A stretch of 64,000 nucleotides of DNA, taken from Acidobacteriota bacterium (lineage in GTDB: Bacteria; Actinomycetota; Actinomycetes; Actinomycetales; Microbacteriaceae). The first letter of the stretch is position 1; the number at the start of each line of letters is the position of its first letter. Made by a program: the position numbers and the translations under genes. Location of the stretch: contig JABBOB010000004.1 of the NCBI GenBank assembly GCA_019352055.1, positions 36,212 to 100,211 of the forward strand. Direction: 5' to 3'. The notes below the pieces were generated by a model. The model was given only the letters and a program-made list of their open reading frames with translations. It had not been told where the DNA came from and did not search any database. Below, one piece after another: positions 1 to 64,000 of this stretch.

Positions 1-375
1 GACGACGAACCCTTCGAGGGCGGGCTCCGCCGAGTCCGCCCCGGGCACGGTCATGAAGGTCCGCTCGCCGTCGGGCTCGATGGCGGTGAGCACGAACCCG
101 GTGTCGCCATCCCGCACGGCGGGCAGCGGGAAGGGCACGTCGAGAGCGGACAGCGCCGACCGCACCAGGTCCCCGAGAGGACCGGTGCCGATCCGGCCCG
201 CGAAGACCGAGTCCACACCGGCGGCACACGCGGCGACGAGGGCGCGGTACCCGCCGCCGCCGACAGTGAGACGGCCACCGGACGCGAGCACGTCGCCACC
301 CCGGACCGGGAGCGCGGGCACCGTTGCCACCACGTCGACGAGCGCGTTGCCCGTGCTGATCAGCCGGCCGGTCAT
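1..375 (-). CDS. PfkB/ribokinase-family sugar kinase, N-terminal part (runs off left edge)
   Basis: Reverse frame from ATG at 375: MTGRLISTGNALVDVVATVPALPVRGGDVLASGGRLTVGGGGYRALVAACAAGVDSVFAGRIGTGPLG..., PfkB-like N-terminus. Missing from ORF track because there is no stop in the window. ATGA overlap with next gene. Confidence 0.8.
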   Translation of the reverse strand, partial: MTGRLISTGNALVDVVATVPALPVRGGDVLASGGRLTVGGGGYRALVAACAAGVDSVFAGRIGTGPLGDLVRSALSALDVPFPLPAVRDGDTGFVLTAIEPDGERTFMTVPGADSAEPALEGFVV

Positions 376-1358
376 CGGAGTGCCAGGAGCGCGTCGACGC
401 GCTCCTCGAGATGGAGGTCGTTGACCGCCGTGACGATGGCGACCGCCTCGGCGGGGAAGCCGGCGACGCCGTGGACCGCCCCCGCCATCGCCCCGGTCAT
501 CGCGGCGATCGTGTCGGTGTCGCCGCCCAGCGACGCTGCGGCGCAGCACGCCGCCCACGGATCGTCGGGATGCAGGAGGAGCATCGCGAACGCGGCCGGC
601 ACCGATTCCTGCGTCGCGAGGCTCGTGCCGATGAGGGACACCACGCGGTCGGTGGCGACGGCCGTGCCGTGCAGGCCGGCGAGCTCGGTGCTCCAGGTGA
701 TCCTCGCGGCGACGTCCGCCCCGGCGACCCATCGACCTCGCTGGACGCCTGCACGGGCCGCGGCGATGCCGAGGGCGACCGCGACCGCGACCGGATGACC
801 CTCCACCCCGGCGCTGACGACCGCGGCGACCGCGGCCGCGCCGGAGATCGCGACCGAGGTGTGGTGGCTGACGAGGCACGCCTCCTCGACGGCACCGACG
901 AGGTCGTCGAGATCGGCGACGGGGTTGGCGATCCCGACCGGCGCGATGCGCATCGCCGCCCCGTTCGTCGTCCCGTTCGTGCCGGCCAGCTCGGGGGCGG
1001 TGCCGTCCCGGATCGCCTGGATCGCGGCGCGCGTAGAGGGGCCGAGCAGATCGAGCGACCCGCGAGCCAGCGCGTCCTGCTCCCACCGGTCGAGGTCGCC
1101 CGCAAGTCGTCGCGGATCGATGCGGCCGCCGCCGGCGATGAGCGCGTCCGCCAGCAGCAGCGCCTGCTCGGTGTCGTCGGTCACGTGGCCCGCCGGCAGA
1201 CCGTGGGCCAGCGGGTGGTCCGGCGCAGCCGCGCGGAAGCCGGTGACCCCGCCCGCGGCGAGCACCGTTTCGCGCGGGAGGGTCTGGGTCGGCATGCCGA
1301 GGGCGTCGCCGATCGCCAGACCGGTCAGGGCGCCGAGCGCCCGATCCCTGCGGCTCAT
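372..1358 (-). CDS. ADP-ribosylglycohydrolase (ARH/DraG) family protein
   Basis: MSRRDRALGALTGLAIGDALGMPTQ...TDDTEQALLLADALI...SLGGDTDTIAAMTGAMAGA; metal-binding DDT and GGDTD motifs. Confidence 0.9.
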   Translation of the reverse strand: MSRRDRALGALTGLAIGDALGMPTQTLPRETVLAAGGVTGFRAAAPDHPLAHGLPAGHVTDDTEQALLLADALIAGGGRIDPRRLAGDLDRWEQDALARGSLDLLGPSTRAAIQAIRDGTAPELAGTNGTTNGAAMRIAPVGIANPVADLDDLVGAVEEACLVSHHTSVAISGAAAVAAVVSAGVEGHPVAVAVALGIAAARAGVQRGRWVAGADVAARITWSTELAGLHGTAVATDRVVSLIGTSLATQESVPAAFAMLLLHPDDPWAACCAAASLGGDTDTIAAMTGAMAGAVHGVAGFPAEAVAIVTAVNDLHLEERVDALLALR

Positions 1359-1906
1359 GCCCCCATCATGGCGAGCACCGCGTCCACGCTGCTGATCGTG
1401 ATGAGCGGCCCGTACAGCGCCATCGCGTCCAGCGCCCGGCGGTGGTCCGCGTCCGTCAGTCCGGCGCACGCGTCCTCCGGCACCACGACGAATCGGCCCG
1501 CGTCGGCGGCGGCCAGCGCGGTCGACAGCACGCAGCAGTCGGTCGAGACGCCGGTGAGCACGAGGCGCTCGCTGCCGGCCGTGGCCGCGGCGAGCTCGGG
1601 ACCCCACTTGCCGAACGTCGGTGCGCTCACGACCGGAGCGTCCCCGACGGCGAGCTCCGCGGTGAGGTCCCAGAGCGGATCGCCCTCCGGGCGCAGCTGG
1701 CCGGGCCATTCCCGGTAGTAGGGGATCCACGCGCCGACCGGCTCCGCCGGTGCGACGAACCGGGTGAAGACGGTGCGCTCCGCGAACGCGGGCAGCAGAC
1801 GACGGACGCCCGCCGACGCGGCGGCGTACCCGGGCGTCGCCCAGGCGCTGTCCGCGTCGGCGAACACGCGCTGCATGTCGACGACGACGAGGTGGGTGCC
1901 GGTCAT
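1355..1906 (-). CDS. isochorismatase-family cysteine hydrolase
   Basis: MTGTHLVVVDMQRVF...FGKWGPEL...GVSTDCCVLSTALAAADAG; Asp/Lys/Cys triad motifs. Confidence 0.9.
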   Translation of the reverse strand: MTGTHLVVVDMQRVFADADSAWATPGYAAASAGVRRLLPAFAERTVFTRFVAPAEPVGAWIPYYREWPGQLRPEGDPLWDLTAELAVGDAPVVSAPTFGKWGPELAAATAGSERLVLTGVSTDCCVLSTALAAADAGRFVVVPEDACAGLTDADHRRALDAMALYGPLITISSVDAVLAMMGA

Positions 1907-3378
1907 TCGGGCCGGGCGAGCGGAAGGGCCTCCTGCCGGCGGACGGCGCCGCGGCCGAGGAGCAGCGTGCCGGCGAACCCGATCACCAGCGCGAGGAGGA
2001 CGCCCAGGTTGGCGTACGCCCAAGCGCCGGTGCGGCCGCCGAGACCGAACGGCCCGAGCAGGTAGCCCTGCCAGTTGAGCCACGCGGGCACTCCGTACGA
2101 GTTGGTGATGAGTCCCCAGCCGACCACCGTGCCGGCGAGGACCAGGAGCACCGCCGACCATCGGACGGATCCGTACCGCCCGCGGGCGTCGTACAGCTCC
2201 GCGCTCGCGTAGTCGCGGCGCCGCAGCAGGTAGTCGGCGACGAAGACGCCGCACCAGGCCGCGATCGGGGTGCCGAGGGTGACGAGGAAGGCCTGGAACG
2301 GGCTCGAGAAGTCCGGGGCGACGAAGGCCACGTAGATCGCGCCCGCGATCATCACGACGCCGTCGACGCCGGCCGCCACCGGCCGGGGGATCCGGATCCC
2401 GGCGGTCAGCAGCGCGAGGCCGGAGGAGTAGATGTCGAGCACCGCGCCGCCCACGAGGCCGAGGATCGCGACGAGTGCGAACGGCACCAGGAACCAGACG
2501 GGGAGGATCGACGTCAGCGCGCCGATCGGGTCGCTCGCGACGGCGTCGGACAGCGTCTTCGACGAGCCGGCCAGCAGCAGGCCGACCACGACGAGGACGA
2601 CCGGAGCCAGTGCGCCGCCGAACGTCGTCCATCCGAAGACACCGCGGCTGCGCGCGGTCCTCGGCAGGTAGCGCGAGTAGTCCGCGGCGGCGTTGACCCA
2701 GCCGAGGCCGAAGCCGGTCATCACGAAGACGAGTGCGCCGATGACGGCCTGCGGAGATCCCGCCGCGAGGTGCGCGACGGCGTCGAACCGGATGTGCGGC
2801 GCGGCCAGGACGACGTACACGACGGTCAGGACCGCGGTCACGACGGTGATCCACTGCTGCAGGCGCATGATCACCGTGAAGCCGGCCACGCCGGCACCGA
2901 CGATCAGCACGGCCACGACGACGAGGGCGACGATCTTCGTGACCGCGCCGCCGTTCCAGCCGAGCTCGCGGAACACGGTCGAGGTCGCGAGCACCGCCAG
3001 GGCGGCCAGCACCGTCTCCCAGCCCACGGTGAGGATCCAGGAGAGGACGGCGGGGAGGCGGTTGCCGTCGACGCCGAACGCCGCCCGGGACAGCACCATC
3101 GTCGGTGCCGAGCCCCGCTTGCCCGCCAGGGCGACGACGCCGCAGAGCGCGAACGAGGCCACGATCCCGACGACCGCGACGATGGTCGCCTGGAGGAACG
3201 AGATGCCGTCGCCGAGGATGAACGCGCCGTAGCTCAGTGCGAGGACCGAGACGTTGGCGGCGAACCAGGGCCAGAAGAGATCGCGGGGGCGTCCCCTGCG
3301 ATCCGCTTCCGCGATGGTGTCGAGGCCGACGACCTCGATGCCCCCTGCCGGCGCGGCCGGTTCGGTGCTGACGGTCAT
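1903..3378 (-). CDS. NCS1-family nucleobase:cation symporter (cytosine/purine permease)
   Basis: MTVSTEPAAPAGGIEVVGLDTIAEADRRGRPRDLFWPWFAANVSVLALSYGAFI..., multiple TM segments, NCS1 signature. Confidence 0.9.
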   Translation of the reverse strand: MTVSTEPAAPAGGIEVVGLDTIAEADRRGRPRDLFWPWFAANVSVLALSYGAFILGDGISFLQATIVAVVGIVASFALCGVVALAGKRGSAPTMVLSRAAFGVDGNRLPAVLSWILTVGWETVLAALAVLATSTVFRELGWNGGAVTKIVALVVVAVLIVGAGVAGFTVIMRLQQWITVVTAVLTVVYVVLAAPHIRFDAVAHLAAGSPQAVIGALVFVMTGFGLGWVNAAADYSRYLPRTARSRGVFGWTTFGGALAPVVLVVVGLLLAGSSKTLSDAVASDPIGALTSILPVWFLVPFALVAILGLVGGAVLDIYSSGLALLTAGIRIPRPVAAGVDGVVMIAGAIYVAFVAPDFSSPFQAFLVTLGTPIAAWCGVFVADYLLRRRDYASAELYDARGRYGSVRWSAVLLVLAGTVVGWGLITNSYGVPAWLNWQGYLLGPFGLGGRTGAWAYANLGVLLALVIGFAGTLLLGRGAVRRQEALPLARPE

Positions 3379-4031
3379 GTGAGCAGTTCCTCTCGAGCGG
3401 TGGATCGGTAGAGCGCGGGCGGCCGGTGGCGCACGCCGGCCTGGTGGGCGCCCGTGGGCGTCACCGTGCCGGTCGCCTCGGTACGGCGCCGGAAGTTGGC
3501 GGGGTCGAGCCGGCGACCCAGGATCGCCTCGTGCACCTCGCGCAACTGGCCGAGGGTGAACTCCTCGGGCAGCAGGGCGTGGGACAGGTGGGTGTACTCG
3601 AGCTTGCTCTTCAGGCGCTTCACCGCCCAGCCGACGATCTCGTCGTGGTCGAACGCGAGCGGGGGGAGTGCCTCCGCCGGGAACCAGGCGACGTGCGGGT
3701 CGGCACGGGTCAGTGCCGCCTCCTCCGTGCGCACGAGCGCCCAGTACACGACGGACACGACCCGCTCGGCTCCGCCGCGTTCGACCGCCCCGAACGTGTA
3801 GAGCTGCTCGAGGTGGGCCGGATCCAGCCCCGTCGTGGTCGCGAGGCCCCGCCGCGCGGCATCCCGCAGCGACTCGGCGGGGCGGAGCGGCCCGCCCGGG
3901 AGCGCCCAGCGCCCGAGGTGCGGTTCGCGCACCCGCTGCACGAGCGGCAGGTGGAGCGCCGGCTGACCGTCGTGGTCCCGGAGGCCGAAGATCACCGTCG
4001 AGACCGCGACGGTGACGGGCTGCTCGGCCAT
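3375..4031 (-). CDS. NrtR-like transcriptional regulator (degenerate Nudix domain + C-terminal winged helix)
   Basis: Nudix box degenerate: GGPLRPAESLRDAARRGLATTTGL (RE and EE lost); C-terminus FTLGQLREVHEAILGRRLDPANFRRR typical of NrtR wHTH. Confidence 0.82.
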   Translation of the reverse strand: MAEQPVTVAVSTVIFGLRDHDGQPALHLPLVQRVREPHLGRWALPGGPLRPAESLRDAARRGLATTTGLDPAHLEQLYTFGAVERGGAERVVSVVYWALVRTEEAALTRADPHVAWFPAEALPPLAFDHDEIVGWAVKRLKSKLEYTHLSHALLPEEFTLGQLREVHEAILGRRLDPANFRRRTEATGTVTPTGAHQAGVRHRPPALYRSTAREELLT

Positions 4032-4040
4032 GGCCCCTCC

Positions 4041-4106
4041 GGTAAAGGTCGATCGGACACGAACTGTGCCGGGAGCGTAGCACTTCGGGTGCCGATGACC
4101 ATTACC
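4041..4106. promoter_or_regulatory. interrupted inverted repeat around the promoter of the NrtR-like operon (candidate operator)
   Basis: Arms GGTAAAGGTCGATCGG (4041-4056) and CCGATGACCATTACC (4092-4106); minus-strand TGGTCA-N16-TACGCT promoter lies in and between them. Confidence 0.5.
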
Positions 4107-4153
4107 GCTGGCGGCAGCGCCGAGCCGCTCGCGAGGTCCGTACGATTGCCGGG

Positions 4154-5785
<1,632 letters not shown>

Positions 5786-5851
5786 GCCGGCGTCGTCCCG
5801 TCGGCCCGGCCGCGCGTGCCGCCGCCCTCGACCGCGGGGAGCGCGGCGACG

Positions 5852-7081
5852 TCAGCTCACCGGGACGCGCGGGCCGGGGTGCCCCTTCGCGGGCGCCGGG
5901 CTCGCGACCTCCGACCACAGCTCGGACTCGATCCTCCCCGCGACCTCCGCGAGGGCGATCCGGTCCACGGTGAGGGGCTCGCGCGAGCGGGTGTCGAGCA
6001 GGCAGAGCGCACCGATCCGGTAGCCGTCCGGCGACTCGAGCGGGTGCCCGGCGTAGAACCCCCAGCCGTCCGCGGCGAGCCGCTCGCCCTTCAGATCGCC
6101 GAGCACGAACGCCCCGCTCTGACGGATCGTCCGGTCGCACGGGGCGATCGACCGCGGGACGTCCGCCGAGGGCATGCCGATGGCGGCTTTGAACACGACG
6201 CGGTCGCCGTCGATGAGCGTGACCGCGGCGCCCGTGATCCCGAACAGCTCCTTGGCGCTGCGCAGCAGCCGGTCGAGCCGCGGGTTCGAGCCGCTCCGCA
6301 GCAGGTCCGTCCGGTCGAGGGCGTCCTGACGCTCGACCTCCGGGTCGGGTCGCGAGCGGAGGGCTCTCGCCCCGGTCGCCGACGGCTTCGCCGCGAGCGC
6401 ATCGAGCCGCTGCACCAACGGCGGAGCGATCGTCGCGGCGAGCTCGTCGTACGCCTCCGCGGTGCGGGGCGCCACCGGGAGTTCCGTCGACGTCCCGATG
6501 TGGACCACGCCCGCCCGGTGCGCGCACACCTCCTCCGCGATGCGGTCGAGCCGAGCCGCGTGGCTCTCGACCAGGCGGCCCACGCTGCCCGAGGACGCGT
6601 TCGGGCGCTGCACCGGCCGGATCCCGAGCACGGCGATCACCGTCGTCGGCGTGGTCGCCGCGCGGAGGGCATCCGTGAGCTGCTCCAGGTCGGAGCGCCA
6701 GCGCTCCTCGGGCAGCAGGTTGTACGCGTCGGTCGATCCCACGCAGACGACCACCGCGTCGTAGTGGCACATCCGGGCCTCGTCGATGAGCCGCCGGGCG
6801 AGCGAGGCGGTGGTGCCGCGGCGGGCGAGCACGTCGACCGTGGCGCCGCGCCCTGTCGCCGCGGCGAGCCGCCGGGCGAGATGGCCCGGCAGCGCGAGGT
6901 CCTGGGTGAGCACGCCGAAGCCGATCGCAGGCCCGTTGCCGAGCACGAGGAGGCGGTCGGGATCCGGCCCGGCGACGGACTGCCGCGACGAGTCGAACGG
7001 GTGCGGCACGACGTCCAGCTCCTCGCGGACGCGGCGGCCCCATCTGGCGGCGAGCGGAGCGAGGAGGTCGGTGACCTGCAT
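5852..7081 (-). CDS. degenerate SGNH-hydrolase-like domain + GAF domain protein
   Basis: N-term LLVLGNGPAIGFG...VVVCVGSTDAYN; C-term GAF ...FYAGHPLESPDGYRIGALCLLD; paralog of 51860-52957. Confidence 0.75.
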   Translation of the reverse strand: MQVTDLLAPLAARWGRRVREELDVVPHPFDSSRQSVAGPDPDRLLVLGNGPAIGFGVLTQDLALPGHLARRLAAATGRGATVDVLARRGTTASLARRLIDEARMCHYDAVVVCVGSTDAYNLLPEERWRSDLEQLTDALRAATTPTTVIAVLGIRPVQRPNASSGSVGRLVESHAARLDRIAEEVCAHRAGVVHIGTSTELPVAPRTAEAYDELAATIAPPLVQRLDALAAKPSATGARALRSRPDPEVERQDALDRTDLLRSGSNPRLDRLLRSAKELFGITGAAVTLIDGDRVVFKAAIGMPSADVPRSIAPCDRTIRQSGAFVLGDLKGERLAADGWGFYAGHPLESPDGYRIGALCLLDTRSREPLTVDRIALAEVAGRIESELWSEVASPAPAKGHPGPRVPVS

Positions 7082-7234
7082 GGACGGATCGGCCTTTCGT
7101 GGGAGACCCGTCACCGTACGTGAGCCGCAGGGGCGTCGCTGCCGCCCTCTCCCGGACACGCCGTCTGTGCACCTGGTGGTGGTCCCCGTGCACCTCCGGT
7201 CCGACTCGACGGGTGCGGCCGGCCGTGCGACGAC

Positions 7235-7268
7235 GGAGGGCGCCGGGGCCGAGGCCCGGGCGCCCTCC
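7235..7268 (-). terminator. strong hairpin downstream of Bax inhibitor-1 gene
   Basis: GGAGGGCGCC...GGCGCCCTCC perfect 10-bp arms, inner GGGCC/GGCCC. Confidence 0.65.
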
Positions 7269-7283
7269 GTGATCGGCGCTGCG

Positions 7284-8039
7284 CTAGTTGCGGAAGATGG
7301 CGATGAGGCGCAGGAACTCGAAGTAGAGCCAGACGACCGTGACCATGATCCCGAATGCGCCGGTCCAGCCGTACCGGGCGGGGATGCCGCGCCGGACGCC
7401 CTGCTGGATCTGGTCGAAGTCGAGCACCAGCGAGTACGCGGCCATGACGACCACCGCGACGCCGATGACGATGCCGAGCACGCCGCTCTGCAGGCCGAAC
7501 GTGCCGCCGGCGACGCCGGTCAGCTGCAGCACGACGTTGATCAGCTGGAACACGAGGTACGAGACCATCGCGATGAGGAAGATCTTCGTGGCCCGTGCCG
7601 ACGCGCGGACCTTGCCGCTCGCGAACAGCGCCAGCGTGATGCCGACCGTGATGAGCGTGGCGAGGCCCGCCTGCGCGACGATGCCGTTCCAGCGCGCATC
7701 GAAGAACTTCGAGATGCCGCCGACGAAGAGGCCCTCGGCCGCGGCGTACAGGACGATCAGCGGGACGGACGGCTCCCGCTTGAAGGTGTTGACCATGGCC
7801 AGGACGAAGCCGACCAGGGCACCGGGGATCGCGAGGGCGGGCACGAACCAGCCGATGCCCGAGGTGACGAGCAGGACGGCGAACAGCACGACGGTCTTCA
7901 CCGCGGTGTCCTCGTAGGTCATGCGGCCGGTGTCCGCGGGGGACGCCGCCGGGCGCTCGTACAGCTCCTCGAGCTGGGCGGCGCTGACCGTGCTGCCCTT
8001 CTTGAACGCGGGGTTGTTGGAGAGGGCGGGGTTCGCCAT
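7284..8039 (-). CDS. Bax inhibitor-1/YccA family membrane protein
   Basis: MANPALSNNPAFKKG...MTYEDTAVKTVVLFAVLLVTSGIGW... Confidence 0.92.
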   Translation of the reverse strand: MANPALSNNPAFKKGSTVSAAQLEELYERPAASPADTGRMTYEDTAVKTVVLFAVLLVTSGIGWFVPALAIPGALVGFVLAMVNTFKREPSVPLIVLYAAAEGLFVGGISKFFDARWNGIVAQAGLATLITVGITLALFASGKVRASARATKIFLIAMVSYLVFQLINVVLQLTGVAGGTFGLQSGVLGIVIGVAVVVMAAYSLVLDFDQIQQGVRRGIPARYGWTGAFGIMVTVVWLYFEFLRLIAIFRN

Positions 8040-8173
8040 GGTTCCTGTTCCTGTCGGGATCCGGCAGCGTTGGTGCGCCGGAACGAGGATTCTATGAACA
8101 TCCGGTGCAACGCGCCGCACCTCGGCGTTATGCGGTTCCTAAGGATCCGCCGCCGGTGTCGTAGCCTCACCAC

Positions 8174-9097
8174 GTGCCCTCCCCGCTGCTGATCGCGCAC
8201 CGCGGTGCCTGCGGCTACCGGCCGGAGCTCACCCGCGGCGCCTTCCTGCTCGCTCTCGAGCAGGGCGCGCGGGCGATCGAGATCGACGTGGTGGCCAGCG
8301 CTGACGGGGAGCTGGTGGTCCGCCATGATCCCGAGCTCAGCCACACCACCGACGTCGCCGCGCATCCGGAGCTCCGCGATCGGAGGCGGTTGAAGGTCGT
8401 CCGCGGCCGGCCGCGCCTCGGCTGGTTCGCCGAGGATCTCTCGCTCGCCGAGCTGCGATCGCTCACGGGCAGAGAGCGCCTTCCGCGACTGCGCCCGGCC
8501 AGCGCCGAGCACGACGGCGCCGAGGCGGTCCTCACCCTCCGCGAGGTGATCGAGCTCGTGGCCGCGGCCGACGGCGTGCGCCTGGTCGTCGAGCTGAAGC
8601 ACGCCGCCCGCTCCGCCCGCCTCGGCCTCCCGGTCGACGAGCTGCTCGCCGGGACGCTCGCGGCGGCGCCCCGCCTCCCCGAGATCAGCATCGAGAGCTT
8701 CGAGCACCACGCGCTGGACCTGCTGGCCGCGAGGGGGATCGGGCACCCGCTGGTGGCGCTGATCGGCCACGAGCCCCTGATCGACCACCGCACCGTGCGT
8801 CACCCGGAGGCGTTCGCGGGCTACGACGGTGTCAGCCTCGGTGCGCACCTGGTGAAGCCGGGAGTCGTCGCGGGCTTCCGCGAGCTGGGGCTCGACGTGT
8901 GGACGTGGACCCTGCGGCCGGAGAACCGGTTCCTCCCGCGTCGCTACCGGGTTCCGGGGGACGCCTTCGGCCGCTACGCCGCCTACTGGCGGCGGCTGCT
9001 CGACGCCGGGGTGACCGGTGTGTTCGCCGACCACCCCGATCTCGCGCTCGCCGAGCTCGGTCGAAGCATCGATGTCGGGACCCCGGCCTACCCTTGA
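8174..9097 (+). CDS. glycerophosphodiester phosphodiesterase family protein
   Basis: LIAHRGACGYRPE...IEIDVVASADGELVVRHDPEL...; leaderless GTG start. Confidence 0.93.
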   Translation: MPSPLLIAHRGACGYRPELTRGAFLLALEQGARAIEIDVVASADGELVVRHDPELSHTTDVAAHPELRDRRRLKVVRGRPRLGWFAEDLSLAELRSLTGRERLPRLRPASAEHDGAEAVLTLREVIELVAAADGVRLVVELKHAARSARLGLPVDELLAGTLAAAPRLPEISIESFEHHALDLLAARGIGHPLVALIGHEPLIDHRTVRHPEAFAGYDGVSLGAHLVKPGVVAGFRELGLDVWTWTLRPENRFLPRRYRVPGDAFGRYAAYWRRLLDAGVTGVFADHPDLALAELGRSIDVGTPAYP

Positions 9098-9104
9098 CGG
9101 CATC

Positions 9105-11414
9105 ATGCCGCAGCTGGTCCAGCCCCATCCGGTCGAGCCCTCCTCGGCGCTGCTCGAGGGGCTGAACCCCCGTCAGCGGGAAGCGGTGCTGTACCGCGGT
9201 CCCGCACTGCTCATCGTGGCCGGTGCCGGATCCGGCAAGACGAGCGTGCTGACCCGGCGCATCGCCTCCCTGCTCGAGACCCGGGAGGCCTGGCCGAGCC
9301 AGATCCTCGCGATCACCTTCACGAACAAGGCCGCCGGCGAGATGCGCGAGCGCGTGCGCGGCATCGTGGGACATGCCTCGGACGGCATGTGGATCTCGAC
9401 CTTCCACTCCGCGTGCGTGCGCATCCTCCGGCGGGAGGCCGAGGTGTTCGGGTACGCGTCCGGGTTCACGATCTACGACTCCGGCGACTCCCGGGCGTTG
9501 CTCAAACGGCTGGTGAAGCAGTACGAGGCGGACGTGATGGGGCTCTCGGTCGCCAACGTCGCCGCCCGGATCTCCAAGCTGAAGAACGAGCTCGTCGACG
9601 CCGAGACCTTCTCCCGCCAGGTGAACCCGAGCGACCCGAAGGACGCGCTCTTCCTCACGATCTTCCGCGAGTACTCGCGCGCCCTGCAGTCGGCGAACGC
9701 CTTCGACTTCGACGACCTGATCGCGCAGACCGTCTACCTGTTCCGCGCGTTCCCGCATGTCGCGGAGCCGTACCGGCGCCGGTTCCGGCACATCCTCGTG
9801 GACGAGTACCAGGACACGAACCACGCGCAGTACGCGCTCATCCGCGAGCTGACCAAGCCCGTCGCCGAGTTGCCGGGCGCCTCGCTCACCGTCGTGGGCG
9901 ACTCCGACCAGTCGATCTACGCGTTCCGCGGCGCCGACATCCGCAACATCGTCGAGTTCGAGCAGGACTACCGCGACGCCACGGTCGTGCTGCTCGAGCA
10001 GAACTACCGCTCGACCCAGACCATCCTCGACGCGGCGAACGCCGTGATCGCGAACAACTTCGACCGGGTGGCGAAGAACCTCTTCACCGACACGGGCGCC
10101 GGCGCGAAGATCGTCGGGTTCACGGGGTACTCCGGCCACGACGAGGCCCAGTTCGTCGCCGACGAGATCGAGCGGCTGCACCGCGACGGCCTCGACTACC
10201 GCGAGGTCGCGGTGTTCTACCGGACCAACGCGCAGACGCGAGCGCTGGAGGAGATCCTCATCCGGTCGGCTGTGCCGTACCGGATCCTCGGGGGCACCAA
10301 GTTCTACGAACGCGCCGAGATCAAGGATGCGATGGCGTACCTGATCGCGGTCGCCAACCCGGCCGACGCACTCGCGATGCGGCGCATCCTGAACAGCCCC
10401 AAGCGGGGCATCGGGCAGGTCACGGAGACCCAGCTCGCGGGATACGCGGAGCGGAACGGCATCACCTTCCGTGAGGCGCTGCGGCACGCGGGCGAGCAGG
10501 GCTTCGGGCCGAAGGTCGCGAAGGCCATCACCGGGCTGTCGGACCTGCTCGACGAGGCGACCGCGATGACCGCGCCGCCGTCGCCCGACGCCGCCCCGAT
10601 CCCGGTGTTCGACGTGCTGGCGCTGCTGATGCAGAAGAGCGGCTACGTGGACGCGCTGCGAGCGAGCCGCGATCCCCAGGACGAGGCACGGCTCGAGAAC
10701 ATCGAGGAGCTCCTGGCGGTCACGAAGGAGTTCCAGAAGAACGACCCCGACGGGCTGCTCATCGACTTCCTCACCGAGACCGCCCTGGTCGCCGCGGCCG
10801 ACGAGCTCGACGACTCGTCGGGCACGGTGTCGCTCATGACGCTGCACACGGCGAAGGGCTTGGAGTTCCGGGCCGTCTTCCTCACCGGCATCGAGGAGGA
10901 CCTGCTGCCGCACCGGATGAGCGCGAACGAGCCCGGCGGCCCCTCGGAGGAGCGGCGGCTGTTCTACGTCGGCATCACCCGCGCGAAGGAGCGCCTCTAC
11001 CTGTCGCTCGCGATGACCAGGAACAGCTACGGCGAGACGAGCGTCTCCGCGCCGAGCCGGTTCCTCGCCGAGATCCCCGCCGAGCTCATCGAGTGGCGGC
11101 AGTCGCCCGGCATGACCGGCCCGGGCGCGGGCGGCCGAGTGGCCGGGAGCCTGTCCTGGAGCGGGGGCGCCGCAGGCGCGGCGCCCGGCCAGGCGAAGCC
11201 GAAGACCGAGTGGCCGAACCGGGTCACGGGCAAGGTGCGCGACAACGGGGAGCTCGAGCTCGCGCCGGGCGACCGGATCCGGCACGACGACTTCGGCGAG
11301 GGCCGCGTGCAGGCGATCACCGGGTCCGCGGCGAAGCGGATCGCGGAGGTCCAATTCGACACGGCGGGCCGGAAGCGGTTGCTCGTCAAGGTCGCACCCA
11401 TCGTCAAGCTGTGA
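9105..11414 (+). CDS. pcrA: ATP-dependent DNA helicase UvrD/PcrA
   Basis: GLNPRQREAVLYRGPALLIVAGAGSGKTSVLTRRIA...DEYQDTNHAQY...GDSDQSIYAFRGAD. Confidence 0.96.
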   Translation: MPQLVQPHPVEPSSALLEGLNPRQREAVLYRGPALLIVAGAGSGKTSVLTRRIASLLETREAWPSQILAITFTNKAAGEMRERVRGIVGHASDGMWISTFHSACVRILRREAEVFGYASGFTIYDSGDSRALLKRLVKQYEADVMGLSVANVAARISKLKNELVDAETFSRQVNPSDPKDALFLTIFREYSRALQSANAFDFDDLIAQTVYLFRAFPHVAEPYRRRFRHILVDEYQDTNHAQYALIRELTKPVAELPGASLTVVGDSDQSIYAFRGADIRNIVEFEQDYRDATVVLLEQNYRSTQTILDAANAVIANNFDRVAKNLFTDTGAGAKIVGFTGYSGHDEAQFVADEIERLHRDGLDYREVAVFYRTNAQTRALEEILIRSAVPYRILGGTKFYERAEIKDAMAYLIAVANPADALAMRRILNSPKRGIGQVTETQLAGYAERNGITFREALRHAGEQGFGPKVAKAITGLSDLLDEATAMTAPPSPDAAPIPVFDVLALLMQKSGYVDALRASRDPQDEARLENIEELLAVTKEFQKNDPDGLLIDFLTETALVAAADELDDSSGTVSLMTLHTAKGLEFRAVFLTGIEEDLLPHRMSANEPGGPSEERRLFYVGITRAKERLYLSLAMTRNSYGETSVSAPSRFLAEIPAELIEWRQSPGMTGPGAGGRVAGSLSWSGGAAGAAPGQAKPKTEWPNRVTGKVRDNGELELAPGDRIRHDDFGEGRVQAITGSAAKRIAEVQFDTAGRKRLLVKVAPIVKL

Positions 11415-11833
11415 CCGTGCGCGTGCGGCCGTTCGCGGACGGCGACGAGGACGCGGTGGTCGCGCTGTGGCATGCGGCCGGGCTGACCCGGCCGTGGAAC
11501 GATCCGCACCGGGACATCGCCAGGAAGAAGCTCGTGCAGCGCGAGCTGTTCCTCGTCGCGGAGGAGGACGGCGGGGTGGTGGGCACCGCGATGGCCGGCT
11601 ACGACGGGCATCGCGGATGGGTCTACTACCTGGCGGTCACGCCCGACCGGCAGGGGCGGGGGCTCGGGCGCACCTTGCTCATGGAAGCGGAGACGCAGCT
11701 GCTCGCGCTCGGCTGCCCCAAGGTCAACGTCCAGATCCGGTCCGGGAACGAGGCCGTCGCCAGGTTCTACGAGCGTGCGGGCTACACGCCGGACGGCGCG
11801 ACGGGGCTCGGCAAGCGGGTGATCCCGGACTGA
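11411..11833 (+). CDS. GNAT acetyltransferase (YpeA-like)
   Basis: MTVRVRPFADGDEDAVVALWHAAGLTRPWNDPHRDIARK...YYLAVTPDRQGRGLGRTLL; GTGA overlap with pcrA stop. Confidence 0.9.
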   Translation: MTVRVRPFADGDEDAVVALWHAAGLTRPWNDPHRDIARKKLVQRELFLVAEEDGGVVGTAMAGYDGHRGWVYYLAVTPDRQGRGLGRTLLMEAETQLLALGCPKVNVQIRSGNEAVARFYERAGYTPDGATGLGKRVIPD

Positions 11834-11868
11834 CCCCGACCGGACCGGCGGAGGTGTTCAGGTCCTGA

Positions 11869-12363
11869 TCAGGATGTGGCGGGCCGCAGGACGCGCGACG
11901 GTGGAGCGGCGGGCGCGGGCGCCGGGGTCTCGGTGGGCGCCACCGCCTCGGCGGCGGTGCGCTCCAGCGCCTCCCGCTCGGCGGCCGACAGGTGCTCGAG
12001 GAGGAGGGATCGCACCGCCGCGACATGAGCGTTGTCGGCGAGCTCGAACTTCTGCACGCCCATGCGGGTCACGGCGACGGCGTGCACCCGCCCGGACTTC
12101 TGCCGGTCGATCAGCTCGCGGTGCTGCATGCGCGTCAGCTGGTGGGAGAGCCTGCTCTTGTCCCAGCCGAGCATGGCGGCGAGCTCGTTCTGCCGCAGCT
12201 GGCGGCCGGGCGCCCCGACAAGGCAGCGCAGCACGTCGAACTCGGCGGACGACAGGTCGGCCGCCGATCGGATCTGGTGCTCGACCACGCCGGTGGCGAG
12301 GTCGGACAGGCGCTGGATCAGGCTCCACGTCGACGCCTCACCGCTCGTCAGCTTCCCAGCCAT
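11869..12363 (-). CDS. MarR-family transcriptional regulator
   Basis: LRCLVGAPGRQLRQNELAAMLGWDKSRLSHQLTRMQHRELI; leaderless ATG. Confidence 0.88.
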   Translation of the reverse strand: MAGKLTSGEASTWSLIQRLSDLATGVVEHQIRSAADLSSAEFDVLRCLVGAPGRQLRQNELAAMLGWDKSRLSHQLTRMQHRELIDRQKSGRVHAVAVTRMGVQKFELADNAHVAAVRSLLLEHLSAAEREALERTAAEAVAPTETPAPAPAAPPSRVLRPATS

Positions 12364-12376
12364 GAACGCACCGTAT

Positions 12377-12387
12377 CCCTGTCAGGG
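12377..12387. promoter_or_regulatory. palindrome CCCTGTCAGGG in the -35/-10 spacer of the MarR gene (candidate autoregulatory operator)
   Basis: Odd palindrome immediately upstream of TACGGT (12370-12375 complement). Confidence 0.4.
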
Positions 12388-12486
12388 TTGACGTGGCAAC
12401 GAGTCGTCGCCAGCGCCCCCGGGAAGCGCCGAGCGCGCGGCCGCTAGGGTTGCACGGTTCTTCAGAGAAGGAGTCGTGGGCGTCGG

Positions 12487-13653
12487 ATGGACCTCTTCGA
12501 GTACCAGGCACGTGACCTGTTCGAGCAGCACGGAGTACCGGTCCTCGCCGGCATCGTCGCGGACACCCCTGAGCAGGCGCGCGCTGCGGCTGAGCAGCTG
12601 GGCGGTGTGACGGTCGTCAAGGCGCAGGTCAAGGTCGGTGGCCGCGGCAAGGCCGGCGGGGTGAAGGTCGCCAGGACACCCGAGGACGCGGAGGCCGCGG
12701 CCCGGGCGATCCTCGGCATGGACATCAAGGGGCACACCGTGCACCGCGTGATGGTCGCCGCGGGCGCGGACATCAAGGAGGAGTACTACTTCTCCGTCCT
12801 GCTCGACCGCGCGAACCGCTCCTACCTCTCCCTCGCCTCCTTCGAGGGCGGCATGGAGATCGAAGAGCTCGCGGTCACACGCCCCGAGGCGCTGGCGCGC
12901 ATCGAGGTCGATCCCGGCGAGGGCGTGACGCTCGAGAAGGCCAGAGCGATCGCGGTCGCCGCGAAGTTCCCGGCGGAGCTGGTCGACAAGGTCGCCCCGG
13001 TGTTCGTGCAGCTCTACGAGGTGTACGCCGCCGAGGACGCGACGCTCGTCGAGGTCAACCCGCTGGTCCTCACCGGCGGCGGCGACATCGTGGCGCTCGA
13101 CGGCAAGGTGTCGCTCGACGAGAACGCCGACTTCCGCCACCCGGCGCACGCCGAGCTGGAGGACAAGGCCTCCGCCGACCCGCTGGAGGCGAAGGCCAAG
13201 GCCTCGCACCTCAACTACGTGAAGCTGGACGGCGAGGTGGGCGTCATCGGCAACGGGGCGGGCCTCGTGATGTCGACGCTCGACGTCGTCGCGTACGCGG
13301 GGGAGGCGCACGGCGGAGTGAAGCCGGCGAACTTCCTCGACATCGGCGGCGGGGCGTCCGCCTCCGTCATGGCGGCCGGGCTCGACGTCATCCTCGGCGA
13401 CCCGCAGGTGAAGAGCGTGTTCGTGAACGTCTTCGGCGGCATCACCGCGTGCGACGCGGTCGCGAACGGCATCGTCCAGGCGCTGGAGATCCTCGGCGAC
13501 TCCGCGTCGAAGCCGCTGGTCGTGCGCCTCGACGGCAACAACGTGGAGGAGGGGCGGCGCATCCTCGCGGAGGCGAACCACCCGCTCGTCACGCTCGCGC
13601 TCACGATGGACGACGGCGCCGACAAGGCCGCCGAGCTGGCCGCCGCGAACTAA
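12487..13653 (+). CDS. sucC: succinyl-CoA synthetase beta subunit
   Basis: [22 protein letters not shown]...; -10 TAGGGT at 12445. Confidence 0.97.
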
Positions 13654-13665
13654 GGGAATCCCGAC

Positions 13666-14550
13666 ATGTCGATCTTCTTGAACAAGGACTCCAGGGTCAT
13701 CGTCCAGGGCATCACCGGTGGCGAGGGCACGAAGCACACGGCGCTGATGCTGAAGGCGGGGACCCAGGTCGTCGGCGGTGTCAACGCGCGCAAGGCCGGC
13801 ACGTCCGTCACCCATGGCGACGTCACCCTCCCCGTGTTCGGCACGGTGCGGGAGGCCATCGCCGAGACGGGGGCCGACGTCTCCATCGCGTTCGTCCCTC
13901 CCGCCTTCGCGAAGGACGCGATGATCGAGGCGATCGACGCCGGGATCCCGCTGCTCGTGGTGATCACCGAGGGCATCCCGGTCCAGGACGCCGCGGAGGC
14001 CTGGGCGCATGCGAAGGCGACCGGCGGCCGGACGCGCATCATCGGCCCGAACTGCCCCGGCATCATCACCCCGGGGGAGGCGCTCGTCGGCATCACCCCG
14101 GCCACGATCACGGGCAAGGGCCCGATCGGGCTCGTCTCCAAGTCCGGCACCCTGACCTACCAGATGATGTACGAGCTGCGGGACCTCGGCTTCTCCACCG
14201 CGATCGGCATCGGGGGCGACCCGATCATCGGCACGACGCACATCGACGCGCTCGCGGCGTTCGAGGCCGACCCGGAGACGAAGGCGATCGTGATGATCGG
14301 CGAGATCGGCGGCGACGCCGAGGAGCGGGCCGCCGATTTCATCAGGGCGCACGTCACGAAGCCGGTCGTCGGCTACGTCGCCGGCTTCACCGCCCCCGAA
14401 GGCAAGACGATGGGTCACGCCGGCGCGATCGTGTCCGGCTCCGCCGGTACCGCGCAGGCGAAGAAGGAGGCGCTCGAGGCCGCGGGCGTCAAGGTCGGCA
14501 AGACCCCGTCCGAGACCGCCGACCTGATGCGGGCCGTCCTCAGCGCCTGA
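13666..14550 (+). CDS. sucD: succinyl-CoA synthetase alpha subunit
   Basis: [45 protein letters not shown]...GHAGAIVSG. Confidence 0.97.
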
Positions 14551-14560
14551 GCTCCGACCT

Positions 14561-14601
14561 CCTGGGCTTCCGAGGCCGCGGAGCAGGCCCGGAAGCCCAG
14601 G
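14561..14601 (+). terminator. hairpin terminator-like structure after sucCD
   Basis: CCTGGGCTTCCG (14561-14572) / CGGAAGCCCAGG (14590-14601), 12-bp perfect stem. Confidence 0.65.
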
Positions 14602-14673
14602 AAGATGGAACACCCCGGACCGCCTCCGTGCTCGGGCAGCGCGATTTCGTAGCCTCGGGGGATCAGCTCCTCC

Positions 14674-15834
14674 TTGCTCGACGCACCCGACGTCGCCCCA
14701 GCGAAGCCGACGCGGCAGCGACCGCGCCGGCTCGCTGCCGTGGTCGTGGGCGCGGTCGACGGCGTCCTCGGTGTCGCGCTCCCGTTCGCCGTGCTCGCTG
14801 CGCTCGCCGTCCTGGCGTGGGCGGCGCTCGCCAGGCCCGACGCCTGGCCGCCCGCCGTGTCCTCAGCCGCCGACGCCTGGTTCATCGGTCACGGTGTCGG
14901 CGTTCGGTTCACGGTCCAGGGGGCCTCGTTCACGGTGACGACGGCCGCGCTCGGGCCGGCCCTGATCACCGCGCTGTGCGCCCTGCGCGCCGGCCGACGG
15001 GCCGCCGCCACCCGGGCCCCGGCGGCGGCGTGGGTCGCGCAGCTCGTGGCGACCGCGGCCGCGGCCGCGGTGCTGCTGCACCTCGGCACGTCGTCGGCGG
15101 CCGTGCCGGTCGCCTGGCAGGCGATCCTGCTGCCCGTCGTCGTCGTCGGGTTCGCGTCGCTCGTCGGCCTGCGCGCCGCGAGGCCGGGCGCGCCGCCGCT
15201 GCCGGACGGGATCCGCGCGGGCCTGATCGCGGTGCTGCTGGTGCTCGCCGCGGCCGCCCTCGCGCTGACCGTGCTGCTCTTCGCCCGGTTCGCGGACATC
15301 GTCGCTCTGGACGAGGCGCTCGACGCGGGCCCCGTCGGCGGCCTGGTCCTCACCTGCATGCAGATCCTCGCGGTGCCGACCCTCGTGGTCTGGGCGGCCT
15401 CCTGGCTCCTCGGTGCCGGGGTCGGGCTCGGCACAGGATCCGTGACCGGGCCGTTCGTCGGTCAGGCCGGCCCGCTGCCCGCACTGCCGGTGCTCGGCGC
15501 CGTCCCGGTGGATCCGCCGGTATGGGCGGCCGCGGTGCTGCTCGTCCCCGTGCTGGCGGGATTCTTCGCCGCGGTGCTCGTCCGACGCGGGGGAGCGAGA
15601 ACCGGGGCCGTGCAGCTCGGGCTGATCGCCGGCCTGGCGGCAGCGGTCGTCCTCGGCGGCCTGGCCGCCGCGTCGGCGGGCTCGGCCGGACCCGGGCGGT
15701 TCGTCGCCGTCGGGCCGGACGCGCTGCTCGTCGCGGGGCTCGCCGCGGGCCTCGTCGGCCTGCCCGCCCTGGTCGGCGCGGCCGTCGTCCGCCCTCGCGT
15801 CCGTCCGGCGGAGCCGATCGACGCCTCCCAGTAG
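14674..15834 (+). CDS. DUF6350 family multi-pass membrane protein
   Basis: Multi-TM protein located between sucCD and purNH, as in many actinobacteria; TTG start uncertain. Confidence 0.75.
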
Positions 15835-15843
15835 GCTCGTTCC

Positions 15844-16431
15844 GTGCTCCGGCTCGTCGTGCTGATCTCCGGCGGCGGAAGCAACCTCCGCGCGCTGCTG
15901 GAGCGCTGCGACGAACCGGGCTTCCCGGCGCACGTCGTCGCCGTGGGCGCGGACCGCGAGGCGGACGGGTTCTCCCACGCGGACGAGTTCGGCGTCCCGT
16001 CGTTCCTCGTGCCCTTCCGGCACTTCGAGACCCGCGAGGCCTGGGGCGACGCGATGCTCGAGGCGATCCGCGTCTGGACGCCCGACCTCGTGGTGCTCTC
16101 GGGGTTCATGCGGCTGTTCCCGGCGCGGGTGGTCGACGCCCTCGCGCCGGCCCTCATCAACACGCACCCCGCGTACCTGCCCGAGTTCCCCGGCGCGCAC
16201 GGTGTCCGCGACGCACTGGCCGCCGGCGTGACCGAGACCGGAGCGAGCGTCATCGTCGTCGACCACGGCACCGACAGCGGCCCGATCCTGGCCAGGGAGC
16301 GGGTGCCGGTGCTGCCGGGGGACACCGAGGCCGCGCTGCACGACCGCATCAAACCCGTCGAGCGCCGGCTGCTCGCCGACGTCATCGTGCGTCTCGCGGA
16401 GGGACGGATCGACCTGGAGGCAACCTCGTGA
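15844..16431 (+). CDS. purN: phosphoribosylglycinamide formyltransferase
   Basis: [39 protein letters not shown]...[21 protein letters not shown]. Confidence 0.96.
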
Positions 16432-18005
16432 TCATCGCCAGAACCGTCGAGCCGGGCTCAGCGGACGTCGTCCCCGTGCGCCGGGCGCTGCTCTCCGTCA
16501 GCGACAAGCACGGGCTGGTCGAGCTCGCCTCGGAGCTCGTCGCCGCCGGCGTGGAGCTCGTGTCGACGGGATCGACCGCGGCCACGATCCGGGACGCCGG
16601 CCTGCCCGTCACCGAGGTCTCGCAGGTCACCGGCTTCCCCGAGTCGCTCGACGGTCGGGTGAAGACCCTGCACCCCTCGGTGCACGGGGGCCTGCTCGCC
16701 GACCTGCGACGTGAGCAGCACGCAGCGCAGCTCACCGAGCTGGGCATCGCCCCGTTCGAGCTGGTCGTGTCGAGCCTGTACCCGTTCGAGCAGACGGTCG
16801 CCTCGGGAGCGGACGACGAGCAGATCGTCGAGCAGATCGACATCGGCGGGCCGGCGATGGTCCGCGCGGCGGCGAAGAACTTCGCGAACGTCGCCGTCGT
16901 GACGGGTGCGGACGCCTACCCCGTGGTCCTGGAGGCGATCGCCGCGGGCGGGATCGGGCTCGAGCTGCGCCGACGTCTCGCGAGCCAGGCGTTCGAGCGG
17001 ATCGCCGCGTACGACCGTGCGATCGCCGACTGGTTCGCCGACGGCGCCGACACCTCCGTGCGCTCGGGCGACTACCGCTTCATCGAGACGCCGCTCCGGT
17101 ACGGAGAGAACGCGCACCAGGCGGCCGCGCTCTGGCGGGACCCGGCCGGGCACGGGCTGGCTCAGGCGAGGCAGCTGAACGGCAAGGAGCTCAGCTACAA
17201 CAACCTGGTCGACGCCGATGCGGCGATCCGTGCGGCGCTCGACTTCGACGAACCCGCGGTGGCGGTGATGAAGCACGCGAACCCGTGCGGCGTCGCGGTG
17301 GCGCCGGCCCATGCCGTCGATCCCATCGCCGCCGCCCACCGCCTCGCGAACGACTGCGATCCCGTGTCGGCGTTCGGCGGTGTGATCGCGGCCAACCGAA
17401 CGGTCACGCTGGGCATGGCGGAGGCCGTCGCCGGCATCTTCACCGAGGTGATCGTCGCACCGGACTACGAACCCGAGGCCGTCGTCGTGCTGAAGCAGCG
17501 GAAGAGCCTCCGGATCCTCGAGCTGCCGGACGGCTTCGTGCGGCCCGAGCGGGAGTTCAAGCAGGTCTCCGGCGGTGTGCTGGTGCAGGTGCCGGACCGC
17601 TACCACGAGGTCGATCCGGCCACCTGGACCCTCGCCGCAGGCCCGGCGGCGGACGAGGCCACCCTCGCCGACCTGGCGTTCGCCTGGCGCGCGGTGCGGT
17701 CGGTGAAGTCGAACGCGATCCTGCTCGCCTCCGGCGGCGCCTCGGTCGGGATCGGCATGGGGCAGGTGAACCGGGTCGACTCGTGCCACCTGGCGGTCAC
17801 GCGTGCGGGGGAGCGGGCAGCCGGATCGGTCGCCGCCTCCGATGCGTTCTTCCCGTTCGCGGACGGGGCGGAGGTGCTCCTCGCGGCGGGCGTGAAGGCG
17901 ATCGTGCAACCCGGCGGCTCCATCCGGGACCGCGAGGTCGTCGCCGCCGCGGACGCGGCGGGCGTGACCATGTACTTCACGGGTGAGCGCCACTTCTTCC
18001 ACTGA
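16428..18005 (+). CDS. purH: bifunctional AICAR transformylase / IMP cyclohydrolase
   Basis: [37 protein letters not shown]...[12 protein letters not shown] overlap with purN; true N-terminus inside the 13449-18005 ORF. Confidence 0.96.
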
Positions 18006-18097
18006 CGCCTCACGGATCGGGCTCGTCCAGGCAGGCCGCCGTATCCGGATGAGGTGTCTCCGACGTGCTCGGGATCGGGCCTGATCCGTGAAAAGTG

Positions 18098-18126
18098 TTG
18101 TGCGGATGCCATGCATTCCTTAAGCT
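18098..18126 (+). promoter_or_regulatory. promoter for ABC exporter operon (TTGTGC-N17-TAAGCT)
   Basis: -35 at 18098-18103, -10 at 18121-18126; implies a leader of about 245 nt. Confidence 0.55.
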
Positions 18127-18231
18127 GGAGGGCTGCCGTGGCGAGGTCCGCACCCGATCCGGGATGAGGAGGCCACGGCGGTCGACCGCACGACGCCCCC
18201 GCCGCCGGCCGCTGAGGGGCAGGAGGCCGAC

Positions 18232-18288
18232 ATGTCCGCGAACACCGCTGTGCTCGTCGTCGCCCCCGCATCGCGCGAGCGCGACTAG
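18232..18288 (+). CDS. short leader ORF (18 aa, [18 protein letters not shown]) upstream of ABC exporter genes
   Basis: ATG preceded by GCAGGAGGCCGAC (SD), TAG stop at 18286-18288; below ORF-track length cutoff. Confidence 0.5.
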
Positions 18289-18380
18289 GCCGCCGCCTCC
18301 CGTCCGGCGCCGACGAAGGCGCTCCCGACGTCTCCGCGATCCGCCGCGCCACCGCACGGGGTCCGCGGGAAGGAACACGC

Positions 18381-20165
18381 ATGACCGCCGCCAGCAAGCA
18401 GCCCACGACCTTCCAGGCGCTGCGCCGTCTCGACCCCTTCGTCAGGCCGGTGCGCAGGAGCATCGTCATCGCCATGGCGATGGCGCTCGCCGCCTCCCTC
18501 GTCTCCCTCGCCGTGCCGCAGGTGCTCCAGCGCATCGTCGACGGCCCGCTCGCGTCGAAGGACGCCGCCCAGATCCCCGGCGCCGTCGCGATCATCGCCG
18601 TGCTCGGCGTCATCGAGGCTGCGCTCTACTTCGCCCGCCGCCTGTTCATCGTCGGACCGGCGACCGGCGTCGAGGCGAGCATGCGCCGCGCGCTCTACGC
18701 CAAGCTGCAGGACCTCCCGGTCGCGTTCCACGACCGCTGGCCGAGCGGACAGCTGCTGTCCCGCTCGATGAGCGACCTCAGCCTGATCCGCCGGTTCATC
18801 GCGTTCGGCTTCATCTACCTCATCGTGAACGTCATCACCATCGCGGTGGGGTTCGTCGTGCTGCTGCTGATGAGCCCGCTGCTCGCGGTCGTCTTCGTCG
18901 CGTGCTCCGTGCCGCTGTGGATCAACGGGTTCCGGTTCGAGCGGCGCTACCACGTGGTCGCGCGCCGCAGCCAGGACCAGCAGGGCGACCTCGCGACGCT
19001 CGTCGAGGAGTCGGTGCACGGCATCCGCGTGCTCAAGGCGTTCGGGCGCGGCCGGACCAAGCTGCAGGGCTTCCTCCAGCGGGCGGAGGAGCTGCGCGGC
19101 ACCGAGATCGAGAAGGCGCAGGCGGTCGCGCAGATCTGGCTGTGGCTCCTGCTCGTACCGGACGTCGCATTCGCGCTCTGCCTCCTCGTCGGCGTGTGGC
19201 AGGCGAGCATCGGCGCGCTGACCGTCGGGCAGCTCGTGGCGTTCTTCGCCACGGCGACCGTGCTGCGGTTCCCGCTGGAGTCGATCGGCTTCCTGCTGTC
19301 GATGCTCTTCGACACGCGCACGGCGACGGACCGCCTCTACGAGGTGTTCGACGAGGAGAACGCCATCACCGACCCGGAACGCCCCGCGCACATCACGGAG
19401 GCACGCGGTCGGCTCGAGTTCCAGGACGTGCACTTCGGCTACCCGGACGCCCCCGCGTCGGCGCCCGATCTGCTCGACGGCGTCGACCTCGTGATCGAAC
19501 CGGGGGAGACCATGGCGCTGGTCGGGCTCACCGGCTCCGGCAAGACCACCATGGTGGAGGTCGCCGGGCGCCTGTACGACGTCACCGGTGGTCGCATCGT
19601 GCTCGACGGGGTCGACATCCGCGACCTCACCAGGGCCGAGCTGCGGACCCACGTCGCGATGGCGTTCGAGGACGCGACCCTGTTCTCTGCGACCGTGCGC
19701 GACAACGTGCTGCTGGGCCGCCCGGAGGCGGGCGACGACGTGCTGCAGGAGGCGCTCGAGATCGCGCAGGCGCAGTTCGTCCACGACCTGCCCGAGGGAC
19801 TCGACACCACGATCGGGGAGGAGGGCCTCAGCCTCTCCGGCGGCCAGCGCCAGCGGCTGGCGCTCGCCCGCGCGGTCGCGGCGAACCCGGCCGTGCTCGT
19901 GCTCGACGATCCCCTGTCCGCGCTCGACGTCGACACCGAGGCGCTCGTCGAGGCCGCCCTGCGCCAGGTGCTGACCCGCACGACCGCGCTGATCGTGGCG
20001 CACCGTCCCTCCACCGTGCAGCTGGCCGACCGGGTCGCGCTGCTCGAGCAGGGCCGCATCCTCGCGGTCGGCACGCACAGCGAGCTGCTCGCGACCAGCG
20101 AGCGGTACCGGTTCGTCATCTCGTCCCTGGAGGACGAGGACACCTACGAGGAGGTGGACGCATGA
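18381..20165 (+). CDS. ABC transporter ATP-binding/permease protein (half exporter 1)
   Basis: TM domain plus Walker [26 protein letters not shown]. Confidence 0.95.
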
Positions 20166-21973
20166 GCACCCTCATCGGCACCCGGGGCGAGGAGCGCCGG
20201 GACTTCACCCGGAGCGAGCAGAAGGAGCTCCGGCAGCGCTCGCTGCGGCTGCTCGGCAGCCTGCTCGCCCCGCTGCGCAGGCGGCTCGTCATCACGGCGC
20301 TCGTCGTGGTGGTCAGCACCGCGATGCAGGTCATCGGGCCGGCGATCATCGCCTACGGCATCGACTCCGGGCTGCCCTCGCTGCTGAAGGGACACGCGCT
20401 CCCGCTCACCGTCTCCGTCGTGGTCTACCTCGTCGCCGGCGTGCTGGCCGGGGTGCTGATCGCCGCCTACACGGTGCAGACCGCGCGGCTCAGCCAGGCG
20501 ATGCTGATCGATCTGCGCGAACGGGTGTTCGTCCAGACGCAGCGGCTCAGCCTCGAGTTCCACGAGCAGTACACGTCCGGCCGCATCATCTCGAGGCAGA
20601 CCAGCGACCTCGACTCGATCCGGGAACTGCTCGACGGGGGCATCAACGAGCTCGTGCAGAGCGTGCTCTACATGCTGTTCACGGCCGTCGCGCTCGTGCT
20701 GCTCGACGGGTGGAGCGGGTTGATCCTGTTCTGCTCGTTCGTCCCGCTCGCGGTCCTGATCCGCTGGTTCCAGCGCAGGAGCGCGGCGACGTTCCGCGAG
20801 TCCCGCGTCGCGTCGGCGAAGCTCATCGTGTTCTTCGTGGAGACGATGACCGGGATCCGCGCGGTGCAGGCCTTCCGGAAGGAGGCACGCAACCAGCGCG
20901 AGTACGGCGCGCTGACCGAGGACTACCGCTCGATCAACGCGCGCTCGATCCGACTCTTCGCGGTCATGGAGCCGGGGCTCACCCTCATCGGCAACCTCAC
21001 CGTCGCCGCGGTGCTGCTGTTCGGTGCGTTCCGGGTCATCGGCGGTGGTCTCGAGATCGGCGCGCTGCTGGCCGCCGTGCTGTACGCGCGGCGGTTCTTC
21101 GACCCGATGGAGGACATCGCCACCTTCTACAACGCCTACCAGTCGGCGGCCGCCGCCCTCGAGAAGATCTCGGGGGTGCTCGAGGAGAGCCCGACCGTGC
21201 CGGAGCCGGTGAAGCCGCAGCCCCTCGCGACCGGGGTCACCGGCGCGGTGCGGTTCGACGGCGTCCGGTTCGCCTACCGGCCGGATCGCGAGATCCTGCC
21301 CCGCTTCGACCTCGATGTGCCGGCGGGACAGACCATCGCGCTCGTGGGCTCGACGGGCGCGGGCAAGTCGACCCTCGCGAAGCTCATCGCCCGGTTCTAC
21401 GACCCCTCCGAGGGGCGCATCACCCTCGACGGCGTCGACCTCCGGGACCTGACGAACCAGGACCTGCACCGCGCCGTCGTGATGGTGACGCAGGAGGCCT
21501 ACCTGTTCTCGGGCTCGGTGGCCGACAACATCGAGCTCGGCAGGCCGGGCGCGACCCGGGCGGAGATCGAGGCCTCGGCGAAGGCGGTCGGCGCGGACGG
21601 GTTCATCCGATCGCTGCCCGACGGCTACGACACCGACGTGAACAAGCGCGGCGGTCGCGTGTCGGCCGGCCAGCGGCAGCTGATCTCGTTCGCCCGCGCG
21701 TTCCTCGCGGACCCCGAGGTGCTGATCCTCGACGAGGCGACCGCCTCGCTCGACATCCCGAGCGAACGGCTCGTGCAGGAGGCGCTGCAGACCCTGCTGG
21801 CCGACCGGACGGCGCTGATCATCGCCCACCGGCTGTCCACCGTCGCGATCGCCGACCGGGTGCTCGTGATGGAGCACGGCCGGATCGTCGAGGACGGCTC
21901 GCCCGCGGACCTCATCGCAGGCACCGGCCGGTTCGCCGCCCTCCATGCCGCCTGGCGCGACTCCCTCGTCTGA
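20162..21973 (+). CDS. ABC transporter ATP-binding/permease protein (half exporter 2)
   Basis: [23 protein letters not shown]... Walker [29 protein letters not shown] overlap with first half. Confidence 0.95.
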
Positions 21974-21977
21974 GCTC

Positions 21978-22086
21978 GAGCACGTCAGCAGGAATCCCCG
22001 AGCGCTTCAGCAGGAAGAATCCACTTCAGCAGGAGGATCTCGGCGATTCCTTCCTGCTGTTGCGAAAAAGTCCTGCTGTCGTGCTC
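21978..22086. repeat. nested inverted/direct repeat of CAGCAGGA in intergenic region
   Basis: CAGCAGGA three times direct and TCCTGCTG twice; outer arms GAGCACGTCAGCAGGA / TCCTGCTGTCGTGCTC. Confidence 0.7.
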
Positions 22087-22088
22087 GG

Positions 22089-22412
22089 TCAGTCCGGGTG
22101 GTGCGTGGCCTGCCGCAGGTCGATGCGGTAGCCCGCCTCCGTCGTCGCGGGGAGGAGGGGTGTGCCCTCGGCCTCGTAGTGGCGGCGCGCCTCCGCCTCC
22201 AGTCCGTGCGGCGGATGGCCGCCCGCCCGGACCACGCGCCACCAGGGCAGCCCGGACCCGTGGTATCGCATGACCATCCCGACCGCGCGCGCGCCGGGGT
22301 GGCCGAACGTCCACGCGACGTCGCCGTAGGTCATCGCACGCCCGGGCGGGATCGCGGAGACGACGGCGATGACCGCGTCGGTGTAGTCGCCGCCCGAGTC
22401 GAACACCGCCAT
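22089..22412 (-). CDS. MGMT-family alkyltransferase-like (ATL) protein
   Basis: MAVFDSGGDYTDAVIAVVSAIPPGRAMTYGDVAWTFGHPGARAVG...GLPWWRVVRAGG (W in place of the catalytic Cys of PCHR). Confidence 0.85.
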   Translation of the reverse strand: MAVFDSGGDYTDAVIAVVSAIPPGRAMTYGDVAWTFGHPGARAVGMVMRYHGSGLPWWRVVRAGGHPPHGLEAEARRHYEAEGTPLLPATTEAGYRIDLRQATHHPD

Positions 22413-22957
22413 CAGCGGAGCTGCTTGGCCATGGCGACGCCGACCGTCGTCCGACCGATCCTCCGGAACCCCATCCGGAGGGAGAGACGCATCGCGGGGC
22501 CATCGCCGTCGTGGGTCTGCAGCACGGTGACGGGCTCGGGCCGGTCCTCCAGGACCGCCTCGAGGAGTCCCGCGCCGATGCCTCGCCCATGCGCGCACGG
22601 ATGCACGGCGAGCTCCACGAGCTCGGACACCGTCCCCGGGACGTCGACCAGCTCGGCGACCCAGTCGAGACGGGGGTGGGCCGTCACGCCGTAGGCGAAT
22701 CCGACGACACTCTCTCCGTCGCGGGCGATCGCCAGCACGAAGCCGTCGCGCTGCGCGTGCCGCGGCGCGCCACGCAGCAGATCGGTCGCATCGGGCTCCG
22801 AGTACGGAGGCTCCGCGAACGCTGCGGCGTGGACAGGAGCGATCGCCTCGAGGTCGAGCGTCTCCGGCCCGCCGATGGAGATCCGGGCGACTTCGGCCGG
22901 TCCGGGCGGGAGAAGGCGCCCGGATGGGCCGGAAGCGCCCGGAGGCTCGGGGGTCAC
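22412..22957 (-). CDS. GNAT acetyltransferase
   Basis: ELVELAVHPCAHGRGIGAGLLEAVLED; GTG start overlapping upstream gene stop. Confidence 0.8.
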   Translation of the reverse strand: MTPEPPGASGPSGRLLPPGPAEVARISIGGPETLDLEAIAPVHAAAFAEPPYSEPDATDLLRGAPRHAQRDGFVLAIARDGESVVGFAYGVTAHPRLDWVAELVDVPGTVSELVELAVHPCAHGRGIGAGLLEAVLEDRPEPVTVLQTHDGDGPAMRLSLRMGFRRIGRTTVGVAMAKQLR

Positions 22958-23406
22958 AGCTCGAGCGCGCCGATGACCTCGCCGAAGCGCGTCTCGCCCT
23001 CCGGCCGGAAGCCGACGTGCAGGAAGAAGTCCTCGGGGCCCGCGTCGCCGCGCTCCCAGATCACCGTGAGCCGGGCGAAGCCCCGCGAGCGGGCCTCGTC
23101 CGCGAGGCCGTGCACGGCGAACCGGCCGACGCCGCGGCCCTGCGCGCTCGCCTTCACGTTGATCTGCCAGATGCAGCAGCGGAACTCGGGACGGGTCTCG
23201 TGCTCGTCGAAGCTGCCCTTGATGAAGCCGACGACCTCGTCGCCGTCGAGCACCACGCGTGGCCACGCCGCCTCGGGGTCGACGGTCTGCTCCGCCTCCG
23301 CGTGCGAGACGGGAACGGCGTACTGCTCCTGGCCCGGTTTCAGGGTCAGCGAGTTGGCCGCCACCACGGTGGTCGCAGACAGGGGTTCGAGGTGGAGGTC
23401 CGCCAC
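22954..23406 (-). CDS. GNAT acetyltransferase
   Basis: MADLHLEPLSATTVVAANSLTLKPGQEQYAVPVS...; leaderless GTG at 23406 preferred over the track start at 23412. Confidence 0.85.
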   Translation of the reverse strand: MADLHLEPLSATTVVAANSLTLKPGQEQYAVPVSHAEAEQTVDPEAAWPRVVLDGDEVVGFIKGSFDEHETRPEFRCCIWQINVKASAQGRGVGRFAVHGLADEARSRGFARLTVIWERGDAGPEDFFLHVGFRPEGETRFGEVIGALEL

Positions 23407-23540
23407 GGCCACACAGTAGCGAGCGGCGAGCGCTCCGGCAGCACCGGTTCGTCATGAGGATTCGCCGAGCACCGCCTCGATAGGGTGTTCGGCGGTGTGC
23501 GCGCGACGCACCCCGGAGACGAAGAGGCAGGAGCGGCCCG

Positions 23541-24758
23541 TTGGCTACGAAGATCAAGGTCGAAGGCACGGTCGTCGAACTCGACGGCGACGAGATGACG
23601 CGGATCATCTGGCAGTCCATCAAGGACACGCTGATCCACCCGTACCTCGACGTGAACCTCGAGTACTACGACCTCGGTATCGAGAAGCGCGACGAGACCG
23701 ACGACCAGATCACGATCGATGCGGCGAACGCGATCAAGAAGCACGGCGTCGGCGTCAAGTGCGCCACGATCACGCCCGACGAGGCGCGCGTCGCCGAGTT
23801 CGGCCTGAAGAAGATGTGGCGCAGCCCGAACGGTACGATCCGCAACATCCTCGGCGGCGTGATCTTCCGCGAGCCGATCGTGATCTCGAACATCCCGCGC
23901 CTGGTGCCCGGCTGGAACAAGCCGATCATCATCGGCCGTCACGCGTTCGGCGACCAGTACCGCGCCACGGACTTCCGGTTCGAGGGCAAGGGGACGCTGA
24001 CGATCAGCTTCCAGCCGGAGGACGGCTCGGAGGCGCAGTCGTTCGAGGTCTTCCAGAGCCCGGGCAGCGGCGTCGCGATGGCGATGTACAACCTCGACGA
24101 CTCCATCCGGGACTTCGCCCGCGCCTCCCTCAACTACGGCCTGTCCCGCAGCTACCCGGTCTACCTCTCCACGAAGAACACGATCCTCAAGGCCTACGAC
24201 GGCCGCTTCAAGGACCTGTTCCAGGAGGTCTACGACACCGAGTACAAGGAGCGGTTCGAGGCCGCCGGTCTCACCTACGAGCACCGTCTGATCGACGACA
24301 TGGTGGCTTCCGCGCTGAAGTGGGAGGGCGGCTACGTCTGGGCCTGCAAGAACTACGACGGCGACGTGCAGTCCGACACCGTCGCGCAGGGCTTCGGCTC
24401 CCTGGGCCTCATGACGAGCGTCCTGACCACCCCGGACGGCAAGGTCGTGGAGGCCGAGGCCGCCCACGGCACCGTCACCCGCCACTACCGCCAGCACCAG
24501 GCGGGCAAGCCCACGTCCACGAACCCGATCGCGTCGATCTACGCCTGGACCCGCGGGCTGAACCACCGCGGCGTCCTGGACGGCAACCAGGCCCTGATCG
24601 ACTTCGCGGACACGCTCGAGGACGTCGTCGTGAAGACCGTCGAGGGCGGCGCGATGACCAAGGACCTCGCACTCCTCGTCGGCCCGGACCAGCCGTGGCA
24701 GACGACCGAGGAGTTCCTGGCCTCGATCACCGAGAACCTCCGTACCCGGCTCGGTTGA
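23541..24758 (+). CDS. icd: NADP-dependent isocitrate dehydrogenase
   Basis: [58 protein letters not shown]; monomer length and sequence of eukaryote-type IDH. Confidence 0.96.
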
Positions 24759-24764
24759 GCGCAC

Positions 24765-25076
24765 ATGGGGGCACTCGTCTACGCAGGGAGCACCACCATC
24801 CCGGTGGAGGATCGCGCCCTCGCCCATCTGCAGCTCGTGATCTACGCGAAGCTGCGCGCGCATGAGTCGTTCGCGTTCAACTGGCGGGACGAGCCGGGTG
24901 TCGGGGACGGGCACGGCTCCATCTGGATCTCCCCGGGCGTCGCGATCCAGTTCAAGTACGCGGGCAGCAGGGACCCGTCGGTGAACCGCGAGTGGCTGCG
25001 GCTGCTCCGAGAGCTGGCCAACCAGCCCACGGGGCTCCGGGTCGTTCCGGAGCCGGCGGCGAACGGTGCCTCGTGA
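24765..25076 (+). CDS. conserved hypothetical small protein
   Basis: MGALVYAGSTTIPVEDRALAHLQLVIYAKLRAHESFAFNWRDEPG..., coupled to next gene by GTGA overlap. Confidence 0.75.
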   Translation: MGALVYAGSTTIPVEDRALAHLQLVIYAKLRAHESFAFNWRDEPGVGDGHGSIWISPGVAIQFKYAGSRDPSVNREWLRLLRELANQPTGLRVVPEPAANGAS

Positions 25077-25408
25077 GGCGGATCTCCTACGCCGAGACGG
25101 TGCTCGGTACCGATGAGCGCCTCGGCGACCTCCTGCTCGAGTACGCGGCGCTGCTCGCCAGGACGAGTTCCGCGGACACCGTCATCCTGCCGTGCCGCGT
25201 CGGTGCGGGCGAGGTCGAGGCCGTCTCGATCCTGGTCGGTCCCGCGAGCCAGATCGCGGCGTGGAGCGACGACGAGCCGTTCGGCGTGGACGTCAGCGCG
25301 GCGGTGGCCGACCTCGAGCGCCGGATCGCGGTCGCCGGCGGCACCCCCAGGACGGCGCCGGGGTCGATCGGCCCCGGGGCGCTCGACGACTTCGACGAGC
25401 TGGCGTAG
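25073..25408 (+). CDS. hypothetical protein
   Basis: GTG start overlapping previous stop; MRRISYAETVLGTDERLGDLLLEYAALL... Confidence 0.7.
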   Translation: MRRISYAETVLGTDERLGDLLLEYAALLARTSSADTVILPCRVGAGEVEAVSILVGPASQIAAWSDDEPFGVDVSAAVADLERRIAVAGGTPRTAPGSIGPGALDDFDELA

Positions 25409-25412
25409 CCGG

Positions 25413-26273
25413 TCAGCGGAAGACGATGGTGCGGCGGCCGTCGATCAGCACCCGGTGCTCGGCGAACCAGCGCACCGCCTGCGTCAGCGTGCGGCTCTCC
25501 TCGTCCTGACCGATCGCGACGAGCTCCTTCGCGTTCCTCGAGTGGTCGACCCGGATCACGTTCTGCTCGATGATCGGACCCTCGTCCAGGTCGGCTGTGA
25601 CGAAGTGGGCGGTCGCGCCGATCAGCTTCACGCCGCGCGCGTGCGCCTGCCTGTAGGGGTTGGCGCCCTTGAACCCCGGCAGGAACGAGTGATGGATGTT
25701 GATCGCGCGGCCGGCGAGCCGCTCGCACAGCGCCGGTGACAGGATCTGCATGTAGCGCGCCAGAACCACGAGCTCGATGTCGTGCTCCTCCACAGCGGCG
25801 ACGACGCGCTCCTCGAACAGCGCCCTGCTCGTGGGGGAGTCGACGGCGCGGTGCTCGAACGGCACCCCGTAGAACCCGGCGAGTCCTTCGAGCTCGGCGT
25901 GGTTGCCGAGCACCAGCGGGATCTCCACCGGCAGCTGGCCGGAGTGCTGTCGGAACAGCAGGTCGTTGAGGCAGTGACCCGCGGTCGACACGAGCACGAG
26001 CGTGCGCACCCGGCGCCCGACCCGGTCGAGGCGCCACGCGGCGTCGAAGCGGGCCGCCACCGGACCGAGGTGCGCGGCGAACTGCTGCGCGGTCGACGGC
26101 GACTCGACCTGCAGCCGCAGGAAGAACCGGCCGGTGTCGTCGCTCGAGAACTGCTGGCTCTCGGTGATGTTGCCGGCGGCGGCGACGATGGCCCCGGAGA
26201 CGGCGTGCACGATGCCGGGGCGGTCGGGGCAGACGAACGTCAGGACCCAGTGGGCGTCGGGAGCGTCCGTCAC
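25413..26273 (-). CDS. purU: formyltetrahydrofolate deformylase
   Basis: ACT domain (WVLTFVCPDRPGIVHAVSGAI) plus formyltransferase fold (INIHHSFLPGFKGANPY); leaderless GTG. Confidence 0.96.
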   Translation of the reverse strand: MTDAPDAHWVLTFVCPDRPGIVHAVSGAIVAAAGNITESQQFSSDDTGRFFLRLQVESPSTAQQFAAHLGPVAARFDAAWRLDRVGRRVRTLVLVSTAGHCLNDLLFRQHSGQLPVEIPLVLGNHAELEGLAGFYGVPFEHRAVDSPTSRALFEERVVAAVEEHDIELVVLARYMQILSPALCERLAGRAINIHHSFLPGFKGANPYRQAHARGVKLIGATAHFVTADLDEGPIIEQNVIRVDHSRNAKELVAIGQDEESRTLTQAVRWFAEHRVLIDGRRTIVFR

Positions 26274-26400
26274 GGCTTCACGATAGCGACGACGCGGGGT
26301 CCCGGCCCCCGGTGGACGCCCGGTGAATCGTGCGACTCCGCGCGAGACGCTCGGGCTTCTCGCTTATGGTGAAGCGGTTTTCGGCAGGACGGAAGGCGCC

Positions 26401-27384
26401 ATGACGGACGGAATCACCTTGGACTCCCGTGGAGCCGAAGCGGTGCGCGACGCGGCCGAGGAGGTCATCGCCGCCGTCGGCACGGTGATCGACGGCAAGG
26501 ACGAGGTCATCCGTTCCGCGTTCGCCGTGATGCTCGCCGGCGGCCACCTCCTGATCGAGGACGTGCCCGGCGTCGGCAAGACGATGCTGGCGAAGGCGCT
26601 GGCCCGGGCGACGGGCGGCACGATCAGCCGGATCCAGTTCACCCCCGATCTGCTGCCGTCGGACGTGACCGGTGCGTCCGTGTTCGACCAGTCCGCCGCG
26701 CGGTTCGAGTTCAAGCCGGGTGCCGTGTTCGCGAACGTCGTCATCGGCGACGAGATCAACCGCGCCTCCCCGAAGACGCAGGCCGCGCTGCTGGAGTGCA
26801 TGGAGGAGGGGCAGGTGACGGTCGACGGGGCGAGCTGGCCGCTGCCGGATCCCTTCCTGGTCGTCGCGACCCAGAACCCGGTCGACATGGAGGGGACCTA
26901 CGTGCTCCCCGAGGCGCAGCGCGACCGGTTCATGGCCCGCATCTCGATGGGCTACCCCGATGAGGGCGCCGAGCGCGACATGCTCCGCTCCCACGGCCGG
27001 GCGGACCCGATCGACCGGCTCACGTCGGTGCTGCCGGCAGGCGGCCTGGCGGATCTGGCCCTGCAGGCGCGGGACGTGTACGTCTCCCCGGCGGTCGAGA
27101 CGTACGTGCTGCGCATCGTCGGTGCGACGCGGAACCACGCCGAGATCCGGCTCGGCGCGAGTCCCCGCGCGAGCCTGCACCTGCTGCGTGCGGCGAAGGC
27201 GACGGCGCTGATCGACGGCCGCGACTTCGTCCTGCCCGACGACATCGACGCGCTCGCCGTCGACGTGCTCGCGCACCGGCTCGTGCTGCGCCGGACCGGC
27301 GTCGACGCCCGGGAGGGGCAGGCGGCCGCCGCGGTCCGTGTGGTCCGCCAGGTCGTCGCCGCGACCCCCGTCCCGCTGCAGTAG
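26401..27384 (+). CDS. MoxR-family AAA+ ATPase
   Basis: LLIEDVPGVGKTMLAKALARATGG...ATQNPVDMEGTYVLPEAQRDRFM. Confidence 0.95.
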   Translation: MTDGITLDSRGAEAVRDAAEEVIAAVGTVIDGKDEVIRSAFAVMLAGGHLLIEDVPGVGKTMLAKALARATGGTISRIQFTPDLLPSDVTGASVFDQSAARFEFKPGAVFANVVIGDEINRASPKTQAALLECMEEGQVTVDGASWPLPDPFLVVATQNPVDMEGTYVLPEAQRDRFMARISMGYPDEGAERDMLRSHGRADPIDRLTSVLPAGGLADLALQARDVYVSPAVETYVLRIVGATRNHAEIRLGASPRASLHLLRAAKATALIDGRDFVLPDDIDALAVDVLAHRLVLRRTGVDAREGQAAAAVRVVRQVVAATPVPLQ

Positions 27385-28551
27385 GTGGCTCTCGGGACCG
27401 AGTCGCTCGCGGGGCTCAAGACGGTGCGGCTGACGGCGCGGGGCGGGGTGTTCCTCGGCGCCGGCTTCGTCGGGCTGGTCGTCGCCTACGCGGCGGGCTG
27501 GCCGGCGCTGCTGGCCGTGTCCCTGTTCCTGCTCGGCGCAGTGGTGGCGGGCATGGTGGCCGTGGTCGTCTCGCCCGCCTCCCTCGTCGTCGAGCGGCGC
27601 ATCGAGCCGCGGATCGTCGAGCAGCGCCGTCCCGTCCATGTGCGCCTCACCGCTCGCGGCTCCGCCCCGGGTGCGCTCGAGTGGAGCGAGGACCTGCCGC
27701 GGTCCGTCGTCGTCACCGGGCTCGCCGAGGGGGTGCTGCCGGCGGTGCGCGCGGATCGGCCCTCGCAGCTGATCGACTACTCGTTCTCGGCGCGCACCCG
27801 AGGCGCCGTGCCGATCGGGCCGCTGCGCATCGCCCGCACCGACCCGCTCGGGCTCGCGACGACGCGGCGGCGCGTCGGCGGGGTGGACCGGGTGGTCGTG
27901 CTCCCGGGCATCCATCCGGTGGAGCTGCCCTACGCGGTGCGCCGGAACGATCCGGACACGGGTGCCAGCACGGTGTTCGGCGCCGTCGGCGACCAGCTCG
28001 ACATCGTGGCTCGCGGCTACCGCGCCGGCGACCCGATGCGGTCGGTGGACTGGCGCGCCACCGCCCGGCGCGGCGAGCTGATGGTGCGCACGGAGACCGC
28101 GGCGACCACGGCCGCCACCGGCCTCCTCCTCGACGTGCGGCAGGAGGCCTGGCGGGACGCGGCCGCCTTCGAATGGGCGGTCGACTACGCGGCCTCGCTG
28201 CTGGCCGCGCTCGACGAACGGCACGCGTCGGTGCGGCTCGCCGCCGGCCAGGTGTCGGTCGGCGACGCGGTCGACGGCCTCGTGGCGCTCGCCACGGTGC
28301 AGCCGATCGCGGGAGCACCCGACCCGCACACCCTCCTCCGCGAGCTCGCCACGGTCGACGTGCAGGTCGTCCACGTCATCACCGGGCCCGGGGCCGCTGC
28401 CGAGGTGAGCACCCTTCCGGCGCTGCCGACCGGGGCGCTCGGGATCGTCTCCGTCGTCGCGAGACGGACCGTCGCGCTCGACCCGCCTCTCGGCTGGCAG
28501 GTCGTGCAGCGCGACTCCTCCGGACCCGTCGGTGCGGTGCGCGATGCCTGA
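27385..28551 (+). CDS. DUF58 domain protein
   Basis: DPLGLATTRRRVGG...VDWRATARRGELMVR; between MoxR and transglutaminase genes. Confidence 0.9.
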   Translation: MALGTESLAGLKTVRLTARGGVFLGAGFVGLVVAYAAGWPALLAVSLFLLGAVVAGMVAVVVSPASLVVERRIEPRIVEQRRPVHVRLTARGSAPGALEWSEDLPRSVVVTGLAEGVLPAVRADRPSQLIDYSFSARTRGAVPIGPLRIARTDPLGLATTRRRVGGVDRVVVLPGIHPVELPYAVRRNDPDTGASTVFGAVGDQLDIVARGYRAGDPMRSVDWRATARRGELMVRTETAATTAATGLLLDVRQEAWRDAAAFEWAVDYAASLLAALDERHASVRLAAGQVSVGDAVDGLVALATVQPIAGAPDPHTLLRELATVDVQVVHVITGPGAAAEVSTLPALPTGALGIVSVVARRTVALDPPLGWQVVQRDSSGPVGAVRDA

Positions 28552-30745
28552 GCGGTCCGGAGGGCGAGGCGCGGTCACCGCGGTCACCGGTGTCGCCGTG
28601 CTGGTCGCCGCGCTGTCGCTGATGCCCGTCGTGAACGGCGCGCTCTGGTGGATCGAGTCCTGCGTCACCGTGATCGTCGCCCTGTCGTCGGTCGGCGGCT
28701 CCCGCCGGATCGGGCTGCCCTCCGCGGCTGCGGCGCTCGTCGGCCTGGCGACCGTGCCGATCGTCGCGGCACTGATCGTGTCCGGGTCCTCGGCCGCCAC
28801 CGGATCGTCCGCGAGCGCGGCCGCGGCGGTCATGGACGCCTTCACCGCCGCGTTCCGGCAGATCTACCTGGACGCCGTCCCGGCGCAGGGCACCGCCGAG
28901 CTGGCGCTGCTGATCGCGGTGGGAGCTGCGGTCGTCGCGGTCGTCGCCGACTTCGTGACCGTCGGCCTGCGTGCCCCCGTCGCCGGGACCCTCGTCGTCA
29001 TCGCCGTCGCGATCGTGCCGGGCAAGGCGTTCGCCACCGGTACGAACGGTCTGCTGCTGCTCGCCGTCGCGGCGTCGGCGCTCGCCGTGATCGCGGTCGA
29101 CCGTCGACGGCGCGGCCGCCCGCCCCGGGTCGCGGGCCTCGCGGCGGCCGGCGCGATCGCCGTCGTCGTCGCGCTGCTCGCACAGGTGATCCTGCCGACC
29201 CCGTACGCCTCGCAGGCGGCGAGTGCGGGTGCGCCGATCATCGATGCGGGCGCGAACCCGCTGCTGCGTCTCGGGCAGGATCTGCGCCGCGGCGCGACCA
29301 CGCCGGTGCTCACCTACACGGGCGGGGGCGGGCAGCCGGTGTACCTGCGCCTCGCCGTGCTGGAGGACTTCCAGGGCGACACCTGGGCGCCGAACCCACC
29401 GGACGGGAACGTGCTCGGCTCCGGTGCCGCGCCGCAGGCACCGGGCGTCGCGCAGTCCGCGGACACGACGACGACGTCGACGACGATCACCCCCGCCTCC
29501 GACAGCGCGATCGGCGACCGCCTGCCGCTGCCCTATCCCGCCGTGTCCGTGCAGGGCGTCGATGGACGGTTCCAGTGGGAGGACAAAGGGCTGACACTCG
29601 CGCGCTCCGGCGGCGGTGCGGTCGGGACCTACACGGCACGCGCCGTGACGGTCGCCGCGACCCCCGCCGAGCTGCGCGCCGCCTCCGTCTCCGTGCCCTC
29701 GGGCGACGAGCAGTCGTTGAGCCTGCCCGCCGCCGTGCCGTCGATCATCCGCAGGACCGCGGACCGGTGGGTCGCGGCCGCGCGCACCCCCTACGACATG
29801 GCGCTCGCGATCCAGAACCAGCTGCGCGACGGCGCCTTCTCCTACGACGAGAGCACCCCTGCGGCGCAGGGGTACGACGGCGACGGCCTCGGTGTCATCG
29901 CGACCTTCCTGAAGGTCAAGGCCGGGTACTGCATCCACTTCGCATCCACGATGGCCGTGATGGCTCGGCTCGAGGGCATCCCCGCGCGCATCGTCGTCGG
30001 CTACCAGCCGGGGACGGTCCAGCCGGGCAGCCGCGCTCGGGTCGTCACGAGCGACGACCTCCATGCCTGGCCGGAACTGTACTTCGACGGTATCGGCTGG
30101 GTCCGCTTCGAGCCCACCCCGGGGCGGGGCAGCGTACCGACGTACGCACCGCTCCCGTCCACCGCCGTGACCTCGGCACCGACCAAGGCGCCCTCGGCGG
30201 CGGCGGCCGCCGCGACGCCGACCCCGACCGACTCCGCCGCTGCCGGACCCGTCCACCGCACGGGCGCGGGCGTCGCCATCGGGCCGGTGCTGCAGGGGGG
30301 CGGCGTCGCGCTGCTGGTCCTGCTGCTGCTGGCGCTGCCCGGCCTGCTCCGAGCGGGGCTGCGGCGACGGCGGCTCGCTCGCCTGTCGAGGGACGGCCCG
30401 GACGCCGCCTGGCGCGAGATCCTCGACACGGCGCTCGACCTCGGCCTGGAGACGGGGAGGGGCCTGAGCCCGCGCGGCATCGAGGCCGTCGTCGCCGAGC
30501 AGGTCGGGCGGTCGGCCGAGGTCCGCGCGTCCCTCGCGCGGCTCCGCGGGGCCTACGAGCGGCAGGCCTACTCCCGGGACACCGCGCAAGCGAGCGCCGC
30601 GGACGTGCAGGTGGTGACCCGGGCGCTGCAGGCCCGTGCCACGCCGTCCGGACGTGTCCTCGCGGCCGTGGCGCCGCGCTCGCTCGTCGGTACACTGGGC
30701 ACGCCGCGACTGGCGTTCGGGTGGTCACCACCGGGAAGCGGCTGA
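28544..30745 (+). CDS. transglutaminase-like (TgpA-type) membrane protein
   Basis: N-terminal TM helices; KAGYCIHFASTMAVMARLEGIPARIVVGYQPG...DLHAWPELYFDGIGW. Confidence 0.93.
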   Translation: MPERSGGRGAVTAVTGVAVLVAALSLMPVVNGALWWIESCVTVIVALSSVGGSRRIGLPSAAAALVGLATVPIVAALIVSGSSAATGSSASAAAAVMDAFTAAFRQIYLDAVPAQGTAELALLIAVGAAVVAVVADFVTVGLRAPVAGTLVVIAVAIVPGKAFATGTNGLLLLAVAASALAVIAVDRRRRGRPPRVAGLAAAGAIAVVVALLAQVILPTPYASQAASAGAPIIDAGANPLLRLGQDLRRGATTPVLTYTGGGGQPVYLRLAVLEDFQGDTWAPNPPDGNVLGSGAAPQAPGVAQSADTTTTSTTITPASDSAIGDRLPLPYPAVSVQGVDGRFQWEDKGLTLARSGGGAVGTYTARAVTVAATPAELRAASVSVPSGDEQSLSLPAAVPSIIRRTADRWVAAARTPYDMALAIQNQLRDGAFSYDESTPAAQGYDGDGLGVIATFLKVKAGYCIHFASTMAVMARLEGIPARIVVGYQPGTVQPGSRARVVTSDDLHAWPELYFDGIGWVRFEPTPGRGSVPTYAPLPSTAVTSAPTKAPSAAAAAATPTPTDSAAAGPVHRTGAGVAIGPVLQGGGVALLVLLLLALPGLLRAGLRRRRLARLSRDGPDAAWREILDTALDLGLETGRGLSPRGIEAVVAEQVGRSAEVRASLARLRGAYERQAYSRDTAQASAADVQVVTRALQARATPSGRVLAAVAPRSLVGTLGTPRLAFGWSPPGSG

Positions 30746-30787
30746 TGGGTCCGCATCGACCGGGTCCGCGCCGTTCGCCTGGGCGCT
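30700..30787 (+). ncRNA. ZTP (pfl) riboswitch upstream of glyA
   Basis: CGCGACTGGCGTTCGGGTGGTCACCACCGGGAAGCG...GCGCCGTTCGCCTGGGCGC matches the pfl consensus; TACACT -10 at 30691-30696. Confidence 0.88.
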
Positions 30788-30843
30788 GACCGATCACCCG
30801 TCCGCTGCGCGCCCGCGCACCCGTCCGACGCCAGGAGTCACTC

Positions 30844-32139
30844 GTGACCGACACCGCAACCACCACGGCCTCCACCTTCGACGCTCCGCTGGAGGAGGTC
30901 GACCCGGAGATCGCGGCCGTGCTCCGCGACGAGCTCGCCCGCCAGCGCACCACGCTGGAGATGATCGCCAGCGAGAACTTCGTGCCCCGCTCCGTGCTCA
31001 CCTCCACGGGCAGCGTGCTCACGAACAAGTACGCCGAGGGGTACCCCGGCCGGCGCTACTACGGCGGCTGCGAGGTCGTCGACGTGGCGGAGGAGCTCGC
31101 GATCGCGCGGGCCAGGTCGCTGTTCGGCGCCGGGTTCGCGAACGTGCAACCGCATTCCGGTGCGACGGCCAACGCCGCCGTGCTCGCGGCGCTCGCGCAG
31201 CCGGGCGACACGATCCTCGGGCTCGAGCTGTCGCACGGCGGTCATCTCACCCACGGCATGAAGCTGAACTTCTCCGGGAAGCTCTACGACGCCGTCGCGT
31301 ACGGCGTCGACCCCGAGACGTTCCTCGTGGATATGAACCGGGTCCGCGACGCTGCGAAGGAGCACCGCCCCGCCGTCATCATCGCGGGCTGGTCCGCCTA
31401 CCCCCGCCAGCTCGATTTCGCCGCGTTCCGCGAGATCGCGGACGAGGTCGGCGCGAAGCTCTGGGTCGACATGGCCCACTTCGCCGGTCTCGTCGCCGCG
31501 GGGCTGCACCCCAACCCGGTGCCCCACGCCGACGTGGTGTCGACCACGGTGCACAAGACGCTCGGCGGCCCGCGCTCCGGGCTGATCGTCGCCAGGGACG
31601 ACACCTTCGCCAAGAAGCTGAACTCCGCTGTGTTCCCGGGCCAGCAGGGCGGACCGCTCATGCACGTGATCGCCGCGAAGGCGACCGCGCTGAAGATCGC
31701 GGCGTCCGAGGAGTTCCGGGATCGCCAGGTCCGCACGCTCGCAGGCGCGAGGGCGTTGGCCGAGCGCCTCACCGCTCCCGACGCGCGGGCGGGCGGCGTC
31801 GACGTGCTCACCGGAGGGACCGACGTGCACCTGGTGCTCGCCGACCTGCGCGAGTCGCCCATCGACGGCCGCGAGGCGGAGGACCTGCTGCACGCGGCGG
31901 GCATCACGGTCAACCGCAACTCGGTGCCCTTCGACCCGCGGCCGCCGATGCGCACCTCCGGCATCCGCATCGGCACGCCCGCGCTCGCGACCCGCGGTTT
32001 CGCGGAGCCCGAGTTCCGCGAGGTCGCCGACATCATCGCCCGCGTGCTCACGCCGGGCGCGGACATCGCGGGCCTCCGCGCCGAGGTCGAGGCGCTGGCC
32101 GGACGCTTCCCCCTCTACCGGGGTCTCGAGGCCTGGTAG
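30844..32139 (+). CDS. glyA: serine hydroxymethyltransferase
   Basis: [40 protein letters not shown]...[14 protein letters not shown]. Confidence 0.97.
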
Positions 32140-32150
32140 TCCGTTCCATG

Positions 32151-32196
32151 CCCGGCGGGCTTCCGGCGCGGTTGCGCCGCCCGGAAGCCCGTCGGG
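32151..32196. terminator. bidirectional hairpin between convergent glyA and folD
   Basis: CCCGGCGGGCTTCCGG / CCGGAAGCCCGTCGGG, 16-bp arms with one G.U pair, inner GGCGC/GCGCC. Confidence 0.75.
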
Positions 32197-32205
32197 TGGG
32201 ATCGG

Positions 32206-33045
32206 TCAGCCGACGTGGCCCCGCCAGGCCGTGACGGTCTGGTCGAGCAGGGTGGCGATGGTCATCGGCCCGACCCCGCCCGGCACCGGGGTGATGAGGG
32301 AGGCGCGTTCCACCGCCCCTTCGAAGTCCACGTCGCCCTTGCCGTGGTCGTAGCCGGCATCGATCACGACGGCGCCCGGCCGGACCCAGGCACCGGGGAT
32401 GAGGCCCGGCCTGCCGACCGCTGAGACGAGCAGCTCTGCTCGCTCGACGTGCGACCGCAGGTCCTTGGTCAGCACGTGGCAGGAGGTCACGGTCGCGCCG
32501 TGCGCCGCGAGCAGCGCGGACAGCGGACGCCCGAGGATCGGGCCCTGCCCGACCACGACCGCCTCGAGGCCCGGGAGCTCGACCCCGTACACGTCGAGGA
32601 GGCGGAGGATGGCTCCGGGGGTCGCGGAGGAGAATCCGCCGGACCCCTCCGCCATCCGGGCGAAGGACGCGAAGGTGACCCCGTCGACGTCCTTGTCCGC
32701 GGCGATCGCCTCGAACGCGGCGCGCTCGTCCACCTGCGACGGCACCGGATGCTGCAGCAGGATGCCGTCGATCTCGGGATCGGAGGAGAGCGCCTGGATC
32801 GTGGTGAGCAGCCGCTCGGTCGTCGTGGTGCTGGGCAGGTCGACGCGTCGGGTGGCGAGGCCGGCGGCCTGCGCCCGCCGGACCTTCATCCGAACGTAGG
32901 TGTGGGAGGCGGGGTCGCCGCCGACGAGCACGGTCGCGATGCACGGGGGCCGGAGCCCGGCGCCGACACCGACCCTCACCTCCGCGGCGATGCGCTCCAG
33001 GGTGGTGGCCGCGAGAGCGGATCCATCGATGAGACGAGCGGGCAC
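32206..33045 (-). CDS. folD: methylenetetrahydrofolate dehydrogenase / methenyltetrahydrofolate cyclohydrolase
   Basis: VPARLIDGSALAATTLERIAAEV...VLVGGDPASHTYVRMK...GILLQHPVPSQVDE; AGGAGG SD 5 nt before GTG 33045. Confidence 0.95.
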   Translation of the reverse strand: MPARLIDGSALAATTLERIAAEVRVGVGAGLRPPCIATVLVGGDPASHTYVRMKVRRAQAAGLATRRVDLPSTTTTERLLTTIQALSSDPEIDGILLQHPVPSQVDERAAFEAIAADKDVDGVTFASFARMAEGSGGFSSATPGAILRLLDVYGVELPGLEAVVVGQGPILGRPLSALLAAHGATVTSCHVLTKDLRSHVERAELLVSAVGRPGLIPGAWVRPGAVVIDAGYDHGKGDVDFEGAVERASLITPVPGGVGPMTIATLLDQTVTAWRGHVG

Positions 33046-33073
33046 GGGGACCTCCTGGGACGAGAAGCGCGGA

Positions 33074-33152
33074 GGCGCCCAGGCGGTCGACGCGTTCCGC
33101 CGGTACTCCCTGGTGGTCGTCCACCTGCGCCGGTCGTTCCCACCACGGTACC
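33074..33152 (-). ncRNA. ZTP (pfl) riboswitch upstream of folD
   Basis: Minus strand GGGAACGACCGGCGCAGGTGGACGACCACCAGGGAGTACCGG...CGACCGCCTGGGCGCC; TACCGT -10 (33145-33150). Confidence 0.82.
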
Positions 33153-33265
33153 GGGTCGCCGTCCGGGCCTCGCCGTTCGTGGGTCTCCGTCCAGCAGACC
33201 GCGCGGAGCGGTTGGGATGATCGGTCGGGCCGGGAACGCCGGCGTCCGACCTGAAGGAGCCCCAG

Positions 33266-34189
33266 ATGCCCGCGACCGGAGCGCAGCACGTCCTGCACCT
33301 CGATGGGGAGCACGGCCCGGTGACGGCGGTCGTGGCGGACCTGGCAGCGAGCCTCCGCCGGGTCCGGGTCGGTGGGACGGACATCGTGCAGGACTACGGC
33401 GCGGACGCGCTGCCCTCCGGCGCCTCCGGGATCGTGCTCGTGCCGTGGCCGAACCGCGTGCGCGACGGGCGGTGGACGCTCGAGGGCGCGACGCAGCAGC
33501 TCGACCTCACCGAGCCGGCCAAGGGCAACGCGACCCACGGTCTGCTCCGGAACACGGGCTACCACGTGACCGACCGCGCCGACGCCGCTGTCACGCTGTC
33601 GGCGACGGCGTTCCCCCAGCACGGCTACCCGTTCCACCTCGACGTCTCGGTGCGCTACGCGCTGACCGCGGCGGGGATCGACGTCGCCTACGGTGTCCGG
33701 AACGTGGGGGAGGGCCGAGCGCCGTTCGGCATCGGATCGCACCCGTACCTCCGCGTCGGCGACACCGCGATGCGCGACCTGGTCGTCACGGTGTCGGGCG
33801 ATCGGCTGCTCGAGACCGACGAACGGAGCCTGCCGGTGCGCGAGGTTCCGGTCGAGGGCACCGGCCGCGACCTGCGTGCGGGAGCACCGCTGCGCGATCT
33901 CGATCTCGACACCGCGTACACCGGGCTCGAGACCGTCGACGGGCGGGTGCGGCACCGTCTCGCCGCTCCGGGCGGGTCTGCGGTGGAGCTCGCCGCCGAC
34001 CCGGTGTTCGCGTGGGTGCAGGTCTTCACCAACGACGTCTACGACACGGACGACGGCCGGATCGGCGCGGTCGCGGTAGAGCCGATGACGTGCCCCGCCG
34101 ACGCGCTCAACTCGGGAAGGGGTCTGCTGCACCTCGAGCCCGGCGAAGCCTGGGAGGCGGGCTGGAGCCTGACGCTGCTGCACCCGTAG
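33266..34189 (+). CDS. aldose 1-epimerase family protein
   Basis: MPATGAQHVLHLDGEHGPVTAVV...PWPNRVRDGRW...NATHGLLRN...GIGSHPYL. Confidence 0.9.
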   Translation: MPATGAQHVLHLDGEHGPVTAVVADLAASLRRVRVGGTDIVQDYGADALPSGASGIVLVPWPNRVRDGRWTLEGATQQLDLTEPAKGNATHGLLRNTGYHVTDRADAAVTLSATAFPQHGYPFHLDVSVRYALTAAGIDVAYGVRNVGEGRAPFGIGSHPYLRVGDTAMRDLVVTVSGDRLLETDERSLPVREVPVEGTGRDLRAGAPLRDLDLDTAYTGLETVDGRVRHRLAAPGGSAVELAADPVFAWVQVFTNDVYDTDDGRIGAVAVEPMTCPADALNSGRGLLHLEPGEAWEAGWSLTLLHP

Positions 34190-34192
34190 CGG

Positions 34193-34603
34193 TCACCGCC
34201 GGCGGACGAAGAAGCCGACCGGCCCGGGTACGTCCGCGGAGCGCGTCGCCGACCGGTCGAGCGCGACGCGCAGCAGCCGCCAGCCGAGCAGGAAGGCGCC
34301 GAGGACGATCGCTGCGACGATCACGAACGCGACCTGCAGGCCCTGACCGCTCACCGCCCGGAGCAGCATCCCGATCAGCACCGTCCCGACCCACGCGACG
34401 AGCCCTGTGCGTGCGATCGAGAACGGACGGCGCCAGCCGCGGGAGCCCAGCCAGCCGACGACGAGACCGGTCGCGAACGGCCAGAAGGTCACCGCGAAAC
34501 CCGACTGGCCCTCGCGGTGGCTCGCCCGACCGATCACGACGAACAGCGCGACGGCGGCCACGTCGATCACGAACGCGACGAGCGCGCGGAGGCGGAGATC
34601 CAT
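34193..34603 (-). CDS. DUF3054-like membrane protein
   Basis: MDLRLRALVAFVIDVAAVALFVVIGRASHREG...FAVTFWPFATGLVVGWL. Confidence 0.82.
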   Translation of the reverse strand: MDLRLRALVAFVIDVAAVALFVVIGRASHREGQSGFAVTFWPFATGLVVGWLGSRGWRRPFSIARTGLVAWVGTVLIGMLLRAVSGQGLQVAFVIVAAIVLGAFLLGWRLLRVALDRSATRSADVPGPVGFFVRRR

Positions 34604-34808
34604 GCCCGCCAGTGTCCCACCCCGCGCGCCGCCGGCCGTCGACCGGCAGGGGGCTCGCTCGCCCGGCACGACCCGATCCGCGCCGCCCCTCGCGGCGACC
34701 ACGATCCTGAGCGGGTCCCCGGTCCCCGCGCGACGGGGTGAACCGGGGGTTGCCGCGCGGCGAACGCGGGACGGCCCCGGAGCGACCTGCGGGTTTACGC
34801 TTTCCGGC

Positions 34809-35057
34809 ATGGTCGACGAGGCGGGGGACGAGCGCGGCCTGATCCGGGCCGTCGACGAGCACCTCACCAGGACCTACGACGTGGTGGTCGACGACGTGGT
34901 GCTGCGCACCTGGGGCAACGAGCAGATCGAGCTCACCTACCTGCTGCTCAGCGCCGCGATCTCCGCCTCCGGCGGGGAGGTCGAGGAATCCGACCTGTGG
35001 CTCGTCGCGCGTGCGGTCGCATTCGCCACCGAGGTCGCCGCGCCCGTCGAGGGCTGA
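34809..35057 (+). CDS. hypothetical protein
   Basis: Leaderless ATG 7 nt after TACGCT; MVDEAGDERGLIRAVDEHLTRTYDVVVDDVVLRTWGNEQIELTYLLLS. Confidence 0.6.
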   Translation: MVDEAGDERGLIRAVDEHLTRTYDVVVDDVVLRTWGNEQIELTYLLLSAAISASGGEVEESDLWLVARAVAFATEVAAPVEG

Positions 35058-35060
35058 GCT

Positions 35061-35312
35061 TCAGCGGCGGCGGCGCCGACGGAGGGGCCCGGCCTCCTCG
35101 GCCGCGGCGCTGGAGTAGTCGTAGCGGACCGGATCGCCGAGGTGCCCCTCGGTCAGCGCGTACTCGACGCCCTCCCGCTCGATGCGAAGCGGCAGCCCGG
35201 CCGACGGGATCACCATGATCTCGCGGGTGTCCGGAGCGGGAGCGTCGACGAACTCCACGACGACCTCGTCGCCCGGTTCGGGCGCCTCGCCCTTCGCATG
35301 TCGTCCCACCAC
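35061..35312 (-). CDS. hypothetical protein
   Basis: MVGRHAKGEAPEPGDEVVVEFVDAPAPDTREIMVIPSAGLPLRIEREGVEYALTEGHLGDPV...; leaderless GTG after TACCCT. Confidence 0.6.
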   Translation of the reverse strand: MVGRHAKGEAPEPGDEVVVEFVDAPAPDTREIMVIPSAGLPLRIEREGVEYALTEGHLGDPVRYDYSSAAAEEAGPLRRRRRR

Positions 35313-35385
35313 CGGAGCAGGGTAACCGGGGTGCCTGGGCGACGCGCCGAGCCGAGCCCGGATCACGGTGGTTACTGTGCTGAGC

Positions 35386-36882
35386 ATGAGGACCACCACC
35401 GTCCGGCCGCGGCGCAGCGACGAGGACTTCCCGCGGGCGCAGCATCTCGCCTGGCGGATCGCCGAGATCGCCGTCGATCCGGTTCCCGTCACCGACGAGG
35501 TCGCGGAGATGGTCGTGAACCGGATCATCGACAACGCCGCGGTGGCCGCCGCGTCCCTGTCCCGCGCTCCGGTGGTCGCGGCGCGGGGGCAGGCGGAGGC
35601 GCATCCGGCTGCGCCGGGGTCGACGGTGTTCGGGATCCCGGGCCGGTTCTCGCCGGAGTGGGCGGCGTGGGCGAACGGCACCGCGGTGCGGGAGCTGGAC
35701 TTCCACGACACGTTCCTCGCCGCGGAGTACTCGCACCCGGGTGACAACGTCCCGCCGATCCTCGCCGTCGCCCAGCACGCAGGGTCGGACGGCGCCGCGC
35801 TGCTCCGGGGGATCGTCACCGGCTACGAGGTGCAGATCGACCTCGCGCGGGCGATCAGCCTCCACCGGCACAAGATCGACCACGTCGCGCACCTGGGCCC
35901 GAGCGCCGCGGCAGGCATCGGGACGCTGCTCGGCCTGGACGCCGAGACGATCTACCAGGCCATCGGCCAGGCCCTGCACACCACGACGGCGACGCGGCAG
36001 TCGCGGAAGGGCGAGATCTCGACCTGGAAGGCGTCCGCCCCGGCCTTCGCCGGCAAGGCGGCGATCGAGGCGATCGACCGCGCGATGCGCGGCCAGACCA
36101 GCCCGGCACCGATCTGGGAGGGGGAGGACGGCGTCATCGCGCAGCTGCTCGACGGCCCGGACGCCACCTACGAGGTCCCGCTGCCGGAGGCGGGGGAGGC
36201 GAAGCGGGCGATCCTCGCCTCCTTCACGAAGGAGCACTCCGCGGAGTACCAGGCGCAGGCCTGGATCGACCTGGCGCGGCGCCTCCGCGCCGAGCACCCC
36301 GAGCTGCTGGAGCCCGGCGCGGTGCGCCGGATCGTGCTGCACACGTCGCACCACACGCATTTCGTGATCGGGTCCGGCGCGAACGACCCCCAGAAGTACG
36401 ACCCGGCCGCGACCCGGGAGACCCTCGACCACTCGGTGCCGTACATCTTCGCCGTGGCGCTGCAGGACGGGGTCTGGGACCACGCCGCCTCCTACGCGCC
36501 GGATCGGGCCGGGCGCCCGGACACCGTCGCGCTGTGGGGGGCGATCACGACGGCCGAGGACCCCGAGTGGACCCGGCGGTACCACTCGACCGACCCCACC
36601 GAGCAGGCGTTCGGCGGCCGCGCCGAGATCGAGTTCGCCGACGGCCGCCGGATCGTCGCCGAGATCGCGGTCGCGGACGCACACCCGCTCGGTGCCCGGC
36701 CGTTCGCCCGCGCCGACTACGTCCGCAAGTTCCGCACGCTCGCGGGGGGCGTGCTGGACGCCGCCGAGATCGAACGCTTCCTCGGCGTCGCCGAGCGGCT
36801 GCCCGAGCTGCGGCCCGACGAGCTCGCCGGGCTCACGATCACCGCGCACGGCCTGCCGGATGCGCCGGAAGGACTGTTCTGA
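35386..36882 (+). CDS. prpD: MmgE/PrpD family 2-methylcitrate dehydratase
   Basis: Adjacent to prpB and prp[23 protein letters not shown]...[28 protein letters not shown]; leaderless ATG 35386. Confidence 0.93.
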
Positions 36883-37793
36883 TGCTCTCCTCCACCGTCC
36901 CGGCGGCCGAGAAACGCCGCCGCTTTCGCGAGCTGCTCGCCGCGGACGGCATCGTCCGGATGCCGGGCGCCTTCTCGCCGCTGTCCACGCGCCTGATCCA
37001 GGAGAAGGGGTTCGAGGGCGTCTACCTCTCCGGCGCGGTGATGGCGAACGAGCTCGGGCTGCCCGACATCGGGCTGACGACGCTGACGGAGGTGGCGACA
37101 CGTGCCGGGCAGGTCGCGTCCGCCACCGACCTCCCCGTCCTCGTCGACGCCGACACCGGCTTCGGCGAACCGATGAACGTCGCGCGGACGGTGCAGGCGC
37201 TCGAGGACGCCGGTGTCGCCGGCCTCCACATCGAGGACCAGGTGAACCCGAAGCGGTGCGGCCACCTCGACGGCAAGGAGGTCGTCGACGAGCGGACGGC
37301 CGTGCAGCGGATCAGGGCGGCGGTGCAGGGGCGCCGCGACCCGGGCCTCGTAATCATGGCGCGGACGGATGTGCGCGGGGTCGCGGGAATGGGCGCCGCG
37401 GTGGACCGGGCGAAGGCCCTCGTCGACGCCGGTGCCGATGCGATCTTCCCGGAGGCGATGGCGTCGCTGGAGGAGTTCGCCGCGATGCGGGCGGCCGTGG
37501 ACGTGCCGATCCTCGCGAACATGACGGAGTTCGGGAAGAGCGAGCTGTTCACCGTCGACCAGCTCCGCGATGTGGGCGTCGACCTGGTGATCTTCCCCGT
37601 CTCCCTCCTCCGCATCGCGATGGGAGCGATCGAGCGCGGGCTCGACGACCTCATCGCCTCGGGCTCCCTGGGGGCCCAGGTGCCGTCCATGCAGACCAGG
37701 GCCAGGCTGTACGAGCTGGTCGACTACGCCGCCTACTCGGCGTTCGACGACGGCGTCGCGACGTTCGACCTGGCGAACAACCGGTCGAACTGA
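36882..37793 (+). CDS. prpB: methylisocitrate lyase
   Basis: PGAFSPLSTRLIQEKGFEGVYLSGAVMANELGLPDIGL...VDADTGFGEPMNVART...IEDQVNPKRCGHLDGK. Confidence 0.95.
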   Translation: MLSSTVPAAEKRRRFRELLAADGIVRMPGAFSPLSTRLIQEKGFEGVYLSGAVMANELGLPDIGLTTLTEVATRAGQVASATDLPVLVDADTGFGEPMNVARTVQALEDAGVAGLHIEDQVNPKRCGHLDGKEVVDERTAVQRIRAAVQGRRDPGLVIMARTDVRGVAGMGAAVDRAKALVDAGADAIFPEAMASLEEFAAMRAAVDVPILANMTEFGKSELFTVDQLRDVGVDLVIFPVSLLRIAMGAIERGLDDLIASGSLGAQVPSMQTRARLYELVDYAAYSAFDDGVATFDLANNRSN

Positions 37794-37812
37794 CCGCTCA
37801 AGGAGGAAAGTC

Positions 37813-38940
37813 ATGTCCGACCCGGACATCAAGAAGGGCCTCGCCGGGGTCGTCGTCGACACGACGGCGATCTCGAAGGTCAACCCCGACACGAACTCGC
37901 TGCTGTACCGCGGGTACCCCGTCCAGCAGCTCGCCGAACGGTGCTCGTTCGAGCAGGTCGCCTGGTTGCTGTGGCACGGCGAGCTGCCCGCCCCGGACGA
38001 GCTGGCCGCGTTCGAGGCGCGCGAGCGGACCGGGCGGGCGCTCGACCCGCGGATCCGATCCGTGATCGACATCACCCCGCAGACCGCGCACCCGATGGAC
38101 GTCGTGCGCACCGCCGTGAGTCTGCTCGGTGCGCTCGACCGGCAGGCGCAGGACATGTCGGCGGCGGCGAACCTCGCGAAGGCGGAGCGGCTGCTCGCCG
38201 CGATCCCCGCGATCGTCGCGTACGACCAGCGCCGGCGCCGGGGGCTCGAGCCCGTGGAGCCGCGCGATGACCTCGACTACTCGCGGAACTTCCTCTGGAT
38301 GACCTTCGGCACGGAGCCCACCCAGACGGCCGCGGACGTCTTCCGGATCTCGATGATCCTGTACGCGGAGCACTCGTTCAACGCGTCGACCTTCACCGCC
38401 CGTGTCGTCACCTCGACGCTCTCCGACCTGCACTCGGCGGTGACGGCCGCCGTCGGCGCGCTCAAGGGCCCCCTGCACGGCGGCGCGAACGAGGCCGTGA
38501 TGGTCGCGTTCGACGAGATCGGGTCGCCGGAGGGTGCGGAGGCGTGGCTCACCGACGCGCTCGCCGCCAAGCGCAAGATCATGGGCTTCGGGCACCGCGT
38601 CTACAAGCACGGCGACTCCCGGGTGCCCACGATGGAGACGGCGATGCGGCGGCTGGTCGCCGAGCACGACCGGGCGGACCTCGCGGAGCTCTACGACCGG
38701 CTCGCCGCCGCCATGGACGCCGCGAAGGGCATCAAGCCGAACCTCGACTACCCGAGCGGGCCGGCCTACCGGCTGCTCGGCTTCGACACGGAGCAGTTCA
38801 CCCCGTTGTTCGTCGCCTCCCGCGTCGTCGGCTGGACGGCGCACGTGATGGAGCAGCTGTCGTCGAACGCGCTCATCCGCCCCCTGTCCGCCTACGTCGG
38901 CCCGGACGAGCGGGAGGTCCCGGGTCCCTCGGGGGCCTGA
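37813..38940 (+). CDS. prpC: 2-methylcitrate synthase / citrate synthase
   Basis: IKKGLAGVVVDTTAISKVNPDTNSLLYRGYPVQQLAE...GPLHGGANEAVM...GFGHRVYK. Confidence 0.95.
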   Translation: MSDPDIKKGLAGVVVDTTAISKVNPDTNSLLYRGYPVQQLAERCSFEQVAWLLWHGELPAPDELAAFEARERTGRALDPRIRSVIDITPQTAHPMDVVRTAVSLLGALDRQAQDMSAAANLAKAERLLAAIPAIVAYDQRRRRGLEPVEPRDDLDYSRNFLWMTFGTEPTQTAADVFRISMILYAEHSFNASTFTARVVTSTLSDLHSAVTAAVGALKGPLHGGANEAVMVAFDEIGSPEGAEAWLTDALAAKRKIMGFGHRVYKHGDSRVPTMETAMRRLVAEHDRADLAELYDRLAAAMDAAKGIKPNLDYPSGPAYRLLGFDTEQFTPLFVASRVVGWTAHVMEQLSSNALIRPLSAYVGPDEREVPGPSGA

Positions 38941-38978
38941 TCCGTGGTCTCTTCGTCCGTGGCGGCGAGGATGGTGCC

Positions 38979-39734
38979 GTGACCCTCGTCGGCGCCGGTG
39001 GGCTCGTGCCGACCCTGGTGGGGGTCCTCGTCCTGTGCGGGGTCTCGATCCTGGTGCTGACGCTGGCGGGCGTCCGCGAGCGGTTCGCTTCGGCGCTCGC
39101 CGTGCTGCGCGGCGCGATCCAGCTCGCCGTCATCAGCTTCGTCCTGACCGGGGTGATCACCAGCCCGATCTGGGTCGGTGTCGCGCTGCTCGTCATGTTC
39201 GGGGTCGCTGTCGGCACCTCCACGAACCGGCTGGGGCGGAGCCGGCGCCACCTGCTCGCGGTCCTCGCGGGGATCGGTACGGGCGCGGGCGTCTCGCTCG
39301 TCGTCGTGTTCGCGACCGGCGCGCTGGCCCCCACGCCTCGCTACCTGCTCGCGATCGGCGGCATCATCGTGGGCAACTCGATGGGGATCACCACCCTGAG
39401 CGCTCGCCGCTTCCTCGAAGCGGTCGACGAGCACTGGGACGAGGTGGAGGGGTGGCTCGCGCTCGGCGCCCAGCCGATCGAGGCGACGCGGTCGCTCGCC
39501 CGCGGGTCGGTGCACACCGCGCTCGTGCCCACCATCGACCAGACGAAGACGACCGGGCTCGTCACCCTGCCGGGAGCCTTCGTCGGTGCGATCTTCGGCG
39601 GCCTGCCGCCGTTCGAGGCCGGACGGTTCCAGATCGTGGTCCTCGCCGCCATCCTCGCGTCCGGAGCGGTCGCCGCGACGCTGACGGTGCGCCTGCTGGG
39701 CCGCGTGGAGCAGCGCCCGGTGCGCGAGGGCTGA
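38979..39734 (+). CDS. UPF0014/FetB-type ABC transporter permease
   Basis: VGNSMGITTLSARRFLEAV...TTGLVTLPGAFVGAIFGGLPP; no FetA-type ATPase in this window. Confidence 0.85.
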   Translation: MTLVGAGGLVPTLVGVLVLCGVSILVLTLAGVRERFASALAVLRGAIQLAVISFVLTGVITSPIWVGVALLVMFGVAVGTSTNRLGRSRRHLLAVLAGIGTGAGVSLVVVFATGALAPTPRYLLAIGGIIVGNSMGITTLSARRFLEAVDEHWDEVEGWLALGAQPIEATRSLARGSVHTALVPTIDQTKTTGLVTLPGAFVGAIFGGLPPFEAGRFQIVVLAAILASGAVAATLTVRLLGRVEQRPVREG

Positions 39735-39755
39735 TCGCCGCACCCCTGCGCGGCG

Positions 39756-40154
39756 TCAGCGTCGCCGCACCTGCCGGTAGCCCCCGTCGGAGAGCCCGGC
39801 GGCGCGCTCGAACGGGTTCCCCATCGCTCGCTCGCCGGTCGTGAGGAGCGACCAGAGCGCACCGAGCCCGTACGCGGGCACGAACAGCGGCCCCAGCGCC
39901 AGCCACTGCGTCGCGTGCCGCGACTCGTGGTCGAGCACCCGCGGCAGCCGGCCGACCAGGTCCCCGACCGTGCCGCCGGTCAGCACCACGCTGCCGATCG
40001 TCATCGCACCGGCACCGAACAGGGGGAGCCGGCAGCGCTCCGCGAGCAGCAGCCCGTGCGGTCCGCCGCGGATCCGAGCCCGGCCGGCCGTCGCGAGCAG
40101 CACGCCGAGCGGGGTGGACAGGTTCAGGAGGTTGCCGATCCGCCGCGCGTCCAT
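39756..40154 (-). CDS. hypothetical protein
   Basis: MDARRIGNLLNLSTPLGVLLATAGRARIRGGPHGLLLAERCRLPL...DHESRHATQW. Confidence 0.7.
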   Translation of the reverse strand: MDARRIGNLLNLSTPLGVLLATAGRARIRGGPHGLLLAERCRLPLFGAGAMTIGSVVLTGGTVGDLVGRLPRVLDHESRHATQWLALGPLFVPAYGLGALWSLLTTGERAMGNPFERAAGLSDGGYRQVRRR

Positions 40155-40158
40155 CGGC

Positions 40159-40551
40159 TCAGCCTTCCAGCAGTGCGCTCAGTCGGCGCAGATCCGCCTC
40201 CACGAGAGCCACGTCGCGGTGGAACTGCGCGTCGGACGCGTCGCCCTGCCGCACGGTGAAGACCACCTCCGCGCCATCCGGATGGCTGAGCACCCGCATC
40301 GGGTTGTTCGTCACGTCGCCGGACGGCAGGGTCACGTCGTGGTCGAGGACCCCGAAGTCGTTGGCCGGCGCGAAGACCACCGTCACGCGTCCCATGGGGG
40401 AGTCGAGCACGAGCCCCCCGTCTTCGGTGGACCCGATGTCGCCCAGTGCGAGCCCGGCCGCCCACCGCGGCAGGTTGCGAGGATCGCGGGCGAACGCGAC
40501 GACCGCGTCGCGCGGGGCGCGGATCACGACGCCGATGTGCCTGCTGACCAT
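40159..40551 (-). CDS. SRPBCC-family protein
   Basis: IGVVIRAPRDAVVAFARDPRNLPRWAAGLA; leaderless ATG after TATGGT. Confidence 0.8.
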   Translation of the reverse strand: MVSRHIGVVIRAPRDAVVAFARDPRNLPRWAAGLALGDIGSTEDGGLVLDSPMGRVTVVFAPANDFGVLDHDVTLPSGDVTNNPMRVLSHPDGAEVVFTVRQGDASDAQFHRDVALVEADLRRLSALLEG

Positions 40552-40676
40552 GCCCGCACCATAGGACGAGGGAGGCCGTCGGTGCGCCCCGGACGACTGG
40601 GAGCCGGGATCGCCCACCTGACGCACTGTGACGACGCGATGCGGCCGATGGCGGCCATGTCGGTACTGTCCGTGCG

Positions 40677-41981
40677 GTGAGCGACGAATGGGGCTTCGAC
40701 ACCGCCCAGGTGCATGCGGGTGCGGCGCCGGACGCGGCGACGAACGCCCGGGCCACCCCGATCTACGCGACCTCGAGCTTCGTGTACGAGAGCGCCGACC
40801 AGGCGGCCGCGTCCTTCCTGCTCGAGGACCTCGACTCGTACGCCTACTCCCGCATGGGCAACCCCACGACGAGCGTCGCCGAGCAGCGCATCGCCCGGCT
40901 CGAGGGCGGCGTGAAGGCCGTCGCCACCGCGAGCGGTCAGGCGGCGACGGCGCTCTCGCTGCTGAACCTCCTGCGCAGCGGCGACCACGTCGTCGCCGCG
41001 ACCGAGGTGTACGGCGGCACCACGAACCTGCTCGGCCAGCGGTTCGCCGAGATCGGGATCGGCTTGACGACGGTGCCGGTCGGGGACCTCGACGCCTGGC
41101 GCGCGGCGATCCGTCCCGGCACGCGGGCCTTCTTCACCGAGAGCGTGGGCAACCCGACGGGGATCGTCGCGGACCTGGAGGCGATCGCCGCGATCGCACA
41201 CGAGGACGCGGACGTGCCGCTCATCGTCGACAACACGCTCGCGACGCCGTACCTGCTCCGACCGCTCGAGCACGGCGCGGACGTCGTCGTGCACTCCACC
41301 ACGAAGTTCCTGTCCGGCCACGGCACCGCCATCGGCGGCGCGATCGTGGACGGAGCGACCTTCGACTTCGGATCCCGCCCCGAGCGCTGGCCCGGCTTCA
41401 CGACCCCTGACGTCGGGCACGGGGAGGGCGGCTACTGGGAGCGGTTCTCTCCGTCGCGCCAGGCGTACAGCCGCCGCCTGCGCAGCACGGTCCTCCGCGA
41501 CTACGGTCCGGCGCCGTCCCCGTTCAACAGCTTCCTGCTCATCCAGGGGCTCGAGACGCTCAGCCTCCGCATGCGGCAGCACGTCGCGAACGCCCAGGCG
41601 ATCGTCGAGCACCTGCTGGCGCACCCGCAGGTGGAGCGCGTGCACTACCCGACGCTGCCCGGCACCCCGTGGGAGGCGACCGCCCGGCGCCTCCTGCCCC
41701 GCGGCGGGGGCGCGATCGTCTCGTTCGACATCGTGGGCGGTCAGGAGGCGGGGCGCCGCTTCGTGGACGCGCTCGGCCTGTTCAGCCATCTCGCCAACAT
41801 CGGCGACGTGCGCAGCCTCGTCATCCACCCCGCCTCGACGACGAACTCGAGCCAGACGCCCGCCCAGCGTGGCGCCGCCGGCATCGGCGAGGGCCTGATC
41901 CGGCTCTCGATCGGCATCGAGGACGCGGCCGACCTGACCGCCGACCTCGATCGGGCGTTCTCCGCGGTGCGCGGCTCCTGA
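40677..41981 (+). CDS. O-acetylhomoserine aminocarboxypropyltransferase/sulfhydrylase (Cys/Met metabolism PLP enzyme)
   Basis: GFDTAQVHAGAAPDAATNARATPIYATSSFVYES...HSTTKFLSGHGTAIGG. Confidence 0.9.
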   Translation: MSDEWGFDTAQVHAGAAPDAATNARATPIYATSSFVYESADQAAASFLLEDLDSYAYSRMGNPTTSVAEQRIARLEGGVKAVATASGQAATALSLLNLLRSGDHVVAATEVYGGTTNLLGQRFAEIGIGLTTVPVGDLDAWRAAIRPGTRAFFTESVGNPTGIVADLEAIAAIAHEDADVPLIVDNTLATPYLLRPLEHGADVVVHSTTKFLSGHGTAIGGAIVDGATFDFGSRPERWPGFTTPDVGHGEGGYWERFSPSRQAYSRRLRSTVLRDYGPAPSPFNSFLLIQGLETLSLRMRQHVANAQAIVEHLLAHPQVERVHYPTLPGTPWEATARRLLPRGGGAIVSFDIVGGQEAGRRFVDALGLFSHLANIGDVRSLVIHPASTTNSSQTPAQRGAAGIGEGLIRLSIGIEDAADLTADLDRAFSAVRGS

Positions 41982-41993
41982 CCCGGAGGGTGA

Positions 41994-42782
41994 TCAGCGG
42001 GGCGCTTGATCGCCGGTCACGCGCGCAGCGGCCTCGTACGCCTTCGCGGGTATCTGCGTCGCGAGCTTGCCGCCGCTGACGTCGATCAGCGCCCCGGTGA
42101 TGTACCCGGCCGCGTCGCTCGCGAGGAACACGATCAGGTCGGCGACGTCGTCCGGGGTCTCCCACCTGCGGAGCGACAGCGTGTCGAGCAGACGCTCCTG
42201 GTCGGCCCGGTCCAGGTCCGCGAAACCGTTCATCGCGGTCGGGATCATGCCGGGCGCGTACGCGTTGACGGTGATGCCCCATGGGCCGAGCTCGCTCGCC
42301 AGCACCCGCGTGAGCTGCACGACCGCGGCCTTCGACGCCGCGTACGCGGCGCTGGCGACGCTCGGCACGATCGCCGCGAACGACGCGGCGTTGATGATGC
42401 GCCCCCTCCCCGCCCGCCGCATCGCGGGGATGACGGCCTGCGCCATGAGGAACGTGCCGCCCACGTTCACGTCCATGGCCGCCCGGAACCGTGCGGGGTC
42501 GAGGTCGGCGACCTGCCCCTCCACGTTGATGCCCGCGTTGTTGACGAGCACGTCGACGGTCCCGAACCGCTCGAGCACCTCGGCGACCGCCCCGGCGACC
42601 GACGCGGCGTCCGTCACGTCGCAGCCGATCGCGACCCGGTCGCCGGGCACCGTGTCGGGGAAGGCGAGATCGAGCACCACGACTTCGGCGCCTTCCCCGA
42701 CCAGACGGTCCGCGATGCCGCGACCGATCCCTCTTCCCGCTCCCGTGACCACAGCGACCCTGCCGTGCAGATCCAGCTCCAT
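41994..42782 (-). CDS. SDR-family oxidoreductase
   Basis: VAVVTGAGRGIGRGIADRL...NNAGINVEG...YAASKAAVVQLTR. Confidence 0.92.
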   Translation of the reverse strand: MELDLHGRVAVVTGAGRGIGRGIADRLVGEGAEVVVLDLAFPDTVPGDRVAIGCDVTDAASVAGAVAEVLERFGTVDVLVNNAGINVEGQVADLDPARFRAAMDVNVGGTFLMAQAVIPAMRRAGRGRIINAASFAAIVPSVASAAYAASKAAVVQLTRVLASELGPWGITVNAYAPGMIPTAMNGFADLDRADQERLLDTLSLRRWETPDDVADLIVFLASDAAGYITGALIDVSGGKLATQIPAKAYEAAARVTGDQAPR

Positions 42783-42821
42783 CGGTGCCTCCTCGACAAG
42801 GACGTTCTACCGTTCCTCCCG

Positions 42822-43559
42822 ATGAACGAGATGACGGACGACCGCGGACGCGTGCTCTGGGTGATCGGTGCCGGGAGCGGCATGGGACGGGCGAGCGCCC
42901 TCGCGGCGGCCGCCGTGGGCCGGGCGGTCGTGCTGAGCGGCAGACGGACCGAGCGGCTCGAGGAGGTCGCGAGCAGGATCGGCGACGCGGGCGGCACCGC
43001 TCTGGTGCTCCCGGGCGACACGCGCGATCCGGCGTGGGCCGGCTCGGCCGCGTCGTCGATCGTCGACGGCCTCGGGCGCATCGACGAGGTCGTCGCCGCC
43101 TCCGGTCTGAACACCCCGCAGCGCCGCTGGGGCGACCAGACGATGGCCGGCTTCGACGACGTGGTCGCCACCAACCTGCTCGGCACCGCGCGGATCGTCG
43201 ACGCGGCCCTCCCCGCGCTCCGGGTCGCGGGAGGGTCCGTGGTGATCGTCTCCTCCTACGCGGGGTGGACGTTCCAGCCGGGCGCGGGCGTCGCGTACAG
43301 CGCGAGCAAGTCCGCCCTCGCCTCGCTCTGCCGCTCGCTCAACGCGCAGGAGGCGGTGCACGGCGTCCGCGCGACGCACCTGTGCCCCGGCGACGTCGAC
43401 ACCGAGTTCCTCGAGCAGCGCCCGGTCGTGCCGGATGCGGGTGCGCGGTCGGTCATGCTGCGCCCGGAGGACGTCGCGCGAAGCGTCCTGCACGTGCTCG
43501 ACGCCCCCTCCCACGTGCGCATCGACGAGCTCGTGATCTCGCCGGTCGCGCAGCACTGA
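42822..43559 (+). CDS. SDR-family oxidoreductase
   Basis: VLWVIGAGSGMGRASALAAAAVG...YSASKSALASLCRSL. Confidence 0.9.
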   Translation: MNEMTDDRGRVLWVIGAGSGMGRASALAAAAVGRAVVLSGRRTERLEEVASRIGDAGGTALVLPGDTRDPAWAGSAASSIVDGLGRIDEVVAASGLNTPQRRWGDQTMAGFDDVVATNLLGTARIVDAALPALRVAGGSVVIVSSYAGWTFQPGAGVAYSASKSALASLCRSLNAQEAVHGVRATHLCPGDVDTEFLEQRPVVPDAGARSVMLRPEDVARSVLHVLDAPSHVRIDELVISPVAQH

Positions 43560-43694
43560 CCGTCCAGGGCCTGCGTCGGGCCGCGCGGGTAGCGTGTCCG
43601 TGGGATCGTCTGGAAGGGCGGCCCGACAGGGCGACGCGTCTCGACCGTCCCGGTGCCCGTGTGCCGCGGTTCGGTCGCCGGGAGGGTGCACGGC

Positions 43695-44936
43695 ATGACC
43701 GAGGCGCTCGCGATCGACCGGCGCTCGCTCGGCCGGTGGCGGAACGCGATCATCGCGGGATTCGGGATCGGCGGCGTCACCGTGTCCGCCTGGGGCACCC
43801 GTCTCCCGGCCGTCACCGCCGAGCTGCACGTGACGACCGGCACGATCGGCACGGTCCTCGCGTTCATCACGATCGGCTCGATCAGCGGCCTGCTCTCCTC
43901 CACGCCCGTCGCCCACCGGTTCGGCAGCCGTCGCGGGATCGCCGGCTCGCTGCTCGTGATCGCCGCGGCGATGGCCGTGCTGGGCGCCGGGATCGCGCTG
44001 CGCACGGTCCCGCTGCTCGCCGTCGCGTTCGCGCTCGTCGGGTTCGGCATCGGGCTGATGGACGTGCTGCTGAACGTCGAGGGGTCGGCGGTCGAGCGGG
44101 CGGCCGCCCGCACGCTGATGCCCTTCCTGCACGCCGCGTGGTCCGTCGGGGTCGCCGTCGGCTCCGGCCTCGGGGCGGCCTGCGCCGCGCTCGGCATCGA
44201 CCCGGCGCCGCAGTTCGCCGGCGAGGCCGTGCTCATCGCGGTGGCCGCCCTGCTCGTCCATCGCGCGCTCCCCCAGCGCGCCGCCGACACGGGGGCGAGT
44301 GCGCCGACGCGCCCGGCGGACGCGGTCCGCGCGTGGCTCCGTGGCTGGCTCGACCTCCGGCTGCTGCTGATCGGTGTCGTCATGCTGGGCGTCGAGCTCG
44401 GTGAGGGGTCCGCGAACAACTGGCTGGTCCTCGGCGTGCAGCGGGATCACGGGCAGCGTGCCGACGTCGCCGCGCTGTTCTTCACCGCCTTCGCCGTGGG
44501 TGAGGCCACCACCCGGATCCTCGCCGGCCCTGTCATCGACCGCATCGGTCGCGTCGCGATCGTGCGGATCACGACCGCGATCGGCGTGGCGGGGCTGCTG
44601 CTCTTCATCCTCGGCGACAGCCCGGGGCTCGTGCTGCTCGGGGTGCTGCTCTGGTCCGTCGGCGTCTCGATGGGCTTCCCGCTCGGCATGTCGGCGGCAG
44701 CGGAGGGCAGCGGAGGGAACCCGGCCGCGAGGGTGAGCGTCGTGGCGTCGATCGGCTACTTCGCGAACCTGGCCGGACCCCCGGCGATCGGGCTGCTGGC
44801 CGAGCGGGTGGGCCTGCTGGGATCCTTCTGGCTGCTCGTGGTGTTCATGCTCGCGGCCTTCGCCGCCGCCGGCGCGCTCGCGAAGCCGCGCGGCACCCCC
44901 TCCACCTCCCCGATCGACGAACGGAGCACCCCATGA
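43695..44936 (+). CDS. MFS transporter
   Basis: Multi-TM MFS fold; GGGAGG SD upstream of ATG; stop overlaps GH3 start. Confidence 0.88.
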   Translation: MTEALAIDRRSLGRWRNAIIAGFGIGGVTVSAWGTRLPAVTAELHVTTGTIGTVLAFITIGSISGLLSSTPVAHRFGSRRGIAGSLLVIAAAMAVLGAGIALRTVPLLAVAFALVGFGIGLMDVLLNVEGSAVERAAARTLMPFLHAAWSVGVAVGSGLGAACAALGIDPAPQFAGEAVLIAVAALLVHRALPQRAADTGASAPTRPADAVRAWLRGWLDLRLLLIGVVMLGVELGEGSANNWLVLGVQRDHGQRADVAALFFTAFAVGEATTRILAGPVIDRIGRVAIVRITTAIGVAGLLLFILGDSPGLVLLGVLLWSVGVSMGFPLGMSAAAEGSGGNPAARVSVVASIGYFANLAGPPAIGLLAERVGLLGSFWLLVVFMLAAFAAAGALAKPRGTPSTSPIDERSTP

Positions 44937-47182
44937 CCCTCGACGACGAGGCGATCCGCACCCGGATCGACGGCCTGCTGGCCGAGATGACGCCCGAGGA
45001 GAAGGCCGGGCAGCTGACCCAGTTCTTCTTCTTCACGCTGCCGCCGGAGGCGGAGGACAACCCCGCGCTCGGGCTCGAGGTCGCCGCGCAGCCCCGTGCG
45101 GTCGAGGCCGCGCTCGCGAGAGGCGGCGTCGGCTCACTCCTGTTCGTGACCGACCCGGCGCAGATCAACCGGCTGCAGCGCGCGGCCGTGGAGGGCAGCC
45201 GGCACGGCATCCCCGCGCTGTTCGGCTTCGACGTGGTCCACGGGCTCCGCACGGTCCTCCCCGTGCCGATCGCGATGGCGGCGTCCTGGGACCCGGCCCT
45301 GATCGAGGCCGGTCAGGCCGTCGCGGCCGCGGAGGCACGTGCGGTCGGCATCCACTGGGCGTTCGCCCCCATGGTGGACATCGCACGCGACCCCCGTTGG
45401 GGCCGGATCGTGGAGGGGGCGGGCGAGGACCCGTTCCTCGGCTCGGCCGTGGCCGCGGCGCAGGTCCGCGGCTTCCAGGGCGAGCGGATCGGCGCGCCCG
45501 GCCGGATCGTGGCGGGACCGAAGCACTTCGCCGGGTACGGGTACGCCCTCGGTGGCCGCGACTACGACGAGGTCTCGCTCGGTGACGCGGACCTCTGGAA
45601 CGTCGTGCTGCCCCCGTTCAAGGCCGCGATCGACGCCGGTGCCGGCACCGTGATGACCGCCTACATGGCGCTGAACGGCATCCCTGCGACGGGTAACCGC
45701 TGGCTGCTCACCGACGTCCTCCGTGAGGCGCTCGGATTCGACGGCTTCACCGTCAGCGACGCCAACGCGACCCGCAACCTGACCACCCACGGGTTCGCGC
45801 CCGACCTGCGCTCCGCCGCCTCCCGCGCGCTCGACGCCGGGCTGGACATGGAGATGGCGATCACGGATCCTGCGTTCGACCACCTGCCGGCGGCCCTGGA
45901 GGCGGGCGAGATCGACGAGACGCAGCTCGACACCGCGGTCCGCCGGGTGCTCGAGGTGAAGCTGCGTCTCGGGCTGTTCGACGACCCCTACGTCGACGAG
46001 GACCGCGCGCGGGTCGTGCTCGCCGATCCCGCGCACCGCGAGGTCGCCAGGGAGGCCGCCCGGCGCGCGGCCGTGCTGCTGCGGAACGAGGGGGGCCTGC
46101 TCCCGCTCGACGCTGCCGACCTCGGGAGCGTCGCGGTCCTCGGGCCGCTCGCGGACTCCGCGCGCGACACGATCGGGCCGTGGGTCTTCGACTTCGAGCT
46201 CGCGGAGACGGTCACGGTCCTGGACGGCATCCGCGACCGGCTCGGCGACGCGGTGCGCGTCGACTCTGCCCGCGGCATCCCCGTCGGCCGGCGCACGTTC
46301 CCCTCCATGTTCGACATGTTCGGCGGCAACGCCCCGGAGGACCCGGAGGGGTTCGAGCCGGAGGCCGAGTTCACGCGCGCCATCCGGCTCGCGACCGACG
46401 CCGACGTCGCCGTCGTCGTGCTGGGGGAGTGGCAGAACATGATCGGAGAGGCGGCATCCCGCTCCTCCCTCGACCTGCCGGGGCGGCAGCTCGAGCTGCT
46501 GCAGGCGGTGGTCGCCACCGGCACGCCGACGGTGCTGGTCGTCATGAACGGCCGCCCGCTGGATCTGCGCTGGGCCGCAGCGCACGTGCCCGCGGTCCTC
46601 GACGTCTGGTACCCGGGCTCGCAGGGCGGTGCCGCGGTCGCCGATCTCCTGTTCGGCGATGCGGTGCCCGGCGGGAAGCTGCCCTTCACCTGGCCGCGAT
46701 CGGTCGGCCAGGTGCCGATCGTGTACTCGAACCTGACCTCGCACGAGCCGGAGAACCTCGGGAGGCGGTACTGGGACGAGGCGAGCACGCCGCTGTTCCC
46801 GTTCGGCCACGGTCTCAGCTACGCGCGGTTCTCCTACGCCGACCTCGCGGTCGACACCGACACGGTGGCCCTCGACGGGGTCGTGACCGTGACCGCGACC
46901 GTTCGGAACGAGTCGAACCACGACGGCGACGAGGTGGTGCAGCTGTACCTGCACCAGCGCACCGGCACCGCTTCGCGGCCCGTCCGGGAGCTGAAGGGCT
47001 TCGAGCGCGTCATGGTCGCCGCCGGGGAGGAGCGTCGCGTGTCGTTCCGGGTCGGGCCGGACGAGCGGCGCTACTGGAACGCCGGCGTCCGCGGATACGT
47101 GCTCGACCCGTCGGTCTTCGACGTCTGGGTCGGCACCGACTCGACCGCCCCCCTGGGGACGACCTTCACCGTCACCCCCTGA
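44933..47182 (+). CDS. glycoside hydrolase family 3 beta-glucosidase (BglX-like)
   Basis: ALFGFDVVHGLRTVLPVPIAMAASWDPAL...DPRWGRIVEGAGEDPFLGS...GFTVSDANA. Confidence 0.95.
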   Translation: MTLDDEAIRTRIDGLLAEMTPEEKAGQLTQFFFFTLPPEAEDNPALGLEVAAQPRAVEAALARGGVGSLLFVTDPAQINRLQRAAVEGSRHGIPALFGFDVVHGLRTVLPVPIAMAASWDPALIEAGQAVAAAEARAVGIHWAFAPMVDIARDPRWGRIVEGAGEDPFLGSAVAAAQVRGFQGERIGAPGRIVAGPKHFAGYGYALGGRDYDEVSLGDADLWNVVLPPFKAAIDAGAGTVMTAYMALNGIPATGNRWLLTDVLREALGFDGFTVSDANATRNLTTHGFAPDLRSAASRALDAGLDMEMAITDPAFDHLPAALEAGEIDETQLDTAVRRVLEVKLRLGLFDDPYVDEDRARVVLADPAHREVAREAARRAAVLLRNEGGLLPLDAADLGSVAVLGPLADSARDTIGPWVFDFELAETVTVLDGIRDRLGDAVRVDSARGIPVGRRTFPSMFDMFGGNAPEDPEGFEPEAEFTRAIRLATDADVAVVVLGEWQNMIGEAASRSSLDLPGRQLELLQAVVATGTPTVLVVMNGRPLDLRWAAAHVPAVLDVWYPGSQGGAAVADLLFGDAVPGGKLPFTWPRSVGQVPIVYSNLTSHEPENLGRRYWDEASTPLFPFGHGLSYARFSYADLAVDTDTVALDGVVTVTATVRNESNHDGDEVVQLYLHQRTGTASRPVRELKGFERVMVAAGEERRVSFRVGPDERRYWNAGVRGYVLDPSVFDVWVGTDSTAPLGTTFTVTP

Positions 47183-47187
47183 CGATC

Positions 47188-47238
47188 CCGCACTCTCCGT
47201 TTTGTAGGACGCCGGGTCCTACAAAACGGAGAGTGCGG
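47188..47238. repeat. 23-bp perfect inverted repeat, 5-nt loop, between convergent genes
   Basis: CCGCACTCTCCGTTTTGTAGGAC-gccgg-GTCCTACAAAACGGAGAGTGCGG. Confidence 0.9.
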
Positions 47239-47247
47239 TCCGGGGCA

Positions 47248-47832
47248 TCAGCCGTCGTAGCGGCTGTGTTCGCCCAACGAGTGGTACTGCCGGTTGTGGT
47301 ACACGAGGGGGGCGGCGTCGCCGGCGTCCTCGGGCAGCTTGGCCTGAAGCGCGTGGACCGCGATCACGGTCGACGTGCCCGCCTCCATTCGGTTGATCAC
47401 CTTCCCGCGGATCCACGCGTGAGCCGATGGGAAGTACGGCTCCCCGGTGAGCAGCCGGTCCCAGATGGTGCGGTCGGCGAACCGGTCGATGCCGCTGGTC
47501 GCGCAGAGCTTCGCGAGCCCGATCTGCTCGGCACCGAGCAGATGCACGATCACGGTCTCCGCGCGCCGGATCGTGGGCGCGGACGACGACGCGCTCGAGA
47601 TCGAGAAGATCAGCAGCGGCGGCTCCGCGCTGACGGAGAAGACGGAGGTGGCCGTCAGCCCGACGGGACCGTCGCCGGCGTCCGCCGTGATCACGGCCAC
47701 ACCGGCCGCATGGTTGCGGAACGCGAGCTTGAAGTCGGCTGCGGAGAGTCCGCCGATGTGCTCGGGCGAGGGAGGCCCCTCCGTGCTCGGCCCGGTCTCG
47801 AGCCGAGCCGCGTCGGTGATGTCCTTGCTCAT
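47248..47832 (-). CDS. flavin reductase family protein
   Basis: FRNHAAGVAVITADAGDGPVGLTATSVFSVSAEPPLLIFSI. Confidence 0.92.
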   Translation of the reverse strand: MSKDITDAARLETGPSTEGPPSPEHIGGLSAADFKLAFRNHAAGVAVITADAGDGPVGLTATSVFSVSAEPPLLIFSISSASSSAPTIRRAETVIVHLLGAEQIGLAKLCATSGIDRFADRTIWDRLLTGEPYFPSAHAWIRGKVINRMEAGTSTVIAVHALQAKLPEDAGDAAPLVYHNRQYHSLGEHSRYDG

Positions 47833-48097
47833 TGCTGCTCCCCGTGCTTCCGCCGATCGATCCGGGCCGGCTCCAGCATCGTCACCAACCGGGAGCCGTG
47901 CAAAAGCATTCCGACGCATGACGACGCGCGGCGGGCACGCACCCCCGTTCGGGCATGCACGCCCGCCGTGGGACCCGGTGCCGTATCCTGGTCGCAGCCG
48001 CCTCGCGATGGTGCCGTCCGACCTGGACGCCCCGCTTGAGGCACTCGCCCCCGCGTGCACGTCGCACATGGGGGTGGCTCGGACCGGATCCAGATCG

Positions 48098-48337
48098 ATG
48101 CAGCACACCGCCTCCCCGCGCCGTCGGCGCGCCCCCTCCACCCGCCCCCGCAGCACCGCGCTCGTGTGGCGCTCGCCCGAGCGCCACCTCTGGGTCGCCA
48201 CCGGCGACGGCGAGTACGCCGGCATGACCGAGTACGACCACCGCGTCGGCTACACCGCCACCGGTCCGACGGCGGCCCCGCTCGGGCGCTACCGCTCGCT
48301 CGACGAGGCGAAGGCGGCGATCGAGTCGGCGGAGTGA
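48098..48337 (+). CDS. hypothetical small protein
   Basis: MQHTASPRRRRAPSTRPRSTALVWRSPERHLWVATGDGEYAGMTEYDHRVGYTATG...; start uncertain. Confidence 0.5.
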   Translation: MQHTASPRRRRAPSTRPRSTALVWRSPERHLWVATGDGEYAGMTEYDHRVGYTATGPTAAPLGRYRSLDEAKAAIESAE

Positions 48338-48350
48338 GCCACCGCCGACC

Positions 48351-48380
48351 GTGACGGATGTCACGGCCAGGTCGTGACAC
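48351..48380 (+). promoter_or_regulatory. tandem inverted repeats upstream of ABC/two-component locus (candidate response-regulator operator)
   Basis: GTGACggatGTCAC (48351-48364) and TGTCACG-N7-CGTGACA (48359-48379). Confidence 0.5.
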
Positions 48381-48422
48381 CGCAGCGAGGCGTCGACCGA
48401 CGCCTCGCGCCAGGCTCTGGCC

Positions 48423-49343
48423 ATGACCGCATCACCTCCGATCCGCCTCACCGGGCTGGCCAAGCAGTTCGGCCGGCTCCGTGCCGTCGACGGCATCGAC
48501 CTCACCATCGATCGCGGCGAGGTCGTCGCGCTGCTCGGGCCGAACGGCGCAGGGAAGTCCACGACGATCGACCTCGCGCTCGGTCTGTCCACCCCCAGCG
48601 GCGGCAGCGCCGAGCTGTTCGGCGGCCGGCCGCGGGACGCGGTCGTCGCCGGTCGGGTCGGCGCGATGCTGCAGGGCGGTGCGCTGCTGCCGACCACCAC
48701 CGTCGTCGAGAGCGTGGCGCTCGTCGCTGCCGCCCACCGTCACCCGCTGCCGGTCGCGGAGGCGCTCGCGCGTGCCGGTGTCGCGGCGTTCGCGAAGCAG
48801 AAGGTCGCGAGGCTCTCCGGCGGCCAGCTGCAGCGCGCCCGGTTCGCCGTCGCGATCGTCTCCGACCCGGAGCTGCTGATCCTCGACGAGCCCACCGCCG
48901 CGATGGACGTCGAGGGCCGGCGCGCGTTCTGGACCTCGATGCGCGACCTCACCGGCACCGGCCGCACCGTCGTCTTCGCCACCCACTACCTGGACGAGGC
49001 GGACGCGTTCGCGGACCGCGTCGTCATGATGAGCCGCGGGCGCGTCGTCGCCGACGGCACGCCGGCCGAGGTGAAGGCCGTCGTCGCAGGGCGCACCGTG
49101 GCGTTCTCGGCGCGTGCACCGCTCGGAGACCTCCCCGAGCGCCTCCGGCGCCTTCCGGAGGTGCAGCTGGTCGAGGTGCGCGGCGAGCACCTCCGTGTCG
49201 CGAGCACCGACTCGGACGCCGTGCTGCGACTCGTCCTCGGTGAGCGCTCCGACGCCCACGACATCGAGGTGACCGCCCGCACGATGGACGACGCCTTCCT
49301 CGCACTCACGTCCGCCGCCGACGCCGAGGAGGCCGCCCGATGA
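48423..49343 (+). CDS. ABC transporter ATP-binding protein (DrrA/LnrL-like)
   Basis: LLGPNGAGKSTTIDLALGL...LSGGQLQRARFAVAI...LILDEPTAAMDVEGR. Confidence 0.93.
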   Translation: MTASPPIRLTGLAKQFGRLRAVDGIDLTIDRGEVVALLGPNGAGKSTTIDLALGLSTPSGGSAELFGGRPRDAVVAGRVGAMLQGGALLPTTTVVESVALVAAAHRHPLPVAEALARAGVAAFAKQKVARLSGGQLQRARFAVAIVSDPELLILDEPTAAMDVEGRRAFWTSMRDLTGTGRTVVFATHYLDEADAFADRVVMMSRGRVVADGTPAEVKAVVAGRTVAFSARAPLGDLPERLRRLPEVQLVEVRGEHLRVASTDSDAVLRLVLGERSDAHDIEVTARTMDDAFLALTSAADAEEAAR

Positions 49344-50083
49344 ATCTCCACTACATCCTGCTCGACGCCGTCCGCCAGCTGCGCAACGTGCGGTCGGTCG
49401 TCCTCACCTTCCTCCTCCCGATCGCGATGCTGCTCATCTTCGGCAGCGCGTACGGCTCCGGTGGCGCGGTCGACCAGGCCACCGGGCTGCCGTGGCTCGT
49501 GGAGACGACCGTCCAGATGGGCGGCTACGGGGCGATGATGGCCGGGCTGTCCCAGGCGTTCGCGATCGTGAACGAGCGCTCGATCGGCTGGAACCGGCAG
49601 CTGCGGCTCACGCCGCTCACCGGGAGCACCTACCTGGTGTCGAAGGTGGTCGCCGCGCTGCTCGTCGCGGCTGCGTCGATCCTCGCGGTCGTGCTCGTCT
49701 CGGTGCTCGTGCTGCACGCCCACCTGGGCGCCCCCCAGTGGCTCGCCGCCGGCTTCGGCCTCTGGATCGGGATCATCCCGTTCGCGCTGATCGCGATCCT
49801 CATCGGCCAGCACGCGCGGCCCGACTTCGCGCAGCCGCTGTTCATGGTCACCTTCCTCGGCCTGTCGATCCTCGGCGGCCTGTGGGTGCCGCTGTCGATC
49901 CTCCCGTCCTGGATGGGGAACGTCGCACAGGTGGTGCCCTCGTACTGGCTGAACCGCCTCGGTCAGCTCGGCGCGGCCGGGTCGGGCGACGTGCTGGTGC
50001 CCGCGCTGGTGCTCGGCGCCTGGACCGGGCTGCTTTCGGCGCTCATCACCTGGCGTTACCGGCACGAGGCGGCCCGCGCGTGA
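49340..50083 (+). CDS. ABC-2 type transporter permease
   Basis: MNLHYILLDAVRQLRNVRSVVLTFLLPIAMLLIFGSAYG...; ATGA overlap. Confidence 0.9.
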   Translation: MNLHYILLDAVRQLRNVRSVVLTFLLPIAMLLIFGSAYGSGGAVDQATGLPWLVETTVQMGGYGAMMAGLSQAFAIVNERSIGWNRQLRLTPLTGSTYLVSKVVAALLVAAASILAVVLVSVLVLHAHLGAPQWLAAGFGLWIGIIPFALIAILIGQHARPDFAQPLFMVTFLGLSILGGLWVPLSILPSWMGNVAQVVPSYWLNRLGQLGAAGSGDVLVPALVLGAWTGLLSALITWRYRHEAARA

Positions 50084-50102
50084 CCGTCGTAGCGTGATGG
50101 CC

Positions 50103-51230
50103 GTGACCGTGACCGGGCCCCTCGTCGGCGTGAGGAGCGGCGAGCTCGGCCTCGGGGCCCGGCTGGCCCACCCGGGCGCCCGGCGCTGGTACGCAGGCGC
50201 GTCCGTCGGGCTCGCCTACCAGGCCTTCCTCGTCGTCGCGGTCTGGTCGGCGCCCGCCGGCGGGCTCGGCGCTCGGGTGATCGCGACGGCGTGCCTGGCC
50301 GCCTTCTACCTGCTGTACCTGACGGTGCCGCCGATCGTCTGGCCGGAGCGGGAGGCGGTGCGGGTCGGCAGCACCGTCGGCCTGCTGCTGGTCTCCGGCC
50401 TGCTCTTCCTCCCGGTCGGGGCGGTGGCGGCGTGGACCTGGCTGCTCGTGCTCGTCGTCGCGGCCTTCACCTGGTCGTCGCAGACGGCCGCGATGCTCTT
50501 CGTCGGGCTCGTCACGGTCCTGGCGGTCGCGCTGGCCGCGCTGCTGGGATGGCCCGACTCGATCTCGGCGGCACCGTGGGTGACGCTGTCCGTCGGGGTG
50601 CTGATGGTCGCGTTCGGTCACCAGGTCCGGCAGGTCGTGCAGCTCCGGGCCGCCCACGCGCAGATCGCGCTCCTCGCCATCGATGAGGAGCGCGCCCGCT
50701 TCTCCCGCGACCTGCACGATTCGCTCGGGCACTCGCTCACCGTCGTCGCCGTGAAGTCGGAGCTGGCCGGGAAGCTGGTCGTGCGCGATCCGGCCGCCGC
50801 GCGGCGCGAGATCGCCGACATCGAGCGGCTGGCCAGGCAGGCGCTCGCCGACCTGCGTGCCGCGGTCGCGGGATTCCGTGGTGTGACGCTGGAGGGCGAG
50901 CTCGACGCGGCGCGCGAGGCCCTCGCCGCCGGTGGGGTGGCGCTCGAGGTGCCCTCGCCGGCCTCCGTCGTCCGGCCCGACCTGCGGCCCGTGTTCGCCT
51001 GGGCCGTGCGCGAGGGCGTCACGAACGTCCTCCGGCACGCGGACGCCTCCACCTGCACCATCGCGCTCACGCGCACGGGGTTGCGGATCCGCGACGACGG
51101 TCGCGGTGCGCCCCCGAGCGGCAGCGGATCGGGCCTGCGCGGTCTCGCGGAGCGGGCCGCTGCGGAGGGCGCTCGACTGGATGCGGGACCTCGCGCCCAA
51201 GGCGGCTTCGAGCTGCGGGTGCAGCGGTGA
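50103..51230 (+). CDS. sensor histidine kinase (HisKA_3 type)
   Basis: IDEERARFSRDLHDSLGHSLTVVAVKSELAGKL; leaderless GTG 7 nt after TAGCGT. Confidence 0.9.
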   Translation: MTVTGPLVGVRSGELGLGARLAHPGARRWYAGASVGLAYQAFLVVAVWSAPAGGLGARVIATACLAAFYLLYLTVPPIVWPEREAVRVGSTVGLLLVSGLLFLPVGAVAAWTWLLVLVVAAFTWSSQTAAMLFVGLVTVLAVALAALLGWPDSISAAPWVTLSVGVLMVAFGHQVRQVVQLRAAHAQIALLAIDEERARFSRDLHDSLGHSLTVVAVKSELAGKLVVRDPAAARREIADIERLARQALADLRAAVAGFRGVTLEGELDAAREALAAGGVALEVPSPASVVRPDLRPVFAWAVREGVTNVLRHADASTCTIALTRTGLRIRDDGRGAPPSGSGSGLRGLAERAAAEGARLDAGPRAQGGFELRVQR

Positions 51231-51838
51231 TCCGACTGCTCGTCGCCGACGACCAGGCCCTGGTCCGGGGCGCGCTGGCGAGCCTGCTGGGGCTGGAGCG
51301 CGATCTCGAGGTCGTCGCCCAGGTCGGCCGTGGCGACGAGGTGCTCGAGGCCGCGATCCGGACGGGCGCGGACGTCGCCCTGCTCGACGTCGAGATGCCC
51401 GGCGCCGACGGCATCGCAGCGGCTCGGGCGCTCGCGGCGGAGCTGCCGTCCTGCCGGAGCCTCATCGTCACCACGTTCGGGCGCCCCGGCTACCTGCGGC
51501 TCGCCCTCGAGGCGGGCGCCTCCGGGTTCGTGGTGAAGGACACCCCGTCGGCGACGCTCGCAGCGGTGGTGCGCCGCATCGCCGCCGGGGAGCGCGTCGT
51601 CGACCCCGCGCTCGCCGCCGAGTCCCTCGCGGTCGGTGCCTCTCCGCTCAGCGGGAGGGAGCGCGACGTGCTGCTCGCCTTCCGCGACGACGGCGCGGCC
51701 CCCGCGGTCGCCCGGCGCCTGCACCTCTCCGAAGGCACGGTCCGGAACCACCTCTCCGCGGCGATCGGGAAGACGGGCACGCGCAACGCGGCCGAGGCGG
51801 TCCGCGTCGCTGCGGAGCGGGGCTGGCTGCTGGCCTGA
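51227..51838 (+). CDS. NarL/LuxR-family response regulator
   Basis: IRLLVADDQALVRGALASLLGLERDLEVVAQVG...LLDVEMPGADG...LHLSEGTVRNHLSAAIGKTGTRNAAEAVR. Confidence 0.95.
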   Translation: MIRLLVADDQALVRGALASLLGLERDLEVVAQVGRGDEVLEAAIRTGADVALLDVEMPGADGIAAARALAAELPSCRSLIVTTFGRPGYLRLALEAGASGFVVKDTPSATLAAVVRRIAAGERVVDPALAAESLAVGASPLSGRERDVLLAFRDDGAAPAVARRLHLSEGTVRNHLSAAIGKTGTRNAAEAVRVAAERGWLLA

Positions 51839-51859
51839 ACAGCGCGGGGACGACTCGGT

Positions 51860-52957
51860 TCAGTCCTCCGGCAGCGCGCTGATCTCCGCCTCGGCGAGCA
51901 GCGCGAGGTCACGGAGGACGCTCGGGTCGACGTCTCGCGGATCGTGCGGCTTCAGGTCGAAGACGCAGAGCGTGCCGACGCGGTAGCCGTCCATGGACTC
52001 GATGGGGTGCGCCGCGTAGAAGCGGACCGGGTGGTCGCCGCCGTGCACATGCGGATTCGTGTCCAGACGGTGGTCGTTCCAGGTGTCGGCGATGATCGTC
52101 GGCCCGGCGCTCCGGACGCTGATGGTGCAGATCGGCTGCTCGGCCGTGTCGCCGGGGGCACCCACGAATGCCAGGGTGCGCACGCGCCCGTGATCGAGCA
52201 GGTTCACCTGCGCGAACGGCACGTCGAAGGTGTTGCGGGCGAGGAGCACGACGCGCTCGAGGTGGGGCGTCACGCCCCCCAGCCGCTCGCTCATCCGATC
52301 CACCGCGTGCTGCCGCTCGGCTTCCGGATCGGGCCGGGCGCGCCGTTCGCTCGCGGTGCGGCCGGCGCCCAGCGAGGCCCGCTCGGCCGCCCTGTGCAGG
52401 AGGGCGGACACGAGGTCCGCGATCGGATCGGCCCGGGTCGCCCCGGGCTCGAGCAGGCCGTCGTGGCCGAGCTGCACCACGACCGAGGAGACGATCGAGC
52501 GGTCGAGGCCTCCCCAGGGCTCAGGGCCGGGCTCGTCGGGGCCGGAGCGGAGCCGCACGACCAGCACCCTGCTGGCCTCCGCCAGGGCCGGGATCACCTG
52601 GCGCGCCAGCTTCCCGACCCGTGCTGAGCGCCACCGCCCGGTCCGGCCCGCGTGCGGTTCGTGGACGAGCACCACCACGGCCTCGTACCGCCAGAGCCGC
52701 CACGCCTCCGTCGCGCCGGTGACGGCGTGCAGCACGGGAGCCAGATCCCAGACGACGTCGAGGTCCAGCCCGCGCCGGGTGCGGGCCGCGATCCGGTCCG
52801 CGAGCTGCTCCGTGAAGCGCCGCTGCGCGGGGTCGTCGGGTTCGTTGACGAACGAGCCGTCCCCGACGACGAGCACGCGCTGCACGGCCGTGCCCCGGCG
52901 GTGCAGCCGAGCCACCCCGATCCGGCGTCCGGAGGTCGCGCCCCGAGTTCCGACCAC
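51860..52957 (-). CDS. degenerate SGNH-like domain + GAF domain protein (paralog of 5852-7081)
   Basis: RVLVVGDGSFVNEP...RRARPDPEAERQHAVDR...FYAAHPIESMDGYRVGTLCVFD; start chosen at GTG with AGGAG SD, uncertain. Confidence 0.7.
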   Translation of the reverse strand: MVGTRGATSGRRIGVARLHRRGTAVQRVLVVGDGSFVNEPDDPAQRRFTEQLADRIAARTRRGLDLDVVWDLAPVLHAVTGATEAWRLWRYEAVVVLVHEPHAGRTGRWRSARVGKLARQVIPALAEASRVLVVRLRSGPDEPGPEPWGGLDRSIVSSVVVQLGHDGLLEPGATRADPIADLVSALLHRAAERASLGAGRTASERRARPDPEAERQHAVDRMSERLGGVTPHLERVVLLARNTFDVPFAQVNLLDHGRVRTLAFVGAPGDTAEQPICTISVRSAGPTIIADTWNDHRLDTNPHVHGGDHPVRFYAAHPIESMDGYRVGTLCVFDLKPHDPRDVDPSVLRDLALLAEAEISALPED

Positions 52958-52960
52958 GTC

Positions 52961-52982
52961 GCACGCTCCTGACTGAGCGTGC
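52961..52982 (-). promoter_or_regulatory. 8-bp perfect inverted repeat at the SD of the SGNH-GAF gene
   Basis: GCACGCTC-ctgact-GAGCGTGC; SD complement CTCCT at 52967-52971. Confidence 0.45.
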
Positions 52983-53042
52983 ATCCTCACGCACCAACCT
53001 GGGCGGTGCTGCGGGGACCGGCTCCGCAGGGAGGATGGGCGC

Positions 53043-53345
53043 ATGAGCGAGATCGTGCACGTCGTCCTGGTCGAGTGGCAGGACGGTGCCGACCCCGCGG
53101 CGGCGGACGCGCTCGTGGAGCGCCACCTCGTCCAGCTGCCCGGAGTGCACAGCGTCGATCACGGGCCCAGCATCAGCACGGAGGACCTCGAGGCCGGGTT
53201 CGACTGGGCCCTCGTGATCCGCTTCGCGGACCAGGGAGCGCTCGCCGCCTACCTCCCGCACCCCGAGCACGTCGTCGTGGGGCGGTACCTCGCAGCCCAC
53301 TCGGCACGACTGGTCGTGTTCGATCTCGTCTCCCCGGTGCGCTGA
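53043..53345 (+). CDS. Dabb (stress-responsive A/B barrel) domain protein
   Basis: MSEIVHVVLVEWQDGADPAAADALVERHLVQLPGVHSVDHG... Confidence 0.88.
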   Translation: MSEIVHVVLVEWQDGADPAAADALVERHLVQLPGVHSVDHGPSISTEDLEAGFDWALVIRFADQGALAAYLPHPEHVVVGRYLAAHSARLVVFDLVSPVR

Positions 53346-53357
53346 CGGCGCGCCCGG

Positions 53358-53960
53358 TCAGTGCGCGCGCGCGCGGCGCATCTCCGCGGCGAGCTCCGGG
53401 TTGCGGGCGTCCAGCTCGGCGATGATGCGCTCGGCCACCTCCGGCGCCTTGTTCTGGCTGAGCTTCGCGCGCGCGTCGAACCGGGTGACGCGCATCCGGA
53501 GGCCGACGGTGCCCTTCGCGATGCGGCGGGACTTCTCCTCGTTCAGCGAGAGGGAGCGGCCGTGCTCGAACGCGCCCTCGAAATGGTCGGTGAGGGACGA
53601 GAGCACCGCGAAGTTCTCCTCCTCGGAGAGGATCTCCGGTACCCCGTAGAGGTGCGCCGTGACGTGGTTCCAGGTGGGGACGTCGTCGCCCTCCGGGTAC
53701 CAGCTCGCGGAGACGTAGTCGTGCGGGCCCTGCACGACCACGAGGACCTCGTGCTCGCCGAGCTCGTGCAGCTGGTCGTCGGGCCGGCCGAAGTGGCTGA
53801 GGATCGTCAGCCCGTCGGCCTTCTCGTCCACCAGGGTCGGGTAGTGGGAGGCCACGAGGCCGTTCGCCGTGGCGGAGACGTAGGTCGCCCACGGGTTGCC
53901 GCGGACCAGCCTGGCGACCTCCAGCGGGTCGGTCATCAGGTAGGTCGGGGTGTGCCGCAT
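53358..53960 (-). CDS. FMN-binding negative transcriptional regulator (PaiB-like)
   Basis: NPWATYVSATANGLVASHYPTLVD...VVVQGPHDYVSASWYPEGDDVPTWNHVTAHLYG. Confidence 0.9.
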   Translation of the reverse strand: MRHTPTYLMTDPLEVARLVRGNPWATYVSATANGLVASHYPTLVDEKADGLTILSHFGRPDDQLHELGEHEVLVVVQGPHDYVSASWYPEGDDVPTWNHVTAHLYGVPEILSEEENFAVLSSLTDHFEGAFEHGRSLSLNEEKSRRIAKGTVGLRMRVTRFDARAKLSQNKAPEVAERIIAELDARNPELAAEMRRARAH

Positions 53961-54037
53961 GGGTGTCCTCCACGGATCGGGAACCGTGGAACGACGGTAC
54001 TGCCCGCCCGGCGGTCGAGCGGGGGAGCCGCGGGTGC

Positions 54038-54562
54038 TCAGCCCTGGAAGTCCTCCGGGTCGACCTCGTCGAGGAACCGGCGGAACTCCTCCACCTTCTC
54101 CTCTGCCTCCTCTGGCTCGGACGCGTCCTCGTCCTCGAGCACGCCCGCGTCCTCCAGCACCGACTCCGCGACGAACAGCGGAGCGCCGACGCGGGCGGCG
54201 AGCGCGATCCCGTCGGAGGGACGGCAGTCCAGCGTGACGGCGTCCTCCCGTGTCGCCAGCGTGAGCGCCGCGAAGAACGTGCCCTCCTCGATCCGGGTGA
54301 TGTCCACCCGGTCGACCGTCGCGCCGACGGTGTCGAGGAGGCGCTTCATCAGGTCGTGCGAGAGCGGACGCGGCGCCTCCTCGCCGCTCACCGCGATCGA
54401 GATGGACGCCGCCTCCTGCTCGCCGACCCAGATCGGGACGAGCGTGCGCGGACCGGAACCGCCGACGAGCGGCGTGAGCAGCACCACGGGCTGCCCGGCG
54501 CCGTCGACGGCGAGACCGAGCACACGGACGGGGACCACGTCGTTCAGGGTAGGCACCTCCAC
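54038..54562 (-). CDS. bifunctional nuclease (DUF151) family protein
   Basis: LVPIWVGEQEAASISIAVSGEEAPRPLSHDLMKRLLDTVG...LDCRPSDGIALAARVGAPLF. Confidence 0.92.
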   Translation of the reverse strand: MEVPTLNDVVPVRVLGLAVDGAGQPVVLLTPLVGGSGPRTLVPIWVGEQEAASISIAVSGEEAPRPLSHDLMKRLLDTVGATVDRVDITRIEEGTFFAALTLATREDAVTLDCRPSDGIALAARVGAPLFVAESVLEDAGVLEDEDASEPEEAEEKVEEFRRFLDEVDPEDFQG

Positions 54563-54586
54563 CCGGAACGGCCGGAACCCGTCCCG

Positions 54587-55462
54587 TCAGCCGTCGGTCG
54601 CGATCCGGTCGGCCTCCGCGCCGGCGGCATCGGCCTCGTCGCGCGCCGTCGCGGCCGCGGACTCGGCTTCGCCGTGCGCCTGCTCGGCCGCGTCCAGCCG
54701 GGTCCGCAGCTCCTCGATCCGCTTCCGGAGGTCGGCGGCATCACGTCGCCGGTCCTCGGCGATCGCCGCGGCGTCGCGGGCGGTCGCCGCGCTCCTCGCG
54801 GCCCGACCCTCCGCCTCCGCGATGCGCCGCTCCCACTCCTCGGCCGCACGCCCGGCGGCGCCCTCGTCCTCGGTGTCCGGCGACCCGTGGCCGTCCCGGC
54901 GGCCCGAGCGGGACCGGTGCGCCGCTCCCGCTGCGCCGCCCGCGACCGCGCCGTCCAGATCGACCGGATCGAGCCCGTCGGCATCCAGCGCGCGAACGAG
55001 CCGGCCGGTGCGCACCGCGGCGGCGGCGGCGGGGCTCGCCAGCGCGGCGCGCAGCGTCTGCTGCACCTCCTCCAGCACGCCTTCGCCGACGCGCTGCCCC
55101 ACCCCCTCCGCTCGGGACGCCGCCGTTCGGGCCACCTCGGTGAGGAGCGAGCGCCGCTCCGCAGCCAGCTCGCGAAGGCGGTCCCGATCAGCGGCGACCT
55201 GCGCCCGGCGCAGCTCGTCCCCGAGCTCGAGGACACGGTCCAGGTCCTCCGGCGCCTCCCGGACGAGGAGGTCCACCAGCCAGGCGGAGACCGAGGGCTT
55301 CGGGAGCGCGCCGATCCGGGCGGCGAGATCCCGATCGCCGTCGGCGCGGGCCGTCTTCGCGCGGGCGTGCCGCTCGGCGGTGAACCTGCCGAGCGGCACC
55401 GACAGCAGCTCCACCGCGGCCGCGGCCAGTGCGTCGCTGCCCGACGCCTCCGTCGCGGCGAT
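54587..55462 (-). CDS. hypothetical coiled-coil protein (possible AUC start; alternative GTG at 55414)
   Basis: ...AAAAVELLSVPLGRFTAERHARAKTARADGDRDLAARI; SD AGGAG sits 6 nt upstream of ATC at 55460-55462. Confidence 0.6.
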   Translation of the reverse strand: MAATEASGSDALAAAAVELLSVPLGRFTAERHARAKTARADGDRDLAARIGALPKPSVSAWLVDLLVREAPEDLDRVLELGDELRRAQVAADRDRLRELAAERRSLLTEVARTAASRAEGVGQRVGEGVLEEVQQTLRAALASPAAAAAVRTGRLVRALDADGLDPVDLDGAVAGGAAGAAHRSRSGRRDGHGSPDTEDEGAAGRAAEEWERRIAEAEGRAARSAATARDAAAIAEDRRRDAADLRKRIEELRTRLDAAEQAHGEAESAAATARDEADAAGAEADRIATDG

Positions 55463-55471
55463 CGGGGGCTC

Positions 55472-55672
55472 CTACGACTCCGCGCGGAGCTGCTTCTTGG
55501 CGGCCCGCTGGGCGAGCACCGACACGTAGTCGTGCACCGGGCGGTTCTTCAGCTCGTCGACCTCGGCACGCACGACCCGTTCGACCTCCGCGGGGTCCTT
55601 GCCCGGGAACTTCCGCCGCAGCGCGTCGGTCACCTCGCGGACGACCTGCTCGGGCTCGAACTCTGACGCCAT
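55472..55672 (-). CDS. small conserved protein (three-helix fold likely)
   Basis: MASEFEPEQVVREVTDALRRKFPGKDPAEVERVVRAEVDELKNRPVHDYVSVLAQRAAKKQLRAES; leaderless ATG 6 nt after TATGTT. Confidence 0.8.
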   Translation of the reverse strand: MASEFEPEQVVREVTDALRRKFPGKDPAEVERVVRAEVDELKNRPVHDYVSVLAQRAAKKQLRAES

Positions 55673-55740
55673 GCCCGGAACATAGATGGTCGACATGAAC
55701 GATCCGGCTCGGGGGGCCTCGCCGGGCCCGCAGCGGCGTG

Positions 55741-57597
55741 TCAGGCGTAGTCGGCCAGGTCGTGCTGCAGCTTCCGCAGCCGCCGTGCGAGGGGGGCGGG
55801 CAGGTTCCCGTCGAACCGCCCGAAGTGCTGCTCGATCCGCCGCGCCTCGCTCCGCCATCCGCGCGGGTCGAGGGTGAGCATCGTCCGGACGGCCGCGTCC
55901 GACAGATCCAGTCCGGCCAGGTCCAGGTCGTGGCGGCGCGGCAGCAGGCCGATCGGCGACACGGCCGCGCCCACCTCGTGCTCGAGCCGACGGACGATCC
56001 AGTCGAGGACGCGGATGTTGTCCCCGAACCCAGGCCACACGTAGCGGCCCTCGTCGTCCTTGCGGAACCAGTTGACGCGGAACACCCGTGGAGCGTGCCG
56101 GCCGAGACGGCCGCCGATCTCCAGCCAGTGCGCCCAGTGGTCCGCCATGTCGTAGCCGCAGAAAGGCAGCATCGCGAACGGGTCGAACCGCAGCTCGCCG
56201 ACCGGTCCCTCCGCTGCGGCCGTCTGCTCGCTGGCGATGGTCGCACCCATGAACACGCCGTCGGTCCAGTCCGCCGCCTCGCTGACGAGCGGGACGTTCG
56301 AGGCTCGTCTGCCGCCGAACACGATCGCGTCGATCGGGACCCCGTCGAGGGTGTCCCAGTCGCTCGAGATGGTGGGGCACTGATCCGCGGGGCTGGTGAA
56401 CCGGGCGTTCGGGTGCGCCGCCGGGCGACCGCTCGCAGGCGTCCACGGCAGGCCGCGCCAGTCGGTCAGCTCGGCCGGCGGCTCGGGGGTCCTCCCCTCC
56501 CACCACACGTCGCCCTCGGGCGTCAGCGCGACGTTGGTGAAGATCGTGTTCGATCGCATCGTCGCCATCGCGGTCGGGTTCGTCGTCTCGCCCGTGCCCG
56601 GGGCGACGCCGAAGAAGCCCGCCTCCGGGTTGATCGCCCAGAGCCGACCGTCCTCCCCGGGGCGCAGCCAGGCGATGTCGTCGCCGATCGTCTCGACCTT
56701 CCAGCCCGGGCGGGAGGGGGTGAGCATGGCGAAGTTCGTCTTCCCGCAGGCGGAGGGGAACGCGGCGGCGATGTGATGGGTGCGGCCCGCGGGGGAGGTG
56801 AGGCGGAGCAGCAGCATGTGCTCGGCGAGCCAGCCCTCCTCGCGCGCCATCACCGACGCGATGCGGAGGGCGAAGCACTTCTTGGCCAGCAGGGCGTTGC
56901 CGCCGTACCCGGATCCGTAGGACCAGATCTCCCGCGTCTCGGGGAAGTGGGCGATGATCTTCACCGCGTTCGACGGCCACGGCACGTCGGGCAGCGCTGC
57001 CCCGTCGTCGGCGACGAGGGGCATCCCGACCGTGTGCGCCGCGGGCACCCACTCGGTGTCCGGGCCGATCGCCGCGAGCGCCGCGGCTCCCATCCGCGTC
57101 ATGATCCGCGTGGACAGCACGACGTAGGGCGAGTCCGTCACCTGCACGCCGAGCTGCGAGATCGCGCCGCCGAGGGGGCCCATCGAGAACGGGACGACGT
57201 ACATCGTGCGGCCGCGCATGGCGCCGGCGAACCGTGCCCCGAGCTCCTCGCGCATCGCCGCGGGATCGCGCCAGTTGTTCGTGGGGCCCGCATCCGCCTC
57301 CCGCTCGGCGCAGATGAAGGTGCGGTCCTCGACGCGGGCCACGTCGTCGGGGTCGCTGCGCGCCAGGTGGCTGCCCGGTCGCAGCTCCGGGTCGAGCGGG
57401 ATGAGCGACCCCGCGCGCACCATCTCGTCCGTGATGCGCTGCCGCTCCGCCTCCGAGCCGTCGATCCAGACGATCCGGTCCGGCTGCGCGAGGACGCGCA
57501 TGTCACGCACCCAGGATTCGAGCGCCTGCCGTCCACGAGGACCGCCGGTCCGCAGGGACGGCCCGGGCAGGGCCGGGCTGAAGGTCGAGGGGGTCAT
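55741..57597 (-). CDS. pckG: phosphoenolpyruvate carboxykinase (GTP)
   Basis: [35 protein letters not shown]...[13 protein letters not shown]... Confidence 0.97.
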
Positions 57598-57620
57598 CCA
57601 CGTCTCCGATCGAGGAGGGG

Positions 57621-57649
57621 CCTTCCTCCAGCCTGGAGCTGGAGGAGGG
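57621..57649. promoter_or_regulatory. 12-bp inverted repeat in pckG 5' region (operator or leader hairpin)
   Basis: CCTTCCTCCAGC-ctgga-GCTGGAGGAGGG. Confidence 0.45.
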
Positions 57650-57672
57650 CGGATCACCAGGACTACGGTGTG

Positions 57673-57690
57673 GAAGATCGATCGATCTTC
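57673..57690. promoter_or_regulatory. 18-bp perfect palindrome at the predicted TSS of the RamB-like gene
   Basis: GAAGATCGATCGATCTTC, 3 nt after TACGGT (57664-57669). Confidence 0.6.
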
Positions 57691-57706
57691 ACGAGATGGG
57701 AACCGC

Positions 57707-59131
57707 ATGGATCCGCTGCTGGTCGGTCGGCATCTCCGCGCGAGGCGTCGAGCCGCGAGCCTGACGCTGGACGAGCTGAGCGATCGTGTCGGCATCGCGC
57801 CCAGCCAGCTCTCGATGTTCGAGAACGGGCGGCGCGAGCCGAGGCTCTCGCAGCTCGACGCGCTCGCGGTCGCCCTGGGGGCGTCCGTGCAGGACCTCCT
57901 CTCCGCCGAGGCGCCCGATCCGCGGTCCGCGCTCGAGGTGGAGCTCGAGCGCTACCAGCGCGATCCGCTCTACACGGACCTGCGCCTGCCCACCGTCCAG
58001 GCGAGCCGCGCGCTGCCGCAGGCCGTGCTGGAGTCGATCGTCGGCCTGCACCGTGAGCTGCGGCGGCGGGCGGCGGCCGCGATCGCGACGCCGGAGGAGG
58101 CGCGGCGCGCGAACACCGAGCTGCGGCTGTGGCTGCGGGGGCAGGACCACCACCTGGAGTCGTTCGAGCGGGAGGCCGATCGCCTGTGCGCGGTCGTGGG
58201 TCACACGGGGGGCGCGCTCACGCATCACACGGTCACGAGGATGGCGCGGCACCTCGGCTTCTCGCTCATCCACGTGAACGACCTGCCGCACTCGACCCGG
58301 TCGGTGATCGACCTCGAGAACATGCGCATCTACCTCCCGCCCGCCTCCATCCCGGGTGGCCACGGCCTCCGCGCGCTCGCGCTGCAGGCCATGGCCCATC
58401 GCGTGCTGGGACATCGGGAGCCGAAGGACTATGCGGAGTTCCTCCGCCAGCGGCTCGAGATCAACTACTTCGCCGCCGCCTGCCTCATGCCCGAGGAGGC
58501 GAGCGTGAGGTTCCTGCGCGACGCGAAGCAGCGGCGCGACCTCGCGATCGAGGACTTCCGTGACGCGTTCGGGGTCACTCACGAGGCGGCGGCGCTGCGG
58601 CTGATGAACCTGGCGACGGTGCACCTCGGCATGCCCCTGCACTTCCTTCGGGTGCGCGACGACGGAGCGATCCTCAAGGCCTACGAGAACGACGGGCTGC
58701 CCTTGCCGGCCGACGTCTCGGGATCGGTCGAAGGCCAGCTGGTCCATCCCGCGTGGGCGGCGCGGGCGGCGTTCGAGCGCACCAACCGGACGACCGAGTT
58801 CTACCAGCTCACGGACACCCCCGCCGGCACGTTCTGGTGCTCGACGCAGACGGGCACGTCGGCCAGCGAGGAGTTCTCGATCACCGTCGGCGTGCGGTTC
58901 GCCGACTCGAAGTGGTTCCGTGGGCGCGACACGGTCGCGCGGGCGGACGCCCGGATCGCCCGTTCGCCGCGCAGCGACGGGGAGGCGGCGCTCGCCGAGC
59001 GATGGAGCGGTCGGGCATGGCCGAGCGCCAAGCTGCACGCGCAGATCCTGGCGGCACTGCCGAGCGGCACCTTCCCCGGGGTCGACGAGGCCGAGGTGCA
59101 CCGCTTCCTCGACGCCCACGCCCGGACCTGA
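57707..59131 (+). CDS. RamB/ScfR-type regulator (XRE HTH + IrrE-like domain + C-terminal short-chain-fatty-acid regulator domain)
   Basis: [40 protein letters not shown]...ALAHR-like segment [40 protein letters not shown]. Confidence 0.9.
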
Positions 59132-59143
59132 CGCGGGCTCGGA

Positions 59144-59299
59144 TCAGTGACGCGGCATCGTCGTGCCGCACCACGCGCAGGTCCAGTAGCGGTGGCGCCC
59201 GCTGCCGACCGGCAGCAGGGCGACGGTGCACTCGGGACACGGGGGGCTCATCCGGATCTCGTCGATGGAACGGGTCGCGGAGGTGAGGGAGGGGGTCAT
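59144..59299 (-). CDS. 51-aa putative zinc-ribbon protein (not in ORF track)
   Basis: MTPSLTSATRSIDEIRMSPPCPECTVALLPVGSGRHRYWTCAWCGTTMPRH; CPEC and CAWC knuckles; GAAAGG SD. Confidence 0.7.
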   Translation of the reverse strand: MTPSLTSATRSIDEIRMSPPCPECTVALLPVGSGRHRYWTCAWCGTTMPRH

Positions 59300-59371
59300 C
59301 GGTGACCTTTCGTTCGAGTTCGCGGTCCAGCCTCCGCGGCGATGGCGTCGTCGCGCTCGCTCGGCGCCGCT

Positions 59372-59389
59372 GAAGATGACCTGATCTTC
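59372..59389. promoter_or_regulatory. second GAAGAT-N6-ATCTTC palindrome, in zinc-ribbon/IclR divergent region
   Basis: GAAGATgacctgATCTTC, same half-sites as 57673-57690. Confidence 0.5.
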
Positions 59390-59496
59390 CGGTCGGGCGA
59401 AGGAGATGACGGTCTTCCGAGGAGCCCTGGGGCGCTACCGTTGCGGTGAACGGAACAGCGGGCCGATCCGCTCTCCGTGGGCAGTGGGGGCGGACG

Positions 59497-60309
59497 ATGC
59501 ATGCACCGGGTGCCGATCGCGGGGAGGCGGCACGGCAGCGGCACCCGCTGGCCCGCGGCATCGAGCTGCTCACCGAGATGGTCGACAGCGAGCAGGATCG
59601 GCACGGCGTCCGTGAGCTCGCTGGCAGGCTGGGCGTCAGCCCGAGCACGGTGCATCGGCTGCTGACCGATCTCGAGTCGCTCGGGCTGGTGAGCCGCACC
59701 TCGAACGGCGCCTACCGGCTCGGACTCGAGTTCCTGCGGCTGGCATGGACCACGACCGACCGGTTCCCGCTGCACGAGGTGTCGGTGCAGACCCTCCGGC
59801 GTCTGACGGAGCGGTCGGGGGAGTCCGCCTTCTTCGGCGTCTACAGCGATCAGCGCCGGCAGATGATGTTCACGCTCACCGTCGAGTCGCCCCACCCGCT
59901 GCGGTACACGCTCCCGACCCACGAGTGGTTGCCCCTGCACGCGGGTGCGAGCGGTCTCGCGATCTTCGCCTTCCTGCCCGAGGAGGTCCGCTCGGCCCTG
60001 CTCGGCAGGCCGCTGCCGCGGTCGACCGATCGCACGCCGACCGATGCGCCGCACCTCCGTGAGCGGTTGGAGACGATCCGGCGGCAGGGGTTCGCGATCA
60101 CCCACGGGGAGCGGATCGAGGGCGGGGTCGCGATCGCCGCACCCGTGTTCGGCTCCTTCGACGAGGTCGTCGGTGCGACCGGGGTCACGCTCCCGGAGGC
60201 GCGCTTCGACCCCGAGGACTCGACGTCGCTGGTCGCGCACGTGCGCGAGGCCGCGGCTCGCCTGACCGGGCACATGGGCGGCACGCTCGACGCGGTCGGC
60301 GCTCGCTAG
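59497..60309 (+). CDS. IclR-family transcriptional regulator
   Basis: LARGIELLTEMVDSEQDRHGVRELAGRLGVSPSTVHRLLTDLESLGLVSRTSNGAYRLGLEFLRLA. Confidence 0.92.
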   Translation: MHAPGADRGEAARQRHPLARGIELLTEMVDSEQDRHGVRELAGRLGVSPSTVHRLLTDLESLGLVSRTSNGAYRLGLEFLRLAWTTTDRFPLHEVSVQTLRRLTERSGESAFFGVYSDQRRQMMFTLTVESPHPLRYTLPTHEWLPLHAGASGLAIFAFLPEEVRSALLGRPLPRSTDRTPTDAPHLRERLETIRRQGFAITHGERIEGGVAIAAPVFGSFDEVVGATGVTLPEARFDPEDSTSLVAHVREAAARLTGHMGGTLDAVGAR

Positions 60310-60348
60310 CCCGCCGGTGCGGAGGAGTGCCGCTCGGGCGCCGGGCGC

Positions 60349-60672
60349 TCACCCTGCGAGCAGGCGCTCGAGCATGGCGCCGAACGCGAGTCGCTCCTCC
60401 TCGTCGAGGGCGCCGAACGACTCCCGCACCACGCGTTTCATCAGCCGGAGTCCCGTCGCGTACACGCGTGCGCCCTCGGGGTGAGCTCCGGGCGCACGGC
60501 GCGCCCGGGGGCGGGCGCGCGCCGGATCAAGCCGCGGGCCTCGAGGCGCGTGGCGAGCGTGCCGAAGGCCTGATCGGTCTGGAAGGTGAGCGCGGCGAGG
60601 TCGTGGAGGGAGGCGCCGGGATGGTCGTGCAGGTGCCGGAGCGCATCCCACTGCACGAGGCTCACGTCGGCT
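60349..60672 (-). pseudogene. MarR-family regulator remnant (N-terminally truncated and frameshifted)
   Basis: DVSLVQWDALRHLHDHPGASLHDLAALTFQTDQAFGTLATRLEARGLIRRAPAPGRAVRPELTP / EGARVYATGLRLMKRVVRESFGALDEEERLAFGAMLERLLAG in two frames, joined at the GGGG run 60478-60481. Confidence 0.75.
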
Positions 60673-60674
60673 GG

Positions 60675-61145
60675 GTCGGCGCCGAGCTCGCGCTGCTGCG
60701 GCCGCCGCGACTCGCAGGCCTGGTCCTCGTCGACGCCGTCGGCATCCAGGTCGCGGGTCATCCCGCCGCGGACTTCTTCGCGTTGACGCCCGCGCAGGTC
60801 GCGGAGCGGAGCTGGTTCGATCCGTCCAGGGCGTCGATCCCCGACCCTGCCTCGCTCCCGCCCGCCGCCCGCGCGATCGTGGTCGGCAACCGCGCGGCGC
60901 TCGCCGTGTACGGCGGCGCTTCGGCCGATCCCAGCCTGCTCGAGCGCCTGGCGGGCATCACCGTGCCGACCCTGGTCCTGTGGGGGGAGGCCGACCGGAT
61001 CGTCGACGTCGATCTGGGGCGCGCCTACGCGGCCGCGATCCCGGGAGCCCGGTTCGAGGTGCTCGAGGGCGTCGGGCACGTGCCGCAGGTGGAGGCGCCC
61101 GAGGTGCTGCTGAGCGCCGTGCGCCCGTTCGTCGAAGGGCGCTGA
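60675..61145 (+). pseudogene. alpha/beta hydrolase remnant (C-terminal half only)
   Basis: ALLRPPRLAGLVLVDAVGIQVAGHPAADFFALTPAQ...VPTLVLWGEADRIVDV...GVGHVPQVEAPEVLL, no N-terminal core upstream. Confidence 0.75.
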
Positions 61146-61179
61146 TGAGCCGGCCCGCCGTCGAGTGCGGGAGTCGGCC

Positions 61180-62049
61180 TCAGAGCTTCGGCACGAGCGG
61201 GGTGCCGTGGTCCCGGAGCCCCTCGTCGAGGTGGCCGTGCGTCGGCGCGACGTGTGCAAGCACGGCCTCCCAGGCGTCCACCACCGTCAACGATGCACTG
61301 TCGGAGACGGATCGGAGCTGCGCGGAGCGGGGGAGATGGCGGCGCCACCATCGCTCGTCCTCGGCGTCGAGGATCGGGTCGTCGGCGCCGGTGAGGACGA
61401 GCACGTCCGCAGCCAGATCCTCCAGGTGATGGGTCCACGCCGCGTTCGCGAGCAGGGCGCGGTCCCCGTCGATGCCGGCGTCCCCCTGCAGGAAGGCGTC
61501 GTCGAGCATCCGGTCGAGACGGTTCCCCAGGCCGAGGTGCCGACCGAACGCCGGGTCGTCGTCCGCGATGTGCAGGGCCTCCCTGCCGTCGCGGATCGCG
61601 AACGTCCTCCTCGCGAGCTTCTCGGCGTGCGCCGGAGCGGGGGCGGACACGAGGGCGAGCCGGTCGACCAGCTCTGGATGCCGCACCGCGAGGGCGGCTG
61701 CGACGATCGCGCCGGTCCCCCAGCCGATGACGCCGCAGCGCTCCAGGTCGGCGGCCGATATCCGGTCCGCGGTCCGCTCGTCCGAGGCGATGTAGGCGGC
61801 GACGTCGTCCGCTCGCTCGTACAGCGAGTGGGGCGCGCCCGGCGGCAACGCCTCGGTACCGCCGTATCCGGGTCGGTCGAGGGCGATCAGGTGGACGCCC
61901 CAGCGGTTGGTGACGATCGGATCGGGATCGAACGCGGAGGAGCCCGGGCTCGGGTGGCAGAGGATCACGAGTCGGTCCGCCGCGGGGTCGCCGAACGCGC
62001 TGAGCGCGACGGAGCCCCCCGACGGGAGCGCGGCGGTGACGTCGGCCAT
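61180..62049 (-). CDS. alpha/beta hydrolase
   Basis: LVILCHPSPGSSAFDPDP...LDRPGYGGTE...GVIGWGTGAIVAAALA. Confidence 0.85.
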   Translation of the reverse strand: MADVTAALPSGGSVALSAFGDPAADRLVILCHPSPGSSAFDPDPIVTNRWGVHLIALDRPGYGGTEALPPGAPHSLYERADDVAAYIASDERTADRISAADLERCGVIGWGTGAIVAAALAVRHPELVDRLALVSAPAPAHAEKLARRTFAIRDGREALHIADDDPAFGRHLGLGNRLDRMLDDAFLQGDAGIDGDRALLANAAWTHHLEDLAADVLVLTGADDPILDAEDERWWRRHLPRSAQLRSVSDSASLTVVDAWEAVLAHVAPTHGHLDEGLRDHGTPLVPKL

Positions 62050-62390
62050 CAGGACCGCCGGCGGAGCTCGATCAGGGCGAGCGCCGAGGCGATCGCGACC
62101 TGCACGACCGCTGCTCTGCGGAAGCGGCTCGACACGACCGCGACCCCCACCATTGAGACGGCGTGCAGCGCGTCCACACAGCCGCCCACGGTGTGCGACG
62201 CCCCACCCAGGCGGGCGGTGGTGGCGCCCTGGATCAGCTGTCGAGCCCCGAGCACGCTGTGCACCCCGCCGGGGAACGCCCGGTGCTCCTCGCCCTGTCC
62301 GCTGGGGACGCGGCTGAGGACGAGGAGATCGGCGGTCCCGAGCGCGATCCGGGCGACCTCGACACCGAGACCCGCGGGCGCGGCCCTCAT
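62049..62390 (-). CDS. hypothetical protein
   Basis: MRAAPAGLGVEVARIALGTADLLVLSRVPSG...; ATGA overlaps on both sides. Confidence 0.65.
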   Translation of the reverse strand: MRAAPAGLGVEVARIALGTADLLVLSRVPSGQGEEHRAFPGGVHSVLGARQLIQGATTARLGGASHTVGGCVDALHAVSMVGVAVVSSRFRRAAVVQVAIASALALIELRRRS

Positions 62391-63415
62391 CGCGTCGCCC
62401 GCCGCAGCGCGCCGGCGGTGGCGGCGGCGGCCGTCGCCGCGGCGGCTGCTGCCGCGAAGTAGGTCGTCGACCGGTGCCGGATCGCCCACGTCTGCGGGGT
62501 GATCCGCATCGACCGGTCGTCGAAGGCGCCGTGCGCGCCCTGGTCGCCCTGGTTCGACGGCTCGTACAGGTTCGGGCGCAGGGTGGGCAGGCCGGGATCG
62601 CCGTCCTGCTGTCCGGAGTACCCGGACTTGGCGAGGTACCAGTCGGCGACGCGGGTGCCCAGCCGGTTGCCGATGATCGTGAAGACCGTCGACTCGCCGA
62701 CCCAGGTGCGTCGACGCGGCCGCTCGGCGACGTCGACCACGACCTTGGCGCAGATCTCGGGCTGGTAGATCGGCGGGACGGGCTGCGCGTGCTTCGGGAG
62801 GCTCGACTTGACCCAGTTGAACTGCACGGTGTTCATCGCCGGCATGTCGACCTCGGACAGCGTCACGGCCGATCCGTCGTGCAGCAGCTCCGTGAGGACC
62901 GACTCGGTGAACCCCTTGATGGCGTGCTTCGAGGAGCAGTAGGCCGCCTGCAGCGGGATGCCGCGGTGGCCCAGTGCGGACCCGACCTGCACCACGCCGC
63001 CGCGGTTCCGGGGCTTCATCCGGGACAGCGCCGCGCGGGTGCCGTTCACGAAGCCGAGGAAGTCCACGCTCACCGCGCGCTCGAAGTCATCCGGGTCGGT
63101 GTCCAGGAACTCGCCGAACACCCCGACCATCGCGTCGTTGACCCACACGTCGATCTCGCCGAGCTCCCGCTCGACCTGGTCCGCGGCGGCCTCGACGGCC
63201 TTCCGGTCGGCGACGTCCGTCTCGATGCCGATCGCCCGCGGGCCGATGCGCTCGACGTCGCGGACCGCTCCGTCGAGGCCCTCACGACCCCGGGCGAGTA
63301 TCGCCACGTCCCATCCGCGCTCGGCGAACTCGCGGACGATTGCCCGCCCCAGCCCTGCGCTGCCCCCGGTGACCACAGCCACCCGTCGTCGTTCGGACTT
63401 CTTCTCGTTGCTCAC
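62387..63415 (-). CDS. SDR-family oxidoreductase with Ala-rich C-terminus
   Basis: VAVVTGGSAGLGRAIVREFAERGWDVAILAR...YCSSKHAIKGFTES; C-term YFAAAAAAATAAAATAGALRRATR. Confidence 0.9.
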   Translation of the reverse strand: MSNEKKSERRRVAVVTGGSAGLGRAIVREFAERGWDVAILARGREGLDGAVRDVERIGPRAIGIETDVADRKAVEAAADQVERELGEIDVWVNDAMVGVFGEFLDTDPDDFERAVSVDFLGFVNGTRAALSRMKPRNRGGVVQVGSALGHRGIPLQAAYCSSKHAIKGFTESVLTELLHDGSAVTLSEVDMPAMNTVQFNWVKSSLPKHAQPVPPIYQPEICAKVVVDVAERPRRRTWVGESTVFTIIGNRLGTRVADWYLAKSGYSGQQDGDPGLPTLRPNLYEPSNQGDQGAHGAFDDRSMRITPQTWAIRHRSTTYFAAAAAAATAAAATAGALRRATR

Positions 63416-63431
63416 CCGCCCAGGAAAGCAT

Positions 63432-63445
63432 TTGCATATGTGCAA
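63432..63445. promoter_or_regulatory. palindrome TTGCA-TATG-TGCAA between marR and SDR genes (candidate MarR operator)
   Basis: TTGCATATGTGCAA. Confidence 0.55.
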
Positions 63446-63475
63446 GCGGTCGATGTCGGCCCGACGTTCTCCGAG

Positions 63476-63928
63476 TCAGAGGCCGAACGACGGCGGATCG
63501 TCCAGGGCGGGTTCCCCGGCGATGTCCGCGAACCGGCGCAGGGTGTCCGCGAGCGCCGTGCGGTCCTCCGGCTGCATGGCGGAGAGGACGCGATCGAACC
63601 GACGTCGTCGCTCGGTCGTCACCTCGCGCACCAGGAGGTGGGCCGCCGGCGTCGCCGCCACGGTGACCTCCCTCCGATCCTCCGGACCGAGCGTCCGCTC
63701 CGCCCAGCCGCCCTTGACGAGGCGATCGACCACGCGGGTGATCGTCGAGGGGACGACATCGAGCCGGTCGCCGAGCGCGCCGCTGCGCTGCGGTCCGAGG
63801 GTGACGAGGAGGACGAGGACCCGGAACTGCGGCAGGGTCACCTGCTCGAGCGCCGATTGCATGCTCATCGCCACGATCCCGAGCAGCGCGCGCGATGCCC
63901 GGATCACGTCCTCCGTCTCGTCGGCCAT
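63476..63928 (-). CDS. MarR-family transcriptional regulator
   Basis: LPQFRVLVLLVTLGPQRSGALGDRLDVVPSTITRVVDRLVKGGWAERTLGPEDRREVTV; GAGGAGGAG SD. Confidence 0.9.
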   Translation of the reverse strand: MADETEDVIRASRALLGIVAMSMQSALEQVTLPQFRVLVLLVTLGPQRSGALGDRLDVVPSTITRVVDRLVKGGWAERTLGPEDRREVTVAATPAAHLLVREVTTERRRRFDRVLSAMQPEDRTALADTLRRFADIAGEPALDDPPSFGL

Positions 63929-64000
63929 CGCTCCTCCTCGGCCGCCGGGCACCGAAGCAGTCGGCGGGCGCACAGGCGATACACGGCTGTTTCGACATCG

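Follow-up and report, generated by a model that had tools for sequence, protein, structure and literature searches.

Organization of the locus

The window (the whole stretch of 64,000 nucleotides that was analysed) belongs to an Amnibacterium-like soil bacterium, and its genus was assigned as Amnibacterium. Five genes were found on the minus strand, in the order NrtR-like regulator, NCS1 permease, cysteine hydrolase, ARH-family enzyme and PfkB kinase. The regulator NrtR (3375..4031, minus strand) contained a Nudix-like ligand domain and an NrtR winged helix and is predicted to repress its own operon. The NCS1-family permease of type A (1903..3378, minus strand) is predicted to import a niacin vitamer or N-riboside; the isochorismatase-like cysteine hydrolase CysH (1355..1906, minus strand) is a predicted amidohydrolase, and the ADP-ribosylglycohydrolase-family enzyme ARH (372..1358, minus strand) a predicted riboside N-glycoside hydrolase. 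The PfkB-family kinase, a predicted ribose or riboside kinase, was represented by its N-terminal part (1..375, minus strand, continuing past the window); the gene was cut by the window start and a 10-N assembly gap, and its C-terminal half, with the DTNGAGD motif, was found in the genome. Each of the five genes scored above the Pfam cut-off (NUDIX and NrtR_WHD, Transp_cyt_pur, Isochorismatase, ADP_ribosyl_GH and PfkB, respectively). The operon ended with PfkB, which was convergent with the next gene, and was divergent from guaA at about 4154.

The ATGA overlaps described in an earlier, sequence-only reading of this DNA were read at all four junctions (3375-3378, 1903-1906, 1355-1358 and 372-375). 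A sister species (G001) contained ATGA at its four junctions as well, and the junctions of G006 were ATGA, GTGA, GTGA and ATGA; the gene overlaps were thus conserved. The five-gene order, whose absence from relatives that reading had named as counting against its proposal, recurred in 5 of the 7 Amnibacterium genomes when the neighbourhoods were checked, and NrtR headed the operon in 5 of the 7.

The regulator and its predicted operators

The regulator matched NrtR_WHD (PF21906, 1.3e-19) and NUDIX (PF00293, 4.5e-13), both above the cut-off. Its best PDB relatives by sequence were BtAraR (2.6e-34) and SoNrtR (5e-26). The degenerate Nudix box noticed earlier reads RGLATTTGL, and the box was degenerate in the nadA-linked NrtR relatives too. 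The window NrtR was found to be the family-wide ortholog, with single-copy orthologs in relatives, and NrtR adjoined nadA in 69 of the 72 relatives with both genes. In these nadA-linked loci NrtR stands at the head of nadABC, and NadA, a NadB-like FAD_binding_2 protein and NadC were verified by Pfam. The pocket residues of the window NrtR matched those of the nadA-linked NrtRs. The position of SoNrtR Arg98, an ADP-ribose contact (PMC4666351), was occupied by Ala in the alignment. This substitution was considered as a mark of pentose instead of ADP-ribose sensing, and that idea was dropped because the aligned nadA-linked Microbacteriaceae orthologs likewise contained no Arg at this position.

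Two predicted NrtR operators were present before the operon, and they were scored with a PWM built from nadA-linked NrtR promoters. Operator 1 (4042..4063, strand not given, read on the minus strand; TTCGTGTCCGATCGACCTTTAC) scored 15.4, a value not reached in 1.08 Mb of Markov-random sequence, and was a zero-mismatch match in the whole-genome pattern search. The weaker operator 2 (4084..4105, strand not given; TTCGGGTGCCGATGACCATTAC) scored 10.8 and matched with one mismatch in the whole-genome search, which gave no convincing NrtR site besides these two. Apart from the two operators, no site in the 64 kb window reached a PWM score of 8. The palindromic operator at the operon was common to the nadA promoters of NrtR orthologs. 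Judged from these sequences, NrtR has kept its DNA specificity at the operon, with two predicted operators.

The permease and the cysteine hydrolase

The permease matched Transp_cyt_pur (3.3e-40), and its match to TIGR00800 was under the cut-off of that model. In the tree it was placed within the Microbacteriaceae type-A clade. Nicotinamide riboside transporters occur among fungal NCS1 carriers (PMC10788122).

CysH matched Isochorismatase (6.4e-28), and its structure model had a pLDDT of 96. The Asp-Lys-Cys triad (D10, K100 and C125) was invariant in 29 sequences, and R49 and aromatic residues were also invariant in the alignment. The Asp/His metal site of nicotinamidase binds the pyridine nitrogen. 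In CysH no D-x-H motif was found in the nicotinamidase metal-site region, where the invariant R49 was present instead. By its motifs, CysH is related to nicotinamidase and biuret hydrolase but metal-free. The idea that it is a standard nicotinamidase was discarded, given the missing metal site and the presence of a canonical PncA in the genome. Foldseek matched CysH to biuret hydrolase, maleamate amidase, N-carbamoylsarcosine amidase and nicotinamidase at similar E-values, and so did not decide its substrate. The gene immediately followed NCS1 in 25 of 30 loci. NCS1-CysH was also found as a stand-alone pair; an M18 peptidase and unrelated genes flanked these loci, with no consistent substrate clue.

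The ARH-family enzyme and the PfkB kinase

ARH matched PF03747 (ADP_ribosyl_GH, 3.4e-61), and its TDDT and GGDTDT metal motifs belonged to the positions with 97% or higher conservation across 81 homologs. It scored below the equivalog cut-offs of DraG (74.7 vs 337 bits) and Tri1 (63.1 vs 490 bits). The ARH enzymes that have been characterised use alpha-linked ADP-ribose, whereas natural nicotinamide riboside is beta, which speaks against the salvage interpretation. The PfkB family, with its GAGD catalytic motif, was confirmed for the kinase; the partial protein, which alone was scored, did not reach the ribokinase equivalog cut-offs, and the closest solved structures to a sister protein were ribokinases. 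The sugar-site Asn of GG-x-x-x-N (Asn44) was Asn in most of 75 PfkB homologs and Arg in all Amnibacterium homologs examined. The window ARH and PfkB were 35% and 30% identical to E. coli YegU and YegV, respectively, and were full-length homologs of them.

Homologous operons and NAD synthesis genes

The arrangement NCS1-CysH-(GntR)-ARH-PfkB recurred across Actinomycetota. Most homologous operons carried a GntR/UTRA regulator and no operator, including those of genomes keeping nadA, a point against the salvage interpretation. Their importers varied (NCS1 type B, PotABCD-like ABC, and YegT in E. coli), and 48 type-B loci contained ARH-PfkB without CysH. In most loci ARH-PfkB adjoined an importer, which suggests that its substrate is imported.

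NadA was absent from all seven Amnibacterium genomes, and no QRPTase (NadC) above the family cut-off was found in any of the seven; two sub-threshold QRPTase matches coincided with the NAPRTase ORF. PncB was kept in 7/7. A canonical PncA nicotinamidase with the metal-site motif was present elsewhere in the window's genome, and neither pncA nor pncB there had an operator; both observations speak against salvage by the operon, as does Amnibacterium G004, which kept the operon and lost both NrtR and the operator.

In a nadA-less genome of another family (G109), NrtR headed NCS1-CysH with a near-perfect operator upstream, and a further operator was found just upstream of pncB. The two NrtR-linked loci (Amnibacterium and G109) were not grouped together in the NCS1 tree. 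G117 contained an NrtR-PncA-NAPRTase locus. For G062, G137 and G143, with NrtR present and NadA absent, the stretches read contained no adjacent salvage gene, which also counts against the salvage interpretation. CysH and ARH were enriched in nadA-less genomes when counted by genome (p = 0.03 and 0.006) but not significantly at genus level (p = 0.36 and 0.16, from counts assembled by hand from tables). The enrichment was therefore not used as proof of a niacin link, and its loss by genus is a further point against salvage.

Discussion

A link of the operon to NAD metabolism is well supported by comparative sequence evidence: the orthology to nadA-linked NrtRs, the shared operator, the loss of nadA in the genus, and the NrtR-NCS1-CysH locus and pncB operator of G109. 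This part of the sequence-only reading, which had rested on the name NrtR, stood. A defining role of NrtR in the system is not supported: parts of the operon are widespread and mostly under GntR/UTRA control, and NrtR does not generally accompany them.

We judge it evenly balanced whether the operon is an NrtR-controlled niacin salvage system that has replaced de novo NAD synthesis in the regulatory place of NrtR, in a genus without nadA and apparently without nadC. The operon probably serves an N-ribosylated nicotinic compound, and we infer both this substrate and each enzymatic step. Import and breakdown of a B3 nucleoside is probable because the genus has lost the de novo NAD route, yet NrtR heads the operon. 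NrtR would repress the operon when NAD is sufficient, and a signal, for example ADP-ribose, would lift the repression. The niacin vitamer imported by NCS1 would most likely be nicotinamide or nicotinate in N-ribosylated form; the metal-free CysH would remove the amide, the ARH-family enzyme would cut the N-glycosidic bond, and PfkB would phosphorylate ribose, or the riboside ahead of cleavage. The freed nicotinate would pass to NAD via PncB. The earlier scheme, with import of an N-riboside, its cleavage, processing of the base and phosphorylation of ribose, is plausible. Rather doubtful is a new pyridine-nucleoside route, in which NCS1 imports nicotinamide riboside, CysH deamidates the riboside, and a non-ADP-ribosyl ARH yields nicotinate for PncB and ribose for PfkB; such a route would account for the missing N-binding metal in CysH, because the ring nitrogen still bears ribose during deamidation.

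The GntR control of most homologous operons, their differing importers, the type-B loci without CysH and the lack of a significant genus-level tie to nadA loss would all fit general nucleoside scavenging for carbon and nitrogen. An orphaned NrtR, joined by rearrangement, would then control the operon without a niacin link, and a modified or ordinary nucleoside would be catabolised, as the GntR-controlled relatives presumably do. We consider this somewhat unlikely: the DNA specificity of NrtR and two predicted operators were retained, G109 provides a second link of NrtR to NCS1-CysH, with a further operator ahead of pncB, and a chance link is not expected twice in nadA-less genomes.

The operon might also combine two functions on one transcript, with NCS1-CysH taking up and deamidating nicotinamide or another pyridine amide and ARH-PfkB recycling ADP-ribose or ribose from NAD breakdown. 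The stand-alone NCS1-CysH pair, the G109 locus, where NCS1-CysH is the sole NrtR-linked part, the existence of ARH-PfkB without CysH and the response of NrtR-family repressors to ADP-ribose (PMC6800001) agree with this; it is nevertheless improbable, since CysH has no nicotinamidase metal site, a canonical PncA is in the genome, and the mostly importer-adjacent ARH-PfkB suggests an imported substrate. The homology to YegU and YegV, and the report that GgaR senses ADP-glucose (PMC10819704), would fit a role connected with ADP-glucose or glycogen, which has been proposed for yegTUV of E. coli. That role is very improbable here: the transporter and regulator differ, the NrtR link points to NAD, no glycogen gene was recognised beside the loci examined, and the yegTUV enzymes are themselves uncharacterised.

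If the niacin salvage interpretation is true, the operon would represent a novel type of system for taking up and salvaging B3. Among human gut genomes, only 25% of the predicted B3 auxotrophs had a confidently recognised B3 transporter of a known type (PMC6593275), and the NrtR-controlled NCS1-hydrolase pair is therefore a specific candidate that could account for some of the uptake still missing. The interpretation would also offer a testable substrate class for the widespread, uncharacterised ARH-PfkB pair, to which yegUV of E. coli and the SCC cassette of Staphylococcus belong, and make Amnibacterium a natural experiment in regulatory rewiring following the loss of a biosynthetic pathway.

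Comparison with known systems

The literature search on what ARH-PfkB does turned up nothing beyond yegTUV/GgaR and SCC annotations that had not been studied. The E. coli yegTUV-yegW (GgaR) system shares with the operon a homologous ARH and PfkB pair beside a predicted nucleoside importer. It contains the MFS transporter YegT and a GntR-type repressor, in whose place the window operon has NCS1 and NrtR, and no cysteine hydrolase. Staphylococcus SCC elements carry an ARH-NCS1-ribokinase cassette (SERP2218-2216; PMC3637587, PMC3321955); by published annotation the three families lie in one cluster, as in the operon, whereas no cysteine hydrolase or NrtR is described there. CysH has the fold and Asp-Lys-Cys triad in common with PncA nicotinamidase and differs by the absence of the Asp/His metal site and the invariant Arg in that region. 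BtAraR, the closest solved structure to the regulator by sequence, senses L-arabinose and controls sugar genes (PMC4666351), whereas the window regulator has nadA-linked NrtRs as its orthologs. The NrtR-nadABC regulon of Actinomycetota (e.g., MsNrtR of M. smegmatis, PMC6800001) has the same kind of repressor, a self-controlled operon and a role in NAD metabolism, and in the nadA-linked NrtR loci of Microbacteriaceae both repressor and operator are orthologous to those of the window. In contrast to that regulon, the targets predicted for the window NrtR are a transporter and three enzymes with putative functions in catabolism or salvage, not the genes of de novo synthesis.

Organization of the operon

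The operon contained five minus-strand genes, all above the Pfam cut-off, and the window start fell within it. The gene for the NrtR-like regulator (Nudix and winged-helix domains; 4031-3375) was followed by those encoding NCS1 (3378-1903), an isochorismatase-like cysteine hydrolase (CysH; 1906-1355), an ADP-ribosylglycohydrolase-family enzyme (ARH; 1358-372) and, as the last gene, PfkB (375 to beyond position 1), with guaA divergent from the operon. The sequence read ATGA at all four gene junctions, and the overlaps were kept in sister species as ATGA or GTGA. A 10-N assembly gap (L002, 6203-6212) was present inside pfkB, right at the window start (window 1). The apparent frame break of pfkB is an assembly artefact of this gap and not a mutation; the remainder of PfkB, including the GAGD motif, was present outside the window.

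NrtR and the probable loss of de novo NAD synthesis

NrtR was found in 82 of 149 related genomes and NadA in 93 of the same set. When the window's genus, Amnibacterium, was left out, NrtR was adjacent to NadA in 69 of the 72 genomes containing both, and one fully read nadA-linked operon had the gene order NrtR-NadA-NadB-NadC-aminotransferase. The pocket residues of the window NrtR were those of the nadA-linked orthologs, and by its sequence the window regulator is the NAD regulator of its family. In M. smegmatis, NrtR represses nadABC and ADP-ribose relieves the repression (PMC6800001); members of the NrtR family are able to switch to sugars (PMC4666351).

NadA was absent throughout the genus (seven of seven genomes), and none of the seven contained a QRPTase (NadC) above the family cut-off; two sub-threshold matches fell within the NAPRTase (PncB) reading frame. 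PncB was present in 7/7 genomes, and the window's genome encoded, elsewhere, a canonical PncA that has the metal motif. NCS1-CysH-ARH-PfkB was headed by NrtR in five of the seven.

Predicted operators

A palindrome (e.g., TTAGAGTCATCCTGACTCTTAC) was common to the promoters of nadA-linked NrtR genes, usually in two copies. A weight matrix trained only on the promoters of nadA-linked relatives gave two sites scoring at least 8 across the 64 kb of the window. These predicted NrtR operators, at 4042-4063 (score 15.4) and 4084-4105 (score 10.8), lie in the nrtR-guaA intergenic region. Random sequence of the same composition (1.08 Mb) contained no site of at least 15 and four of at least 10. A whole-genome pattern search found only four sites matching with one mismatch or none, two of them being the window pair. 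No operator site was found at pncA or pncB of the window's genome, or at the GntR-type operons of relatives, and the sites were lost in G004, an Amnibacterium genome lacking NrtR.

Outside the genus, G109 (a genome of another family without NadA) contained NrtR-NCS1-CysH with a palindromic predicted operator, GTTATAGTCATAGTGACTATAAC, upstream. A strong predicted operator was also present just upstream of its pncB, where chance placement is unlikely, given about 3 sites that strong per 1.17 Mb of random sequence. In the NCS1 tree the G109 locus did not group with Amnibacterium, on a long branch of unsure position; G109 would be an independent second case of NrtR-linked NCS1-CysH. Another genome without NadA, G117, contained NrtR-PncA-NAPRTase, and three more with NrtR and no NadA had no salvage-gene neighbour in the stretches read.

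Features of the encoded proteins

CysH kept the Asp-Lys-Cys triad, lacked the nicotinamidase metal ligands, and contained an invariant Arg49 in the metal-ligand region together with several invariant aromatic residues. The metal of nicotinamidase coordinates the pyridine nitrogen; a ribosylated, blocked nitrogen would make it dispensable in CysH. The predicted CysH structure (pLDDT 96) was about equally like biuret hydrolase, maleamate amidase and nicotinamidase. Of 30 loci sampled across the class, 25 had CysH directly after NCS1, in many cases with no ARH in the vicinity, and NCS1-CysH is therefore a separate unit. In fungi, some NCS1 carriers transport nicotinamide riboside (PMC10788122). 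On a Paracoccaceae plasmid (L088, 2961-12811), the neighbours of a 42% identical CysH homolog carried annotations of NtaA-like monooxygenases and of subunits of nicotinate dehydrogenase, which suggests N-heterocycle breakdown.

Both metal motifs were kept in the window ARH. PfkB was nearest to ribokinases among solved structures, and every Amnibacterium homolog examined had Arg in place of the family's sugar-site Asn, a hint that the substrate differs in Amnibacterium.

ARH-PfkB loci in other bacteria and interpretation

A genome scan with ARH as the query gave 80 loci of 50-72% identity, nearly all with linked PfkB, in three arrangements. Type A was NCS1-CysH-(GntR)-ARH-PfkB, with CysH in 23 loci, the window counted. 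Type B, GntR-ARH-NCS1-PfkB, was found without CysH in 48 loci, including Streptomyces, Curtobacterium and Pseudomonas, its NCS1 being 34-40% identical. Type C, GntR-ARH-PfkB with a PotABCD-like ABC importer, was found in Rhizobium, Mesorhizobium and Paracoccus, the last with no annotated GntR beside the locus. GntR with UTRA was the usual regulator, and NrtR was confined, among the ARH loci compared, to the window's genus. In two Planosporangium loci (L017, L022), which had no CysH match, a nucleoside phosphorylase superfamily gene adjoined NCS1, divergent from ARH-PfkB, consistent with a nucleoside substrate. In three Acidimicrobiaceae loci (L052, L070, L080), the genes after ARH-PfkB were a member of the phosphofructokinase family (PF00365), an NCS1 in divergent orientation and another PfkB. 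G061 (L152, 2791-13793) provided a further case in which ARH-PfkB lay near genes for NAD synthesis: after NrtR-nadA-nadB-nadC-aminotransferase came, in the same orientation, genes for an MFS transporter, a carboxymuconolactone-decarboxylase-like protein, ARH and PfkB.

The most economical account, built on sequence evidence of NrtR orthology, operators, gene loss and conserved linkage, is that de novo NAD synthesis was lost in the genus and that a riboside-salvage operon already present came under NrtR and its operator and would now supply niacin. What we infer is which vitamer is imported, the three reactions, the order in which they occur, and the signal to which NrtR responds. The main rival takes the operon as still being a system for general nucleoside catabolism, one whose capture by NrtR reveals little about the substrate; in its favour, relatives of the operon are under GntR control, the genus-level association was non-significant, and a PncA-PncB route was already present without operators. 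Against this rival stands the second NrtR-NCS1-CysH locus, that of G109, with its predicted operator also before pncB.

NrtR control of an NCS1-CysH-ARH-PfkB operon had no report in the literature searched, outside which the original NrtR regulon paper lay. An ARH-permease-ribokinase cassette is present, per published annotations, in Staphylococcus SCC elements (PMC3637587, PMC3321955). E. coli has full-length homologs of ARH and PfkB in yegU (35% identical) and yegV (30% identical), respectively.
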